Shown one piece after another: positions 1 through 64,000 of a stretch of 64,000 bases of DNA. Position 1 is the first letter of the stretch, and the number at the start of each line of letters is the position of its first letter. Under the pieces are notes generated by a model. It had not been told where the DNA came from, searched no databases, and was given only the letters and a program-made list of their open reading frames with translations. A program made the translations under genes and the position numbers. The stretch spans positions 124,001-188,000 of the forward strand of contig NZ_LUTS01000003.1 in NCBI RefSeq assembly GCF_001597735.1. Reading direction: 5' to 3'. The stretch comes from Neptuniibacter pectenicola (lineage in GTDB: Bacteria > Pseudomonadota > Gammaproteobacteria > Pseudomonadales > Balneatricaceae).

Positions 1-1574
1 TCGTACGTAGTGCGATCTCGTGTCGTACACGTCACGGTATCTGTGCCAGCTGTTATGGTCGTGACCTTGGTCGTGGTCACTTGGTTAATCCAGGTGAAGC
101 GGTTGGTGTTATTGCGGCACAATCCATTGGTGAGCCGGGTACACAGCTTACCATGCGTACGTTCCATATCGGTGGTGCGGCATCTCGAGCTGCAGCAGTC
201 GATAGCATCCAAGTTAAGAACGGCGGTGAAATTCGTCTACATGACCTTAAGTTTGTTGAACGTCCAGATGGCGCTTTAGTTGCAACATCACGTTCTGGTG
301 AACTAGGTGTGACTGATGAGCACGGTCGTGAGCGTGAGCGTTACAAGCTTCCATACGGTTCTGTTATCAAAGTTAAAGATGGCAGCAAAGTTGAAGCAGG
401 CGATATCGTTGCTAACTGGGATCCACATACTCACCCAATTGTCTCTGAAGTAGCTGGTCGTGTTGAGCTATCAGGTATGGATGACGGTATTACTGTTAAG
501 AGTCAGACTGATGAATTAACCGGTTTGTCTACAACAGAGGTACTGGATAACAAAGATCGCCCAGCGGCAGGTAAAGATATCCGCCCAATGATCAAGTTAT
601 TGGATGCTAAAGGTAATGATGTAATGCACCCGGGTACAGATTCTGCTGCGCAGTATCTATTACCCGCGAAAGCGATCATGAACTTAAGCAATGGTTCTGA
701 GGTTCAGGTAGGTGATGTACTGGCTCGTATCCCGCAGGAAGGTTCTGTGAACAAGGATATCACCGGTGGTCTACCACGTGTTGCTGACTTATTTGAAGCA
801 CGTAAGCCAAAAGAATCCTCTATCTTAGCTGAAGTATCAGGTATCATCGGCTTCGGTAAAGAAACTAAAGGCAAAAAGCGTTTAGTTATCTCGCCAAGCG
901 ATGCTGAGCCACACGAAACAATGATCCAGAAATGGCGTAATTTGAACGTCTTCGAGGGTGAGCAAGTGAATAAAGGTGAGGTTATCTCTGATGGCCCATC
1001 TAATCCACATGACATCTTGCGTATTCTGGGTGTTGAAGAGCTGGCTAAATACATCACCAGCGAGATTCAAGATGTATACCGTCTGCAGGGTGTAGGTATC
1101 AACGATAAGCACATCGAAGTTATTGTTCGTCAGATGTTGCGTAAAGTTGAAATCGTCTCCTCAGGTGACTCAAGCTTTATTACAGGTGATCAGGTTGAAT
1201 ACCAAGCGGTATTGGCTGAGAACGAAGAGCTTGAAGCAGCAGGTAAGATTCCTGCTAAGTATGACCGTGTGTTGCTAGGTATTACTAAAGCATCACTGGC
1301 TACTGAATCCTTCATCTCTGCCGCGTCCTTCCAGGAAACAACGCGTGTATTGACTGAGGGTGCAGTAACAGGCAAGCAAGACTTCTTGCGCGGCCTGAAA
1401 GAAAACGTCGTAGTAGGTCGTCTGATCCCAGCGGGTTCAGGTTTGGCTTACCACGAAGAACGCAAACGCAAACGTGCTCAGCCTGCTGAAGGTGAAAGTA
1501 CGACTGTGAGCGCAGAAGAGGTGCAACAAGCACTAACTGAAGCGCTAAATGCGTCAATGCCAGACGCTGAATAA
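1..1574 (+). CDS. rpoC: RNA polymerase subunit beta' (C-terminal part, cut by window start)
   Basis: Catalytic largest subunit of RNA polymerase. The reading frame is open from base 3, so the gene starts outside the window. The visible part begins in the second zinc site: cysteines in the order C-x6-C-x2-C ([12 protein letters not shown]) are three of the four ligands, the fourth being upstream. It continues with the highly conserved [20 protein letters not shown] segment (bridge helix/trigger loop region) and the C-terminal domain, ending with a charged [11 protein letters not shown] stretch and an acidic tail. Its position directly upstream of rpsL is the usual order in Pseudomonas-like gammaproteobacteria. 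Identification is certain; the 5' part is missing only because of the window edge. Confidence 0.98.
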
Positions 1575-1622
1575 CTATTTTTTCATTTTTATTGAATAAA
1601 TAGTACTCAGTGTTTGACTGTT

Positions 1623-1655
1623 GGGGCCGGAATTTATTAAAATTCCGGCCCCTTT
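1623..1655 (+). terminator. Rho-independent terminator after rpoC
   Basis: A perfect 13-bp GC-rich stem (1623-1635 with 1640-1652) closes a 4-base loop (ATTA) and is followed by a short T run. It lies about 50 bases after the rpoC stop and separates the rpoBC unit from the str operon. The T run is short (TTT), so some read-through into rpsL is likely. Confidence 0.75.
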
Positions 1656-1659
1656 GTGG

Positions 1660-1684
1660 TTGGATTGAAAAATATCCAATTTTT
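1660..1684 (+). other. Second small hairpin before rpsL
   Basis: A 6-bp inverted repeat (TTGGAT at 1660-1665, ATCCAA at 1674-1679) is followed by five T. It could act as a weak second terminator or as part of the rpsL leader. I could not place a convincing promoter between it and rpsL. Confidence 0.35.
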
Positions 1685-1717
1685 ATGGTGTTAAATCAAA
1701 ACGTGGAGTTTGCTTAA

Positions 1718-2092
1718 ATGGCAACGATTAACCAGTTGGTACGTAAACCGCGTAAACGCAAAGTTCAGCCTAGCGATGTTCGCGCATTGCAGGCTTGTCC
1801 TCAGCGTCGTGGCGTATGTACCCGTGTTTACACCACTACTCCGAAAAAACCGAACTCAGCATTACGTAAAGTATGTCGTGTTCGTTTGACCAACGGCTTC
1901 GAGGTTGCTTCCTACATTGGTGGTGAAGGTCACAACCTGCAGGAGCATAGTGTTGTTCTAATTCGTGGTGGTCGTGTTAAGGACCTTCCAGGTGTTCGCT
2001 ACCATACGGTACGTGGTGCACTGGACTGCTCAGGTGTTAGTGAGCGTAAGCAAGGCCGTTCTAAGTACGGTGCTAAGCGTCCGAAATCTTAA
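1718..2092 (+). CDS. rpsL: 30S ribosomal protein S12
   Basis: Decoding-centre protein of the small subunit, 124 aa as in E. coli. The conserved [13 protein letters not shown] segment holds the lysine at position 43 (42 in mature numbering) that is changed in streptomycin-resistant mutants; here it is the sensitive wild-type lysine. The [17 protein letters not shown] segment carries the aspartate that is usually beta-methylthiolated by RimO. A GTGGAG ribosome binding site precedes the ATG. It is the first gene of the str operon, upstream of rpsG, fusA and tuf. Confidence 0.98.
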
Positions 2093-2110
2093 TCGTAGTC
2101 CCTGCGGCGC

Positions 2111-2179
2111 AGCTTTCTTGTAAGACTAAGAAGCTAAACCGGATACACGGTAAGAGTAAGGCCAAGTTTACATACTTGG
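2111..2179 (+). promoter_or_regulatory. Structured rpsL-rpsG intercistronic region, possible S7 repressor site
   Basis: The 124-base gap between rpsL and rpsG is larger than other gaps in this operon and contains two hairpins: AGCTT/AAGCT-type arms at 2111-2119 and 2128-2135, and CCAAGT (2162-2167) with ACTTGG (2174-2179). In E. coli the rpsL-rpsG intercistronic RNA is the binding site through which S7 represses translation. The location and structure match that role, but no sequence identity was checked. Confidence 0.4.
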
Positions 2180-2207
2180 AAAACCTGAAGACCTTTTAAT
2201 GAATTGA

Positions 2208-2687
<480 letters not shown>

Positions 2688-2705
2688 AAAACTGAGGACT
2701 AAGTT

Positions 2706-4799
2706 GTGGCTCGTAAGACTCCAATATCACGTTATCGCAACATCGGTATCTGCGCACATGTGGATGCCGGTAAAACGACGACTACGGAGCGTGTTCTGTT
2801 TTACACCGGTCTTTCTCATAAGATTGGTGAGGTGCATGACGGTGCTGCAACTATGGACTGGATGGAGCAGGAGCAGGAGCGTGGTATTACTATCACGTCT
2901 GCTGCAACGACTTGCTTCTGGAAGGGCATGAGCCAGCAATTCGAAGATCATCGAATTAACATCATTGATACGCCGGGACACGTTGACTTCACGATTGAAG
3001 TTGAGCGTTCGTTGCGCGTATTGGATGGTGCTGTTGTTGTGCTTTGTGCCTCTTCCGGTGTTCAGCCTCAAACCGAGACGGTTTGGCGTCAGGCCAATAA
3101 GTATGAAGTGCCACGTATGGTGTTCGTCAACAAGATGGATCGCCTAGGTGCAGATTTCTTTATGGTGGTTGATCAGCTAAAGGAACGTCTTGGGGCTAAC
3201 GCTATACCTATCAATATTCCGATCGGTACGGAAGAAGATTTTGTTGGTGTAGTCGATCTGATTCGCATGAAAGCCATCATGTGGAATGAAGCAGATCAAG
3301 GTATGACCTATGAGCTGGAAGATATCCCAGCGAATATGCAAGAAACGGCTGATAAGCTTCATGAACAGCTAGTAGAAGCTGCTGCAGAAGCAAATGAAGA
3401 ATTAATGGATAAATACCTTGAAGATGGTGATTTATCTCTGGACGAATTAAAGCAGGGTTTACGCTCACGTACGCTTGATAACGATATTGTTCTTATGTTG
3501 GCAGGTTCAGCATTTAAGAATAAGGGCGTTCAGGCGATGTTAGATGCGGTCATTGAGTTCATGCCATCTCCAATCGAAGTTAAAGCGATTGAGGGTGTAT
3601 TGGATGATAAAGATGAAACTCCTGCTGCACGTCATGCTGACGATGATGCGCCTTTCTCGGCCTTGGCTTTTAAAATTGCCACTGACCCGTTTGTAGGTAC
3701 GTTGACATTTGTTCGTGTGTATTCGGGTGTTCTTAAGTCAGGTGACGGGGTTTATAACTCAGTCAAAGGCAAAAAAGAGCGCGTGGGTCGTATGGTACAG
3801 ATGCATGCCAACAACCGTGAAGAGATTAAAGAGGTGCGTGCGGGTGATATCGCCGCGCTTATCGGCATGAAAGATGTTACAACAGGCGATACTTTATGTG
3901 ACGGCGATAATCGTATTATCCTCGAACGTATGGAGTTTCCTGCGCCGGTTATTTCGGTTGCAGTTGAGCCTAGGTCTCAAGCTGACCAAGAGAAGATGGG
4001 TGTTGCCTTAGGTAAATTGGCGCAAGAAGACCCTTCTTTTAAAGTTGAGACGGATAAAGAAACTGGCCAGACCATTATTTCAGGTATGGGCGAGTTGCAT
4101 CTTGATATTCTTGTGGATCGAATGAAGCGAGAGTTTAAAGTTGAAGCGAATATCGGTAAGCCTCAAGTGGCCTACCGTGAGAAGATTCGTAAGTCGGTTG
4201 ATGCGAACCATAAGTTTATTCGTCAATCGGGCGGACGTGGTCAATACGGTCATGTAGTGGTTGAGTTTAGCCCTTCTGAGAATGAAGGTTTAGAGTTTAT
4301 CAATGAGATCGTGGGTGGCGCGATCCCAAGAGAATTTATACCGGCAATAGAGAAAGGTATTGAAGAGCAGATGCATAATGGTGTCATTGCTGGATATCCT
4401 TTGATGGGGCTTAAGGCTCGACTCTATGATGGTTCATTTCATGATGTTGACTCTAACGAGATGGCGTTTAAAATTGCGGCCTCTCAGGCGTTGAAAAAGT
4501 TTGCACAGGAAGCCGATCCTTGCTTGCTAGAGCCTGTTATGAAAGTAGAAGTAGTAACCCCTGAAGATTATATGGGTGACGTGATGGGCGATCTTAATCG
4601 TCGTCGTGGCCTAGTTCAGGGTATGGAAGATAGTTCTTCGGGTAAGATTGTTAATGCGCTTGTGCCGTTGGGTGAAATGTTTGGTTATGCAACCGACCTT
4701 CGTTCAGCAACACAAGGTCGTGCAACTTACTCGATGGAGTTTTACGAATATGGTGAGGCGCCCAAAAAGGTCGCTGATGCTGTAATTAACTTTACTTAA
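2706..4799 (+). CDS. fusA: Elongation factor G
   Basis: Translocation GTPase, 697 aa, GTG start 6-8 bases after a GAGGA motif. GTP-binding motifs in order: P-loop [12 protein letters not shown] near residue 17, [11 protein letters not shown] (switch I), DTPGHVDFT (G3), NKMD (G4) and GSAFKN (G5). Domains II to V follow, with the domain IV segment [12 protein letters not shown]. This is the canonical bacterial EF-G that works both in translocation and with RRF in ribosome recycling. It lies between rpsG and tuf, without its own visible terminator. Confidence 0.98.
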
Positions 4800-4838
4800 T
4801 TATTTATTTGCCAATGATGGCTTATAGAGGAAATAGAC

Positions 4839-6062
4839 GTGGCTAAAGAACAATTTGAACGTTCAAAACCGCATGTTAACGTTGGTACAATCGGCCACGT
4901 TGACCACGGTAAAACTACACTTACTGCTGCTCTAACTCGCGTATGCGCTGAGGTTTGGGGTGGTGCTGCTGTTGCTTTTGATGGTATCGATAATGCTCCA
5001 GAAGAGCGTGAGCGTGGTATCACAATTGCGACTTCACACGTAGAGTATGATTCTCCAGCGCGTCATTACGCACACGTTGACTGCCCAGGACACGCGGATT
5101 ATGTGAAAAACATGATCACAGGTGCGGCGCAGATGGATGGTGCTATCTTGGTATGTGGCGCGACTGATGGCCCTATGCCACAGACACGTGAGCACATCCT
5201 ACTATCTCGTCAGGTAGGTGTACCTTTCATCGTAGTATTCTTGAACAAAGCTGACCTTCTTGCAGAAGATTGTGGCGGTGCTGATTCTGAAGAATACGAA
5301 GAGATGCTTGAATTGGTTGAAATGGAGCTACGTGAGCTTCTAGACCAGTACGACTTCCCAGGTGATGACACACCAATCATCGCGGGTTCTGCGCTAATGG
5401 CATTGAACGGCGAAGATGAAAACGAACTAGGCACAACAGCGGTTAAGAAACTAGTTGAAACACTAGACTCTTACATCCCTGAGCCAGAGCGTGCAATCGA
5501 CGGTGCATTCATCATGCCTATCGAGGACGTATTCTCTATCCAGGGTCGTGGTACTGTAGTAACAGGTCGTGTAGAGCGCGGTATTATCAACACAGGTTCT
5601 GAAGTTGAGATCGTTGGTATTCGTGAAACACAGACAACGACTTGTACAGGTGTTGAAATGTTCCGTAAGCTGCTTGACGAAGGTCGTGCAGGTGAGAACA
5701 TTGGTGCACTTCTACGTGGTACTAAGCGTGAAGATGTTGAACGTGGTCAGGTTCTAGCTGCTCCAGGTTCTATCACACCGCATACTCGTTTCGAAGGCGA
5801 AGTGTACGTACTATCCAAAGAAGAGGGTGGCCGTCATACACCTTTCTTTAAAGGCTACCGTCCACAGTTCTACTTCCGTACAACGGATATTACAGGTGCA
5901 TGTGAGCTTCCAGAAGGCGTTGAGATGGTAATGCCAGGTGATAACATTCAGATGGATGTTACCCTAATCAACCCAATCGCGATGGAAGAAGGTCTACGTT
6001 TTGCGATCCGTGAAGGCGGTCGTACAGTAGGCGCAGGCGTTGTATCTAAAATTATTGAGTAA
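4839..6062 (+). CDS. tuf: Elongation factor Tu
   Basis: GTPase that delivers aminoacyl-tRNA to the ribosome; GTG start after AGAGGA. Motifs: GHVDHGKT P-loop near residue 19, [28 protein letters not shown] and GSAL. At 407 aa it is about 10 residues longer than the E. coli and Pseudomonas proteins; the extra residues are an acidic stretch right after NKAD ([14 protein letters not shown]). Codon use differs from fusA and the ribosomal genes: many leucines are CTA and many threonines ACA. A second tuf copy is common in gammaproteobacteria but is not in this window. It is the last gene of the str operon. Confidence 0.98.
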
Positions 6063-6080
6063 TATCTCTTTAATTTAGGG

Positions 6081-6107
6081 AAAGCCCTCCTTGGAGGGCT
6101 TTTTTTT
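6081..6107 (+). terminator. Terminator after tuf
   Basis: A 10-bp stem (AAAGCCCTCC with GGAGGGCTTT) with a 2-base loop is followed by a continuous T run, about 20 bases after the tuf stop. It ends the str operon. Confidence 0.9.
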
Positions 6108-6178
6108 GCTTAATAGTAATTTGAGGCGGTCTTAATAGGGCGCTGTCTGATTATTGAGCAAATAAATGGTTGCTGGTA

Positions 6179-6207
6179 TTGACCTAAGGGTTTTGTATCA
6201 GTAGAAT
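6179..6207 (+). promoter_or_regulatory. Sigma70-type promoter of the S10 operon
   Basis: TTGACC (6179-6184) and TAGAAT (6202-6207) are separated by exactly 17 bases. Each box has one mismatch to consensus. Transcription should begin near 6214, giving a leader of about 65 bases before rpsJ. Confidence 0.75.
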
Positions 6208-6212
6208 TTGCG

Positions 6213-6232
6213 TCCCCCTTATAGTAGGGGGA
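6213..6232 (+). promoter_or_regulatory. Hairpin at the 5' end of the S10 leader
   Basis: A 7-bp stem (TCCCCCT with AGGGGGA) closes a 6-base loop right at the predicted transcript start. The leader is far shorter than the roughly 170-base E. coli S10 leader that binds L4, so E. coli-type L4 attenuation is not evident. The hairpin may stabilise the 5' end. Confidence 0.45.
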
Positions 6233-6280
6233 GGTCGGCATTGTGCCGTAAATAAAATTTTTTGGAAATGTGTGATCGAA

Positions 6281-6592
6281 ATGCAGAATCAGAAAATTCG
6301 TATTCGTCTGAAAGCCTTTGATCATCGCTTGATCGACTCTTCTGCGCAGGAAATCGTAGATACTGCAAAGAGAACTGGCGCTCAAGTACGTGGTCCGATC
6401 CCACTTCCTACCCGCAAAGAACGTTTTACAGTTCTGATTTCACCTCACGTGAACAAAGATGCACGTGATCAATATGAAATCCGTACTCATAAGCGTGTTC
6501 TAGACATCGTTGAGCCAACTGAAAAAACAGTTGATGCTCTAATGAAGCTAGATCTTGCAGCGGGTGTTGAAGTGCAGATCAGCCTTGGCTAA
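6281..6592 (+). CDS. rpsJ: 30S ribosomal protein S10
   Basis: Small-subunit head protein that also serves as NusE in antitermination. The product starting at the ATG at 6281 is 103 aa ([19 protein letters not shown]), which matches the family start and length. A GTG three codons upstream (6272) is nearer to the GGAA ribosome binding site, so a 106-aa form cannot be excluded. The central [18 protein letters not shown] segment is conserved. It is the first gene of the S10 operon. Confidence 0.97.
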
Positions 6593-6711
6593 AGGCAACT
6601 GCGCAGAATTAATATTTATTAATGAAGCGCTTTATTAGTGTGGAATGCTCTGGAAAGGGCAGCCGTAGTGGGTAACAGCCCCGTACACAACTGGCAAGAG
6701 GTTTTAAAGAA

Positions 6712-7350
6712 ATGTCTGTAGGTTTAATCGGACGTAAAGCGGGTATGACTCGTGTCTTCACTGAAGACGGCGTATCCGTGCCAGTCACCGTCATCGAAGT
6801 GGAACCGAACCGTGTTACTTCTGTTAAAACAGAAGAAACTGACGGCTATGCAGCAGTGCAGGTTACTACTGGTTCTAAGAAGGCTAACAGCCTGACTAAA
6901 CCAGAAGCTGGTACCTTTGCAAAAGCTGGTGTAGAAGCTGGACGCGGTTTATGGGAGTTCCGCCTGTCGGGTGGCGACGAAGTCAACGTTGGCGATGAGC
7001 TGACTGTTGCGCGCTTCGAAGCTGGTCAGAAAGTAGATGTCACGGGTCAATCCAAAGGTAAAGGTTTCCAAGGCGGCGTTAAGCGTTGGAACTTCTCCAT
7101 GCAGGATGCGACTCACGGTAACTCACTTTCTCACCGTGCTCCGGGTTCAATTGGTCAATGTCAAACTCCTGGTCGTGTTTGGAAAGGCAAAAAGATGGCA
7201 GGGCAGATGGGTAATGTTCAGGTAACTGTTCAGACCCTTGAAGTTGTGCGTGTTGATGCTGAACGTAACCTGTTATTGATCAAGGGTGCTGTTCCAGGCG
7301 CTACTGGCGGTGACGTAATCGTTAAACTAGCTGTTAAAGCTGGCGCCTAA
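6712..7350 (+). CDS. rplC: 50S ribosomal protein L3
   Basis: Early-assembly 23S rRNA-binding protein, 212 aa. Begins [16 protein letters not shown] and carries the [21 protein letters not shown] loop that reaches towards the peptidyl-transferase centre; the glutamine in this loop is the usual PrmB methylation site. A 119-base gap separates it from rpsJ, unusually wide for this operon, and I saw no terminator in that gap. An AGAGG ribosome binding site precedes the ATG. Confidence 0.98.
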
Positions 7351-7361
7351 GGGGGTTTGAA

Positions 7362-7967
7362 ATGAATCTGAATTTAGCTGGAGCTAACGGTTCGGTAGAA
7401 GTTTCCGACCTGGCTTTTGGTAAAGAATTCAACGAAACGCTAGTCCATCAAGTAGTTACTGCTTATATGGCTGGCGGTCGTCAAGGTACTAAAGCTCAGA
7501 AAAACCGTTCTGCGGTTTCTGGTGGCGGTGCTAAACCATGGCGTCAAAAAGGTACAGGCCGTGCGCGTGCGGGGACAAGTCGTTCTCCAATCTGGCGTGC
7601 CGGTGGTGTAACTTTCGCGGCTCAGCCGCGCGACCATTCTCAGAAAGTTAACAAGAAAATGTACCGCGCTGCTATGCGTTGCATCTTCTCTGAGTTGGTT
7701 CGTCAAGATCGCCTGGTTGTGGTTGAAGATTTCGCAGTGGAATCTCCAAAAACAAAACAGTTTGTGGCTAAGCTTAATGAGCTTGAGCTGACTAACGCGC
7801 TGCTGGTTACTGCAGACGTAGAACAGAATTTGTTCCTAGCTGCACGCAACGTTCCACATGTGGATGTTCGTGACGCGCAAGGAGTTGATCCAGTTTCACT
7901 GGTTGGCTTCGATAAGGTACTTGTTACTGTTGCTGCTCTGAAGAAAATCGAGGAGAAGTTGTCATGA
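7362..7967 (+). CDS. rplD: 50S ribosomal protein L4
   Basis: Large-subunit protein lining the exit tunnel, 201 aa. The extended loop segment with [15 protein letters not shown] is the tunnel loop where macrolide-resistance changes occur; it appears wild type. In E. coli L4 also represses its own S10 operon. The gene starts 12 bases after rplC, and its stop overlaps the rplW start (ATGA), suggesting translational coupling. Confidence 0.98.
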
Positions 7968-8260
7968 AACAGGAACGCATTTATCAAGTGCTGCTGGGTC
8001 CGCACATCTCCGAGAAGGCTACTATTGTAGCGGATGGTTCTCAGCAGGTTGTTTTTCGTGTAGCAAAAGACGCTACTAAACCAGAAATCAAAACGGCAGT
8101 TGAAGAATTGTTTGACGTTAAAGTTAAAGGCGTCAACGTTCTTAATGCTAAGGGTAAGACCAAGCGCACGCAGCGTGGTCTTGGCAAGCGTAGCGATGTG
8201 CGTAAAGCATACGTTGCTCTAGCTGATGGCTCTGAGATTGATTTCTTGGGTGGCGAGTAA
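7964..8260 (+). CDS. rplW: 50S ribosomal protein L23
   Basis: Tunnel-exit protein that docks trigger factor and SRP, 98 aa. Contains GPHISEKAT at the N-terminus and the [14 protein letters not shown] loop. The start overlaps the rplD stop by four bases. Confidence 0.97.
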
Positions 8261-8275
8261 AAGAGGGTTTGAAAA

Positions 8276-9103
8276 ATGGCAGTGACTAAAACTAAGCCGA
8301 CCTCTGCTGGACGCCGTCATGTAGTGACAGTGACTAACTCTGAGCTACACAAGGGCAAGCCGCATGCAGCTCTTGTTGAGAAGAAGAGCAAAAGTGGTGG
8401 TCGTAACCACCATGGTCGCATCACTACTCGTCATATTGGCGGTGGCCACAAGCAGCAGTATCGTGTTATTGATTTTCGTCGTAATAAAGACGGTATTCCA
8501 GCGACAATTGAGCGCTTGGAATACGACCCGAACCGTTCTGCACATATCGCACTAGTTGTGTATGCAGATGGTGAGCGTCGTTATATCATCGCACCAAAAG
8601 GTGTTTCTGCAGGCGCTAAGATTATTTCTGGCGATTCTGTAGATATTAAACCAGGTAATACTATGCCGCTTCGCAACGTACCAGTGGGTTCTGTAATCCA
8701 TTGTGTAGAGTTGAAGCCAGGTAAAGGTGCTCAGATCGCTCGTTCTGCGGGTACATCTGCACAGCTAGTGGCACGTGAAGGTGCTTACGCTACTCTTCGT
8801 CTACGTTCTGGCGAAATGCGTAAAGTCCTTGTTGAGTGTCGCGCTACCTTGGGTGAAGTGAGCAACAGTGAGCATTCCTTGCGTCAGCTTGGTAAAGCTG
8901 GTGCTACGCGCTGGCGTGGTGTTCGTCCTACCGTACGTGGTGTTGCGATGAACCCAGTTGATCACCCACATGGTGGTGGTGAAGGTCGTACTTCCGGTGG
9001 TCGTCACCCAGTGTCGCCATGGGGTGTTCCGACTAAGGGTTATAAAACTCGTAAGAACAAGCGTACTGACAAGTTAATTGTACGCCGTCGTAACGCTAAG
9101 TAA
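8276..9103 (+). CDS. rplB: 50S ribosomal protein L2
   Basis: Primary 23S rRNA-binding protein near the peptidyl-transferase centre, 275 aa. The C-terminal part contains [22 protein letters not shown], including the conserved histidine needed for peptidyl-transferase activity in reconstitution work. Starts 15 bases after rplW with a GAGGG ribosome binding site. Confidence 0.98.
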
Positions 9104-9115
9104 GAGGATACAGCT

Positions 9116-9391
9116 GTGCCACGTTCACTGAAGAAAGGTCCATTTATCGACCTTCACCTGTTGAAAAAGGTAGAAGCTGCGATTGAAAGCAACGAGCGTC
9201 GTCCAATCAAAACTTGGTCTCGTCGTTCTACGATTTTTCCAAATTTCGTAGGTCTTACAATTGCAGTACACAACGGCCGTCAGCATGTTCCGGTATTCGT
9301 TACCGAAGACATGGTTGGTCATAAACTGGGCGAGTTTGCCGTGACACGTACATACCGTGGTCACGTAGCAGACAAAAAAGCCAAGCGATAA
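9116..9391 (+). CDS. rpsS: 30S ribosomal protein S19
   Basis: Small-subunit head protein that forms a complex with S13, 91 aa, GTG start after AGAGGA. Begins [19 protein letters not shown] after the initiator and contains [21 protein letters not shown]. Twelve bases separate it from rplB. Confidence 0.97.
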
Positions 9392-9402
9392 GGAGTTAGA
9401 TG

Positions 9403-9732
9403 ATGGAAGTTGCCGCTAAGCATATGGGCGCCCGCATCTCCGCACAGAAAGCACGTCTGGTCGTTGACCAGATCCGTGGTAAATCTGTAGGTGAAGCTCT
9501 GAACATCCTGGCGTTTAGTCCTAAAAAAGGTGCGGATCTTGTCAAGAAAGTACTCGAGTCAGCTATTGCTAACGCAGAGCATAACGACGGTGCAGATATT
9601 GACGAACTACGCGTTTCTACAGTTTTTGTTGATGAAGCAATGACTATGAAACGTATTAAGCCGCGTGCGAAAGGTCGCGCTGATCGAATTTTGAAGCGCT
9701 CCTGTCACATCACTGTTAAAGTGGCCGACTGA
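9403..9732 (+). CDS. rplV: 50S ribosomal protein L22
   Basis: Large-subunit protein with a long hairpin reaching into the exit tunnel; 109 aa from the ATG at 9403. An ATG directly before it (9400) is also in frame, but the second lies 7 bases from the AGGAG ribosome binding site and gives the usual family start ([11 protein letters not shown]). The [17 protein letters not shown] segment is diagnostic. Confidence 0.96.
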
Positions 9733-9755
9733 GCTGACAGCTAGGAGAGTTCGTT

Positions 9756-10436
9756 ATGGGTCAGAAAGTACATCCGACCGGTATTCGTCTCGGGATTGTT
9801 AAAGATCACACGTCTGTGTGGTATGCCGACAAGAACGAATACGCAAGCAAACTGCTAAATGATCTAGAAGTACGCGAGTACCTAGACAAGCAGCTTGAGA
9901 AGGCATCTGTGAGCCGCATCGAAATTGAGCGTCCTGCACAGAATGCAAAAATTACTATTCATACTGCTCGTCCGGGCATTGTGATTGGTAAAAAAGGCGA
10001 AGATGTTGAGAAGCTACGTAATACTGTATCAGAGATGATGGGTGTTCCGGTGCATATCAATATCGAAGAAATTCGTAAGCCAGAGCTAGACGCACGCTTG
10101 GTAGCCCAAGGTGTTGCTAGTCAGCTAGAGCGTCGTGTTATGTTCCGTCGTGCTATGAAGCGCGCCGTGCAGAATGCAATGCGTCTTGGTGCCAAAGGCA
10201 TTAAGATTCAGCTGGGTGGTCGTCTAGGTGGTGCCGAAATTGCTCGTAGTGAGTGGTATCGTGAAGGCCGTGTGCCATTGCACACATTGCGTGCTGATAT
10301 CGATTACGCTACATATGAAGCGCACACTACATACGGTGTGATCGGCGTTAAAGTCTGGATCTTCAAAGGCGAGATTCTTGGTGGCATCGAACAGGTGCGT
10401 GCTGAGAAGAATGCGCCCAAGAAGAAAGGTAAGTGA
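9756..10436 (+). CDS. rpsC: 30S ribosomal protein S3
   Basis: Small-subunit protein at the mRNA entry site, part of the mRNA helicase function with S4 and S5. The 226-aa product contains the KH-domain loop [13 protein letters not shown] and the C-terminal [23 protein letters not shown]. It ends in a basic lysine-rich tail. Starts 23 bases after rplV with a TAGGAGAG ribosome binding site. Confidence 0.98.
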
Positions 10437-10447
10437 GGTAGACGTCG

Positions 10448-10861
10448 ATGCTACAACCTAAACGTCTTAAGTTCCGCAAGATGATGAAAGGTCGCAACCG
10501 CGGCCTAGCACAACGCGGTAGCACTGTAAGTTTTGGTGAGTTTGCACTGAAAGCGACCGGTCGTGGTCGTATCACTGCACGTCAGATCGAAGCAGCGCGT
10601 CGTACCATGACACGTCATGTTAAGCGTGGTGGTAAAATCTGGATTCGTGTATTCCCAGATAAACCCATCTCTAAGAAACCGCTTGAAGTACGTATGGGTA
10701 AAGGTAAGGGTGCAGTTGAGTATTGGGTTGCTCAGATTAAGCCTGGTAAGGTTCTGTTCGAAATGAGCGGTGTACCTGAACAGCTTGCTTCTGAAGCATT
10801 CACACTTGCTGCTGCTAAATTGCCTGTTGCTACAACCATTGTTAAGCGGACGGTGATGTAA
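10448..10861 (+). CDS. rplP: 50S ribosomal protein L16
   Basis: Large-subunit protein near the A site, 137 aa. Begins [19 protein letters not shown] and has [21 protein letters not shown]. The arginine in [11 protein letters not shown]-adjacent context is the usual RoxA target region. Its TAA stop overlaps the rpmC ATG by one base. Confidence 0.97.
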
Positions 10862-11052
10862 TGAAAGCAATTGAACTACGTGAAAAGTCCGTTGATGAGC
10901 TTCAGCAGGAGTTATTAGGTCTTCTAAAAGAGCAGTTTAATCTGCGCATGCAGAAGTCTACTGGCCAGCTAGCACAGAACCACCTTTTAGGTCAGGTTCG
11001 TCGTGACATTGCTCGTGTGAAGACAATACTCAACGAAAAGGCAGGTAACTAA
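10861..11052 (+). CDS. rpmC: 50S ribosomal protein L29
   Basis: Small tunnel-exit protein, 63 aa, beginning [19 protein letters not shown] with the conserved [16 protein letters not shown] helix pair. Starts on the last base of the rplP stop codon, so its translation is probably coupled to rplP. Confidence 0.96.
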
Positions 11053-11054
11053 GT

Positions 11055-11318
11055 ATGAGCGCCGAAAAACGTACTCGAACTGTTACTGGTCGCGTTGTTA
11101 GCGACAAGATGGATAAAACCATCACAGTTCTGGTTGAGCGCAAAGAGAAGCATCCGATTTACGGAAAATTCATGAAGCGCTCTTCTAAACTGCATGCTCA
11201 CGATGAGAAAAATGAGTGTAAGCAAGGTGACTTAGTTACTGTTGCAGAAACTCGTCCTCTGTCCAAGAATAAATCTTGGGCGCTTGTTCGTATTGAAGAG
11301 CGTGCAGCAAAGGTGTAA
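11055..11318 (+). CDS. rpsQ: 30S ribosomal protein S17
   Basis: Primary 16S rRNA-binding protein, 87 aa with an OB-fold. Conserved segments [27 protein letters not shown] and [14 protein letters not shown]. It is the last gene of the S10 operon and lies two bases after rpmC; a hairpin follows before rplN. Confidence 0.97.
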
Positions 11319-11345
11319 ACTATTGCGCCTTTGCTCCATTAAGCC

Positions 11346-11369
11346 GGCCCGTCCGTTTAACGGACGGCC
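11346..11369 (+). other. Hairpin between rpsQ and rplN (S10/spc boundary)
   Basis: GTCCGT (11351-11356) pairs with ACGGAC (11360-11365) around a 3-base loop. An outer GGCC/GGCC pair extends the stem across one bulged C. No T run follows, so it is not a normal intrinsic terminator; it may be an RNA processing or stability element between the S10 and spc units. Confidence 0.5.
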
Positions 11370-11392
11370 TCTAAATGTTTATGGAGTAGACC

Positions 11393-11761
11393 ATGATTCA
11401 GACTGAATCTATGCTTGACGTCGCTGATAACAGCGGTGCTAAGCGAGTACAGTGTATTAAGGTCCTTGGTGGTTCTCACCGCCGCTATGCTTCTGTAGGT
11501 GACATTATTAAAGTCACTGTTAAAGAAGCGATTCCTCGCGGTAAAGTGAAGAAAGGCCAAGTACTTAACGCCGTAGTGGTACGTACCCGTAAAGGTGTTC
11601 GTCGTTCTGATGGCTCAGTAATCCGCTTTGACACAAACTCAGCGGTTTTATTGAACGCAAATGACGCGCCTATCGGTACTCGTATCTTTGGCCCAGTGAC
11701 GCGTGAACTTCGAAATGAGAAGTTCATGAAAATCATTTCCCTGGCGCCTGAAGTGCTATAA
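11393..11761 (+). CDS. rplN: 50S ribosomal protein L14
   Basis: Large-subunit interface protein, 122 aa. Begins [27 protein letters not shown], the family signature, and ends [11 protein letters not shown]. First gene of the spc operon. It is separated from rplX by about 100 bases with two consecutive hairpins, which is unusual for this gene pair. Confidence 0.98.
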
Positions 11762-11763
11762 AG

Positions 11764-11825
11764 ATTGAACAATAAACTGTTCAATTTATGTAAAAACGCT
11801 AACACTGAGAAGTGTTGGCGTTTTT
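11764..11825 (+). terminator. Tandem hairpins between rplN and rplX, the second terminator-like
   Basis: First hairpin: ATTGAACA (11764-11771) with TGTTCAAT (11778-11785), 8 bp. Second hairpin: a 15-bp stem (11792-11806 with 11811-11825) with a GAGA loop and one G-T pair. Its 3' arm ends in GCGTTTTT, the layout of an intrinsic terminator. As rplX must be transcribed from upstream, partial termination or attenuation within the spc operon is the simplest reading. Confidence 0.6.
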
Positions 11826-11863
11826 GAGCATGAGAGGGTAGCAGGAAGCGATATAGGTATAAT

Positions 11864-12178
11864 ATGCGCAAAATTAAACGTGACGATGAAGTAATTGTCA
11901 TCGCAGGAAAAGACAAGGGCAAGCGTGGCACAGTCATGCGCGTTCTGGACGACCGCTTGGTCGTTTCTGGTATCAACATGGTGAAGAAGCACACTAAGCC
12001 TAACCCAATGTTGGGCAAAGCTGGCGGCATCGTTGAGAAAGAAGCGGCAATTGCTGTTTCTAACGTAGCTATCTTCAACCCGCAGACTGGTAAGGGCGAT
12101 CGTGTAGGCTTCAAGATTCTTGAAGACGGCACTAAATCTCGCATCTTCAAGTCTACCGGCGAAATCATTGGCGGATAA
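11864..12178 (+). CDS. rplX: 50S ribosomal protein L24
   Basis: Assembly-initiator protein for the large subunit, 104 aa. Begins [22 protein letters not shown], the KOW motif, and contains [12 protein letters not shown]. Starts after the hairpin pair, 14 bases before rplE. Confidence 0.97.
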
Positions 12179-12192
12179 GGGGAGCTGATATC

Positions 12193-12732
12193 ATGTCTAG
12201 ATTAAAAGCGCTTTATAATGATTCCGTTAAGCAGCAGCTTAAAGATGAGCTGAACTGCCCTAACGTAATGGCTGTACCACGTTTGACCAAAATCACCCTG
12301 AACATGGGTGTTGGTGAAGCACTAGGTGACAAAAAACAGTTGGAAAATGCTGTTGCAGATATGACTGCAATTGCAGGTCAGAAACCTGTTGTTTGTCTTG
12401 CACGTAAATCTATCGCGGGCTTTAAAGTTCGTGAAGGTTGGCCGATCGGCTGCAAAGTTACTTTACGCGGCGAGCGTATGTGGGAATTTTTAGACCGTTT
12501 GGTTGATATTTCTATCCCTCGTGTACGTGACTTCCGTGGCTTGAATCCGAAATCTTTCGATGGTCGTGGCAATTACAGCATGGGTGTTAAAGAGCAGATT
12601 ATCTTCCCTGAGATCGAGTTCGACAAGGTGGATAAAATGCGTGGTATGGATATTACTATCACGACTACTGCTAAGAATAACGATGAGGGTCGCGCCCTGT
12701 TGGCTGCCCTGAACTTCCCGTTCCGTAAGTGA
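12193..12732 (+). CDS. rplE: 50S ribosomal protein L5
   Basis: 5S rRNA-binding protein of the central protuberance, 179 aa. Contains [21 protein letters not shown] and [19 protein letters not shown]. Ribosome binding site GGGGAG. In E. coli the rplX-rplE junction is where S8 binds to repress the operon; I did not identify a clear S8-like helix in the short gap here. Confidence 0.97.
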
Positions 12733-12744
12733 TAGGCAAACATC

Positions 12745-13050
12745 ATGGCTAAAGAATCTATGAAGGCACGCGAAGACAAGCGTGCAAAACTTGTTGCTAA
12801 GTTCGCTGAAAAACGTGCTGAACTTAAAGCAGTTATTAGTAACCCTAATTCATCAGAAGATGAGATTTGGGATGCAGCGATGGCACTTCAGAAGTTGCCA
12901 CGCGATTCCAGTGCATCTCGTCAGCGTCGTCGCTGTCAAGTGACCGGCCGTCCACACGGTGTATACCGTAAATTTGGATTGTGTCGTGTTAAGTTGCGTG
13001 AAGCAGCAATGCGTGGTGATGTTCCAGGTTTGAAAAAGGCTAGCTGGTAA
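12745..13050 (+). CDS. rpsN: 30S ribosomal protein S14, zinc-independent form
   Basis: Small-subunit head protein, 101 aa. It is the long form: where the short zinc-binding form has a CxxC-x12-CxxC ribbon, this one has only isolated cysteines ([21 protein letters not shown]). So it should not need zinc, in contrast to the L36 in the same operon. Ends GLKKASW. Confidence 0.97.
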
Positions 13051-13133
13051 CCACCAGTTAGTAAAATGGTAAGCGCAATGGTCTGGCCCTCTTGAGGGTA
13101 CCGCATTGTGCTGCACAATGAGGAAGTAAATGC

Positions 13134-13526
13134 ATGAGCATGCAAGATACTCTAGCGGATATGTTTACTCGTATTCGCAACGGTCATATGGCTGAAAAGC
13201 AGGCCGTATCTATGCCGTCTTCCAAAGTAAAAGTATCTGTTGCCGAAGTTCTTAAAGAAGAAGGTTACATCACTGACTACTCTGTAGAAGGTGAAGTAAA
13301 ACCGGTTCTGAACATCGAGCTTAAATACTTTGAAGGAAAGCCGGTAATTGAAGAGATTAAACGTGTAAGTCGTCCAGGTTTGCGTATCTATAAGAACGCA
13401 TCAGAGTTGCCAAAGGTTTCTGCTGGTCTGGGTGTAGCGATTATCTCTACAAGTAAAGGTGTCATGGCTGACCGCGCTGCACGTAGTGCTGGTGTGGGTG
13501 GCGAAGTAATCTGCACGGTATTCTAA
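13134..13526 (+). CDS. rpsH: 30S ribosomal protein S8
   Basis: Central-domain 16S rRNA-binding protein, 130 aa, beginning [20 protein letters not shown]. Ends with the conserved [22 protein letters not shown]. In E. coli it is the translational repressor of the spc operon. An 83-base gap separates it from rpsN, and GAGGAAG precedes the ATG. Confidence 0.98.
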
Positions 13527-13537
13527 GAGGTATTTCA

Positions 13538-14071
13538 ATGTCACGTATTGCGAAAAGCCCCGTAGTTGTACCTGCAGGTGTTGAAGTTAAGGTTGACGGT
13601 CAGTCCGTTAACGTTAAAGGTAAGAATGGTCAGCTTTCTTTAGACGTTCATCCTTCTGTTTCCGTTTCTCAAGAAGAAAGCGGGCTGAAGTTTGCAGCTA
13701 AAGAAGGTACTAAGCTGTCTCTTGCTCTGTCTGGTACTACTCGCTCACTAGTAAACAACATGGTTATTGGTGTGACTGAAGGTTTCAAAAAGACTCTTCA
13801 GCTTCAAGGTGTTGGTTATCGTGCTGCCGCTAAAGGCAAAACGCTTAATCTTAGCCTTGGTTTCTCACATCCAATCGATTACGAACTACCGGAAGGTATT
13901 TCTGCTGAGACGCCTAACGTTACTACGATCATATTGTCAGGTGCTGACAAACAGGTCCTAGGTCAGGCTGCAGCTGAAATTCGCGCGTTCCGTCCACCAG
14001 AGCCTTATAAAGGTAAAGGTGTTCGTTATGCTGATGAGTATGTTCGTCGTAAAGAAGCGAAGAAAAAGTAA
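13538..14071 (+). CDS. rplF: 50S ribosomal protein L6
   Basis: Large-subunit protein near the factor-binding site, 177 aa, two repeated domains. Begins [17 protein letters not shown]; the C-terminal part has [27 protein letters not shown], the family signature. AAGAGG ribosome binding site. Confidence 0.98.
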
Positions 14072-14084
14072 ATAGGGCAGGGTT

Positions 14085-14435
14085 ATGAACACTAAGAAAC
14101 AATCTCGTATTCGTCGTGCTCGCCGCTCCCGTCTGAAAATGCGTGAGTTAGGTGCAACACGTTTGTGTGTTACACGCACACCGCGTCATATCTACGCTCA
14201 GGTTATCTCTGCAGATGGTGGTAAAGTCCTTGCGGCAGCCTCTACCGTAGAAAAAGATCTACGCGAGACTACTGGCGGTAATGTTGCGGCTGCTGAAACG
14301 GTTGGTACGCTAATCGCTCAGCGCGCTAAAGAAGCTGGTGTATCTAAAGTAGCTTTCGATCGTTCTGGTTACCAGTATCACGGTCGTGTTAAAGCTTTGG
14401 CTGATGCAGCCCGCGAAGGCGGCCTGGAATTCTAA
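14085..14435 (+). CDS. rplR: 50S ribosomal protein L18
   Basis: 5S rRNA-binding protein, 116 aa. Basic N-terminus ([17 protein letters not shown]) followed by [15 protein letters not shown] and [28 protein letters not shown]. Lies 13 bases after rplF and 11 bases before rpsE. Confidence 0.97.
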
Positions 14436-14446
14436 AGGGATCGAAT

Positions 14447-14947
14447 ATGTCAAATCATGAACAGAAAGACGGCGATCTGCAGGAAAAGCTGGTTCAGGTT
14501 AACCGCGTCGCTAAAGTAGTAAAAGGTGGTCGTATCTTCGGCTTTACCGCACTAACGGTTGTTGGTGATGGTAAAGGTCGTGTAGGTTTCGGTCGTGGTA
14601 AGGCTCGTGAAGTTCCCGCTGCTATTCAAAAAGCAATGGAACAGGCTCGTCGTAACATGGTTTCAGTTGAACTGAACGGCGACACGTTGCAGTACCCAAT
14701 TAAAGCACGTCATGGTGCTTCTAAAGTTTACATGCAGCCTGCTTCTCAGGGTACTGGTGTTATCGCAGGTGGTGCGATGCGTGCAGTTCTTGAATTGGCG
14801 GGTGTCCATAACGTACTTGCTAAGTGCTACGGTTCTACTAATCCGGTAAACGTTGTTCGTGCGACTGTTAAAGGTCTATCAACAATGAAATCACCTGAAG
14901 ATGTAGCCGCTAAGCGTGGTAAGTCCGTAGAAGACATTCTGGGGTAA
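14447..14947 (+). CDS. rpsE: 30S ribosomal protein S5
   Basis: Small-subunit fidelity protein, 166 aa. Contains [19 protein letters not shown], the spectinomycin-interacting loop region, in apparently wild-type form, and [29 protein letters not shown]. Followed 6 bases later by rpmD. Confidence 0.98.
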
Positions 14948-14953
14948 TCGACA

Positions 14954-15133
14954 ATGGCTAAAACTGTAAAAGTAACATTGGTACGTAGCCCTATCGGTAC
15001 CCTTCCTAACCACAAATTGTGCGTTAAGGGTCTTGGGCTGCGCCGTATTGGACACACAGTTGAAGTAGAAGATACTCCATCTGTCCGTGGCATGATAAAC
15101 AAAGTTAACTACATGGTTCGTGTAGAAGACTAA
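14954..15133 (+). CDS. rpmD: 50S ribosomal protein L30
   Basis: Small large-subunit protein, 59 aa, the same length as in E. coli. Translation begins [20 protein letters not shown] and continues with [21 protein letters not shown]. It fills the gap between rpsE and rplO in the standard spc operon order. Confidence 0.96.
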
Positions 15134-15149
15134 TAAGGGAGTTCACAAC

Positions 15150-15584
15150 ATGCGTCTGAACACTCTAAGTCCAGCAGACGGTTCACGTAAGGCACCTAAA
15201 CGTGTTGGTCGTGGTATTGGTTCTGGTCTGGGTAAGACTTGTGGCCGTGGTCACAAAGGTCAGAAATCCCGCTCTGGCGGATCTGTAAAACCGGGTTTTG
15301 AAGGCGGTCAGATGCCTTTGCAGCGTCGTCTGCCAAAATTTGGTTTTACTTCTCGTATTGCTCGCTATGTTACTGAGATTCGTCTTGGTGAGCTGGCTAA
15401 AATCGAGTCAGAAGTAATTGATCTTGAAGCTTTGAAAGCTGCAGATATCATCAAGCAGGAAATTAAAACTGCTAAAGTGATTCTGTCTGGTGAGATCACG
15501 AAGGCTGTCACCGTTAAAGGTCTTAAAGTGACTAAAGGTGCACAGGCTGCTATCGAAGCTGCTGGCGGTAAAGTCGAGGCGTAA
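15150..15584 (+). CDS. rplO: 50S ribosomal protein L15
   Basis: Late-assembly large-subunit protein, 144 aa. Glycine- and arginine-rich N-terminus ([20 protein letters not shown]) and the [17 protein letters not shown] signature. Its TAA is directly followed by the secY ATG, so the two are likely translationally coupled. Confidence 0.98.
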
Positions 15585-16913
15585 ATGGCTAAGAAAGGAC
15601 CAATACCGGCTGGAGTACAAAATGGACTAGGTGAGCTTAAGTCTCGTCTATTATTCGTTTTGATTGCGATTGTGGTATACCGTATCGGGGCTCATATCCC
15701 GGTTCCAGGTATTAACCCTGATCGCCTAGCCGCTTTATTTGATCAGAATCAGGGCACAATCCTGAGTCTCTTTAACATGTTCTCCGGCGGCGCGCTGGAG
15801 AGAATGAGTATTTTGGCACTAGGTATTATGCCGTATATCTCTGCATCGATTATTATGCAGTTGATGACGGTGGTAAGCCCTACGCTTGCTCAGTTGAAGA
15901 AGGAAGGAGAGGCTGGTCGTCGTAAGATCAACCAGTACACTCGCTACGGTACTGTGATACTTGCAACCGTTCAGTCATTTGGTATGGCCGTAGGGCTTGC
16001 CAATCAAGGAATAGCATTCACTGCTGACATAAGCTTCTATTTTGTTGCTGTTGTTACATTGGTTGCGGGTGCAGTTTTCTTGATGTGGTTAGGTGAGCAA
16101 GTGACAGAGCGTGGTATCGGCAACGGTATTTCTATTCTGATCTTTGCTGGTATTGTGGCTGGATTGCCTAGTGCAATCGGTCAAGCCTTTGAGGCAGCGC
16201 GTCAGGGTGATTTAAACATCCTTGCGCTGTTAGCTATCGCTTTTATGGCGGTTGCTACTGTTGGTTTTGTAGTGTTTATGGAGCGAGGACAACGTCGCAT
16301 CACCATAAATTACGCCAAACGCCAACAAGGTAACCGTGTATTTGCGGCTCAAACTAGTCACCTTCCACTAAAAGTGAATATGGCTGGTGTGATTCCGCCG
16401 ATTTTTGCCTCGAGTATATTGCTTTTCCCTGCTTCCATGGGCCAATGGTTTGGTCAAGGTGAAGGTATGGATTGGCTGCAGAATGTTGCTTTAGCGCTTG
16501 GCCCAGGCCAGCCGCTTTACATTTTGTTGTTCTCGGTTGCAATTATATTCTTCTGTTACTTCTATACAGCGATTGTTTTCAATCCTAAAGATGTAGCAGA
16601 TAACCTGAAAAAATCAGGTGCTTTTATTCCGGGTATTCGTCCAGGTGAACAGTCCGCACGGTATATTGATACGGTGTTAGGGCGATTGACTTTGTTTGGC
16701 GCGCTTTACATTACTGCGGTGTCTTTGATGCCTCAGTTCCTTGTAGTAGCCGCTAATGTACCGTTTTATTTCGGTGGCACCTCGCTCTTGATCGTGGTTG
16801 TCGTCGTGATGGACTTTATGGCGCAGGTTCAATCTCATCTGATGTCCCATCAGTACGAGTCCCTGATGAAGAAATCTAATCTCAAAGGTGGTAGCGCAGG
16901 AAACTCGCGCTAA
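15585..16913 (+). CDS. secY: Protein translocase subunit SecY
   Basis: Channel-forming subunit of the SecYEG translocon in the inner membrane, 442 aa with ten hydrophobic segments. Conserved pieces: [14 protein letters not shown] in the N-terminal part (TM1), [26 protein letters not shown] (plug/TM2) and [17 protein letters not shown] (cytoplasmic loop used by ribosome and SecA), then [10 protein letters not shown]. It starts immediately after the rplO stop and is the only non-ribosomal gene of the spc operon. Confidence 0.98.
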
Positions 16914-16934
16914 AGGCCACAACTGGAGTAGATC

Positions 16935-17051
16935 ATGAAAGTACGTGCATCTGTTAAGAAGATCTGTCGTAACTGTAAAATCGTTCGTCGTAACGGTTCA
17001 GTTCGCGTGATCTGTAAAGTAGAGCCGCGTCACAAACAGCGTCAGGGTTAA
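16935..17051 (+). CDS. rpmJ: 50S ribosomal protein L36, zinc-binding form
   Basis: Smallest ribosomal protein, 38 aa, starting [19 protein letters not shown]. All four zinc ligands are present (C11, C14, C27, H33), so this is the zinc-containing form. The ATG follows a GGAG ribosome binding site. It is the last gene of the spc operon. Confidence 0.96.
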
Positions 17052-17076
17052 TCTTAAGATTAACTGCTGATTTGGG

Positions 17077-17139
17077 CGCAGAAGGCGCAAAACACTTGAT
17101 TTAATTTTAGTCAGTGTGTATTATTGCGCGCCTTCTGCG
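17077..17139 (+). repeat. 12-bp inverted repeat framing the alpha-operon promoter
   Basis: CGCAGAAGGCGC at 17077-17088 is repeated in perfect reverse complement at 17128-17139. The 39 bases between the arms hold both promoter boxes of the alpha operon, and the right arm overlaps the predicted transcription start. It could be a protein operator, or in read-through RNA from secY-rpmJ it could fold into a long stem. Confidence 0.7.
17096..17124 (+). promoter_or_regulatory. Sigma70-type promoter of the alpha operon
   Basis: TTGATT (17096-17101) and TATTAT (17119-17124) are spaced by 17 bases. Predicted start near 17131, leaving about 75 bases of leader before rpsM. In E. coli S4 represses this operon by binding the leader; I could not confirm the corresponding pseudoknot by eye. 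Confidence 0.7.
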
Positions 17140-17206
17140 AACAGAACATATATTTTATTGGTGTATGTAAATAAATACATGCGCCTTTTTTTAACGGAGT
17201 AATAGA

Positions 17207-17563
17207 ATGGCCCGTATAGCTGGCGTCAACATTCCTGACAATAAGCATGCGGTAATTTCTCTGACTTACATTTACGGTATTGGCCGCACGACTGCCTCCA
17301 GCATTCTTGAAGCATCTGGTATTACACCAACTGTTAAAATTGCTGATTTGTCCGATGAACAATTGGACGTCATTCGTGGAGAAGTTGCTAAGTTGACTGT
17401 TGAAGGCGATCTGCGTCGCGAAGTGTCCATGAGCATCAAACGTTTGATGGATCTTGGTTGTTTCCGCGGAATTCGCCACCGTCGTAACCTTCCGGTTCGC
17501 GGTCAGCGTAGTAAGACTAACGCGCGTACTCGAAAAGGCCCGCGTAAGCCGATCCGTAAATAA
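17207..17563 (+). CDS. rpsM: 30S ribosomal protein S13
   Basis: Small-subunit head protein contacting the P-site tRNA, 118 aa. Begins [26 protein letters not shown] and ends with the basic tail [15 protein letters not shown]. First gene of the alpha operon, preceded by ACGGAG. Confidence 0.98.
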
Positions 17564-17588
17564 GTGGTAAGCGATAGGAATTCCCAAT

Positions 17589-17978
17589 ATGGCAAAGCCA
17601 GGTAATCGCACACGCAAAAAAGTGAAGAAGCAGGTTGCGGATGGGTTCGCCCATATTCATGCTTCTTTCAACAATACGATCATTACAATTACTGATCGCC
17701 AGGGTAATGCTCTTTCTTGGGCAACTGCAGGTGGCTCCGGCTTCCGCGGTTCTCGTAAGAGTACCCCATTCGCTGCTCAGGTTGCTGCTGAGCGCGCTGG
17801 ACAGGCTGCACTTGAGTATGGCCTGAAAAACCTCGACGTATTTGTGAAGGGTCCTGGACCCGGCCGAGAATCTGCAGTTCGTGCACTGAACTCATGTGGC
17901 TACAAAATCGCAAATATAACGGATGTGACGCCTATACCACACAATGGTTGTCGTCCTCCGAAGAAACGTCGCGTTTAA
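17589..17978 (+). CDS. rpsK: 30S ribosomal protein S11
   Basis: Small-subunit platform protein, 129 aa. Contains [21 protein letters not shown] and the C-terminal [20 protein letters not shown]. The asparagine-glycine in PHNGCRP is the usual isoaspartate-forming region. Starts 25 bases after rpsM. Confidence 0.98.
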
Positions 17979-17993
17979 CCTGGAGACGGTAAT

Positions 17994-18614
17994 ATGGCTC
18001 GTTATCTTGGACCTAAGTGCAAACTGTCTCGCCGGGAAGGTACAGACCTTTTCCTGAAGAGCGGTGTTCGTGCACTGGACAGCAAGTGTAAAGCTGAGAC
18101 TGTCCCTGGTGTTCACGGCGCACGTCGTGGTCGGTTATCCGACTATGGCTTGCAGTTACGTGAAAAACAGAAAGTTCGTCGTATGTACGGCGTTCTGGAA
18201 CGTCAGTTCCGTAGTTATTATAAAGAAGCGGCTCGTCGTAGTGGTGCAACAGGTGAAAACTTGCTGCAGCTACTAGAAGGCCGTTTGGACAACGTTGTTT
18301 ATCGTATGGGATTTGGTGCTACTCGCGCTGAAGCTCGTCAGATCGTTTCTCATCGTTCGATCACTGTTAATGGCCAGGTTGTGAACATTGCATCCTACCA
18401 AGTTAAAGCAGGTGATGTTGTTGCAGTTCGTGAAAAAGCTAAAGCTCAGTTGCGTATTAAAAACGCACTTGAATTAGCTGGCCAACGTACAGCAATAGAA
18501 TGGGTTGAAGTAGACGCTGCTAAAATGGAAGGGACTTATAAAGCCACTCCAGAGCGTTCTGATCTATCTGCAGATATCAACGAGCAGCTTATTGTTGAGC
18601 TGTACTCGAAGTAA
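17994..18614 (+). CDS. rpsD: 30S ribosomal protein S4
   Basis: Primary 16S rRNA-binding protein and, in E. coli, translational repressor of the alpha operon; 206 aa. Begins [16 protein letters not shown]; the S4 RNA-binding domain is seen as [31 protein letters not shown]. It has no zinc-type CxxC cluster near the N-terminus. Confidence 0.98.
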
Positions 18615-18638
18615 TTTTAACTTTAATTTGGTGGAAAT

Positions 18639-19643
18639 ATGCAGCGTTCGGTAAATGAGTTTCTAAGTCCACGTCATATCGACGTACAAGAAATCAGCAA
18701 AACGCGTGCTAAGGTGACTCTTGAGCCACTTGAGCGTGGATTTGGCCATACGCTGGGCAGTGCATTACGACGTATTCTTCTATCTTCTATGCCGGGTTGT
18801 GCCGTAACTGAAGTGGAAATTGAAGGCGTATTGCATGAGTACAGCACAATTGAAGGTGTTCAGGAAGATGTGATTGAAATCCTCCTGAACCTTAAAGGGG
18901 TTTCTGTGTTGTTGCACAACAACGACGAAGTTACCCTGACTCTGAGCAAATCTGAAGCAGGTCCTGTGACTGCGGGTGATATTCAACTGAATCAGGATGT
19001 TGAAATTGCTAATCCGGACCATGTGATTGCTCACCTAAATGAAGGTGCGAGTCTTAACATGCAGCTGACTATTGGACGTGGCCGTGGCTATGTTCCAGCA
19101 GACTCTCGTGTTTCTGAAGAAGAAGAGACTCGTGCAATCGGTCGTCTACAGCTGGATGCTACATTCAGCCCTGTACGTCGCGTTTCCTACGTAGTAGAAA
19201 GCGCACGTGTAGAGCAGCGTACTGACTTGGATAAACTGGTAATCGACATCGAATCTAACGGTACGATCGATCCAGAAGAAGCTATCCGTCGCGCAGCTAC
19301 TATCTTGCAGCAGCAATTGATTGTATTTGTTGACCTTGAAGATGGGGCTGATCAAGCTAAGGATGTACCAGAAGAGCCGGAAATTGATCCAATTCTTCTG
19401 CGTCCAGTAGATGATCTGGAGTTGACTGTACGTTCCGCCAACTGTCTGAAAGCAGAGCAGATTTACTATATCGGTGATCTGATTCAGCGCACAGAAGTTG
19501 AGCTGCTTAAGACTCCGAATTTAGGTAAGAAGTCGCTGACAGAAATTAAAGACGTTTTGGCATCAAAGGGCTTGTCCCTTGGTATGCGTCTTGAGAACTG
19601 GCCACCGGCTAGCCTTAAGAACGACGATAAAGTCGCTTCCTGA
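18639..19643 (+). CDS. rpoA: RNA polymerase subunit alpha
   Basis: Assembly platform of RNA polymerase, 334 aa. The N-terminal domain has [26 protein letters not shown] for dimerisation. The C-terminal domain, beginning around residue 250 after an acidic linker, has [20 protein letters not shown] and ends with helix-hairpin elements [26 protein letters not shown] that contact UP elements and activators. Lies between rpsD and rplQ. Confidence 0.98.
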
Positions 19644-19681
19644 TTCGGCGATAAAACTGACTAGTTTGGTAGGTATTTATC

Positions 19682-20065
19682 ATGCGTCATCGTAAATCTG
19701 GTCGTAAGTTAGGTCGTACCAGTGCGCACCGCAAAGCCATGTTTAAAAACATGTCAGTTTCTTTGTTTGAGCACGAGTTGATTCGTACAACTCTGCCTAA
19801 AGCGAAAGAACTGCGCGGCTATGCTGAGCCACTGATTACTCTAGCTAAAAACGACACTGTTGCGAACCGCCGTTTGGCATTCGCACGTACTGGCAGCAAA
19901 GTTGCTGTTGGTAAACTGTTCAATGAACTAGGCCCGCGTTACAGCGCTCGTCCTGGCGGTTATGTTCGCATTCTTAAATGCGGCTTCCGTCCTGGTGACA
20001 ACGCTCCGATGGCTTACGTTGAGCTAGTTGACCGTCCTGAAGCAACTGCTGCGGATGAGTCATAA
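19682..20065 (+). CDS. rplQ: 50S ribosomal protein L17
   Basis: Tunnel-exit-side large-subunit protein, 127 aa. Begins [20 protein letters not shown], the family signature, and contains [27 protein letters not shown]. It closes the alpha operon and is followed by a strong terminator. Confidence 0.98.
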
Positions 20066-20084
20066 GATTAAGTTTTCTTGATCA

Positions 20085-20113
20085 AAAAAAACCCGGCTTC
20101 GGCCGGGTTTTTT
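20085..20113 (+). terminator. Terminator of the alpha operon
   Basis: ACCCGGC and GCCGGGT form a stem capped by a TTCG tetraloop, flanked by an A run before and a T run after. This ends the long ribosomal run. The symmetrical A/T flanks mean it could also work for transcripts from the opposite strand. Confidence 0.92.
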
Positions 20114-20162
20114 ATTGTCTGTCATTTAGTTAGTGCCGGTTTAACATCGCTATTCGTTGTAA

Positions 20163-20178
20163 AACGCCCGTAGGCGTT
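20163..20178 (-). terminator. Probable weak terminator of uvrA
   Basis: AACGCC and GGCGTT form a 6-bp stem around CGTA. Read on the minus strand it is followed by TT and lies 18 bases beyond the uvrA stop. The T run is short, and the alpha-operon hairpin further on may back it up. Confidence 0.45.
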
Positions 20179-20195
20179 CTACTGTCGCTAGGCTG

Positions 20196-23018
20196 TTAGT
20201 TAAGCATCTCTTTTAAGAAATGCCCTGTGTAGGAACGTTCATTGTTGGCGACCTCTTCTGGTGTGCCTTCTGCAATAATGCAGCCCCCCTTGATACCGCC
20301 TTCAGGCCCTAAATCAACGATCCAGTCTGCTGTCTTGATCACATCGAGGTTGTGCTCAATTACAACGATTGTATTGCCGTGATCCCTCAAGCGATTTAAT
20401 ACGTTGAGTAACTGCTGAATATCGTAGAAATGTAGACCTGTTGTAGGTTCATCTAAAATATACAGCGTTTGGCCTGTGTCCCGTTTAGAGAGCTCTTTAG
20501 CTAGCTTAATACGTTGTGCTTCACCACCTGACAGTGTGGTTGCTGCCTGTCCTAAACGTATGTAAGACAGGCCGACATCGATTAGTGTTTGTAGGCGACG
20601 GGCAAGGGCGGGAATCGCATCAAAAAAGGTGCGAGCATCCTCTACGGTGAGGTCGAGTACTTCATGTATGTTCTTGCCTTTGTATTTTACTTCGAGGGTT
20701 TCGCGGTTATAGCGTTTACCTTTACAGACATCACAAGGTACATAAATATCAGGCAGAAAGTGCATTTCTACTTTTATAACCCCATCACCCTGACACGCTT
20801 CGCAGCGTCCGCCTTTAACGTTAAAGCTAAATCGCCCCGGCTTATAACCGCGTGACCGTGCTTCTTGGGTACCGGCAAATAGCTCCCGTACCGGTGTAAA
20901 AATACCGGTATAGGTTGCGGGGTTTGAGCGAGGTGTACGGCCTATAGGGCTTTGATCAATGTCGATGACCTTATCAAAATTCTGAAGCCCTTTGATCGCT
21001 TTATGGGGCGCGGGATCGAGTGTTGTTGCTCGGTTAAGTTCAGTTGCCGCAATAGGGTAGAGGGTGTTGTTTATTAACGTAGATTTTCCTGACCCAGAAA
21101 CCCCTGTGATACAGGTCAGCAGACCTACCGGCAGGGTTAGGTTTACGTCATTTAAGTTATTTCCGGTCGCGCCTTCTAGCTCAAGCACTTTGTCTGGGTT
21201 GTAGGCGCAGCGTTTTTCTGGGATGGCAATTTTTCTAACGCCGCTCAAGTACTGTCCAGTAATTGAAGCAGGGTTATTCATCACGTCATCGGGCTTACCT
21301 TGTGCGATAATTTCACCGCCGTGTACACCGGCACCTGGGCCTACATCAATCACATAGTCTGCCAGTCTTATCGCGTCTTCATCGTGCTCTACCACAATGA
21401 CAGTATTACCAAGATCCCTAAGGTGAATGAGTGTTTTAAGTAGGCGTTCGTTATCCCGTTGATGAAGTCCAATGGATGGCTCATCTAAAATATACATCAC
21501 GCCCACGAGGCCCGCGCCAATCTGGCTGGCCAGTCGAATACGCTGTGCTTCACCACCTGAGAGTGTGTCTGCATTACGGTCTAAAGAGAGGTATTCCAGC
21601 CCCACATTGACCAAGAAGCTCAGACGCTCCCGAATCTCTTTAAGTATCTTGTCTGCGATTTCACCTTGCTTCCCTACGAGCTCTAGCTGATTGAAGTAAT
21701 CTAAGCTGTCGCCAATGGGGCGGGTGACAATTTGCGGCAAGGTATGCTCATCAATAAAGACGTGGCGTGCTTCTCTTCTAAGTCGGCTACCCTGACATGA
21801 AGAGCATGGCTGCATGTTGAGATATTTAGCTAAATCTTCACGTACCGTATCAGACTCGGTCTCTTTATAGCGGCGTTGCAGGTTGTTGAGTACGCCTTCA
21901 AATGGGTGGGCTTTATTAATAATATCGCCGCGGTCATTTAAGTATTTAAACGTAACCGTTTCAGCCCCTGTCCCTTCTAAGATTAGATCTTGGTGTTCCG
22001 GTTTAAGCTGTTTGAAGGGCGTATCCATATCAAAGCCGTACTGTTCCGCCACCGCTTTAAGCTGCTGAAAATAGTAAAGGCTCCTTCTATCCCACCCCCT
22101 GATCGCGCCTTCCGACAGGGTTAGGCTGCTATCGTGTACGACTTTGCTTTTATCGAAATACTGTTTTACACCTAATCCGTCACAGCTTGGGCATGCGCCG
22201 TGGGGATTGTTAAACGAGAACAGCCTAGGCTCTAGTTCTTGTATGCTGTGCCCACAGGTTGGACAGGCGAAGCGAGCAGAGAAGATGAGCTCATCACTGG
22301 GGTCATCCATGTTGGCTACTTTTGCAATGCCATCGGTTAAGTTGAGTGCAGTTTCAAACGACTCAGATAAGCGGGTTTGCAGGTCTGGGCGTACCTTAAA
22401 GCGGTCAATGACCACTTCAATGTCATGTTTTTTGTTTTTATCTAATTCAGGCGCTGAATCAAGATCGACAACAATGCCGTCGATACGTGCGCGGATAAAG
22501 CCTTCGGCGCGTAGGTTGCTAATGGTATGTAGTTGCTCCCCTTTTCTGCCTTGAACAACGGGCGCTAACAGCATCAGTTTAGTGCCCTCTTCCTTTTCAA
22601 GGACTTGGTCCACCATCTGGCTAATGGTTTGAGCCGCCAAAGGAAGGTTGTGGTCAGGGCAGCGTGGCTCACCGGCTCGGGCAAAGAGTAGGCGTAAGTA
22701 ATCGTAAATCTCGGTGATTGTCCCTACGGTTGAACGCGGGTTATGGGAGGTTGATTTCTGTTCAATAGAAATCGCAGGCGAGAGTCCCTCGATATGGTCA
22801 ACATCGGGTTTTTCCATCATCGATAAAAACTGACGGGCATAGGTCGAAAGGGACTCGACATACCTACGCTGCCCCTCTGCATATAGAGTATCGAAAGCAA
22901 GAGAAGACTTACCGGAACCTGAAAGGCCAGTGATCACGATTAACTTATCGCGCGGTATTTCAAGATCAATGTTTTTCAGGTTATGGGTGCGAGCACCGCG
23001 GACCAGAATCTTATCCAT
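20196..23018 (-). CDS. uvrA: Excinuclease ABC subunit A
   Basis: DNA damage-recognition ATPase of nucleotide excision repair, which loads UvrB at lesions; 940 aa. Two ABC ATPase halves: first Walker [15 protein letters not shown] near residue 31, first signature [16 protein letters not shown], second Walker [14 protein letters not shown] and second signature [15 protein letters not shown]. Zinc modules CPTCGHSIQ...CPSCDG and CEACQGDG...CDVCKGKR are intact. It is convergent with rplQ and divergent from ssb. No spaced LexA box was found in the shared upstream region. Confidence 0.98.
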
Positions 23019-23310
23019 GTATACGCCTGTTTCTATTCAGTGAATCAGTAACGGTGATAACGCCTGCTACTGTGAGCTATTTTAGCTACATCTTACGAGA
23101 TTTTTACTCAATTGGTTCATAACTTAAGGGTGAGCAAACGTATCATTATAAAGACTTTTGCGGTCGCCTGAAGCTCTATCTTTAGTTCTATTCAGATAGA
23201 TAAATTATGATTAGCTTTAACTATGGGAGTTCAACTGATCGCGTGGTAAGCTTTGCTGTTATATGCGTAGCTTTTAGCATCTGACGCGAACAAAGATTTT
23301 GGAGAGAAAA

Positions 23311-23856
23311 ATGGCACGTGGTGTTAACAAAGTGATTTTGGTCGGCAATCTGGGCGGAGACCCAGAGGTACGTTATATGCCTAATGGCAATGCAGTGACT
23401 AACGTAACTATAGCAACGTCGGACTCTTGGAAAGATAAACAGACGGGACAGCAGCAGGAGCGCACAGAGTGGCACCGTGTTGTCTTTTTTAACCGTTTAG
23501 CCGAAATCGCCGGCGAGTACATGCGCAAAGGCGGCAAAGTTTATGTAGAAGGTGCTTTGCGGACGCGTAAATGGCAGGACCAAAGTGGTGCTGATCGTTA
23601 CACGACTGAGATTGTCGCGAGCGAAATGCAGCTACTTGATAGCCGCGGCGCGGGTGATGGTGGTTATCAGCAGCCACAGCAGGGTGGTTATGCGCCTCAG
23701 CAGTCCGCTCCAGCCCCTCAGCAATCTGCACCGCAGCCTCAATATGCACCTCAGCAAGCAGCTAAACCTGCACAACGCCCTGCAGCGCCAGCGCCGCAAC
23801 CGGCACCGCAAGCTGCACCTGGCTTTGATGATTTTGATGACGATATTCCGTTTTAA
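23311..23856 (+). CDS. ssb: Single-stranded DNA-binding protein
   Basis: Coats single-stranded DNA during replication, repair and recombination, and recruits partner proteins. The 181-aa product starts [21 protein letters not shown]; the ATG follows GGAGAG at 8 bases, and an in-frame TTG four codons upstream is less likely. OB-fold to about residue 112, then a glutamine-, proline- and alanine-rich linker with repeated APQQ units. It ends DDDIPF, the acidic tip that binds SSB-interacting proteins. Divergent from uvrA, as in many gammaproteobacteria. Confidence 0.97.
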
Positions 23857-23894
23857 AAAATACCACAGATCATAATGTAAAGAATGTCCTTGAG

Positions 23895-23915
23895 AGCCCC
23901 ATTGATTGGGGCTTT
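23895..23915 (+). terminator. Terminator after ssb
   Basis: AGCCCCA pairs with TGGGGCT (7 bp) around a 5-base loop, followed by TT and a further T-rich stretch, about 40 bases after the ssb stop. Confidence 0.75.
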
Positions 23916-24065
23916 CCTGTTTGTTTAATAGTATAACGCGCCCACTCGTAGGGAACGGTTTGTACGTAACTGATGTTTACATTATGTTACAGCGGGCCAA
24001 CCACTTCACTTGTAAACGGATTGTTACGGGGTCTATTGACCCGCTCGGATTCGTTGCTATCTTCC

Positions 24066-24182
24066 ATGACGCTTAATTATTTTTACGAATTATGGTCTGC
24101 CGTCATTCTACTTATCTTGTTCTTTGTCGACGGCTACACGCTGTTTTTGCGTGAGCGGTTTCCGCTCAGGTGGGTGAGCTAA
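24066..24182 (+). CDS. Possible small membrane protein (doubtful)
   Basis: A 38-codon frame starting MTLNYFYELWSAVILLILFF would give one strongly hydrophobic helix followed by a short positively charged tail (LRERFPLRWVS). The frame is open further upstream. It lies in the 462-base gap between ssb and the histidine kinase gene, which otherwise shows only the ssb terminator. There is no convincing ribosome binding site and I recognise no family. It may be a chance frame. Confidence 0.2.
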   Translation: MTLNYFYELWSAVILLILFFVDGYTLFLRERFPLRWVS

Positions 24183-24318
24183 TGTGATCGGTTAACGCTC
24201 ATTTTGTGAGTATGCGCTATGATTAACCCAGTGTTTTGCTCTGTTTATGGCATGGTTCTATTCTTGCTACCATCTTTTACACGTAGAGATTATCTTGTCC
24301 TAATAATAGGGTTTGCCT

Positions 24319-26061
24319 TTGAGTCATGATCATTCAGTTGTTCGGCATATAAGATCACAGGAAAGTGATACTGCCGTTGATGTCGACGTTGTACCGTATG
24401 GCACGTCAAAAAATCGCTTGGCCTCCAAATATTTATGGCTCTCCCTATTAGTCGCCTTAATACCTTTAATTGGCTTTGCGAGTTTGTACGATTCCTATTT
24501 CTCCCAGTTGGTAACCCGTCTGACCGAAGAGCAGCTTGCGACACGCGTGGCCGCCACACAAAATGAGTTTCGTGTATTTATCCGTGAACGGAAATTTGAG
24601 CTGCTAGCGCTGGCGGACCAGTTTGATAATCCCAATTTATTTGTGCCTTCCGGTCGACAAAAAATCTCCTCCGAACTAGAGAGTCTATTGCGCTTACAGG
24701 TGGATGCGAGAAGTGTGTACGGTGTCGTTTTTTTTGATGAAAAGGGCGAGGTTGTATGGACCTTTCCTGAAGAGCGGCAAGCGGCGCTAACGGGGCTGGA
24801 AAGTATATCCGAGTTTGAAGGAACGGAGCTTATTGGCCCTTCACCTTTCTCCATCGAGCAGCCCTCGGGGGTTGTTTTACGAATCGCTGAACATCTGGCT
24901 CCGCGCTCGGGCCGTAAGGGGAGTATCGGTTTTTTTCTAAGGTTTAATTCATTAACAGAGATTTTGCAGGGGTTGGACCAAGGGACTGCCTTTCGTGTGC
25001 TCCTTCAAGCGGGTGATGGGCAGGCGTACGATGTGGTTGGTCAGCCGGTTACAATGACGAAGGTTGCTACCCAGCGCTTTAGTTTACTGCCGGGTTGGTC
25101 GTTACTGGTCATGCAGGATCGTGAGTTGGTGATGTCGCCTGTTGAAAGGATGCGTTATTGGCTGATTATTTTAATGATCTTTACGGTTGCCGGGTTGTTT
25201 TGGCTACATATGAGTATTTCTCGCCGGTTGAATCGACAAGTTGAGAGCCTAATTGATAGCGTTGAAAAGGTGGCACTGGGTAACTTAGAAACGCCGGTTG
25301 CCAATGTTCAAGGGGTTGAGATGCTGCGCCTTAGGCAGGCGATCGAACGGATGCGGCGTCAACTGAAAACGTTTATTCGATCGACCTTGGCCATAGAGCG
25401 ACAAGCAACGCTCGGTCAGTTAGCTGCAGGGTTGGCGCACGATATACGTAACCCACTCACCACTATCCGTACGACGGTGGCCGCTTTGGCTCGGCGAGAA
25501 ACAAATCCAGAGAATAAAGAGATGATGGGGCTGGTTGAAGAGGAGATCGATCGCGTTAATGATGTGCTCGAAAACCTCCTTAACTTTGCCCGCCCTCGTG
25601 ACCCGTTAGCCAGTAAAATTGACGCAAAAGAGTTGCTGAATGGGATCGTTGCTTTAGTGGGAGCATCGGCCCGTAATCAAAGTATTGAGTTGCGTGTGAC
25701 GTGTGCATCCTCCCTCGCTTTTTGGGCGGATGAAGGGCATGTCAGGCAAGTATTAATGAACCTGTTACTGAATGCGCTTGAGGCGATGTCTGTTCAAGGC
25801 CGTTTGATTCAATTGGATGCATGTCAAAAGGGCGATGAGGTTGCGTTGTCTGTTTGTGACGATGGGCAAGGCATGCCCGAAGATATTTTGGCTCATATTA
25901 TGGAGCCTTTTTACACAACCAAATCCGCCGGTACCGGCTTAGGGCTAGCAATTTGTAACACGCTGATTAAAAGTAATGGTGGGCGTATGAGCATTGATAG
26001 CATCAAGGGTAAAGGCACAACTGTTACGGTGTTTTTGCCTGTTGCAAAGGCTCAGGAGTAA
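24319..26061 (+). CDS. Membrane sensor histidine kinase (NtrB-like class)
   Basis: Likely autophosphorylates and passes phosphate to the response regulator encoded next. From the TTG at 24319 (7 bases after AGGG) it is about 580 aa; a TTG two codons earlier is also possible. Layout: N-terminal transmembrane helix around residues 38-57, a periplasmic domain of about 220 residues with a Cache/PDC-like strand pattern (VYGVVFFDEKGEVVWTF), a second transmembrane helix around 279-299, HAMP linker, and dimerisation helix with phospho-accepting His374 (LAAGLAHDIRNPLTTIR). The ATPase domain has the N box NLLLNALEAM and G boxes DDGQGMPED and GTGLGLAIC. Signal not known; the neighbouring binding proteins suggest a small periplasmic solute. 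Confidence 0.9.
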   Translation: MSHDHSVVRHIRSQESDTAVDVDVVPYGTSKNRLASKYLWLSLLVALIPLIGFASLYDSYFSQLVTRLTEEQLATRVAATQNEFRVFIRERKFELLALADQFDNPNLFVPSGRQKISSELESLLRLQVDARSVYGVVFFDEKGEVVWTFPEERQAALTGLESISEFEGTELIGPSPFSIEQPSGVVLRIAEHLAPRSGRKGSIGFFLRFNSLTEILQGLDQGTAFRVLLQAGDGQAYDVVGQPVTMTKVATQRFSLLPGWSLLVMQDRELVMSPVERMRYWLIILMIFTVAGLFWLHMSISRRLNRQVESLIDSVEKVALGNLETPVANVQGVEMLRLRQAIERMRRQLKTFIRSTLAIERQATLGQLAAGLAHDIRNPLTTIRTTVAALARRETNPENKEMMGLVEEEIDRVNDVLENLLNFARPRDPLASKIDAKELLNGIVALVGASARNQSIELRVTCASSLAFWADEGHVRQVLMNLLLNALEAMSVQGRLIQLDACQKGDEVALSVCDDGQGMPEDILAHIMEPFYTTKSAGTGLGLAICNTLIKSNGGRMSIDSIKGKGTTVTVFLPVAKAQE

Positions 26062-26067
26062 TTATTA

Positions 26068-27423
26068 ATGAATAAGGCAATATCCGTTCTGGTCATTGAT
26101 GATGAACGTAATTTAGTACGCAGTATTGGATTTTCACTGCGTGATGAGGGAATGCTTGTTAGCGGTGCGTATACGGGGAACGAGGGTATTGAACAAGCAA
26201 AAATATTAAGCCCCGATGTGGTGCTGTTGGACCTAGGGTTACCGGATATTTCGGGTATCAAAGTATTGGTCCAGCTGCGGGCCCAGCATCCGGATCTTCC
26301 CGTTATTATGATTTCGGCCCACGGTGATACGCGATCTGCTGTTAAAGCGGTGAAAGAGGGCGCGATTGATTACATCACTAAGCCGTTTGATATTGAAGAG
26401 CTAATCTTACTGATTCGACGCAGCACAGAACGGATTCGCATGTTGCGTGAGATCCGCTTTTTGAGAGAGAAAAACACGGAAACAGGCCCCTTAGTGGGCA
26501 GTAGTCCAGAGATGACGGCCTTACGTGATGCGATTGAGCGGGTTGGGCAAAGCTCAGGTAAAACCGTATTGATAACAGGCCCTTCTGGCACAGGAAAGGC
26601 GCTGGTTGCACGTGCTCTACATGATGTGCGCTTTACCGATGCGCCGTTTATTGAGGTCAACTGTGCGGCCCTACCGGAACAATTGATTGAAGCGGAGTTG
26701 TTTGGTGCAGAACGGGGAGCCTATACCGGGGCTAATCAACGCCGCGCAGGGCTGATTGATTTAGCCGATGGCGGTACTCTGTTTTTGGATGAGATCGGTG
26801 AGATCCCCCTTCATCTTCAAGCTAAATTACTGAGCTTTTTGGAAAATCGAAACTATCGTCCGGTGGGCGCAGGGCGTGAACGGCAGGCGAATGTGTTTGT
26901 TGTGGCGGCGACAAACTGTAATTTAAAAGCGAACGTTGAAGCCGGTACCTTTAGAGCCGATCTCTTTTATCGTTTAAATGTGTTGCCTGTTGATATTCCT
27001 GGGCTGTCTGAGCGGGATAGGGATGTCACGTTATTAGTGGCTCATTTTAGTGAGCTGTTTGCTCAGCAGGAGCATTGCGAACCTATTGAGCTGGATGAGG
27101 CGGTGCTCAATGTGCTCGAAAAATATGATTGGCCGGGTAATATTCGAGAGTTAAAAAATCTGATGGAGCGCTTAACCATCCTCTATCCGGGTCAATCTAT
27201 CACGGTTGATATGCTGCCTACGGAGTTCCATGAAGGCTTCCGTGTGGCACCGACGGTTAAAGATGATTACCGCGAGTCTGTTGAGGACCATGAACGGCAA
27301 TTGATTTTAGATGCGCTAAAAGAGTCGGATTGGCGTAAAGGGTTAGCGGCTGAAAAGCTGGGAATCTCACGTCATGCTCTTAAACGCAGAATACAACGGT
27401 TGGATTTGGAGAATGAGGAATGA
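26068..27423 (+). CDS. NtrC-family sigma54-dependent response regulator
   Basis: Phosphorylation-controlled activator of sigma54 RNA polymerase, 451 aa. Receiver domain residues 1-120 with the acidic pair in LVIDDERN, phospho-accepting Asp55 (VVLLDLGLPD) and the conserved lysine in ITKPFD. AAA+ domain: Walker A GPSGTGKA at 171-178 (the usual form is GESGTGKE), sigma54-contact loop GAYTGA at 217-222 (usually GAFTGA), Walker B GGTLFLDE at 235-242. A Fis-type helix-turn-helix (AAEKLGISRHALKRRIQRL) ends the protein. It starts 6 bases after the kinase gene with a good AGGAG site and overlaps the following gene by 4 bases. Confidence 0.95.
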   Translation: MNKAISVLVIDDERNLVRSIGFSLRDEGMLVSGAYTGNEGIEQAKILSPDVVLLDLGLPDISGIKVLVQLRAQHPDLPVIMISAHGDTRSAVKAVKEGAIDYITKPFDIEELILLIRRSTERIRMLREIRFLREKNTETGPLVGSSPEMTALRDAIERVGQSSGKTVLITGPSGTGKALVARALHDVRFTDAPFIEVNCAALPEQLIEAELFGAERGAYTGANQRRAGLIDLADGGTLFLDEIGEIPLHLQAKLLSFLENRNYRPVGAGRERQANVFVVAATNCNLKANVEAGTFRADLFYRLNVLPVDIPGLSERDRDVTLLVAHFSELFAQQEHCEPIELDEAVLNVLEKYDWPGNIRELKNLMERLTILYPGQSITVDMLPTEFHEGFRVAPTVKDDYRESVEDHERQLILDALKESDWRKGLAAEKLGISRHALKRRIQRLDLENEE

Positions 27424-28658
27424 TCGTCAGGCTGATCGGCATTTTCTTATTACTATTGAATACCGTTGAGGCGGAAGAGCTGGCATTAGGTGCCTCTAAA
27501 GCAGACGCGCAAGCAACCGTGGGCTGCCTTTTTCCGATGGGCGGCCGAGGTGGTATATATGGGCAAGACAGTGTGACAGGGATCAAACTGGCTTTTGAGC
27601 ACCTGAAAAAGCAGCCGCTGCCATATCCGCCTATTCGTGTTTTAGTATCTGATAGTAGCTCTAAGGCCTCTAAAGCGGCACGTCAAGTCCGTAACTTTGT
27701 GCGGAAAGATGGCGTCCGTTTCATTTGTGGCGTGGTGAATTCAGCGATTGCGTTACAGGTGGCTGAAGTGGCTGAAGAGGAGAAGGTCTTTTTTATCGGG
27801 ACTGATCATGCCTCATCTAAGCTTACCCGAGGAAAAGTACGAGATTACTATTTCCGTGTCAGTAACAATGCAGAACAGTCGATGCAGGCGGCCGCGATTT
27901 ACATTAAGAAAAAGTTTGCGCGAGGTCCCCGTGCTCAGCCTTTAAAGCTGGCATATATTGGGCCCGATTATGATTATGGCTATCAAGCATGGAAAGACCT
28001 TCGGGCGAGGCTGGACGCTGAAGGGGTTAACTATCAGGTTGAGACGGTACTTTGGCCAAAGCTCTATGAGCCGGATTACTCCGCTTATTTGAGAGCCTTG
28101 GTTGATAAGAAAGTCGATTTAGTTGTGAATGCCCTATGGGGCGGGGACCTGGTTGCCTTTATTCAGCAGGCCAACCAAACGACGCTTTTTGAGCATGCCC
28201 GTTTTGCTAACTTTGATACCGGTGGAAATTATGAGGTGCTATCGGCCTTAGGTGAAGATATGCCTGAAGGATTGATTCTGTCATCGAGGCACCATAATAA
28301 CTGGCCACAAACGGATTATAATACGTGGTTTGTTGAACGCTTTCATGCGTTAACTGGGCGTTATCCCTCATACGCTGCGGAGGGGGCTTATGCCGGTATC
28401 TTGGCGATATCTGAAGCACTGCGCGTGGCGGGTCCTGAGGCCAGCGATCAAGCGTTACGAGATGCATTAAGTTCCCTGCATCTTAAACTGCCGGAAGATC
28501 CCGAGGGTTTCATCTCCTTTATGAACCCTCTTAATCACCAGTTGCAGCAAGTGATTGCTATAGGTGAAACGGTTCCTGATCAGCGTTTTTTGCCCGCACG
28601 GATGATGTTAGGCAATTGGATGATTTACCACCCGCAGCTGTCGAATCAGCCGGAGTAA
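27420..28658 (+). CDS. Periplasmic binding protein linked to the two-component system
   Basis: A type I periplasmic solute-binding protein of the Leu/Ile/Val (Peripla_BP_6) family, 412 aa. A short signal peptide (MIVRLIGIFLLLLNTVEA, predicted cut before EEL) is followed by LFPMGGRGGIYGQDSVTGIKLAFEHL, the family opening. It overlaps the regulator stop codon (ATGA), so it belongs to the sensor operon rather than to the transporter operon that follows. That placement suggests it presents ligand to the kinase's periplasmic domain. A role as an alternative binding protein for the importer remains possible. Confidence 0.85.
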   Translation: MIVRLIGIFLLLLNTVEAEELALGASKADAQATVGCLFPMGGRGGIYGQDSVTGIKLAFEHLKKQPLPYPPIRVLVSDSSSKASKAARQVRNFVRKDGVRFICGVVNSAIALQVAEVAEEEKVFFIGTDHASSKLTRGKVRDYYFRVSNNAEQSMQAAAIYIKKKFARGPRAQPLKLAYIGPDYDYGYQAWKDLRARLDAEGVNYQVETVLWPKLYEPDYSAYLRALVDKKVDLVVNALWGGDLVAFIQQANQTTLFEHARFANFDTGGNYEVLSALGEDMPEGLILSSRHHNNWPQTDYNTWFVERFHALTGRYPSYAAEGAYAGILAISEALRVAGPEASDQALRDALSSLHLKLPEDPEGFISFMNPLNHQLQQVIAIGETVPDQRFLPARMMLGNWMIYHPQLSNQPE

Positions 28659-28745
28659 GTAAACCTGCTCATATTGAATCGTGCAGCGATGGCTGTGCGT
28701 AGCGCTTTTGTATTCTGCACTCTCTTTAGATGAATCCTTTCCTTT

Positions 28746-28801
28746 GGTTGATCGCTCGCGCCTCGTTGAGGCGCTCATGCTTGAGCGGTTATCGATCAAC
28801 C
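28746..28801. promoter_or_regulatory. Cluster of palindromes, candidate upstream activating sequence
   Basis: GGTTGATCG (28746-28754) is matched in reverse complement by CGATCAACC (28793-28801). Between them lie GCGCCTC/GAGGCGC (28758-28764 with 28768-28774) and GCTCA/TGAGC (28773-28777 with 28782-28786). The block is about 85-140 bases upstream of the sigma54 promoter, the usual distance for NtrC-type enhancer sites. It could also contribute to termination of the sensor operon, but no T run follows directly. Confidence 0.55.
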
Positions 28802-28883
28802 TACCTGTTGTTTATTTTTCTGTTTTTCTGTTTTTATTAATATTTGTCTTATAAAACAAATAGTTAGAATGTTGTTTTGTTTT

Positions 28884-28899
28884 TGGCATATGGTTTGCT
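28884..28899 (+). promoter_or_regulatory. Sigma54 (RpoN) promoter for the transport and oxidation operon
   Basis: TGGCAT, five bases, TTGCT: GG and GC dinucleotides are 10 bases apart as required, with one mismatch to TGGCAC-N5-TTGCW. Transcription would start near 28910, about 80 bases before the binding-protein gene. The preceding operon encodes an NtrC-type activator. The rest of the 333-base gap is AT-rich with no gene. Confidence 0.8.
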
Positions 28900-28991
28900 C
28901 AACTCCTTGTCGAGTAGTGCAGTGAAGGGGCGCGAGGATGTCGCTCATTCTGCTTTTAACTATAACGATAAGAACGATAAGGCGAAAAATA

Positions 28992-30281
28992 ATGTTGATA
29001 CCATTTGCTAAAAAGTCCGCGTTAGTGGGTTTACTTGTAGCTTCTGCGGTTGCTCAGCCGGTTATTGCTGCTGATGACTATAAATTAGGTTTGGTTACTT
29101 TCCTTTCTGGTGGTGCGGCCGGACCTTTTGGTGTGCCAGCACAGAATGCTGCGAACCTTGTGCTCGAAACATTGAATGAAGGGGCGTTGCCTGCGCCGTA
29201 TAACGTGAAGGGGATTAATGGTCGTACCATTAAGCCTATTTATGTCGATGAAGCTGGGGGCGCGACTAAGCAATCCTCAGAATATCGTAACTTAGTTGAA
29301 CGCCAAGGTGTTGATGCGGTTGTGGGTTATATTTCGTCAGGCGATTGCCTCGCGGTGCCTGCGGTTGCTGAAGAGCTAAAAACCCTAACCGTGTTGTTTG
29401 ATTGTGGTACGCCTCGTGTATTTGAAGATAACTCATTTAAATACGTTTTCCGTACAGGTCCGACAACAACCATGGATAGCGTTGCTGCGTCCTACTACAT
29501 CAAAGACATTTTCCCTAATTTGAAAGCGGTGTCTGGTATTAACCAGAACTACTCGTTTGGGCATGAGTCTTGGGCTGATTTCTACGGTTCATTAAAAGGT
29601 TTGCAGTCTGATATAGTTGTGCCAACTAAGCAGTTCCCTAAAATATACGCAGGCCAGTATGGCGCAGAAATTTCTGCACTGATGGTGAACTCAGCTGATG
29701 TTATTCACTCCTCTTTCTGGGGTGGTGATATGGAAGCCTTCCTACTTCAGGGTGCTGCACGTGGTCTGTTTGAAGATCAAACTGCCTTACTGACAACGGG
29801 TGAAAGTGCGATGTACCGTTTGTCTGATCAGATTCCTGAAGGCACGATCTTAGGCGGTCGTGGTCCATTTGGTATTTACGCGCCGGATAATGCGCTGAAC
29901 CGTTGGTTCCGTGATGCTTACAGCAAACGTTATGGCACTCAGCCAACGTACCCTGCTTATAAAATGGTTCAAGGTATTCTTGGTTTAAAACTTGCGACAG
30001 AACAAGCCGCGGCTAAGGTTTCTGGCCAGCCGACGACTGAAGACGTTGTGTCCGCGTTTGAGTACCTTGAATATGAAGGTCCAGGCGGCAAGGTGTCTAT
30101 GAATATGGGTAAAGGCCATCAGGCAAGCATGGAAATGGTTTATGGCCGTTATGCGCTTAAAGATGGTAAACCTGCTGTAACTGATGTTCGTCGCTATGCA
30201 GCTGAATGTGTTAACCCTTCCGATGATATGCCTGCCAATGAATGGATTGAAAAAGGCATGCCTGGCGCTAAATGTAACTAA
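28992..30281 (+). CDS. ABC importer periplasmic binding protein (Leu/Ile/Val or urea-type family)
   Basis: Solute-binding protein of the importer encoded downstream, 429 aa from the ATG at 28992. This start follows AAGG at 9 bases and directly begins a standard signal peptide (MLIPFAKKSALVGLLVASAV, cut after VIA); an in-frame ATG 18 codons upstream gives an unlikely leader. Mature part begins ADDYKLGLVTFLSGGAAGPFG. The sequence is of the Peripla_BP_5/6 family, closer in pattern to UrtA/amide-type proteins than to LivJ. First gene behind the sigma54 promoter. Ligand unknown. Confidence 0.88.
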   Translation: MLIPFAKKSALVGLLVASAVAQPVIAADDYKLGLVTFLSGGAAGPFGVPAQNAANLVLETLNEGALPAPYNVKGINGRTIKPIYVDEAGGATKQSSEYRNLVERQGVDAVVGYISSGDCLAVPAVAEELKTLTVLFDCGTPRVFEDNSFKYVFRTGPTTTMDSVAASYYIKDIFPNLKAVSGINQNYSFGHESWADFYGSLKGLQSDIVVPTKQFPKIYAGQYGAEISALMVNSADVIHSSFWGGDMEAFLLQGAARGLFEDQTALLTTGESAMYRLSDQIPEGTILGGRGPFGIYAPDNALNRWFRDAYSKRYGTQPTYPAYKMVQGILGLKLATEQAAAKVSGQPTTEDVVSAFEYLEYEGPGGKVSMNMGKGHQASMEMVYGRYALKDGKPAVTDVRRYAAECVNPSDDMPANEWIEKGMPGAKCN

Positions 30282-30291
30282 ATGCGCATCC

Positions 30292-30326
30292 GACAAGCTG
30301 GCGTCACGCTGGCTTGTCTTTTTTTT
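30292..30326 (+). terminator. Terminator-like attenuator between binding protein and permease genes
   Basis: GACAAGC (30292-30298) pairs with GCTTGTC (30312-30318), extended inward by GC and wobble pairs to about 12 bp, followed by eight T. It sits 11 bases after the binding-protein stop. Such partial terminators commonly make binding protein in excess over membrane subunits. Confidence 0.8.
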
Positions 30327-30357
30327 GCCCTTTTTTTGTAAATCTGGAGCGTTGCTC

Positions 30358-31254
30358 ATGAAATTGGTAATTGCGATGTTGATGGATGGCGTTATTTACG
30401 CCTCCTGGCTTTTTGTAATCGCAGCCGGCCTAACTCTCATCTACGGTGTGATGAGAATCCTTAATATGGCCCATGGTAGCTTTTATGCTATTGGTGCTTA
30501 CGGCGGTGCCTCGCTGGTGGGGTTTTATTTAGCGGGTGGTTATCCACCGTGGGGAGCTTATTTTATGCTGCTAGGGGCTGCCCTCATTGGCGGAACCATA
30601 GTAGGACTTCTGATCGAACGTGGTCTGTTAAGGATGATGTACGGTCGTGACGAAGTGGTCATGATTTTGGTGACCTATGCGATTTTATTAATACTGGAAG
30701 ATGTTATTAAGCTGATCTGGGGCGTGGATGCGTATTTTGCCTATCAGCCATATACCCTTTTAGGACGAACAAAGCTGGCCGGCTTATCGTTCGCAAATTA
30801 TGACATCTTGTTGATTTTTGTATCAGCACTGATCTGTTTTGTACTTTGGTGGGGACTGAATAGAACCCGCAAAGGTAAGTTATTACAAGCGGTGATTCAT
30901 GATCGTGATACCGCTGCTTTCCTCGGTATTAACGTCACACGTATGTTTACTGTCACGTTTGTCATCGGCGCTGTTTTAGGTGCGTTGGCGGGTGCATTGA
31001 CGGCTCCAGGTATCTCCGTCATGCCGGGCATAGGTGTTGAAGTTATTATTTTGGCGTTTGCTGTTGTGGTAATTGGCGGCTTAGGCAGTGTAGGGGGCGC
31101 GTTACTTGGTGCCTTAATTGTTGGGCTGGCCCGCTCTGCGGCGGTACACCTTTACCCTGATGCTGAGTTGTTTGTTATTTATGGTGTGATGGGGTTAGTA
31201 CTTGCGTTCCGTCCTCAGGGCCTCTTTGCCATTGCTACCGCGAGGAAAATTTAA
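30358..31254 (+). CDS. ABC importer permease, LivH type
   Basis: Inner-membrane channel subunit, 298 aa from the ATG at 30358, which follows GGAG at 8 bases. Multiple hydrophobic segments; the N-terminal AAGLTLIYGVMRILNMAHGSFYAIGAY is typical of LivH/UrtB proteins. The C-terminal AFAVVVIGGLGSVGGALLGALIVGL is the cytoplasmic coupling region that contacts the ATPase. Pairs with the LivM-type subunit encoded next, two bases downstream. Confidence 0.92.
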   Translation: MKLVIAMLMDGVIYASWLFVIAAGLTLIYGVMRILNMAHGSFYAIGAYGGASLVGFYLAGGYPPWGAYFMLLGAALIGGTIVGLLIERGLLRMMYGRDEVVMILVTYAILLILEDVIKLIWGVDAYFAYQPYTLLGRTKLAGLSFANYDILLIFVSALICFVLWWGLNRTRKGKLLQAVIHDRDTAAFLGINVTRMFTVTFVIGAVLGALAGALTAPGISVMPGIGVEVIILAFAVVVIGGLGSVGGALLGALIVGLARSAAVHLYPDAELFVIYGVMGLVLAFRPQGLFAIATARKI

Positions 31255-31255
31255 C

Positions 31256-32194
31256 ATGAAATATGCAACGACGATGATTATAGGGGCAGGTATCGCGTTA
31301 TTAGCGGCTGGCCTCTTTATGCCGGGATGGTTGACCTTTTTATTAACCTTAGCCTTCGCTAAAGGGCTTGTTGTGATGGGGCTTCTGCTGCTGATGCGCG
31401 CAGGGTTAGTCTCATTTGGTCAAGGTCTCTACTACTGCCTAGGTGCATACTGTGTTGGTATCGCTGGCGACTATTTTGAAACCCAAAATGCACTGCTATT
31501 GATCTTACTTGCGGTCGTGGTTTGTGTTGCCCTAGCGGCGGTTATTGGGCTGCTGCTATGCCGTTACAGAGATATATTTTTCGCCATGTTCTCGATGGCG
31601 TTCTCGATGATCCTTTATGGTGTGCTGGTTAAAAGCTCTGCCTTTGGTTCATCCGATGGCTTTAATGTTAAGCCGCCCTTGTTATTCGGTTGGACGCCTA
31701 CAGGAGAAAGTGGCCCCTTCCTTGCCTACGGTTTAGCGGTTGTCGCGCTTGTTGGGGTGGGTATCTTTGTTTGGCGCTATCTTCGTTCCCCAATGGGTTA
31801 TGCCGGTGAGGCGGTTCGTGAGAACGAAATTCGTGTCGAATACCTGGGTGCTTCGGTGCGTCGAATTATCTATACGAAATACCTGTTAGCCGCTGCAATG
31901 GCTGGACTGGGTGGTGGTATTACGGCGCTAGCGGCGGGTCACATTGATCCTGAAATGGCGTATTGGACGACCTCCGGTGAGTTTGTCTTTATTGCTTTAA
32001 TGGGTGGCGTCGGTCATGCGGCGGGTCCTGTTATTGGCGCGGTGTTATTTGAGCTGCTGCGAACCTATGCATTTCAAATATCCCCTTACACATGGCAGAT
32101 GATTTTAGGTATCTCGTTACTGGTCATCATTCTCTATCTACCTAAAGGTGTTTGGTCTCTGGTCGAGCGCGTAACGAAAGGTAAGCCATTATGA
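31256..32194 (+). CDS. ABC importer permease, LivM type
   Basis: Second channel subunit, 312 aa from the ATG at 31256 (AGGA site 9 bases upstream). About eight to ten hydrophobic helices; conserved LLMRAGLVSFGQGLYYCLGAY in the N-terminal half and FVFIALMGGVGHAAGPVIGAVLF near the C-terminus match LivM/UrtC. Overlaps the following ATPase gene by four bases. Confidence 0.92.
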   Translation: MKYATTMIIGAGIALLAAGLFMPGWLTFLLTLAFAKGLVVMGLLLLMRAGLVSFGQGLYYCLGAYCVGIAGDYFETQNALLLILLAVVVCVALAAVIGLLLCRYRDIFFAMFSMAFSMILYGVLVKSSAFGSSDGFNVKPPLLFGWTPTGESGPFLAYGLAVVALVGVGIFVWRYLRSPMGYAGEAVRENEIRVEYLGASVRRIIYTKYLLAAAMAGLGGGITALAAGHIDPEMAYWTTSGEFVFIALMGGVGHAAGPVIGAVLFELLRTYAFQISPYTWQMILGISLLVIILYLPKGVWSLVERVTKGKPL

Positions 32195-32973
32195 GTGCTT
32201 TATTAGAAACACGTTCATTGGCACGTAATTTTGGCGCTGTTACGGCGGCGGCTGATATCGATGTCACGATTAATGCAGGTGAGATTGTTGGTGTTATTGG
32301 TTCAAACGGTGCGGGTAAAACCACCTTTATCAATATGGTAACCGGCTACCTTGCGCCCAGCAGTGGTGAGATTTTATTTAAAGGTAAAAGCATTGTTGGG
32401 AAAAACCCTCGCCAAGTTATGCGTGCGGGTATCTGCCGTTCATTTCAGGTCGCACAACTGTTTCCTGAATTGACGGTGCTGGACAATGTCTTGATCGCTT
32501 ACGGCATCATGAAACACAAGATCTTGCCGTTGATGAGTCCCTTAGCAACAAAAGCCAATATTCAGCAGGCGGAACAGCTGTTGGAAGAGTATGGCATTAC
32601 CAGTTATATGGCTGAAACGGTTGTAACCTTGCCTCAGGGTGTTAGGAAGCTGCTTGATATCGCTTTAGCTATGTTGCGTAAACCTGAAATCTTACTACTG
32701 GATGAGCCGACTTCAGGTGTGGCCATTGACGATAAGTTTGACCTGATGGACACCGTGATGCGAGCTGTACGTAAGTCAGGTGCAGCGGTGCTGTTTGTTG
32801 AACATGATATGGAAGTGATTGCGCGTTATTCAACGCGTCTCATTGCTTTCTATGATGGTCGAGTATTAGCCGATGGTGCAGTAAGTGACGTCATGAATGA
32901 TGAAAAAGTAAAAGAGCTTGTGACAGGCCACCACCTAGATATCGATTACGAACAGGAGGTGCAACATGCTTAA
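32191..32973 (+). CDS. ABC importer ATPase, LivG type
   Basis: Cytoplasmic ATPase subunit, 260 aa. Walker A GSNGAGKTT at about 37-45, FQVAQLFPELTVLDNVLIA Q-loop region, Walker B ILLLDEPTSGV, switch histidine in LFVEHDME. The signature motif reads LPQGVRKL instead of the usual LSGGQ type, so the composite ATP sites may be unequal. Starts within the permease stop codon and overlaps the second ATPase gene by 8 bases. Confidence 0.92.
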   Translation: MSALLETRSLARNFGAVTAAADIDVTINAGEIVGVIGSNGAGKTTFINMVTGYLAPSSGEILFKGKSIVGKNPRQVMRAGICRSFQVAQLFPELTVLDNVLIAYGIMKHKILPLMSPLATKANIQQAEQLLEEYGITSYMAETVVTLPQGVRKLLDIALAMLRKPEILLLDEPTSGVAIDDKFDLMDTVMRAVRKSGAAVLFVEHDMEVIARYSTRLIAFYDGRVLADGAVSDVMNDEKVKELVTGHHLDIDYEQEVQHA

Positions 32974-33625
32974 GTTGTCATCGATTAATACAAATATTGC
33001 CGGCACACCTATATTACGTGATGTTAATTTGGCCATTGAACCGGGTGTTCTTGTGGGTCTGATTGGTCGTAACGGTGCAGGTAAAACGACACTGATGCGG
33101 ACCGTAATGGGTTTGCTTACGCCAGAGTCGGGCAGTATTACGATTGGTGGTCAGGATATGACGGACTTAGCGCCTCATTTTAGATCCCAAGCTAAAGTTG
33201 GCTACATGCCAGAGGATCGCCAGCTGGTACCTACACTAACGGTGGAGGAAAACATTCTTATACCTGCGTGGGCAAATGCGCTATCTGGTGCGGAGGCTCG
33301 TTTGGCATGGGTGTATGAGCTGATGCCGGAAGTCGAAGCGTTTGCTGGGCGCAAAGCATTACAGCTATCCGGTGGTCAGCAAAAACTGGTAGCCCTTGCG
33401 AGAGCGTTGATGACGGGGAGCCATATTCTGTTATTGGATGAACCTTTTGAGGGTGTAGCCCCCGCGTTATCACGTCGATTAGCCAGTGTTTTGCATACGT
33501 TGAAAGATGAAGGCCTGACGGTGTTGTTGTCGGAGTCAGATTACAGCCATTCGGCTGATTTGGTTGACCAGATTTACACCATAGAGCGAGGTGCTGTTGC
33601 GGCACAGGAAGGAGCGGTAAAATGA
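32966..33625 (+). CDS. ABC importer ATPase, LivF type
   Basis: Second ATPase subunit, 219 aa. Walker A GRNGAGKT at 34-41, canonical signature LSGGQQKLVALARALM, Walker B ILLLDEPFEGVAP. The position of the switch histidine is occupied by LLSESDYSHS, with serine where LVEQN/LVEH is common, similar to LivF-type proteins that lack a histidine there. Overlaps the alcohol dehydrogenase gene by four bases, tying transport to the enzymes. Confidence 0.9.
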   Translation: MLKLSSINTNIAGTPILRDVNLAIEPGVLVGLIGRNGAGKTTLMRTVMGLLTPESGSITIGGQDMTDLAPHFRSQAKVGYMPEDRQLVPTLTVEENILIPAWANALSGAEARLAWVYELMPEVEAFAGRKALQLSGGQQKLVALARALMTGSHILLLDEPFEGVAPALSRRLASVLHTLKDEGLTVLLSESDYSHSADLVDQIYTIERGAVAAQEGAVK

Positions 33626-34782
33626 GTGATTTTGTTTTTAATTTTCCTAAACAGCTAATTTGTAAACCTGGGTCTGCTAAAGAGTTAGGTGATATTTGTC
33701 TGCGTACTATAGGTAAACGTGTTCTGGTTGTAACTGACCAAGGGATTGTGAATGCAGGCTTGTTACAGCCGGTACTCGACACACTTAAAGCGGCGGGTGT
33801 TGATGCGCTGGTTTTTGATCAGGTTCTAGCTGACCCTGCTGCATCGATCGTATTGACAGCAACCGAGCAAGCAATCTCTGCCGGTATAGATGGTGTTATT
33901 GGTTTAGGCGGTGGCTCATCAATGGATGTTGCCAAATTGGTTGCACTGCTCGCGAAAGGTGAAGAAACATTAGACGAGATCTACGGGGTTAATATGGTGA
34001 AAGGGCAGCGTTTGCCTTTGATCCAGATCCCTACGACCGCAGGTACGGGTTCAGAAGTCACGGCTGTATCGATTATTACGGTTGGCGAAGGCGAGAAAAA
34101 AGGCGTTGTATCCTCGCAATTGTTACCTGACCTAGCCTTGCTGGATGCTGAATTAACCTTAGGTTTACCATCGATGGTCACGGCGACCACCGGTGTCGAT
34201 GCGATGGTGCATGCCATTGAAGCGTATACCTCGGCTAGCCCGAACCATAATCTAATTTCTGATGCTTCCGCCAAAGAGGCCTTATTGTTATTAGGCGCTA
34301 ACATTGAATCTGCGGTGCACGATGGCAGTGACCTTCAGGTGCGCTCTAATATGTTATTAGGGTCCATGTTAGCGGGGCAAGCGTTCGCGAACTCTCCTGT
34401 GGCTGCGGTTCATGCCTTAGCTTATCCATTGGGTGGGATTTATCATTTACCTCATGGTTTAACTAATGCGCTAGTACTGCCCCATGTGATGCGATTTAAT
34501 CAATCGGCTTGTGCTGAACAATATGCTGAATTAGCGCCGTTGGTTTTCCCTCGTTTAGCCGATATCACTGATGTTGCTGAGCGTAGTCATGCTTTTATTG
34601 AAGGGTTAGATCAGCTGAACCGTTCATTGGGAATATTACCGCGCCTACGGGATTATGATATTGAAGAATCCGCGATTACTGTTTTAGCGCAAGATGCGAT
34701 GAAGCAAACACGGTTGTTGGTGAATAACCCACGTGAAGTGACGCTTGAGGATGCGACAGCTATCTACCAAGCTGCATGGTGA
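33622..34782 (+). CDS. Iron-containing alcohol dehydrogenase (group III)
   Basis: NAD(P)-dependent oxidation of an alcohol to an aldehyde, 386 aa. Cofactor loop GLGGGSSMDVAK at about 94-105 and PTTAGTGSEVT. Metal ligands are intact: Asp193, His197 (GVDAMVHAIEAY), His264 and His278 (IYHLPHGLTNA). The family includes ethanol, lactaldehyde/propanediol and 4-hydroxybutyrate dehydrogenases, which cannot be told apart by motif. Sandwiched between a transporter and a GabD-like enzyme, an omega-hydroxy acid substrate is reasonable but unproven. Confidence 0.93.
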   Translation: MSDFVFNFPKQLICKPGSAKELGDICLRTIGKRVLVVTDQGIVNAGLLQPVLDTLKAAGVDALVFDQVLADPAASIVLTATEQAISAGIDGVIGLGGGSSMDVAKLVALLAKGEETLDEIYGVNMVKGQRLPLIQIPTTAGTGSEVTAVSIITVGEGEKKGVVSSQLLPDLALLDAELTLGLPSMVTATTGVDAMVHAIEAYTSASPNHNLISDASAKEALLLLGANIESAVHDGSDLQVRSNMLLGSMLAGQAFANSPVAAVHALAYPLGGIYHLPHGLTNALVLPHVMRFNQSACAEQYAELAPLVFPRLADITDVAERSHAFIEGLDQLNRSLGILPRLRDYDIEESAITVLAQDAMKQTRLLVNNPREVTLEDATAIYQAAW

Positions 34783-34789
34783 GGCCGGT

Positions 34790-35227
34790 ATGTCTGATTT
34801 AAAAACATTGGAAACCCGTGCTGACTATCAGCATTTCATCACTATTCCCACCCGTTGGATGGATAATGATGTGTATGGTCACGTGAATAATGTGCAGTAC
34901 TACAGTTATTTTGATACGGCGGTTAACCGCTACCTTATCGATCAAGGCGTATTGGATATTCATAAAAGCGACGTGGTCGGGCTGGTGGTTGAAACCCAAT
35001 GTCGATATTACAGCAGCATCGCTTTTCCTGATGATGTGATTGCGGGTATTGCGGTGACTAAACTGGGTAACAGTTCTGTTCGATATGAAGTGGGTCTCTT
35101 TTTAGGCGATACACAGAAACCGTCGGCACAAGGGCACTTTGTTCATGTCTATGTTGATCGGGCTAGCCAAACGCCAGTCGCGCTGCCCGCAGCGTTACGT
35201 GCAACGTTACAGAAAATTGCGGTATGA
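34790..35227 (+). CDS. Hot-dog fold acyl-CoA thioesterase (4HBT family)
   Basis: Small thioesterase-type protein, 145 aa from the ATG at 34790, 7 bases after the dehydrogenase stop. The signature TRWMDNDVYGHVNNVQYYSYFD contains the catalytic-type Asp27 and the HVNN loop of the 4-hydroxybenzoyl-CoA thioesterase family; the second half ends with FVHVYVDRASQTPVALP. It may release CoA from an intermediate or rescue dead-end acyl-CoA in this pathway. Substrate unknown. Confidence 0.85.
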   Translation: MSDLKTLETRADYQHFITIPTRWMDNDVYGHVNNVQYYSYFDTAVNRYLIDQGVLDIHKSDVVGLVVETQCRYYSSIAFPDDVIAGIAVTKLGNSSVRYEVGLFLGDTQKPSAQGHFVHVYVDRASQTPVALPAALRATLQKIAV

Positions 35228-35237
35228 GGACTTTTAA

Positions 35238-36692
35238 ATGCAATTAAATAATCCTGCTTTATTACAACATCAGTCGTTTATTGATGGCCAGTGGTGTGAC
35301 GCCAGTAACGGTGAAGTTTTTGCCGTAAAAAATCCTGCTACAGGTGATGTGATTGCCGAGGTTGCTGATCTAGGCGCAGATGAGACGACTCGTGCGATTG
35401 CGGCGGCCGAAGCTGCACGCGCTGACTGGAGTGCTTACACAGGTAAAGAGCGCAGCGCATTGCTACGTCGATGGTTTGACCTGATTATTGAAGCGCAAGA
35501 TGATCTTGCGGTACTGATGACGTCAGAACAGGGTAAGCCGGTGAATGAAGCACGTGGGGAGGTCTTGTATGGCGCCTCATTTGTTGAGTGGTTTGCTGAA
35601 GAAGCGAAGCGTGTTTATGGGGATATTATTCCGCCACATGGTCGCGATAAACGTTTGTTAGTACTGAAACAGCCAATTGGTGTTGCTGCCGCCATTACGC
35701 CGTGGAACTTCCCTATTGCTATGATTACTCGCAAGGTGGCGCCAGCTCTAGCGGCGGGCTGCCCTGTAGTGATTAAGCCATCGGAATTGACGCCGCTGTC
35801 CGCGTTAGCTTTAGCGCAATTGGCACAGGAAGCGGGTTTCCCTCAAGGGGTGTTTAACGTTGTAACATCCACAAATGCACCGGCCGTGGGTAAGGTGTTG
35901 TGTGCGGATTCTCGTGTCCGTAAATTATCCTTCACGGGTTCTACTCCGGTGGGTAAATTATTGGCAGAACAGTGTGCCAGTAATGTGAAGAAGGTTTCTT
36001 TGGAGTTGGGAGGCAATGCACCTTTTATTGTCTTTGACGATGCGGATCTTGATGCGGCTATTAGCGGTGTTATTGCATCAAAATTCCGTAATGCGGGACA
36101 AACCTGTGTCTGTACTAACCGTATCTTTGTTCATGAGGCGGTTTATGATGCCTTTGCTGAGAAATTAAAGACGGCGGTACACGCCCTTGCTGTCGGTAAT
36201 GGGTTTGATGAAGGGGTTGCTATTGGTCCGCTTATTGATGACCGCGCGCTGCATAAAGTTGAAAGCTTAGTTAAAGACGCGTTGGATAATGGCGCTACTC
36301 TGCTAAGTGGCGGTGAGCGTTTTGAGAGTGTGACTAATGGTTACCGTCCTACGATTTTGAGTAATGTTGATAATGCTATGCGCATTGCTCAGGAAGAGAT
36401 CTTTGGTCCAGTGGCAACGTTGATTCCTTTTACTGAAGAAGCTGACGTTGTTCAGATGGCTAATGATACGCCGTTTGGATTGGCTGCTTACTTCTATTCC
36501 CGTGATATTGGACGTGTTTGGCGCGTCTCTGAAGCGCTGGAATACGGTATGGTGGGTATTAACGAAGGTATTATCTCTACAGAGGTTGCGCCGTTTGGCG
36601 GCATCAAAGAGTCAGGTTTAGGTCGTGAAGGTTCTAAGTATGGTATCGATGATTATGTCGAGATTAAATACCTTTGTATGGGTGTGAATTGA
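35238..36692 (+). CDS. gabD: NAD(P)-dependent succinate-semialdehyde dehydrogenase (GabD-like)
   Basis: Oxidises an aldehyde to its acid, 484 aa. Catalytic Cys290 (NAGQTCVCTNR) and general base Glu256 (SLELGGNAPFIVFDDADL) are present with the spacing of GabD, as is ITPWNFPIAMITRK. Alignment by eye to E. coli GabD is close over the whole length, including RKLSFTGST and the C-terminal GREGSKYGIDDYVEIKY, so succinate semialdehyde is the best guess. Last gene of the sigma54-controlled operon; a terminator follows. Confidence 0.85.
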   Translation: MQLNNPALLQHQSFIDGQWCDASNGEVFAVKNPATGDVIAEVADLGADETTRAIAAAEAARADWSAYTGKERSALLRRWFDLIIEAQDDLAVLMTSEQGKPVNEARGEVLYGASFVEWFAEEAKRVYGDIIPPHGRDKRLLVLKQPIGVAAAITPWNFPIAMITRKVAPALAAGCPVVIKPSELTPLSALALAQLAQEAGFPQGVFNVVTSTNAPAVGKVLCADSRVRKLSFTGSTPVGKLLAEQCASNVKKVSLELGGNAPFIVFDDADLDAAISGVIASKFRNAGQTCVCTNRIFVHEAVYDAFAEKLKTAVHALAVGNGFDEGVAIGPLIDDRALHKVESLVKDALDNGATLLSGGERFESVTNGYRPTILSNVDNAMRIAQEEIFGPVATLIPFTEEADVVQMANDTPFGLAAYFYSRDIGRVWRVSEALEYGMVGINEGIISTEVAPFGGIKESGLGREGSKYGIDDYVEIKYLCMGVN

Positions 36693-36731
36693 TTTAACCC
36701 TATAGCTTGTACCGTCCTCATTGCTATATTT

Positions 36732-36754
36732 GCCCCTTCATTGGGGCTTTTTTT
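36732..36754 (+). terminator. Terminator after the aldehyde dehydrogenase gene
   Basis: GCCCC and GGGGC form a stem around a 6-base loop followed by seven T, 40 bases after the stop codon. It ends the transport and oxidation operon. Confidence 0.88.
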
Positions 36755-37278
36755 GTATAGGTGTCCGTTGCGTGGCTAATGGGCTATCGACTGGGTGAAG
36801 AGGCGTTGCTTTCGATAATCTTTTTCCATAAACTCGAAACATACCCATCATTTTTTGCGTCTAAATAAGGTGTTTAAAATTACCCGTGGGTAGTTTTAAT
36901 ACCAAGCTCAATTAATAACGCTGTTAGCTATCATCGACTGTGTCTAACATTCTGAAAAATAATAATGTTTAACTCTGCTATTGATGAGATCCGGTCGTTA
37001 ATTTGCGTAAAAAACAGCCCGTTGGCATGCCGTATTTTAGTTTGAATGGTTTTGCCGAAGGGTATTTTAGTTGGTTTTTTAACGCGTGATTGTCCGTGCA
37101 ATTGGTGCTTTTAAATACTTATTGGCGAATGTGTAAAGTTTCGCTAGCCTAATGAGCGGATTAAGGTATATCTTTTACATATTATCCCGTTATTTGATGG
37201 GATCGATTTTTTATATTTTATCTTCAATCTACAGTGCAGCAGTGCTTACCTAACAAGTGTGTATTGTCGAAAAAACGA
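36755..37278. other. AT-rich non-coding stretch
   Basis: About 520 bases with no gene that I can support on either strand. The only clear structure is an interrupted palindrome at 36875-36898, with TACCC and GGGTA separated by GT and flanked by AAAA and TTTT (11 paired positions with one T-G). It could be an operator or a weak hairpin. Confidence 0.5.
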
Positions 37279-38196
37279 ATGGATCTGGAATTACTTCTTA
37301 AACCTATAAAAATTTTAATCACCGGTGCTAAAGGGCAAGTCGGCACGGATCTCACTCGCTTAGGGAAAACAGATTCATTTTTTGAAATTATCGCACTGGA
37401 TAAGTCCGCGTTAGATATTACAAACGCAAAACAGATCAACGATCAGTTGACACACTATCTACCTGATTATGTGATTAACTGTGCCGCATTTGATCACGTG
37501 GATGAGGCTGAGCATAAGGCTGACTTATGTTATGCGGTGAATGCAAAAGGTGTCGAAACACTGGCACTGGCGTGTGCTGATCTATCGATCCCTATGTTTC
37601 ATTTATCGACGGATTACGTATTCGATGGTCATTATGCCAGCGGATATACTGAAGATGATGAGGTTGCACCGCTTGGCGTCTATGGCGATAGTAAGTGGCA
37701 AGGTGAAGAGCTGTTGCGACAAGTTTTGCCTAAGCATTTGATTCTGCGTGTGAGCTGGCTGTTTAGTGGACAAGGGAATAATTTTGTTCTTAGAACCTTA
37801 GAGGCGGCAAGAACACAGAACGCCTTAGAAGCGGTCAGTGACCGTCGAGGCTGCCCAACATCCGCGTCCGATGTGGCCCGCGTTATTTTGGCTATGTTGA
37901 AGCAAGTTCATAATGGTGCTGACGCGTGGGGCACCTATCATTACTGTGGCGCCGAAATAACTAACCGTTATGATTTTTGTAAAGAGATCTTAATTGCGGC
38001 GGGCAATTATGAAAACTTTGAAGTAGAAACCTTAGTACCCATTTCAAGTAAAGATTATGTAACAGAAGCTCAAAGGCCTAATACGTCAGTGTTGACCTGT
38101 AAAAAGCTTTTGAGCGTCTTCGGTATACGTCAACGCCCATGGCGGCAAGAGCTACAATGGTTGATGCGTGTTATCTATAACTCGCCTAAACCATAA
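37279..38196 (+). CDS. RmlD-like NAD(P)-dependent sugar-nucleotide reductase
   Basis: Short-chain dehydrogenase of the dTDP-4-dehydrorhamnose reductase family, about 305 aa from the ATG at 37279. In-frame TTG and GTG codons upstream (37264, 37234) are alternatives, as no ribosome binding site is convincing. It has the nucleotide-binding KILITGAKGQVG, then HLSTDYVFDG, the catalytic tyrosine and lysine in YGDSKWQGE, and the VSDRRGCPTSASDVARVI segment of the family. No other rhamnose genes (rmlA, B, C) are adjacent, so the substrate is uncertain. Confidence 0.8.
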   Translation: MDLELLLKPIKILITGAKGQVGTDLTRLGKTDSFFEIIALDKSALDITNAKQINDQLTHYLPDYVINCAAFDHVDEAEHKADLCYAVNAKGVETLALACADLSIPMFHLSTDYVFDGHYASGYTEDDEVAPLGVYGDSKWQGEELLRQVLPKHLILRVSWLFSGQGNNFVLRTLEAARTQNALEAVSDRRGCPTSASDVARVILAMLKQVHNGADAWGTYHYCGAEITNRYDFCKEILIAAGNYENFEVETLVPISSKDYVTEAQRPNTSVLTCKKLLSVFGIRQRPWRQELQWLMRVIYNSPKP

Positions 38197-38199
38197 CGC

Positions 38200-38577
38200 T
38201 TACCCCCAAGGGATTGGCGAGTGTGTAATGGCGACGGCTAAGATATAAGCGAAGGTAGCGGTTGCGCCAAATAGTGCGGCGAGTTTGATGAGCGGCGTTT
38301 TTCCTCTTTTTAGGGCAATAGTACCGAGTACGATATATAGGCAAAGCGCGAGTAGTTTAGCCGTCAACCAATGATCTACAAATGGGTATTTCTGTAGCAG
38401 TACTGCCAGCGCTATCGCACTAACGAGTAAGGTAGTGTCGATGATATGAGGCGCAATTTTAACCCAGCGTTTTTCCATCATTTTGGGTTTTATAAAGACC
38501 CAAAAGGCTCTCAAAAGGAAAAAGCTGATACTTAATACAATGGCTGTTAGGTGTATATGCTTTATGGCTAAATACAT
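38200..38577 (-). CDS. SirB2-family membrane protein
   Basis: Small inner-membrane protein, 125 aa, with four hydrophobic helices. Begins MYLAIKHIHLTAIVLSISFFLLR and carries the family segment KIAPHIIDTTLLVSAIALA. The family is named after Salmonella SirB2, but its biochemical role is unknown. Its end lies three bases from the end of the convergent RmlD-like gene, with no terminator visible between them. Confidence 0.8.
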   Translation of the reverse strand: MYLAIKHIHLTAIVLSISFFLLRAFWVFIKPKMMEKRWVKIAPHIIDTTLLVSAIALAVLLQKYPFVDHWLTAKLLALCLYIVLGTIALKRGKTPLIKLAALFGATATFAYILAVAITHSPIPWG

Positions 38578-38753
38578 AATGGCGTTTGTCTTCTCTTTAA
38601 TGATTTTTATATCAATAGGTTGTGAACAAAGGTGACCTAGGTTGCTCCCTTCGCATAAACGAAAGGTGCATCTGGGTTATTCACAGCTTTATTGAATTCT
38701 ATGTTATTTTAGGGCTTTAAAATAAAGCTTTATGCTGTATATGCAAGAGATTC

Positions 38754-39758
38754 ATGTCTAATAACAGAAATCAGACCACAACACTCGTTGATCGCTTTGG
38801 GCGGACTGTTGATTACATTCGCCTATCGGTCACAGACCGATGTGACTTCCGTTGTGTCTACTGCATGGCTGAGCAGATGACCTTTTTGCCCCACGCCCAA
38901 GTTTTGTCGTTAGAAGAGATTGAGCAGGTAGCGGCCGCGTTTGTTGGTTTAGGCGTCAAAAAAATCCGCCTGACCGGAGGTGAGCCACTGGTTCGCCGAG
39001 ACGTTATAAAGCTCATTCGCGCGGTAGGGCAGTTAGAGGCAGAGCTCTCTATCACTACGAACGGTTCTCAGTTGTTGGCGATGGCGTCTAGCTTAAAAGA
39101 GGCGGGTGTTAATCGGTTAAATATCAGTATTGATAGCCTTAAAGACGATCGGTTTAAAGAGATGACACGTACGGGTAAATTACCCCAAGTGTTAGCCGGT
39201 ATCGATGCGGCGCTTGCGGCCGGTTTTGATCGCATTAAGTTGAATGCTGTTGTCATGAAAGGCAAAAATGATGATGAGGTACTCGATCTTATTGAATATG
39301 CGCGCTTAAAAGGTGTCGATGTGAGTTTTATTGAGGAGATGCCTCTCGGCCATATCTCGGAGCATGATCGCGCAGCGGTGTATTGTTCGAGTGATGAGGT
39401 TCAGTCGATCATCAGTGAGCGTTACCCTTTGCACTCAACGACTGAGCGAACGGCAGGCCCCTCCCGTTATTACCGTATGGAGGATTCGGCAAGCCGGATC
39501 GGTTTTATCTCTCCCCATAGCCATAATTTTTGTTCTGAATGCAACCGTGTCAGAGTGACGGTTGAAGGTCGCTTACTGCTTTGCCTAGGCAATGAGCACT
39601 CCGTTGATCTGCGTGAAACTCTGCGTCAATACCCCGATGATATAGAACGCTTACAGCAGGTGATTATCGATGCGATGGACCTGAAGCCGGAAAAGCATGA
39701 GTTTGATTTGAATGACGAGCCGCAAATTGTTCGTTTTATGAATATGACGGGTGGTTAG
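38754..39758 (+). CDS. moaA: GTP 3',8-cyclase MoaA
   Basis: Radical SAM enzyme of the first step of molybdenum cofactor synthesis, converting GTP to 3',8-cyclo-GTP; 334 aa. N-terminal cluster ligands Cys30, Cys34 and Cys37 (CDFRCVYC), and the C-terminal cluster Cys260, Cys263 and Cys277 (CSECNRV...LLLC) that binds substrate. It ends in the GlyGly tail needed for activity. Its partner MoaC is encoded four genes downstream. The upstream region shows no recognisable molybdenum cofactor riboswitch. Confidence 0.97.
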
Positions 39759-39801
39759 CTTGCCCCGTCTGTAAACGTTTAGTTTTAAGGATTACTTTCT
39801 G

Positions 39802-40344
39802 ATGTCGCATACACCTAAAGATGCTGAATTCACACCGTTGAATATTGCGGTGCTTACCGTTTCTGATACAAGAACCGTTGAGACGGATACATCGGGGCAG
39901 GTATTAATCGAGCGTTTAGAACACGCAGGGCACCACTTAGCTACACGTCACATTGTTATTGATGATGTCTATCAAATGCGTGCTGTTGTCTCTAACTGGA
40001 TCGCTGATCCTGAGATTCACGTCATTATCTCAACCGGTGGTACTGGTTTTGCTGGACGAGACTCTACACCGGAAGCGATACAGCCGTTATTTGATAAAAC
40101 CATTGAAGGGTTTGGCGAGCTGTTTCGTCACATTTCAGCGCAACAGATTGGGACCTCAACCATTCAGTCACGCGCAGTCGGTGGTTTGGCCAATGGCACC
40201 GTGATTTTTTGCTTGCCCGGCTCTACTGGTGCTTGTCGTACCGGGTGGGATGATGTGATTGCGGATCAGCTGGATAGCCGTCACCGACCTTGCAACTTTG
40301 TATCGATGCTTTTGACGCATCGTGCAGACAACAGCAACGGGTAG
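39802..40344 (+). CDS. moaB: Molybdenum cofactor biosynthesis protein MoaB
   Basis: MoaB/Mog-type molybdopterin-binding protein, 180 aa. Contains VLTVSDTR near the N-terminus, [17 protein letters not shown] and [22 protein letters not shown], the molybdopterin-binding loops. By analogy it adenylylates molybdopterin, although in E. coli that role belongs to Mog. It starts 43 bases after moaA and is followed by moeA. Confidence 0.93.
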
Positions 40345-40352
40345 GTGAGTCT

Positions 40353-41570
40353 ATGAAAAGCTGCGACACACAATCTGACTTGATACCGGTTGAGACGGCA
40401 TTAGCTCATTTGGTCGAAAGATCGACACCGATAACAGGGGTTGAAACTATACCTGTTGCTGAGGCGCTGGGCCGTGTTCTGGCGGAATCTCCAGTTGCCT
40501 CTGTCTCCGTACCGCCGGCAGATAATAGTGGTATGGATGGCTACGCACTGAACACATCGGATCTACATAAGGGCGAAACCCAGCTTGTTATCAGTCAGCG
40601 TATTCCAGCAGGGGTTGCGCCGCAGCCGTTAACGCCAGGGAATTGTGCGCGTATTTTTACAGGGGCGGAAATTCCAGCCGGGGCTGATACGGTTGTGATG
40701 CAGGAAAATGTGAGCCTTGATGGGGATCTTGCCACGTTCCCGGATGGTGTGGCCGCGGGGGATAATATTCGACGGGCAGGTCAAGATATTAACGTAGGGG
40801 ATGCGCTGCTTGCTAACGGGGTACGCCTCCAACCCGCTGATCTTGGATTACTGGCCTCCGTGGGTTTGTCTGAGGTAAGCGTTTATCGTCGCTTAAAGGT
40901 CGCTATTTTATCTACGGGTGATGAGCTGGTGGAGCCCGGCTTACCTTTAGCTGCGGGTCAAATTTATAACTCTAATCGGTACATTCTAACGGGTCTCTTG
41001 CAGGGGCTGGGTATGGATGTGGTGGATCTTGGCTGTGTAGCTGATACGCGAGAAGCAACGCTTGCTGCACTCGAAAAAGCCTCGGTTGAGGCGGATGCTA
41101 TTGTAAGTACCGGCGGTGTGTCGGTAGGTGAAGAGGATCACGTTAAACATTGTGTTGAGACGTTAGGTGAGCTGGACCTGTGGAAAATCCGTATTAAGCC
41201 CGGCAAGCCGGTTGCCTATGGTCGAGTAAAAGACACCCCTTTTATCGGGTTGCCGGGTAATCCGACCTCGACACTCATTACCTTTTGTTTGTTTGCTCGG
41301 CCTTGCTTGCTGGGTTTGCAAGGGGCTACCTATCAGCCATCGGTGGTGTTACCGCTACCCGCGGGATTTGAACGTAGCCGTGCCATTCAGCGCCAAGAAT
41401 ATCTTCGCGTGCGCTTTGAGGGCGGGGCACTGATCCCTTATTCAAATCAGAGTTCAGGTGTACTCGCGTCGGCGAGCTGGGCGCATGGATTGGCTGTTGT
41501 GCCAGTGAATACTCAAGTGCGTTTAGGGGACCCTATTGGCTTTATCCCTTTCTCCGAATTACTAACGTAG
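40353..41570 (+). CDS. moeA: Molybdopterin molybdenumtransferase MoeA
   Basis: Inserts molybdate into adenylylated molybdopterin, 405 aa from the ATG at 40353, 8 bases after the moaB stop. Domain I contains [13 protein letters not shown] and [19 protein letters not shown]; domain III has [22 protein letters not shown] and [15 protein letters not shown]; then [10 protein letters not shown] and GLPGNPTS. All are family hallmarks. Confidence 0.96.
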
Positions 41571-41659
41571 TTTATGACTGAGATCGCTTAATTTTCCTGC
41601 AGAGTCGGCGGGAAAACGGTAAAATGTGCCTTTCATTTAAGAGTAGTGCTGAGGAACAC

Positions 41660-42769
41660 ATGGCAGACCAGCAAGATCCGTATAAAGAGATTAGACCGTT
41701 TAATGATGCCGAAGTCGCAGAGGCATTGACGCATATACTGCATGATGATGAGTTTATCTCGGCGGTAACGCGTTATCAGTTCCCGCGCTTGTCGGATCGT
41801 TTAGGCTGGTTACTAAAACCGTTTGTGCGTATCGCTCTGGCAAGAAAAGTCGGTGATGTTGCAAGTATTGCTGATTTCCAAGCCTTAGTGGCTGACTACA
41901 TGAAAAAAATGATCGCCCGCAGTACTACAAAGTTAAGTTGTAGCGGTATTGATCAATTCGATCCAGACGACGCCTACCTTTTTATCTCTAATCACCGTGA
42001 TATTGCGATGGACCCTGCGTTTGTAAACTGGGTTCGTTATCAATATGGAATGGATACTGTGCGTATCGCTATCGGTGATAACTTGCTGAGTAAGCCTTAT
42101 GTTTCTGACATTATGCGCCTTAATAAAAGTTTCATTGTAAATCGTTCAGCCACAGGACGAGAGATGATGAAAGCACTGACGCAGCTCTCCTCCTATATTG
42201 ATCACAGTATTCAAAGCGGCCATTCTATCTGGCTAGCGCAGCGTGAAGGGCGTGCTAAAGATGGTAACGACACAACAGACCCTGCGATTTTAAAGATGCT
42301 TTATATGGCGCATCGCAAGGCGAGAAGTTTCCCTGAACACGTTAAACGCTTAAATATTGTGCCCGTTTCAATCTCTTATGAATATGACCCGTGCGACTCT
42401 CTTAAAGCGAATGAGTTGTATGCAAAAGAGGTTGAAGGGAATTATGAGAAATCTAAGTTCGAAGATATTGAAAGTATCGTGAAAGGAATTACTGGCCATA
42501 AAGGACATGTCCATGTTGCCTTTGGTGATCCTATTGATGGTGACTTTGATACACCGGAAGCCTTGGCGCAGGAGATTGATCGCCAAATTATCTCTAACTA
42601 CTATCTGCACCCTTCCAATTTATTGGCTGCAGGGGAAGAGGTGGATGTGACCGATGAGGCGAGAAAAGGGTTAGATGAACGGCTCAGTAACACGGTGTGC
42701 GGAGCTGAAGATATTTTGCGTAAAATGTACGCTAACCCTGTGTTAAACCAACGAAAAATTCAGGAGTAA
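41660..42769 (+). CDS. Glycerolipid-type acyltransferase (PlsB/PlsC superfamily)
   Basis: Probable membrane-associated acyltransferase, 369 aa from the ATG at 41660, which directly follows GAGGAACAC. The HX4D box is HRDIAMD within [16 protein letters not shown], followed by a GREMMKAL segment and [18 protein letters not shown], an equivalent of the FPEGT block, and later [14 protein letters not shown]. Long for a PlsC and short for a PlsB, so the acceptor is unknown. It interrupts the molybdopterin gene cluster between moeA and moaC, 2 bases before moaC. Confidence 0.82.
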
Positions 42770-42771
42770 CC

Positions 42772-43260
42772 ATGAGCCGACTGACCCATTTGGATGATCA
42801 GGGCAACGCAAACATGGTTGATGTGTCCGATAAACAGATAACCTTCCGCGAGGCGGTTGCTTATGCTGAAGTTCAGATGCGTCCTGATACGTTGGCGCTT
42901 ATTACTGAAGGCGGGCATAAAAAGGGTGATGTGTTGGCGGTGGCGCGTATTGCTGGGATTCAAGCGGCAAAGCGCACCAGTGATTTGATCCCTTTATGTC
43001 ACCCTTTAATGTTGAGTAAAGTGGCGCTTGAGTTAGTACCCAATGGGGAGCGAAACGTGGTTGAAATCACCGCTACCTGTAAGTTGTCGGGCCAAACCGG
43101 GGTTGAGATGGAAGCCCTTACAGCGGCTACGGTCGCGGGTCTAACAATCTATGATATGTGTAAAGCGGTTGATAAAGAGATGGTGATTAGTGCCGTTAAA
43201 GTGTTGGCTAAGTCCGGCGGAAAAAGTGGTGATTGGACGGCGGAGAAGGCGACATGCTAA
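42772..43260 (+). CDS. moaC: Cyclic pyranopterin monophosphate synthase MoaC
   Basis: Second enzyme of the molybdopterin pathway, turning MoaA's product into cPMP, 162 aa. Conserved [33 protein letters not shown] and [28 protein letters not shown] with the active-site residues. The ATG lies 2 bases after the acyltransferase stop, and moaD starts inside its final codons. Confidence 0.97.
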
Positions 43261-43505
43261 AGGTGCTTTATTTTGCTAGCTTGCGAGAGCGTTTGGGGGT
43301 TGAGCAAGAGTCATTAGCACTGCCTGCGGACCGAACGGTAGCCGGTGTTATTGATGCCTTAATCAGTGCGCATGGTGATCGATGGCAGCACGCGTTAAAG
43401 GATGATCCTATTTTGACGGCGGTGAATTTAGAGATGTGCGATGTGGCCCAATCGGTCGAAGACAATGATGAGGTGGCGTTTTTTCCACCGGTAACGGGAG
43501 GCTAA
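43254..43505 (+). CDS. moaD: Molybdopterin synthase sulfur carrier MoaD
   Basis: Ubiquitin-like sulfur carrier subunit, 83 aa, with the C-terminal VTGG tail that is adenylylated and thiocarboxylated. The ATG overlaps the moaC stop (ATGCTAA). Its catalytic partner MoaE, usually the next gene, is not encoded here; the following gene is an acyltransferase. Confidence 0.93.
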
Positions 43506-43506
43506 A

Positions 43507-44247
43507 ATGTCAGAGAAAAGCGCGAGCCCACTACAGTATGTTAGGGCATTCTTCTACTACCTCGGTTTTTATCCGTTGACCATTATTCACTCATCGTTGA
43601 GTTTGATTATTAGCCCCGTGCTTAATTTTCAGCAGCGCTTCAAATTTATTACCTTGATTAATTTCTTTTACATTTTTTGGTTACGTGTCTGCTGTGGTTT
43701 GGGCGTCAACGTAACGGGGCGCGAGCATCTACCCAAAACGGGTGCGTATGTGGCCGTTGCTAACCATTCAAGTGAGTGGGAAACCCTGTTTTTACAAACC
43801 TTTGTGCGGCCCCAGTGTGCGGTTTTAAAGAAAGAGCTGCTGAGCATTCCTTTTTTTGGTTGGGCGTTGGGTTTATTGAACCCTATCGCCATTGACCGTA
43901 GTCAGCGCAGAGGTGCGCTTAAACAACTACTGACAGAAGGAAAGTCGCGATTAGAAGAGGGTATTCCTGTTGTTATCTTTCCGCAGGGAACGCGTGTTCC
44001 CTGCGGTAAAATGGGTAAATTCAACAAAGGGGGCGCTATGTTAGCGCTCAGTGCAGGGGTTCCCATTGTGCCGATTATCCATAATGCCGGTATTTATTGG
44101 CCCGGAAAGAGTTTCACTAAAAAAACGGGTACTGTGCAGGTGCATGTGGGTGAGCCTATTCCCGTTGAAGGGCGGACAGTGGATGAGATTCATGCGGATA
44201 TGGTGGCTTGGTTGGAAAAGCATATGAAAGAGTTAGGGCTGGTTTAA
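43507..44247 (+). CDS. plsC: 1-acyl-sn-glycerol-3-phosphate acyltransferase family (PlsC-like)
   Basis: Membrane enzyme expected to acylate lysophosphatidic acid, 246 aa. A hydrophobic N-terminal region precedes the first box NHSSEWE, where the usual HX4D aspartate is replaced by glutamate. The third box reads FPQGTR rather than FPEGTR, and VPIVPIIHNAG is the fourth. These substitutions occur in some PlsC relatives. It begins 1 base after the moaD stop and ends at a terminator shared with fabB. Confidence 0.85.
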   Translation: MSEKSASPLQYVRAFFYYLGFYPLTIIHSSLSLIISPVLNFQQRFKFITLINFFYIFWLRVCCGLGVNVTGREHLPKTGAYVAVANHSSEWETLFLQTFVRPQCAVLKKELLSIPFFGWALGLLNPIAIDRSQRRGALKQLLTEGKSRLEEGIPVVIFPQGTRVPCGKMGKFNKGGAMLALSAGVPIVPIIHNAGIYWPGKSFTKKTGTVQVHVGEPIPVEGRTVDEIHADMVAWLEKHMKELGLV

Positions 44248-44271
44248 TCGAGACTCCTATTCTTAGCGCAT

Positions 44272-44300
44272 AAAAAAACCGCCATATAGGCGGTTTTTTT
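44272..44300. terminator. Bidirectional terminator between plsC-like gene and fabB
   Basis: ACCGCC and GGCGGT form the stem, with seven A before and seven T after. It serves both converging transcripts. Confidence 0.92.
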
Positions 44301-44314
44301 ATGCTTGATATTAA

Positions 44315-45532
44315 TTAGCTATCAAGTTTTTCAAATACCAATGTAGCGTTTGTGCCACCGAAGCCGAAGCTGTTGGACATGACACGTTTAAGGTCTACAT
44401 TTTCTTGCTTCTCGATAGCAATCGGTAGGCCTTTTGCTTCATCGTCTAGCTCATCAATATTGGCTGAAGCTGCGATAAAGTTATTCTCCTGCATAAGCAG
44501 AGAGTAGATCGCTTCTTGAACGCCCGCCGCGCCTAAAGAGTGACCAGAAAGGGATTTAGTTGAAGTCACTGTTGGCATGCTGCTGCCAAAGGCTTCTTTC
44601 ATCGCTTTAAGCTCTTGCATGTCACCTGCAGGCGTTGATGTACCGTGAGCATTGATATAATCGATGTCACCATTAACGGTTGCCATGGCTTGCTTCATGC
44701 AGCGAGCCGCACCTTCACCTGAAGGCGCAACCATGTCGTAACCATCAGACGTTGCGCCGTAGCCAACAATCTCTGCATAGATTTTAGCGCCACGTGCTTT
44801 AGCATGTTCTAGCTCTTCAACGACGAGGATGCCTGCGCCGCCAGAGATAACAAAGCCATCACGGTTAGCATCGTATGCACGTGATGCTTTTTCTGGAGTG
44901 TCATTATATTTGCTTGAAAGAGCGCCCATCGCATCAAACATTGCAGTTTGTACCCAATGAAGTTCTTCACCGCCGCCTGCAAACACCATATCTTGTTTGC
45001 CAAGCTGAATCTGCTCTACTGCATTACCTATGCAATGTGCGCTGGTGGCACATGCGGATGTGATGGAGTAGTTAACGCCTTTGATTTTAAAGGGCGTTGC
45101 AAGGCAGGCAGAAACGGTTGAGCCCATAGTACGCGTTACGCGGTATGGACCGACACGTTTTACACCTTTAGTGCGAGTGATGTCGGCAGTTTCTACGATG
45201 TTATCAGCGGATGCACCACCGGAACCTACAATTAAGCCGGTACGCTCGTTAGATACTTGAGCTTCGCTTAGGTTTGCATCAGCTATAGCTTCCTGCATAG
45301 CAATATAAGTGTATGCAGCTGCATCACCCATAAAACGTAGCAGTTTGCGATCGATTTTATCAGTAAAATCAATATCGATGCTGCCGGCTACTTGGCTACG
45401 GAAACCGCGCTCTTTGTAATCTTCCTGGAATTTAATACCAGAACGACCCTGCTGCAGTGATTCCAGAACAGTTTCTTTGCCTGTACCCAGACAAGAAACA
45501 ATTCCCATACCGGTAACAACAACGCGACGCAT
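44315..45532 (-). CDS. fabB: 3-oxoacyl-[acyl-carrier-protein] synthase I
   Basis: Condensing enzyme that elongates fatty acids, including the unsaturated branch; 405 aa. Catalytic triad Cys161 ([11 protein letters not shown]), His296 ([11 protein letters not shown]) and His331 ([11 protein letters not shown]), with spacing identical to E. coli Fab[17 protein letters not shown] opens the protein. Lies 128 bases downstream of fabA, forming the fabA-fabB unit for anaerobic unsaturated fatty acid synthesis. Confidence 0.97.
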
Positions 45533-45660
45533 ATGCTTCTCTCTCTTATTCTAAATTGAGGTGCTTATTTTCCGTGAATCGACAGCGTTTGGCTACCTGA
45601 TTTATCAAAAAACTCGACGAAAAATAGGAGAAGACCCTTATGTTTAAGGGTCTATTCTGA

Positions 45661-46176
45661 TTAGAAATTGTCAGTTGAGGTGAATAAACCTACCCGCAGA
45701 TTTTTTGCAGTGTAGATTTCACGTCCATCAACGGACATGCTGCCGTCAGCAATACCCATAACCAGCTTACGTTCAATAACGCGTTTAAGCTGAATGCGGT
45801 ACGTTACTTTTTTGGCTGTCGGCAGTACTTGGCCAAAGAATTTAACCTCACCAGATCCAAGTGCTCGTCCACGACCAGGATTGCCTTTCCAGCCAAGGAA
45901 AAAGCCAACAATCTGCCACATGGCGTCAAGTCCTAGGCATCCAGGCATGACCGGATCTTCTTCAAAATGACAGCCGAAGAACCAAAGGTCAGGGTTAATA
46001 TCCAGTTCAGCGATAATTTCGCCTTTACCGAATTCGCCACCATCTTCGGTGATTTCCAGGATGCGATCCATCATTAGCATGTTGCCAATAGGAAGACGTG
46101 CATTACCTGGTCCAAACATCTCGCCGTGGCCGCAAGAAAGCAGCTCGTCACGATTAAAAGAGGAAGGTCTTGTCAT
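45661..46176 (-). CDS. fabA: 3-hydroxydecanoyl-ACP dehydratase/isomerase
   Basis: Makes trans-2- and cis-3-decenoyl-ACP, the entry to unsaturated fatty acids; 171 aa. Active-site His70 ([15 protein letters not shown]) and Asp84 (CLGLDAMWQ) occupy exactly the E. coli positions. First gene of the minus-strand fabA-fabB pair, divergent from tpm. Confidence 0.97.
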
Positions 46177-46220
46177 TAGCTTCTGTTTATCCGGAAGTTT
46201 ATAAGTAAAAATATCGCGTG

Positions 46221-46226
46221 ATTATA
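46221..46226 (-). promoter_or_regulatory. -10 box of the probable fabA promoter
   Basis: TATAAT on the minus strand, about 45 bases upstream of the fabA start. The -35 region at 17-bp spacing is poor (GTGCCT), which would fit a promoter that needs an activator. I did not find a clear FadR- or FabR-like operator. Confidence 0.45.
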
Positions 46227-46305
46227 CAGACTTGATCGGCTTGAGGCACGATCTGTGTCATATTTATTGAGCAAAAAGCTTACGACTTAAGGTGTAAATG
46301 GGCTT

Positions 46306-46944
46306 ATGGAGCATGATTTTTGGCATAACCGCTGGGCTGAGCAGCGAATTGGCTTTCATCAGCAAACGATAAATAGTTACCTAAAAACGTTCTTTCATCA
46401 GCTTGAATTGAGTGACGGGGAGCAGGTTTTTGTCCCATTATGTGGCAAAAGCTCGGATATGGTGTGGCTGCGGGAGCAAGATTGTGAGGTGTTAGGGGTC
46501 GAATTAAGTGACACCGCATGTGCTGCTTTCTTTGCTGAAAATGCGATTGATGTGGCGGGTGTTATTGAGGGGGATTTTACCGTTAGAGAGGTTGATTTTA
46601 TTCGGCTGATGGGTGGTGACTTTTTTCAGCTCACCGCGCAGGCCTTAAAAAAGGTGGCCGCTGTCTATGATCGCGCAGCGCTGGTTGCTTTGCCTCGCCA
46701 CATGCGTGCCCAGTATGCGCACAGGCTGTCGGCACTTTTGCCGCCAGGGGTGAAAATGTTATTAATTACCCTTGAGTTTGAGGGGGAGCAGGGACCTCCG
46801 TTTAGTGTGACGCCTGAGGAAGTGGATGCGCTTTTTTCTGCGCGTTTTGAGCTGAAGCGCTTGCATGAGGTACAGCTGTCAGACCCCCGGGACGCTGGGC
46901 GTACAGAGGTCGTATGGCTGCTTACCGATAAGTCATGCGGGTAA
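46306..46944 (+). CDS. tpm: Thiopurine S-methyltransferase family protein
   Basis: SAM-dependent methyltransferase, 212 aa. N-terminal FWHNRWAEQRIGFHQ, the SAM-binding FVPLCGKSSDMVWL and VLGVELSD, and YDRAALVALP are diagnostic of bacterial TPMT, linked to methylation of tellurite or selenite as well as thiopurines. Its end lies 6 bases from the end of convergent ispB. Confidence 0.92.
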   Translation: MEHDFWHNRWAEQRIGFHQQTINSYLKTFFHQLELSDGEQVFVPLCGKSSDMVWLREQDCEVLGVELSDTACAAFFAENAIDVAGVIEGDFTVREVDFIRLMGGDFFQLTAQALKKVAAVYDRAALVALPRHMRAQYAHRLSALLPPGVKMLLITLEFEGEQGPPFSVTPEEVDALFSARFELKRLHEVQLSDPRDAGRTEVVWLLTDKSCG

Positions 46945-46950
46945 GGTAGG

Positions 46951-47919
46951 TTAGCTTTTTCGTTTTACTGCGATATTAGCTATTTGAATTAGCGTGTCTT
47001 TAAATGAGTTATCCGGCAGCGCGGTGAGTGCGGCGATTGCGCTGTCGGCTTCTGTTTGAGCTTTTTGTTGTGTGTATTCGATCGCGCCTGTTTCTTTGAC
47101 GATATCCATGATGGGCTGGAGGTCGTCTAAGCCGCCTTTTCGAATCGCTTGGCGAACCAGCAGACGTTGCTCTTCGGTTCCCGCGCGCATGGCATGGATG
47201 AGGGGAAGAGTGGCCTTTCCTTCGGCGAGATCGTCACCTACATTTTTACCCATCTCTTCAGTGGTAGACAGGTAATCCATTACATCGTCAATGAGCTGGA
47301 AAGCGGTGCCTAAATGTAGGCCGTATAGACGTAAAGCTTCACGTTCGCTGGCGCTGCTATTGGCTAAAATAGCGCCGGCTTCTGTTGCTGCTTCAAATAG
47401 CATGGCTGTTTTGCCTAAGATAACCTGCATATAGGCATCTTCTGTTGTATCGGGGTTTTTAGTATTGAGTAACTGAAGCACTTCCCCTTCGGCAATCACA
47501 TTAGTTGCGTTGGAGATTACAGACATGATCTCCATGGAGCCGATCTCGACCATAATTTGAAACGCACGTGAATAGAGGAAGTCACCCACTAATACACTCG
47601 GTGCGTTGCCCCACTTTGCGTTCGCTGTGTCTTTGCCACGGCGTAGATCTGAGTTATCCACAACGTCATCATGCAGAAGTGTCGCGGTGTGGATAAATTC
47701 AATGATGGCCGCTAAAGAGATATGTTCTTTTCCCTTATAGCCTGCCACATTCGCAGCGAGTAGCACGAGGAGGGGGCGGATTCTTTTTCCGCCGCTTTCT
47801 ACTATATAGTGACCAATTTTTTCTACCAGCGGCACATTGGAGCCTAAGTGATTGATAATGTAATCATTTACGGCTTCAAATTGTGGTTCAATGGCCGGAT
47901 TTAATTGGTGTGGCTGCAT
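46951..47919 (-). CDS. ispB: Octaprenyl diphosphate synthase-type polyprenyl synthase
   Basis: Makes the long prenyl side chain of ubiquinone, 322 aa. First aspartate-rich motif TATLLHDDVVDNSDLRRG and second QLIDDVMDY; GGKRIRPLLVLLAANV precedes them. Chain length cannot be read from the sequence by eye. Divergent from rplU-rpmA, the usual arrangement in gammaproteobacteria. Confidence 0.93.
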   Translation of the reverse strand: MQPHQLNPAIEPQFEAVNDYIINHLGSNVPLVEKIGHYIVESGGKRIRPLLVLLAANVAGYKGKEHISLAAIIEFIHTATLLHDDVVDNSDLRRGKDTANAKWGNAPSVLVGDFLYSRAFQIMVEIGSMEIMSVISNATNVIAEGEVLQLLNTKNPDTTEDAYMQVILGKTAMLFEAATEAGAILANSSASEREALRLYGLHLGTAFQLIDDVMDYLSTTEEMGKNVGDDLAEGKATLPLIHAMRAGTEEQRLLVRQAIRKGGLDDLQPIMDIVKETGAIEYTQQKAQTEADSAIAALTALPDNSFKDTLIQIANIAVKRKS

Positions 47920-48136
47920 AATAATAGGCTACTGCTTACTTGGCGAATAGTGGAGTTGTAGCGCGAATGCTAGGGGGCTGGCTGGACGCTGTCAAGAAGC
48001 GGGCTATTAATCGTATGTTGTATTGATCTAATAGGAAAAGACTGCGGATTGTTGGAGGAAACGTGGGCTCCATCCCTTTTTTGCCAATAAATTAAGCGAG
48101 GTTTATCGGTTTGTTGAGGTATGGGGTGGTTTCAGC
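47920..48136. other. Upstream part of the ispB-rplU gap, no gene
   Basis: The gap between ispB and rplU is 348 bases. This part holds no coding frame I can support; the ispB promoter must lie here on the minus strand, but I could not single out its boxes. The rplU promoter follows at 48137. Confidence 0.5.
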
Positions 48137-48165
48137 TTGTGTCTTTTTTTAGTTTGTCTTATAAT
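48137..48165 (+). promoter_or_regulatory. Sigma70-type promoter of rplU-rpmA
   Basis: TTGTGT (48137-48142), 17 bases, perfect TATAAT (48160-48165). Predicted start near 48172, about 95 bases of leader before rplU. Confidence 0.8.
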
Positions 48166-48267
48166 CGCGCGCCCTGACCCATCCAAAATGGCTCCCTACC
48201 ATATGGTGTATCCATTAGAAGTAGGCCTTTTTCTTAGTAGCTGGTTGGGCAATAAACGGAGAAAATC

Positions 48268-48579
48268 ATGTACGCAGTAATCGTAAGCGGTGGTAAACAG
48301 TACCGCGTCCAGGAAGGTGAAGTCCTTAAACTGGAAAAGCTGCCAGTAGAAGCAGGATCAAATGTAGATTTTGATCGTGTTCTATTAGTAGGCAATGGCG
48401 ACGATTTGAAAATCGGCGCGCCTGTTGTAGAAGGTGCTAAAGTGACTGCTGAAGTTGTTCAGCATGGCCGCGCTAAGAAAGTTGAGATTATCAAGTTCAA
48501 GCGTCGTAAGCATCACATGAAACGTCAGGGCCACCGTCAGTGGTTTACTGAAGTTAAAATTACTGGCATTTCTGCCTAA
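48268..48579 (+). CDS. rplU: 50S ribosomal protein L21
   Basis: Large-subunit protein, 103 aa, beginning [20 protein letters not shown]. The basic [22 protein letters not shown] segment contacts 23S rRNA. First gene of the rplU-rpmA unit. Confidence 0.97.
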
Positions 48580-48604
48580 TATAACCGATCTGGGAGACAG
48601 ATAG

Positions 48605-48862
48605 ATGGCTCATAAGAAAGCTGGTGGTTCTACTAAGAACGGTCGCGATTCCGAGTCGAAACGACTTGGTGTCAAGCGTTTCGGCGGACAAGCTGTAACT
48701 GCTGGAAACATCCTTATTCGTCAGCGTGGAACTAAATTCCATGCCGGTACGAACGTAGGTTGTGGTAAAGACCACACATTGTTTGCGAAAGCAGATGGCG
48801 TTGTTAAATTTGAAGTTAAAGGCCCACAAAAACGTAAATACATCTCTGTTGTAGATGCGTAA
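48605..48862 (+). CDS. rpmA: 50S ribosomal protein L27
   Basis: Protein whose N-terminus reaches the peptidyl-transferase centre, 85 aa. Begins [20 protein letters not shown] with no N-terminal extension needing cleavage, unlike the Firmicutes form. Followed by a terminator before obgE. Confidence 0.97.
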
Positions 48863-48883
48863 ATAACGGTTTTTTACTTTTTG

Positions 48884-48911
48884 AAAAGCTCCGCTATGGC
48901 GGAGCTTTTTT
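48884..48911 (+). terminator. Terminator after rpmA
   Basis: AAAAGCTCCGC pairs with GCGGAGCTTTT (11 bp) around a TATG loop, ending in six T. Confidence 0.92.
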
Positions 48912-49001
48912 GTTTATGATGTTTTTTATAAAATTTAGGGTATCTACCGCTGAGTCTTGGAAGTAAAGGCAGGGCTTAATTGTAGATTATCCTAGCGATA
49001 A

Positions 49002-50216
<1,215 letters not shown>

Positions 50217-50271
50217 AAGAACCTAAATACTCGGTGTTTTTACGGCTGTAGATAAAAGTCGGGGTGGTTAA

Positions 50272-51396
50272 GTGTCGTTGGGTAGGGAAAAGCTTAAGCG
50301 TAGTAAACGCTGGGTTGTAAAAATTGGTAGTGCGCTACTAACGAATGATGGTCAAGGCCTTGATCTTGCGGCGATCGCGCGCTGGGTTGATCAGATCGCT
50401 GCGTTGAAGCAATCGGGTATTGAGGTTGTTTTGGTTTCATCTGGCTCTGTTGCTGAAGGGATGACGCGCTTGGGCTGGAGTGATCGGCCGCAGGAGGTGT
50501 ACAAGCTACAGGCGGCAGCCGCGGTAGGCCAGATGGGGTTGGTGCAGGCCTATGAGACTAATTTTCGGCGTCATGACACCCATACAGCACAAATACTCCT
50601 AACCCATGAAGACCATTCAAATCGCAAGCGCTACCTTAATGCGCAGGCTACGTTGCGTGCTTTGTTGGGTATGGGGGTTGTTCCGGTTGTTAATGAGAAT
50701 GATACGGTTGTCACCAAAGAGATCCGTTTTGGTGACAATGATACCTTAGGTGCGTTGGTTGCCAATTTGGTTGAAGCAGATGCGTTGATCCTTTTGACGG
50801 ATCAGCAGGGCTTGTTTACCGCTGATCCGCGTCAGGATCCTACCGCAACATTGATTTCGGAAGCACGTACTGAGGACGACGCATTGGTGGCTATGGCTGG
50901 TGATGGCGGAAGGCTGGGTCGTGGAGGGATGGCGACCAAAGTTCGCGCAGCGAGGCTTGCAGCGCGCTCAGGAGCGGTTACTGTCATTGCAAGTGGGCGC
51001 GAAGATGATGTTTTGTTGCGTATACGTGATGCGGAGGCTGTTGGGACCTTATTGGTGCCTGAGCAAAGTCCGGTTGTTGCGCGTAAGCAGTGGATCGCAG
51101 GCCATCTCCAAGCGCGGGGTAATCTTGTGTTGGATGAGGGAGCTGTAAAAGCATTAAAAGAGCGTGGTAAAAGCTTGTTGCCTGCGGGTGTGCGTAGCGT
51201 CAGTGGTGATTTCTCACGTGGTGAGATGGTTATTATTAGTGATGAGCTGGGTCGGATTGTAGCGCGTGGCTTGGTTAACTATGGTTTAGATGATGCTGAG
51301 AGGATTATCGGTAAGCCAAGTCGTGAGATTGAATCGATTTTAGGGTTTATGGGTGAAGAAGAGTTAGTCCATCGTGATAATCTTGTACTTGCCTGA
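50272..51396 (+). CDS. proB: Glutamate 5-kinase
   Basis: First enzyme of proline synthesis, phosphorylating glutamate; 374 aa with a GTG start. The amino-acid kinase domain has [52 protein letters not shown] and [16 protein letters not shown] domain occupies roughly residues 280-370 ([21 protein letters not shown]). Follows obgE by 55 bases, the same neighbourhood as in Pseudomonas. Confidence 0.96.
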
Positions 51397-51407
51397 ATTT
51401 AGGCAAT

Positions 51408-51435
51408 AAAAAACCGGCATATGCCGGTTTTTTTT
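51408..51435. terminator. Bidirectional terminator between proB and rpsT
   Basis: A 26-base palindrome with AAAAAACCGGC and GCCGGTTTTTT arms around ATAT, followed by more T. It serves both converging genes. Confidence 0.92.
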
Positions 51436-51454
51436 ATTGTTGGAATTGCTTAAA

Positions 51455-51718
51455 TTAAGCGATACCAACAATCTGTTTTACCATGCGGCTCTTAGTGCGG
51501 GCAATCTTGTTTTTATGGAAGATGCCTTTGTTTACAGAACCATCCAAGATAGGCTGTGCAGTTTTAAATGCTGCTTCTGCTGCTGCTTTGTCGCCAGCTT
51601 CAATAGCTACTTGAACTTTTTTGATGTAGGTACGTACCATGGAACGCAGGCTAGCGTTATGCTGGCGACGCTTCTCTGCCTGGCGAGCACGTTTACGAGA
51701 TCCTGCGGAATTTGCCAC
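51455..51718 (-). CDS. rpsT: 30S ribosomal protein S20
   Basis: Primary 16S rRNA-binding protein, 87 aa, starting [26 protein letters not shown]. The start codon is GTG; in E. coli it is UUG and inefficient starts are part of autoregulation of this gene. Preceded by AAGGAG on the minus strand. Divergent from murJ. Confidence 0.96.
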
Positions 51719-51894
51719 AGTTCGGCTCCTTAAAATTAGTTAGTGTGCAATATATCGGCTTAGCGCCGAAAAATAAGAGGCGAGATTATTCATATTTGTT
51801 GGCCCTCTGTCAATAAAACTACAGAAATTTTCTTGTTGAAGCAGTAATATGCCGTTTCTCTTGAGTATAATTCATCGAATAATGGAATTTATCA

Positions 51895-53472
51895 GTGCAA
51901 CAGGACAAATCACAGGCCGTCGTTAAGCCGAAAAAAACCGTAGGTTTGCTGCGTTCAAGTGCCATTGTGGGTGTGATGACTATGTTATCACGCATGCTTG
52001 GTTTGGCACGTGATGTGGTGGTGGCGAGTTATTTTGGTGCCAGCGGCAGTGCGGATGCTTTTTTTGTTGCCTTCAAAATCCCGAACTTTATGCGCCGCCT
52101 TTTTGCCGAAGGGGCATTTTCCCAAGCGTTTGTGCCGGTTTTATCTGAGTATCGTTCGCAGCGGGACCTCCAGTCGGTTCAACAACTTGTGAACTATGTG
52201 GCGGGAACGCTGGGTAGTGTTTTGATTGCTATCACGGTACTGGCGGTTGTGGGCGCGCCCATGCTAACGGCGTTGTTTGCACCCGGTTTTTATCTTGGGG
52301 ATGAAGGTAAGTTTGAGCTGGCTGCCCAGATGTTGCGTATAACCTTTCCCTATTTGCTGTTGATCTCTTTAACGGCGTTTGCCGGGGCGGTGCTCAATAG
52401 CTATGAGCGCTTCGCTATTCCTGCTTTTACGCCAGTCTTGTTGAATGTTTCGTTGATCTGCTCAGCTATTTTCTTGAGTCCTCTGTTTGATCCGCCCGTT
52501 TTAGCATTAGCGTGGGGGGTTATGATCGCCGGTTGCGTGCAGTTAGTGTTTCAGCTGCCCTTTATGGCGCAGATGCGTTTGCTCCCTAAGCCGCGATGGG
52601 GATGGGATGATCCCGGTGTTCGCCGTATTATGACGTTGATGGTGCCTGCGCTGTTTGGTGTGTCGGTGACGCAGATTAACCTGTTGCTCGATACGGTGTT
52701 GGCGTCATTTTTACAAACGGGGAGTGTTTCATGGCTTTACTACTCGGATCGTTTAGCTGAGTTGCCTTTAGGTGTGTTTGGTATTGCGATTGCTACCGTT
52801 ATTTTGCCGAGCCTTTCGCGACGACATGCCGAAGACTCTAATGAATCCTTTTCGGCAACGTTAAATTGGGCGTTGCAGATGGTGATGTTGATTGGGATTC
52901 CGGCCGCTGTTGCGTTGTTTGTGCTGGCCGAACCGATGTTAATAACCCTTTTTCACTATGGCGCATTGGGTGATCGTGATGTGTTGATGGCGTCGATGAG
53001 CTTAAGGGCGTATGCCTGTGGCTTGTTGGCTTTCATGATGATTAAAGTGTTAGCGACAGGGTATTTCTCTCGGCAGGATACAAAAACCCCCGTAAAAATT
53101 GGTATTCAGGCGGCGGTCGTCAATATGATTTTTAATCTGTTGTTGATTGGGCCGTTTGATCATGTGGGCTTGGCTGCGGCGACGGCGATCTCTGCGTTTA
53201 TGAATGCGGGCTTGTTATTGTACGGTTTAATTAAGTCAGGCGTTTTTGCTTGGAGTACGGGCTGGGGCATGTCTATTGTTCGAATGCTGGCGGCCAATGT
53301 TGTGATGGGGGCTGTCTTGATCTGGTTGATGAAAGCCCCCTCTGTTTGGTTACAGTTGGGGTTGTGGCCCCGTGTTATTGATATGGCTATTTTGGTGACC
53401 GTAGGTGCAGTGGTCTATGTGCTGGTCTTGGTGGTTTTTGGATTAAGGTTACGGCATTTGAGGCATAGTTAG
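51895..53472 (+). CDS. murJ: Lipid II flippase MurJ
   Basis: MOP-superfamily flippase moving lipid II across the inner membrane, 525 aa, about fourteen hydrophobic helices. N-terminal SSAIVGVMTMLSRMLGLARDVVVASYFGASGSADAFFVAFKIPN and RRLFAEGAFSQAFVPV are diagnostic. The GTG start at 51895 follows GGAA at 8 bases; it gives a charged N-terminal extension of about 18 residues before the first helix. Upstream of ribF, as in many gammaproteobacteria. Confidence 0.95.
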   Translation: MQQDKSQAVVKPKKTVGLLRSSAIVGVMTMLSRMLGLARDVVVASYFGASGSADAFFVAFKIPNFMRRLFAEGAFSQAFVPVLSEYRSQRDLQSVQQLVNYVAGTLGSVLIAITVLAVVGAPMLTALFAPGFYLGDEGKFELAAQMLRITFPYLLLISLTAFAGAVLNSYERFAIPAFTPVLLNVSLICSAIFLSPLFDPPVLALAWGVMIAGCVQLVFQLPFMAQMRLLPKPRWGWDDPGVRRIMTLMVPALFGVSVTQINLLLDTVLASFLQTGSVSWLYYSDRLAELPLGVFGIAIATVILPSLSRRHAEDSNESFSATLNWALQMVMLIGIPAAVALFVLAEPMLITLFHYGALGDRDVLMASMSLRAYACGLLAFMMIKVLATGYFSRQDTKTPVKIGIQAAVVNMIFNLLLIGPFDHVGLAAATAISAFMNAGLLLYGLIKSGVFAWSTGWGMSIVRMLAANVVMGAVLIWLMKAPSVWLQLGLWPRVIDMAILVTVGAVVYVLVLVVFGLRLRHLRHS

Positions 53473-53536
53473 CCTTATGCTCTAGGTTTGTTGAAAACAA
53501 CGTGGCTCAGTGGTACTCGTTGATCACTATCTAGGC

Positions 53537-53542
53537 TATAAT
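53537..53542 (+). promoter_or_regulatory. -10 box upstream of ribF
   Basis: Perfect TATAAT 51 bases before the ribF start. A TTGATC at 53520 is only 11 bases away and cannot be its -35; no good -35 is seen at 16-18 bases. Likely promoter of ribF-ileS-lspA-fkpB. Confidence 0.5.
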
Positions 53543-53593
53543 GCCGCGTTTATTTTTAGCCAGTAGCGTTTGGGCAGCAATTAAGAGTTCTTA

Positions 53594-54526
53594 ATGGAAT
53601 TAATTCGCGGATTACATAACCTGCGCGAAAAGCACCGTGGGTGCGTCGCGACTATTGGTAACTTTGATGGTGTACATCTTGGTCATCGACAGGTTTTGAG
53701 GCAGGTAAGGGCAAAAGCGGATGAGCTTGGCTTGCCCTCTGTTGTGATTACTTTTGAGCCTCAGCCACGAGAGTTTTTTGCTGGCAAAGACGCGCCGCCG
53801 CGATTGACCCGTTTTAGTGAGAAGCATCGCTTGTTGGCGTCGGAGGAGATTGATCGTCATCTCTGTCTCACGTTTAACGAACGGTTACGCTCCATGACGG
53901 CTGATGCCTTTGTTGAGGAGTTGTTGCTTCGAGGGTTGGCGGTCGAGCATTTTGTTGTGGGTGATGATTTCCGCTTTGGCTGTGATCGCTCAGGTGATTA
54001 CAACATGTTAAGAGAAGCGGGTGAAAAGCATGGCTTCTCTGTGGTTAATACAGAGACTTTTTTGAGCGCCGATGAACGTGTCAGTAGTTCACGTATTCGT
54101 CATGCGCTTGAAGACAATTTATTTGAAGAGGCGGCCCAGCTTTTGGGACGTCCGTACGCAGTAACTGGGCGTGTGATGCATGGCCAGAAGTTAGGTCGCC
54201 AGTTAGGCGTGCCGACGGCTAATGTAAGAATGCATCGCTTTCCTTGTCCTTTACGGGGTGTTTATGCCGTTGAGGTATCAGGGGAGGGGATAAAATCTCA
54301 AGGGGTTTGTAATGTTGGGGTGCGGCCGACTGTAGGCGGTAGACAGCCCGTGTTAGAAGCGCATTTGTTTGATTTTGATGAAGATATTTATGGGCAGTTG
54401 TTAACGGTCGAATTTAAGCATTTTATTCGTGCAGAAAAAAAATTCGATGGCATAGAGCAGCTCAAACAGCAGATTTTTGCAGATATTGATGAAGTGCAGG
54501 CCTTTTTCGCCTGTGCCCGTAGTTAA
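53594..54526 (+). CDS. ribF: Bifunctional riboflavin kinase/FAD synthetase
   Basis: Converts riboflavin to FMN and FAD, 310 aa. The N-terminal adenylyltransferase domain has [15 protein letters not shown] and the [16 protein letters not shown] and SSSRIRHAL segments. The C-terminal kinase domain, from about residue 185, has [20 protein letters not shown] and GVYAVEV...[13 protein letters not shown]. First of the ribF-ileS-lspA-fkpB series. Confidence 0.97.
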
Positions 54527-54543
54527 TTCGGAACTTAATAACC

Positions 54544-57363
54544 ATGACCGATTATAAAGCGACACTGAACCTTCCAAATACCCCTTTCCCTATGCGAGGC
54601 AATCTTGCTCAGCGCGAGCCTGAAATGCTCAAGGGTTGGCAGAAAATGGATCTATACCAAAAAATTCGTGAGGTAAGTGCCGGCCGCGATAAGTTTATTT
54701 TGCATGATGGCCCCCCTTACGCGAATGGTGATATCCATATTGGTCATTCGGTTAATAAGATTCTTAAAGATATTATTATTAAATCAAAAACCATGAGTGG
54801 CTTTGACGCGCCTTATATCCCTGGTTGGGATTGCCACGGGTTGCCGATTGAACACAAGGTGGAGACTAAGGTTGGTAAGGCCGGCGTCAAAGTGTCACAT
54901 AAAGTGTTCCGTCAAAAATGTCGTGAATATGCACGTAAACAGGTTGAAGGTCAGAAGAAAGACTTTATCCGTTTAGGTGTGCAAGGTGATTGGGATAACC
55001 CTTACCTAACGATGAATTTTGATACTGAAGCGAACATTATCCGAGCGCTTGGTAAAATTGTTAAAAATGGCCACTTAGTTAAAGGTTTTAAACCGGTTTA
55101 CTGGAGTGTTGTGGGTGGTTCAGCGTTGGCTGAAGCGGAAGTGGAATATCAAGATAAAACCTCTACGGCGGTTGATGTTCGTTTTGCGCCCGTTGATAAA
55201 GCCGATTTTCTCTCCCGCTTTGATGCAGCAGACTCTGGCGAAGGTGAGCCATCCGTTGTTATCTGGACGACAACACCGTGGACATTGCCTTCTAACCAAG
55301 CCGTTTCATTGAATGCTGAATTGGATTATGTCCTTGTTCAGCTAGACCTTGGCCAAGGCCAGGAACGCATTTTGCTGGCGGAAGGTTTAGTCGATGATGT
55401 CATGGGACGTTACGGCGTAGAGACATACGCTGTCGTGGGGCGCTGTCTTGGTGCTGCGCTTGAAAACGTTGCGCTTCAGCATCCCTTTGTTGATCGTCAA
55501 GTGCCGATTATTTTGGGTGATCATGTCACGCTAGATGCCGGTACTGGAGCGGTACATACTGCGCCGGACCATGGTGTAGAAGATTTTGAAGTGGGTCGTA
55601 AATACGGCATTGGTACTTTGAATTTAGTCAACGCTGCGGGCGTACTAGGTGAAGGTGCGGGCGTGTTTGCAGGCGAACATGTGTATAAAGTGGACGAGAA
55701 AATCGTTGCTTTATTACAAGAGAAAGGTGTGTTGGTACTGGAGCATAAATTCCAGCACAGTTACCCCCATTGCTGGCGTACAAAAACACCGTTGATCTAC
55801 CGTGCGACTCCGCAATGGTTTATCAGTATGGAAGAGAAAGGCCTTAAAGCGGACGCTTTAGCTGCGATCAAAGGGGTTGAATGGTTCCCAGAGTGGGGCC
55901 AAAACCGTATTGAATCGATGGTTGAACAGAGCCCTGATTGGTGCGTGTCGCGTCAGCGTACATGGGGTGTGCCTATTGCTTTATTTATCCACAAGGAAAC
56001 GCAGCAGCTACATCCAAACACGGCGGAGCTTATCGAACAGGTTGCGCTTCGAGTAGAAAAGGAAGGTATCGATGCGTGGTTTGATCTCGATGCAGCTGAG
56101 CTGTTAGGTGATGAAGCCGCAGACTACGAAAAAGTGACGGATACCTTAGATGTTTGGTTTGATTCGGGTGTGACGCACTACTCAGTCGTGGATCAGCGTG
56201 ATGAGCTAACCTTCCCTGCTGATATGTATCTAGAAGGCTCTGACCAGCATCGTGGTTGGTTCCAGTCTTCGCTGAAAACCGGTATAGCGATTAAAGGGTG
56301 TGCACCTTATAAGCAAGTGCTTACTCACGGCTTTACGGTTGATGGGCAAGGTCGCAAGATGTCTAAATCTGTGGGTAACGTTGTTGCGCCGCAGGAAGTC
56401 ATGAACAAATACGGCGCTGATATTCTGCGCTTGTGGGTTGCGTCTACTGATTACAGTGGCGAGATGACCTGCTCTGACGATATTTTGAAACGCGCTGCTG
56501 ATGCTTACCGTCGTATCCGTAATACGGCGCGCTTCTTTCTTGCTAACTTGAGCGGCTTCAACCCTGAAACAGATATGGTTCCGCCAGAAAAAATGGTGGC
56601 CTTAGATGCGTGGGCTGTTGATCGTGCGGCGCGTTTACAGGAAGAGTTGCTGGGGCATTATAACCAGTATGAGTTTTTGCTCGTGTTCCAAAAAATCTCC
56701 CACTTCTGCTCTCAGGATATGGGTGGTTTTTATCTCGACATTATTAAAGATCGCCAGTATACGGCTGCAACTAATTCGGCTGCGCGTAAGTCAGCACAGA
56801 CCGCTTTGTACCATATTGTTGAGGCCTTAGTACGTTGGATTGCACCTATATGTAGCTTTACTGCTGATGAGATCTGGGCAACGCTGGCAGGGGAGCGTAC
56901 TGCGTCGGTACACCTTGATCTATGGTATCAAGGATTAACTAAGTTACCCGAGAACTGCCCGCTTGATAGTGCCTATTGGGAACAGCTGATGGCCGTGAAA
57001 GATGCGGTGAATAAGCAGCTAGAAGAGCAGCGAAATGCGGGTGTTGTGGGCGGTAGTCTTGAAGCAGAAGTAACTCTGTATTGCAGTGATGAGCTGCAAC
57101 AGCTGCTGGCTAAGTTAGACGATGAACTACGTTTTGTCTTGATTACCTCACAAGCTCAGGTTGCGCCGTTATGTGATGCAGTTGATGCTAAGCAAACAGA
57201 ACTTGATGGCTTGCAGGTTAAGATCGTGAAGAGTAGCGCGGAAAAATGTCCACGCTGCTGGCACTACCGTGCTGATGTGGGTCTGAATGCCGATGAGCCT
57301 GAGTTGTGTGGACGTTGTGTCGAAAATGTTCATGGTGACGGTGAAAGCCGTAGCTTTGCTTAA
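54544..57363 (+). CDS. ileS: Isoleucyl-tRNA synthetase
   Basis: Class I aminoacyl-tRNA synthetase, 939 aa. HIGH motif at 65-68, KMSKS at 605-609, editing domain (CP1) in between with [13 protein letters not shown]. The C-terminal zinc module with KCPRCWHYR and ELCGRC is present, typical of the pseudomonic-acid-sensitive bacterial type. The stop overlaps the lspA start by one base. Confidence 0.98.
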
Positions 57364-57905
57364 TGGCAGAAACAGAGATGACGCTGAAAGCAACGAAAAC
57401 CTCTGACGTTAAGGGAAGCTGCCTCATCTGGGGGTGGCTTTCTTTGTTGGTTGTGTTGCTTGATCTGGGTAGTAAGCAGCTTGCTGATATGTATCTAGAT
57501 TATGCGGACCCTAATCCGTTGCTGCCGATGTTTGATCTGACGCTGCTCTATAACCGAGGTGCGGCGTTTAGCTTTTTGTCAGACGCGGGTGGTTGGCAGC
57601 GGTGGTTGTTTGCGATGATTGCTGTGCTTGTGAGTACGGTAATCGTTGTTTGGTTGCGCCGTATTGAGCGTAAGCACTGGTGGTTAGGTTTCGCACTCTC
57701 CATGATACTCGGGGGTGCGCTGGGTAATCTATATGACCGTGTAGTTCTGGGATATGTAATTGATTTTATCTCTTTGCATTATCAAGGTTATTATTTCCCA
57801 GCGTTCAATTTGGCCGATTTTGCTATCACTTTAGGCGCTGTAATACTTATTTTTGATATGCTGTTTCTAGAAGCTAAGCGAAAACCCTCTAAAGAGAAAA
57901 TGTAA
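57363..57905 (+). CDS. lspA: Lipoprotein signal peptidase
   Basis: Inner-membrane aspartyl protease that cleaves prolipoprotein signal peptides, 180 aa with four transmembrane helices. Catalytic aspartates are Asp134 (GYVIDF) and Asp152 (FNLADFAITLGA). The N-terminal tail before the first helix is about 18 residues longer than usual; an in-frame ATG six codons in (MTLKAT) is an alternative start. Followed directly by fkpB. Confidence 0.95.
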   Translation: MAETEMTLKATKTSDVKGSCLIWGWLSLLVVLLDLGSKQLADMYLDYADPNPLLPMFDLTLLYNRGAAFSFLSDAGGWQRWLFAMIAVLVSTVIVVWLRRIERKHWWLGFALSMILGGALGNLYDRVVLGYVIDFISLHYQGYYFPAFNLADFAITLGAVILIFDMLFLEAKRKPSKEKM

Positions 57906-58334
57906 ATGAGTAAATTGATCGGTCCCGGAAAAACAGTCACCTTGAATTTTGCAATTAAGTTGGCAGACGGTCAGATTGTTGATTCCACTTTTGATAAAGA
58001 GCCTGCTACGTTTACGGTTGGTGATGGTAATCTACTCGAAGGATTTGAAAAAGCACTCTTTGGTTTGGAGGAAGGCGCAAAGCAAACGCTGAAAATTCTT
58101 CCGGAAAATGGTTTTGGTATGTCTAATCCTAGCAATATCCATAATGTTCCCCGTTCGCAGTTTAAGGATGTGGAACTTGAACTAGGTTTAGTGATCTCGT
58201 TTTCAGATGCTGGAAACGGAGAGCTACCTGGAGTAATATCGGAATTTGACGATAAGATGGTAGCGGTTGATTTTAATCATCCATTAGCAGGGAAACAGCT
58301 CGATTTTGAAGTAGAAATACTTCAAGTGAGCTAG
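57906..58334 (+). CDS. fkpB: FKBP-type peptidyl-prolyl isomerase (SlpA/FkpB-like)
   Basis: Small cytoplasmic isomerase/chaperone, 142 aa. Contains FAIKLADGQIVDSTF, GDGNLLEGFEKALFGLEEGAKQT and NHPLAGKQLDFEVEIL, the FKBP plus inserted-flap pattern of SlpA. The ATG immediately follows the lspA stop. In Pseudomonas the next gene is ispH, but none is present here; pilin genes follow after the terminator. Confidence 0.93.
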   Translation: MSKLIGPGKTVTLNFAIKLADGQIVDSTFDKEPATFTVGDGNLLEGFEKALFGLEEGAKQTLKILPENGFGMSNPSNIHNVPRSQFKDVELELGLVISFSDAGNGELPGVISEFDDKMVAVDFNHPLAGKQLDFEVEILQVS

Positions 58335-58348
58335 CAGCAAACATGCAG

Positions 58349-58373
58349 CCCGAATAAAATATTCGGGTTTTTT
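58349..58373 (+). terminator. Terminator after fkpB
   Basis: CCCGAATA pairs with TATTCGGG (8 bp) with a 3-base loop, followed by six T, 15 bases after the fkpB stop. Confidence 0.9.
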
Positions 58374-58495
58374 GTATTTTTACAATCTTAGGTCTACGCT
58401 TCCTTAAAGACCCCTCAAATGTTTGTATGGCGTATGTTTCCCTAAACGACTAATCTTAAGTATATAAGAGCATTTTTATTTACTGGATGTAGGTA

Positions 58496-59002
58496 ATGTC
58501 TGAACGGGAAAAAGGCTTCACTTTGTTAGAGTTGATGATCACTCTAGTTATATTAGGGATCATCCTTGGGCTTGGTGTGCCTAGCTATAATTCAATTACC
58601 GAGTCATCTCGACTTCGGGCAGCCACTCATAGTTTAAATTCTGCTATTCAGCTTGCGCGTTCTGAGGCTTTGGCTCGGCGCGAGACCGCGGCTGCGTGTC
58701 GCTCTAATTTGGCACTTACCGCTTGTGATTTTGATCCTGACTGGAGCCGTGGCTGGATGGTTGTGACACAGCAAGGTACAGATTTGGAAACGCCTGCCGA
58801 TGTGACTGTTATACGTATTTGGGAGGGCATTGACCTTGTGACCTCTGGCGCTGCGAGTGGTTTTGTTTTCGACCGTTTGGGGCGGGGGCAGGTTACAGGC
58901 GCTTTGCGAATTCAGAATGATACAGACCACCGCTGCTTATCAACTAATGCTACAGGGCGTACAACTGTACAAGAGATTGATCCGGGGGACAGTTGTCCAT
59001 GA
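58496..59002 (+). CDS. fimT: Type IV minor pilin FimT/FimU (GspH family)
   Basis: Minor pilin of the pilus tip/priming complex, 168 aa. The type III signal cuts after Gly7 (EKG/FTLLELMITLVILG), with Glu5 of the mature protein present. A GspH-like body follows, and the C-terminal CLSTNATGRTTV is like FimT/FimU. FimT and FimU cannot be separated by eye; only one such gene is present. Its last bases overlap the pilV start. Confidence 0.9.
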   Translation: MSEREKGFTLLELMITLVILGIILGLGVPSYNSITESSRLRAATHSLNSAIQLARSEALARRETAAACRSNLALTACDFDPDWSRGWMVVTQQGTDLETPADVTVIRIWEGIDLVTSGAASGFVFDRLGRGQVTGALRIQNDTDHRCLSTNATGRTTVQEIDPGDSCP

Positions 59003-59445
59003 TGCATCATCCAAGTAATTTACATAAGAAGCAACAAGGTACAACGTTGATTGAGGTGTTGATTGCCGTTGTTGTTATCTCTATCGGTCTGTTGGCTGTT
59101 GCAGCACTGCAAACGGTTGCGTTAAAAAGCAATAATGGATCGTACTATCGGTCACAGGCTACGTTTTTGGCTTACGATATGGCTGATAGAATTCGAGCGG
59201 CACCAGACGCTGCTGAAAATGGGGATTACAACGACGGTCAAGCGGGTGATCGAGCTGAATGGGATGCAAGGGTGACGGCTTTATTAGGGTCTGGTGCTGT
59301 AGGGCAAGTTGTGATGGCCATAGGTTCAACGGCTAATCAGGCATCTATCACGATTCAGTGGAATGATAATAGAGCAAGAATTCGTGCGGCGAGTGATGCT
59401 GATGAATCTGCGATAACTAGCTTTAGCTATCAAATGGAGTTTTAG
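58999..59445 (+). CDS. pilV: Type IV minor pilin PilV
   Basis: Minor pilin, about 148 aa from the ATG at 58999, which overlaps the preceding stop (ATGA) and lies downstream of GGGGG. The prepilin peptidase site is QQG/TTLIEVLIAVVVISIGLLAVAA with threonine at +1 and Glu5 present. The GLLAVAALQ helix is typical of PilV. Ends at TAG, and pilW begins within a few bases. Confidence 0.9.
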   Translation: MMHHPSNLHKKQQGTTLIEVLIAVVVISIGLLAVAALQTVALKSNNGSYYRSQATFLAYDMADRIRAAPDAAENGDYNDGQAGDRAEWDARVTALLGSGAVGQVVMAIGSTANQASITIQWNDNRARIRAASDADESAITSFSYQMEF

Positions 59446-59448
59446 TTG

Positions 59449-60408
59449 ATGTTAGTAAAAGGCAAACAGCTTGAAAAGGGTTTCAGCTTAGTTGAGCTGA
59501 TGATTGCCTTGGTTTTAGGTTTGTTTCTCATCGGTGGGGTGATCTCTGTTTTTATCGGGAGTTCGCAAAGCTTTAATGCTAATGAAGCGTTATCTCGGGT
59601 ACAAGAAAATGGGCGTTTTGCCATAGAGCTGATCGCACAAGATGTGCGTAATACCGGTTATAAAGGCAGCTGTTTTGTTAATGCATTAGATATTATTGAT
59701 ACGGCTGATGGGGATTACGAAGCGGATGCTTATGACATCAATGACCCAATTAAAGGCTGGGATGACCCAGCGGGCGAGTTTTTTGTTGGGGATTTGACCG
59801 ATTACGTGGCGGGCACTGATCTTATTCTAGTGAAACATGCCGCAGAAGCCGCTGGCGCGATACTTTCTGCTAATGTTGACACGGACGATGTAACGTTTAC
59901 TACGATTGGTGGTGAAACGCCCGGCGCTATTTTGGTTATGTCAGATGCTGCGGGTTGCGATATCTTTCAAAATACGGCTGCGAGTGATACGGCTGACCTT
60001 CAGCGGGGCACCGCCGGGCAATCAATTAATAATAAATCGGCTGCGGCGCAACCATTAAGCCATGCCTATCTATCAGGTGGGAGTACGAATATAGCACGTT
60101 TTTCAAGTACGCTATTTTATGTCGGTTCAGGTTTAACGTCTTCGCGTGCTTTACGCAGTATTAGTTACGATAATGGTGCGCCAAATGACCAAGAGTTGGT
60201 AGAGGGTGTTTCTAATTTAACGGTGACCTACGCTATTGCATCAGGTGGAGGCGCTTCACTTGATTATTCCAATACAGCGACTCAAGTGAGTGCCGCAAGT
60301 GACTGGGATGATGTGGTGGCTGTCAGGGTGACGATTGATGTGGAAGGTGAGCAAAATATATCGCATCAGTTCTCTACAACCATCGCGTTAAGGAATCGCT
60401 TAGAATGA
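59449..60408 (+). CDS. pilW: Type IV minor pilin PilW
   Basis: Larger minor pilin, 319 aa from the ATG at 59449 (GGAG 9 bases upstream; a TTG directly before it is also in frame). Signal EKG/FSLVELMIALVLGLFLIGG, followed by the PilW segment RVQENGRFAIELIAQDVRNTGYKGSC. The C-terminal part is beta-rich and acidic. Overlaps pilX by four bases. Confidence 0.92.
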   Translation: MLVKGKQLEKGFSLVELMIALVLGLFLIGGVISVFIGSSQSFNANEALSRVQENGRFAIELIAQDVRNTGYKGSCFVNALDIIDTADGDYEADAYDINDPIKGWDDPAGEFFVGDLTDYVAGTDLILVKHAAEAAGAILSANVDTDDVTFTTIGGETPGAILVMSDAAGCDIFQNTAASDTADLQRGTAGQSINNKSAAAQPLSHAYLSGGSTNIARFSSTLFYVGSGLTSSRALRSISYDNGAPNDQELVEGVSNLTVTYAIASGGGASLDYSNTATQVSAASDWDDVVAVRVTIDVEGEQNISHQFSTTIALRNRLE

Positions 60409-60848
60409 TAGCTAACTGTAAAGGTCGCATGGGTGAAAAAGGCGCTGTATTAGTGGTGGCGCTGATCTTCTTATTAATCTTATCTTTGATCGGTGTGAGC
60501 TCTATGCAAGGCACTACGATGCAGGAAAAGATGTCAGGTAACTTGCGTGATCAGCACTCTGCTTTTAATGCGGCGGAAGCGGCATTAAGAGAAGGGGAGC
60601 GGCAGGCGCGTCTCGACTATTTCAATGATTTATTAGATCAAGATACGATGGTCAATGATACTTATGCCTCATCATTTTCGTCAGCAGCAATCCCGTCTTG
60701 GAATGCTGAGCTACTTGCTCAAATTTTTGTAAGTACAGGTATAGATGCGGAGCCATCTGGAGCTGTTATCCGAGTAACTGCATCGTCCGCCGGCTTTAGT
60801 GGTCGGTCAGATGTTCGGCTGGAATCAATTTATGTAGTGGAAGAGTAA
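60405..60848 (+). CDS. pilX: Type IV minor pilin PilX
   Basis: Minor pilin of 147 aa. The signal is EKG/AVLVVALIFLLILSLIGVSSMQ; position 5 of the mature protein is valine, so it lacks Glu5 as expected for the tip subunit PilX/GspK. MQEKMSGNLRDQHSAFNAAEAALREGE is the family's following segment. The start overlaps pilW (ATGA). Confidence 0.92.
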   Translation: MIANCKGRMGEKGAVLVVALIFLLILSLIGVSSMQGTTMQEKMSGNLRDQHSAFNAAEAALREGERQARLDYFNDLLDQDTMVNDTYASSFSSAAIPSWNAELLAQIFVSTGIDAEPSGAVIRVTASSAGFSGRSDVRLESIYVVEE

Positions 60849-60880
60849 GAGGACTTACTCTGCTATAGGAGACTTTGCAA

Positions 60881-63800
60881 TGAAAATGTTTAAATCTACA
60901 AGCCTCTGTTACTTAGTCTCTGCGCTTGTTTATGCTGGTGCTTTATTTCCTGTAAATACCGTCGCTGGTACTGTTGCTCAAACCCCCCTTTTCTTAGGTG
61001 AAGGTAATGTGCCGGGTAATTTAGCGCTTACTCCTTCAGTTGAGTACCCTACCGTAACGAGTGTTGCTAATTTAGGGAATTATGACGAAACGGTCAAAAG
61101 TGTAGGCTATTTTGATTCAAATAAATGTTACGGCTACCAGTATAGTGCCACCGAGTCCGAACGACACTTTTACCCAGTCAGTGTGAGCGCGGACTATACC
61201 TGTCCAGGCGATGTATGGAGTGGCAACTATTTGAATTGGGCGGCGACCTCAACAATTGACCCATTTCGTTGGGCATTAACAGGTGGATATCGAGTTAAAG
61301 ACACGGTTACTGAAACTTGGATTGAAAAAGCCCGTCATACGGGGCAAGGCAGTCTTTTCCCCACGCGAACGATCTCCGGTGTGGCGGTTGTTAATAATGC
61401 TACGCCCTTTTCTACTTCAAGCATCACAACCTATGTGAATGGTGAAGGTAACAAAATGGATTTTCAGTTACCTAGTGGACACGGGTTTTCAAACACAGCG
61501 CCAGGAGTAGATACGCCAGTCTTTAGTGATACTGACTTTGGTTCTATATCAATAACTCAATTTGGCTCAGGTACAGTTGAGCGTAGTTCCGAGTATTCCT
61601 ATGACGCGGGTGGATTCTCGCTTAAGAAAAAAACAAACAGTGACCCAAATGGTGCGCGGATAAAAGTCGTTGATTCCGGTAGTGTTGATTATGATAATTT
61701 CATCTTTACGGGGCGGATCTATCGTCCCTCTGGTGGCCCCACAAACGGGAGTTCTGATCGACTCGCCTTGTCTGATAGTGACGGTAATGGTTATGGTTTT
61801 TCGGTTTCTGGTAGTTCTATTAAGGTAGAAAAACGTACTAAAAGTGGTTCTTCTGTTAGTACTAATACGCTAGGTAGTAGCGTTTCTATTAGTCGGCCGA
61901 CAGGGAGTTGGTATAGCTTTGTTTTTGAATCCGTATCGGGGAATAAGTTTAAATTAACCGTTTATAACGAGGGCGGCACAGAGTTAGGCAGCGTTACCAG
62001 TAGCTCATCTAGCTCCCATTCAGATTTTAACTATTTATTTATTCATGGTGGTTCAGATTATTATATTGATGATCTAAGTATTATTGAAAGTGGCGGAGGC
62101 GGTGGTGTTGCTTATCATGCTATATCTGGTGATCGTTTTGAAACCAGTGTACGCGTCAAAGTGTGTGACCCTGCTGTAGGTGTTGAATCTAATTGCCGAC
62201 TTTATGGTTCTAACTGGAAGCCCGAAGGGTTGATCCAACGTTATTCCGATAATGTACGTTACAGTGTGTTTGGTTATTTAAATGATAGTAACGGCCTGCG
62301 AGACGGCGGTGTATTAAGGGCTGAACAGAAGTTTGTTGGGCCTGAGCAGTTAGACCCTAGCTTAGGGGTAGTGGCGAATCCAAATAAAGAGTGGGATGAA
62401 AATACGGGTATTTTAATTCAAAATCCTGATGCTTCTATTGCGGCTGATACGGCGAGTTATTATGGTGTGTCTATTGCCGATAGCGGTGTGATCAATTATA
62501 TCAATAAGTTTGGTCAACTTAACTCTAACTCGTTTAAGAGTATTGACCCTGTTAGTGAGCTATATTACACCGCCCTACGTTATTACAAAAACCAATCTAA
62601 CGTTCCTGCTTATTATTCGAAGTCTCCTGCCCATAACTCGTCACCTAGTAGTGGTACTATTTCGGCGTGGTTAGATAACTTTCCAGTGGTTCGTAGTTGG
62701 GATGACCCAATTCAATATGCTTGCCAAAAAAATGTGGTGTTGGGAATTGGGGATGTTAATACCCATAGAGATAAAAACTTACCGGGCAACACGTCAAGCG
62801 AAAATGAGCCAGCAAAGCCGTCCGAGGTTAGCAGCGATACTACGGTGAACGTGCGAACAGCGACGGATAAAATCGCTGAGTTGGAGGGTATTAGTATTGA
62901 TACTGCTTCGGGTAGTTATTCGGGGCGTAATAACTCGGCGTTTATGGCGGGCCTTGCTTATGATGCTAACACGTCCGATATTCGGGATGATTTTGCGGGT
63001 ACTCAAACCATTCAGACCTACTGGGTGGATGTGCTGGAAGGTCAGGTGCTTCAAGATAAAAGGGATAACCAGTTTTGGTTGACAGCTAAATATGGCGGGT
63101 TTGAAGTACGTAAGCATCCTAGCTGTTCTATACCAAGTTATACCCCGGTTGGAACTGAGTGCAATGAACAGAGTTTGGGCAATCCTTATGCAAGGACAGA
63201 TCCTTTACCTGAGTGGTGGTGGCATACCAATAGCGATACTTTAGATCCTAATTCGGGCAGCGATTATAAACGAGCGGATACCTACTATACTGCTGGCGAT
63301 GCTCAGAAGATGGTTGATGGGTTAACAGATGCATTCGCTTCAATCTCTGCATCTGTACGTGGCGCTGCTTCTGCGCTGACAGCCAATACCTCTCGTTTAG
63401 GTACGGACTCCGCGTTATTTAATGCGCTTATGGATACAACTTTATGGTCGGGTGATTTGGTTGCGCGGGGGATTAGTTCGACGGGTGTACTAGATAGTGC
63501 GGATACATGGAGTGCAGCATCTATTATGGATGCCATTCCTGAAGCCGACTTAAATAGTCGGAAGATATTTACCAGTACTTATGCCGCTAAAGATGCATTA
63601 ACGGGTGTCACTTTAAACTCTGGTGGGGTCGAATTTAAATGGGCTAGCTTATCCGCAGAGCAGAAAGAGATGCTGCAGACGACACCCGCGAGCGGTCCTT
63701 TAACGACAGAGGCTGTAGCGCAGCAGCGGTTAGACTTTTTACGTGGTAGTCGCACATTAGAACAGACGATTGTGAATACATCGAATCCTTTCCGGCAGCG

Positions 63801-64000
63801 TAGTAGTCGTTTGGGGGATATCGTAAATTCTTCGCCTCAGTATGTGAATAAAAATAACTATGGTTACAGTGCGCTAGGGGCACCTACGTTTTCAGCTTCT
63901 GTTGGTAATGATTATATTAGCTATCGTAAATCGGCTACTTATGTGGATAAACCACCGATCATCTTGGTCGGTGCAAATGATGGGATGCTTCATGCGTTTG
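60881..64000 (+). CDS. pilY1: PilY1-type pilus adhesin/biogenesis protein (3' end outside window)
   Basis: Tip-associated protein needed for type IV pilus assembly, at least 1040 aa visible; the frame remains open to the window end. A signal peptide (about 29 residues, cut near VAG) is followed by GYFDSNKCYGYQY and GNYLNWAATSTIDPFRWALTGGYR, conserved in this PilY1 subgroup. Residues about 215-405 form a serine/glycine-rich block with a ConA/LamG-like pattern ending in a run of five glycines, apparently inserted ahead of the conserved VKVCDPAVGVESNC and KPEGLIQRYSD segments. DIVNSSPQYV and ILVGANDGMLHAF mark the start of the C-terminal beta-propeller. No von Willebrand domain was seen. AGGAG precedes the ATG by about 10 bases. 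Confidence 0.93.

Follow-up and report, generated by a model that had tools for sequence, protein, structure and literature searches.

The stretch of DNA analysed here, which we call the window throughout, is 64,000 nucleotides long and carries on its forward strand, in this order, a kinase gene, a regulator gene, SBP1, an interval that holds a putative promoter and a palindrome, SBP2, and a run of transporter and oxidation genes:

24313-26061, + strand: sensor histidine kinase gene (Pfam HAMP, HisKA and HATPase_c; the start codon is uncertain, 24313 or 24319)
26068-27423, + strand: NtrC-type response regulator gene (receiver, Sigma54_activat with GAYTGA, HTH_8), the proposed binder of the dyads described below
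27420-28658, + strand: SBP1, periplasmic binding protein gene (Peripla_BP_6), whose reading frame overlaps the end of the regulator gene
28992-30281, + strand: SBP2, first gene of the operon that we propose to be controlled (ATG at 28992 preferred over 28938 on the basis of relatives)
30301-36692, + strand: the remainder of the proposed operon, namely two permeases, two ATPases, an Fe-ADH, a thioesterase and an SSADH-family aldehyde dehydrogenase

The nearest named relatives belong to Neptuniibacter, with 98% identity in SBP2. At the cut-offs used, relatives of SBP2 occur in 5 of 57 near genomes (the own genome included), in 1 of the 369 genomes of the class, this one being the own genome itself, and in 6/292, 3/148 and 22/297 genomes of three other groups (centre genomes included); the distribution of the operon is thus patchy, with scattered occurrences among distant proteobacteria. 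SBP1 is possibly a sensory partner or else a component of the transporter. Judged by promoter position, some lineages have it in the kinase-regulator operon and others in that of the transporter, and dyads often precede its transcription unit in either arrangement, which would fit a sensory role.

The regulator scores above the cut-offs for PF00072 (receiver), PF00158 (sigma-54 AAA+) and PF02954 (Fis-type HTH), and it carries the motif LLDLGLPD with the phospho-acceptor Asp, the Walker A and B motifs GPSGTGK and GGTLFLDE, and the loop GAYTGA. Its scores fall below the curated cut-offs for NtrC (395.4 vs 558.6) and AtoC (400.9 vs 714); the protein is NtrC-type, but by model score neither an NtrC nor an AtoC equivalog. 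Around it lie the following putative control features:

28884-28899, + strand: -24/-12 (sigma-54) promoter element TGGCATATGGTTTGCT, with a transcription start predicted at about 28910
28782-28798, + strand: proximal 17-bp operator dyad TGAGCGGTTATCGATCA, 13/14 of the consensus TGAKCGSNNNSCGMTCA, its centre at about -120 from the predicted start
28749-28765, + strand: distal degenerate operator site TGATCGCTCGCGCCTCG, 11/14, of which only the left half-site is good
28746-28801, no strand: the nested palindrome of the initial annotation, made up of both tandem dyads and their flanks
24152-24168, + strand: operator dyad TGAGCGGTTTCCGCTCA, rank 1 of 63,984 positions and the sole 0-mismatch dyad in the 3.63-Mb genome
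24185-24201, + strand: second operator dyad TGATCGGTTAACGCTCA, 1 mismatch, rank 3 of 63,984, beginning 33 bp downstream of 24152
24253-24268, + strand: candidate weak -24/-12 element TGGTTCTATTCTTGCT for the kinase-regulator operon, rank 107 of the -24/-12 matrix scan

The initial annotation had read a sigma-54 promoter with exact GG-N10-GC geometry in 28746-28899, and the letters bear this out, with GG at 28885-28886, GC at 28897-28898 and exactly ten bases between them. TGGCATATGGTTTGCT is the sole 0-mismatch match to TGGCAYNNNNNTTGCW in the 64-kb window, in which matches with at most two mismatches number 73 vs 68.6 expected from shuffles, and the 3.63-Mb genome holds 17 exact matches vs 2 for a reversed control pattern. 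With a matrix derived from 31 distinct promoters of other lineages, the element ranks 1 of 127,970 window positions. Since its score is nevertheless reached somewhere in 2 of 30 shuffled windows (for both the dyad and the -24/-12 matrix scans of the window, control shuffles were made within 200-bp blocks), the motif alone is not decisive; what is decisive is its position and its conservation. The TGG and the TTGC are invariant across six aligned sequences (the window and five relatives). The own genome contains rpoN (PF04552, E 2.1e-69), and, counting from the predicted start near 28910, the untranslated leader of SBP2 would span about 80 bases. Just upstream of the -24 box, at 28854-28866, stands AAACAAATAGTTA, of which a near-identical form, AAACAAATGGTTA, is found in the related loci L007, L008 and L009.

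Upstream of this element the 9-bp arms reported by the initial annotation, GGTTGATCG and CGATCAACC, are present exactly, at 28746-28754 and 28793-28801, and they lie 83-138 bp upstream of the -24 box, that is, at enhancer distance and where they had been placed. The nested palindromes are therefore real and in the right place; relatives, though, point to a 17-bp dyad as the unit rather than a 56-bp palindrome. This dyad recurs in upstream regions of the relatives with the consensus TGAGCGSNNNSCGCTCA and is usually paired, and the 9-bp arms turn out to be the outer half-sites of such a pair: the left half of the distal dyad and the right half of the proximal one, the distal site beginning exactly 33 bp upstream of the proximal dyad. 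Near relatives supplied a first consensus, drawn by eye, which then served to choose the training sites of a matrix; this matrix comprises 74 distinct sites, and the six Oceanospirillaceae loci, those of the window's family, are excluded from it. With this leave-lineage-out matrix the top three of 63,984 window positions are 24152 (score 26.7), 28782 (19.4) and 24185 (17.9); the next window score is 9.8, and the maximum over 30 shuffled windows is 16.9. The distal site at 28749 comes out at rank 61 of 63,984 with a score of -0.3, while the GA.CG of its left half-site is invariant across six aligned sequences (the window and five relatives). The distal site is thus weak in this genome, and it is uncertain as a second binding unit of the SBP2 promoter. 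The site that ranks fourth, CGCGAGGATGTCGCTCA at 28931-28947 (9.8), is dyad-like and closely follows the predicted start; L007 and L008 keep its right half-site, and it is possibly a downstream operator half-site.

The whole 3.63-Mb genome contains 13 dyad sites with at most one mismatch. Three belong to the locus studied here and are intergenic; each of the other ten falls within a mechanical ORF (109-590 aa) and lacks a second site at a distance of up to 60 bp. Since these near-exact sites elsewhere are single and inside ORFs, the regulon looks local. With at most two mismatches allowed there are 136 sites in the genome vs 49 for a reversed control, so that weak single matches mean little.

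Comparison of the same interval among relatives, which the initial annotation had proposed, shows that dyads, regulator and promoter type co-occur across related loci. The scan with SBP2 gave 102 relatives, and the loci analysed are the best 80 of these 102, in 67 of which the regulator gene is part of the locus. Dyads matching 12/14 or more stand upstream in 66 of these 67, the exception, L036, having an 11/14 site. Over the 878 kb of regulator-bearing loci there are 121 dyads of at least 13/14, vs a mean of 3.0 in shuffled loci (the shuffles preserve single-base composition only). Most of the 121, namely 104, fall into gaps of the stretch from kinase to SBP2; a further 14 precede the kinase by no more than 700 bp, 2 are inside homologous ORFs, and 1 lies outside all of these. 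Successive dyads are spaced by 30-34 bp in 51 of 60 cases and by 41-42 bp in another 8, with one at 1446; these spacings amount to about three or four helical turns, which would put the paired sites on one face of the helix. The occurrence of dyads in 66/67 regulator loci, together with the ranks 1-3 of the window's own sites, supports the adjacent NtrC-type protein as their likely binder, as had been suggested from the window's letters.

In most of these loci the regulator carries a GAFTGA loop, and in ten it does not; we refer to the two kinds as loop-bearing and loop-less. The kind of promoter follows the loop. For each locus the upstream region richest in dyad signal was picked before -24/-12 scoring, and the scores use a set of sigma-54 weights; on this footing, within the best 80 of 102 relatives, a -24/-12 score of at least 13.8 is found in 56 of 57 loop-bearing loci (L014, with GAYTGS, counted among them) vs 0 of 10 loop-less loci, the one exception below threshold being L034 with 11.3. 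At a cut-off of 15 the counts are 50/57 vs 0/10. Fisher's test on the association gives 4.4e-11, a value that ignores kinship: the ten loop-less loci form one clade and one change on the tree (100/99 support), and because the loss of GAFTGA is a single event, 56/57 vs 0/10 represents one evolutionary contrast. Two loci among further stretches, L105 and L137, are additional loop-less members.

The helix-turn-helix of the regulator is strongly conserved, in all ten loop-less loci too, and in these proteins GALPGL and GSLPGL stand in place of the loop. In PMC3162934, Pro at the fourth loop position is described as a favoured change in GAFTGA-less proteins, and HupR, TyrR and DhaR, which lack GAFTGA, are described as working with sigma-70; PMC10274813 describes the same use of sigma-70 for the NtrC of R. 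capsulatus, which is without GAFTGA. By their letters, GALPGL and GSLPGL fit the Pro preference given in PMC3162934. A search for rpoN in 18 genomes finds it in all eight that are loop-bearing (the own genome and 7/7 others), and in the ten loop-less genomes detects none in five, a fragment of 23.2 bits in one and a clear gene in four, where several of the genomes are metagenome assemblies in which absence is weak evidence. In the genome of L022, a metagenome-assembled Magnetospirillum, the DNA-binding domain of rpoN lies in two abutting pieces (G068:C2:773347-773824), frameshift-like, and the L022 locus itself has a good -24/-12 element.

What takes the place of the -24/-12 element in the loop-less clade? 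When twelve loop-less loci (the ten plus L105 and L137) are aligned gap-free on the proximal dyad, T stands at +36 in 12/12, G at +38 in 10/12 and T at +64 in 11/12, vs 16, 18 and 6 of 57 loop-bearing loci at the same three positions; a TTG begins at +36 in 7 of the 12. These bases are likely to represent a TTG of -35 type and the final position of a -10-like hexamer, with a 17-bp spacer between the two elements. Summed over the columns 17 to 86 bp past the dyad start, the information amounts to 29.9 bits vs a mean of 15.8 for registers shifted at random, none of 300 of which reaches 29.9; part of this is owed to shared descent, and the hexamers are mostly poor sigma-70 matches. A best-hexamer scan downstream of the loop-less dyads, made with sigma-70 hexamers, gives a mean of 7.17 vs 7.30 in shuffles, and the core becomes visible only in the dyad-anchored register, where it consists of a TTGAAG-like hexamer, 17 bp and a hexamer ending in T, fixed 19 bp from the proximal dyad. 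To go by this alignment, a sigma-70 reading of the loop-less promoters is likely, and the dyads would then lie at about -63 and -94, as the sites of class I activators do. We consider it probable, with appreciable room for doubt, that in a Roseobacter/Stappia-related alphaproteobacterial clade an orthologous regulator-operator-operon unit has switched sigma factor, having lost GAFTGA and the -24/-12 element, kept the dyads and gained a sigma-70-like core. In ten of the twelve loop-less loci (L026, L036, L041, L046, L048, L063, L066, L077, L105 and L137) a GGGAGGA motif occurs 88-96 bp after the proximal dyad start, in the predicted leader; in L046 and L077 an upstream CCTCCC could, by eye, pair with it.

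Returning to the window, the pair of dyads upstream of the kinase gene is absent from the initial annotation and is better than the pair before SBP2. The dyads at 24152 and 24185 are centred about 119 and 86 bp before the start predicted from TGGTTCTATTCTTGCT, near 24279; the TGG and TTGC of this element do not vary in an alignment of the window with four relatives (five sequences). In 22 of 67 assessed rows (the window included; L041 is too short to be assessed) the 500 bp before the kinase hold a site of 12/14 or better, namely in the window, L007-L011, all nine assessed loop-less loci, L027, L039, L080, L085, L024, L058 and L043, the site of L043 being a doubtful single 12/14. In the reversed loci L024 and L058 the kinase-upstream region is shared with SBP1. 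The 45 rows that have no kinase-side site include the near relatives L012-L014. This pattern of sites suggests that the kinase-regulator operon may be autoregulated in some lineages, this one included.

Could the regulator then act mainly as a repressor, at the kinase promoter or at both promoters, rather than as an activator? Two of the best sites in the window, ranks 1 and 3, stand before the kinase, and autorepression is common in such two-component systems. On the other hand, the regulator has an intact GAYTGA loop and intact Walker motifs, the window has a good -24/-12 element, and the sites stand at enhancer distance, all of which speaks against this; we regard a mainly repressing role as improbable.

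A second alternative is that a different DNA-binding protein, such as a global regulator, occupies the dyads in place of the adjacent response regulator. The association of dyads and regulator does rest on linkage and co-occurrence. However, the dyads accompany the regulator orthologue even where its gene lies away from the locus, and they are missing where it is missing. Thirteen of the loci have no regulator of their own. Three of these, L020, L033 and L055, carry dyads and a -24/-12 element, and their genomes encode a 55%-identical regulator elsewhere (the orthologue in the L055 genome, L153, at G1176:C15:33284-34627, contains one in-frame TGA). Among the other ten, nine have no upstream site above 11/14 and one, L054, is too short to judge; the genomes of these ten yield a regulator match of at most 43% identity, or none at E<=1e-90, L019 with its 36% regulator-like match being counted as without regulator. 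A further 25 stretches, a sample that omits four match places (in G1083 and G1036, and the second matches of G898 and G1062), were scored in the same way: dyads are present in all five that have a regulator, and each of the five has the kind of promoter that its loop would predict, three of them being independent since L133 and L138 are near-copies of L064 and L080. The 20 further stretches that have no regulator within the stretch (L135, L146 and L152 end at contig ends) show no dyad pair and one single 12/14 match, in L143; L135 has a -24/-12-like match of 14.7. Moreover, near-exact dyads outside ORFs occur in the window's genome at this locus only, and the helix-turn-helix of the regulator is conserved even where the GAFTGA loop has been lost. 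Binding by a different protein is thus very unlikely, and the adjacent regulator remains our preferred candidate.

An equally small chance is left to the reading of the palindromic block as structured RNA or as a 3' hairpin of the upstream operon, serving termination or RNA stability, instead of as an operator: the block sits between the SBP1 stop codon and the next promoter, folds as a single strand better than shuffles do (z -4.07), and its window structure pairs 76.9% in relatives vs 24.6-55.6% when the partners are slid by 1-3 columns (a contrast to be expected when the structure derives from one of the rows), but the terminator scan finds no site at the block, Rfam gives no match in 28400-29200 and tRNA only in ten related loci, pair counts over six sequences are no higher than in column shuffles (105/500 as high, counting paired cells), relatives fold differently, dyads still precede SBP1 in at least two loci where the kinase and regulator genes are reversed (L024 and L058), and dyads are present upstream of the kinase gene as well. 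Neither a family match nor covariation marks the block as a structured RNA or riboswitch, and we have rejected this reading, for which fold, Rfam, terminator scan and pair counts together leave single-sequence foldability.

An IHF-assisted arrangement gains no clear comparative support. Scored with an IHF consensus, the window has an IHF-like site matching 8 of 9 positions at 28854-28866, between the dyads and the promoter, which is equalled in 27 of 100 shuffles; over 57 regions, sites between dyads and promoter are not enriched (mean 6.44 vs 6.28), and in L029 and L085 the IHF-like score beats all 100 of their own shuffles.

To what signal might such a system respond? Since the entire kinase, used as the query of a fold search, brought up little other than kinase cores, its extracytoplasmic part was modelled alone (mean pLDDT 85.4). 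The fold search with this sensor model places KinD first, at a TM of about 0.6, with amino-acid chemoreceptors among the next, DctB (3e4o) at rank 49 and LuxQ at rank 50; as modelled, the sensor would resemble tandem-PAS/dCache domains. LuxQ uses LuxP as its binding-protein partner. By analogy, it is possible that the kinase senses its ligand directly, or that it does so through SBP1 in the manner of LuxQ-LuxP. As for the substrate, the aldehyde dehydrogenase lies above the SSADH-family cut-off (707.3 vs 646.35), and the Fe-ADH falls short of the cut-offs for the ErcA and 4-hydroxybutyrate dehydrogenase models. Our literature searches did not identify the system or its substrate, which is no proof that the system is undescribed, and the six dyad strings had no occurrence in the literature searched.

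We propose with high confidence, on comparative grounds, that the interval before SBP2 holds a sigma-54-dependent, enhancer-controlled promoter of an ABC-uptake and oxidation operon that is switched on by the local two-component system. The kinase (24313) would sense the substrate through its dCache-like domain, perhaps aided by SBP1, and would phosphorylate the NtrC-type regulator. The regulator would then assemble on the tandem 17-bp dyads centred at about -120 and -153 and, by means of its GAYTGA loop and ATP hydrolysis, open sigma-54 polymerase at 28884-28899, from which SBP2, the permeases, the ATPases, the Fe-ADH, the thioesterase and the aldehyde dehydrogenase would be transcribed; the second dyad pair, upstream of the kinase, would provide autoregulation. 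Sequence comparison brings out the promoter geometry, the dyads, their association with the regulator and the agreement of promoter type with the GAFTGA loop; binding by the regulator, its phosphorylation, the direction of regulation and the ligand are what we infer. The regulatory model that the initial annotation had sketched for the locus, a promoter, a site at enhancer distance and an adjacent regulator, has in this way gained comparative support. A guess made from one sequence becomes a model with specific predictions, and the transporter/oxidation operon acquires a defined pair of operator and promoter.

The proposed arrangement has well-known counterparts. In the DctB-DctD/dctA system for C4-dicarboxylate uptake, a dCache-type kinase and an NtrC-type regulator act through tandem upstream sites on a -24/-12 promoter, and our locus would share with it the dCache-type kinase, the NtrC-type regulator, the tandem sites and a -24/-12 promoter driving a transporter. 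It differs in that the transporter is of the ABC-uptake kind and is joined to an oxidation operon, in the different sequence of the 17-bp dyad, and in the additional periplasmic binding protein encoded with the two-component genes. The enhancer site of NtrC at glnA is TGCACC-N5-GGTGCA. Here too there is a 17-bp dyad, there are two sites, and sigma-54 would be acted upon at a distance; yet the letters of the site are others, the regulator scores below the NtrC model, and it is apparently a local rather than a global regulator.

By itself the control region is well supported and of an ordinary kind, to which our analysis adds a sharper anatomy and a second operator pair. It is in the loop-less clade that the comparison goes further. 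As in HupR, TyrR, DhaR and the NtrC of Rhodobacter capsulatus/Caulobacter (PMC3162934, PMC10274813), loss of the loop appears to accompany the use of sigma-70. Unlike those GAFTGA-less proteins, however, here both states occur among orthologues that share operator and target operon, which makes the change of promoter directly readable. If the sigma-70 reading is true, one and the same operator is a looping enhancer in one lineage, and in the other a site from which polymerase is contacted. The two operator states among orthologues would then constitute a natural experiment in which a promoter changes its sigma factor while its activator is kept, and the apparent change of sigma factor, as read from these sequences, would be an unusually clear comparative case.
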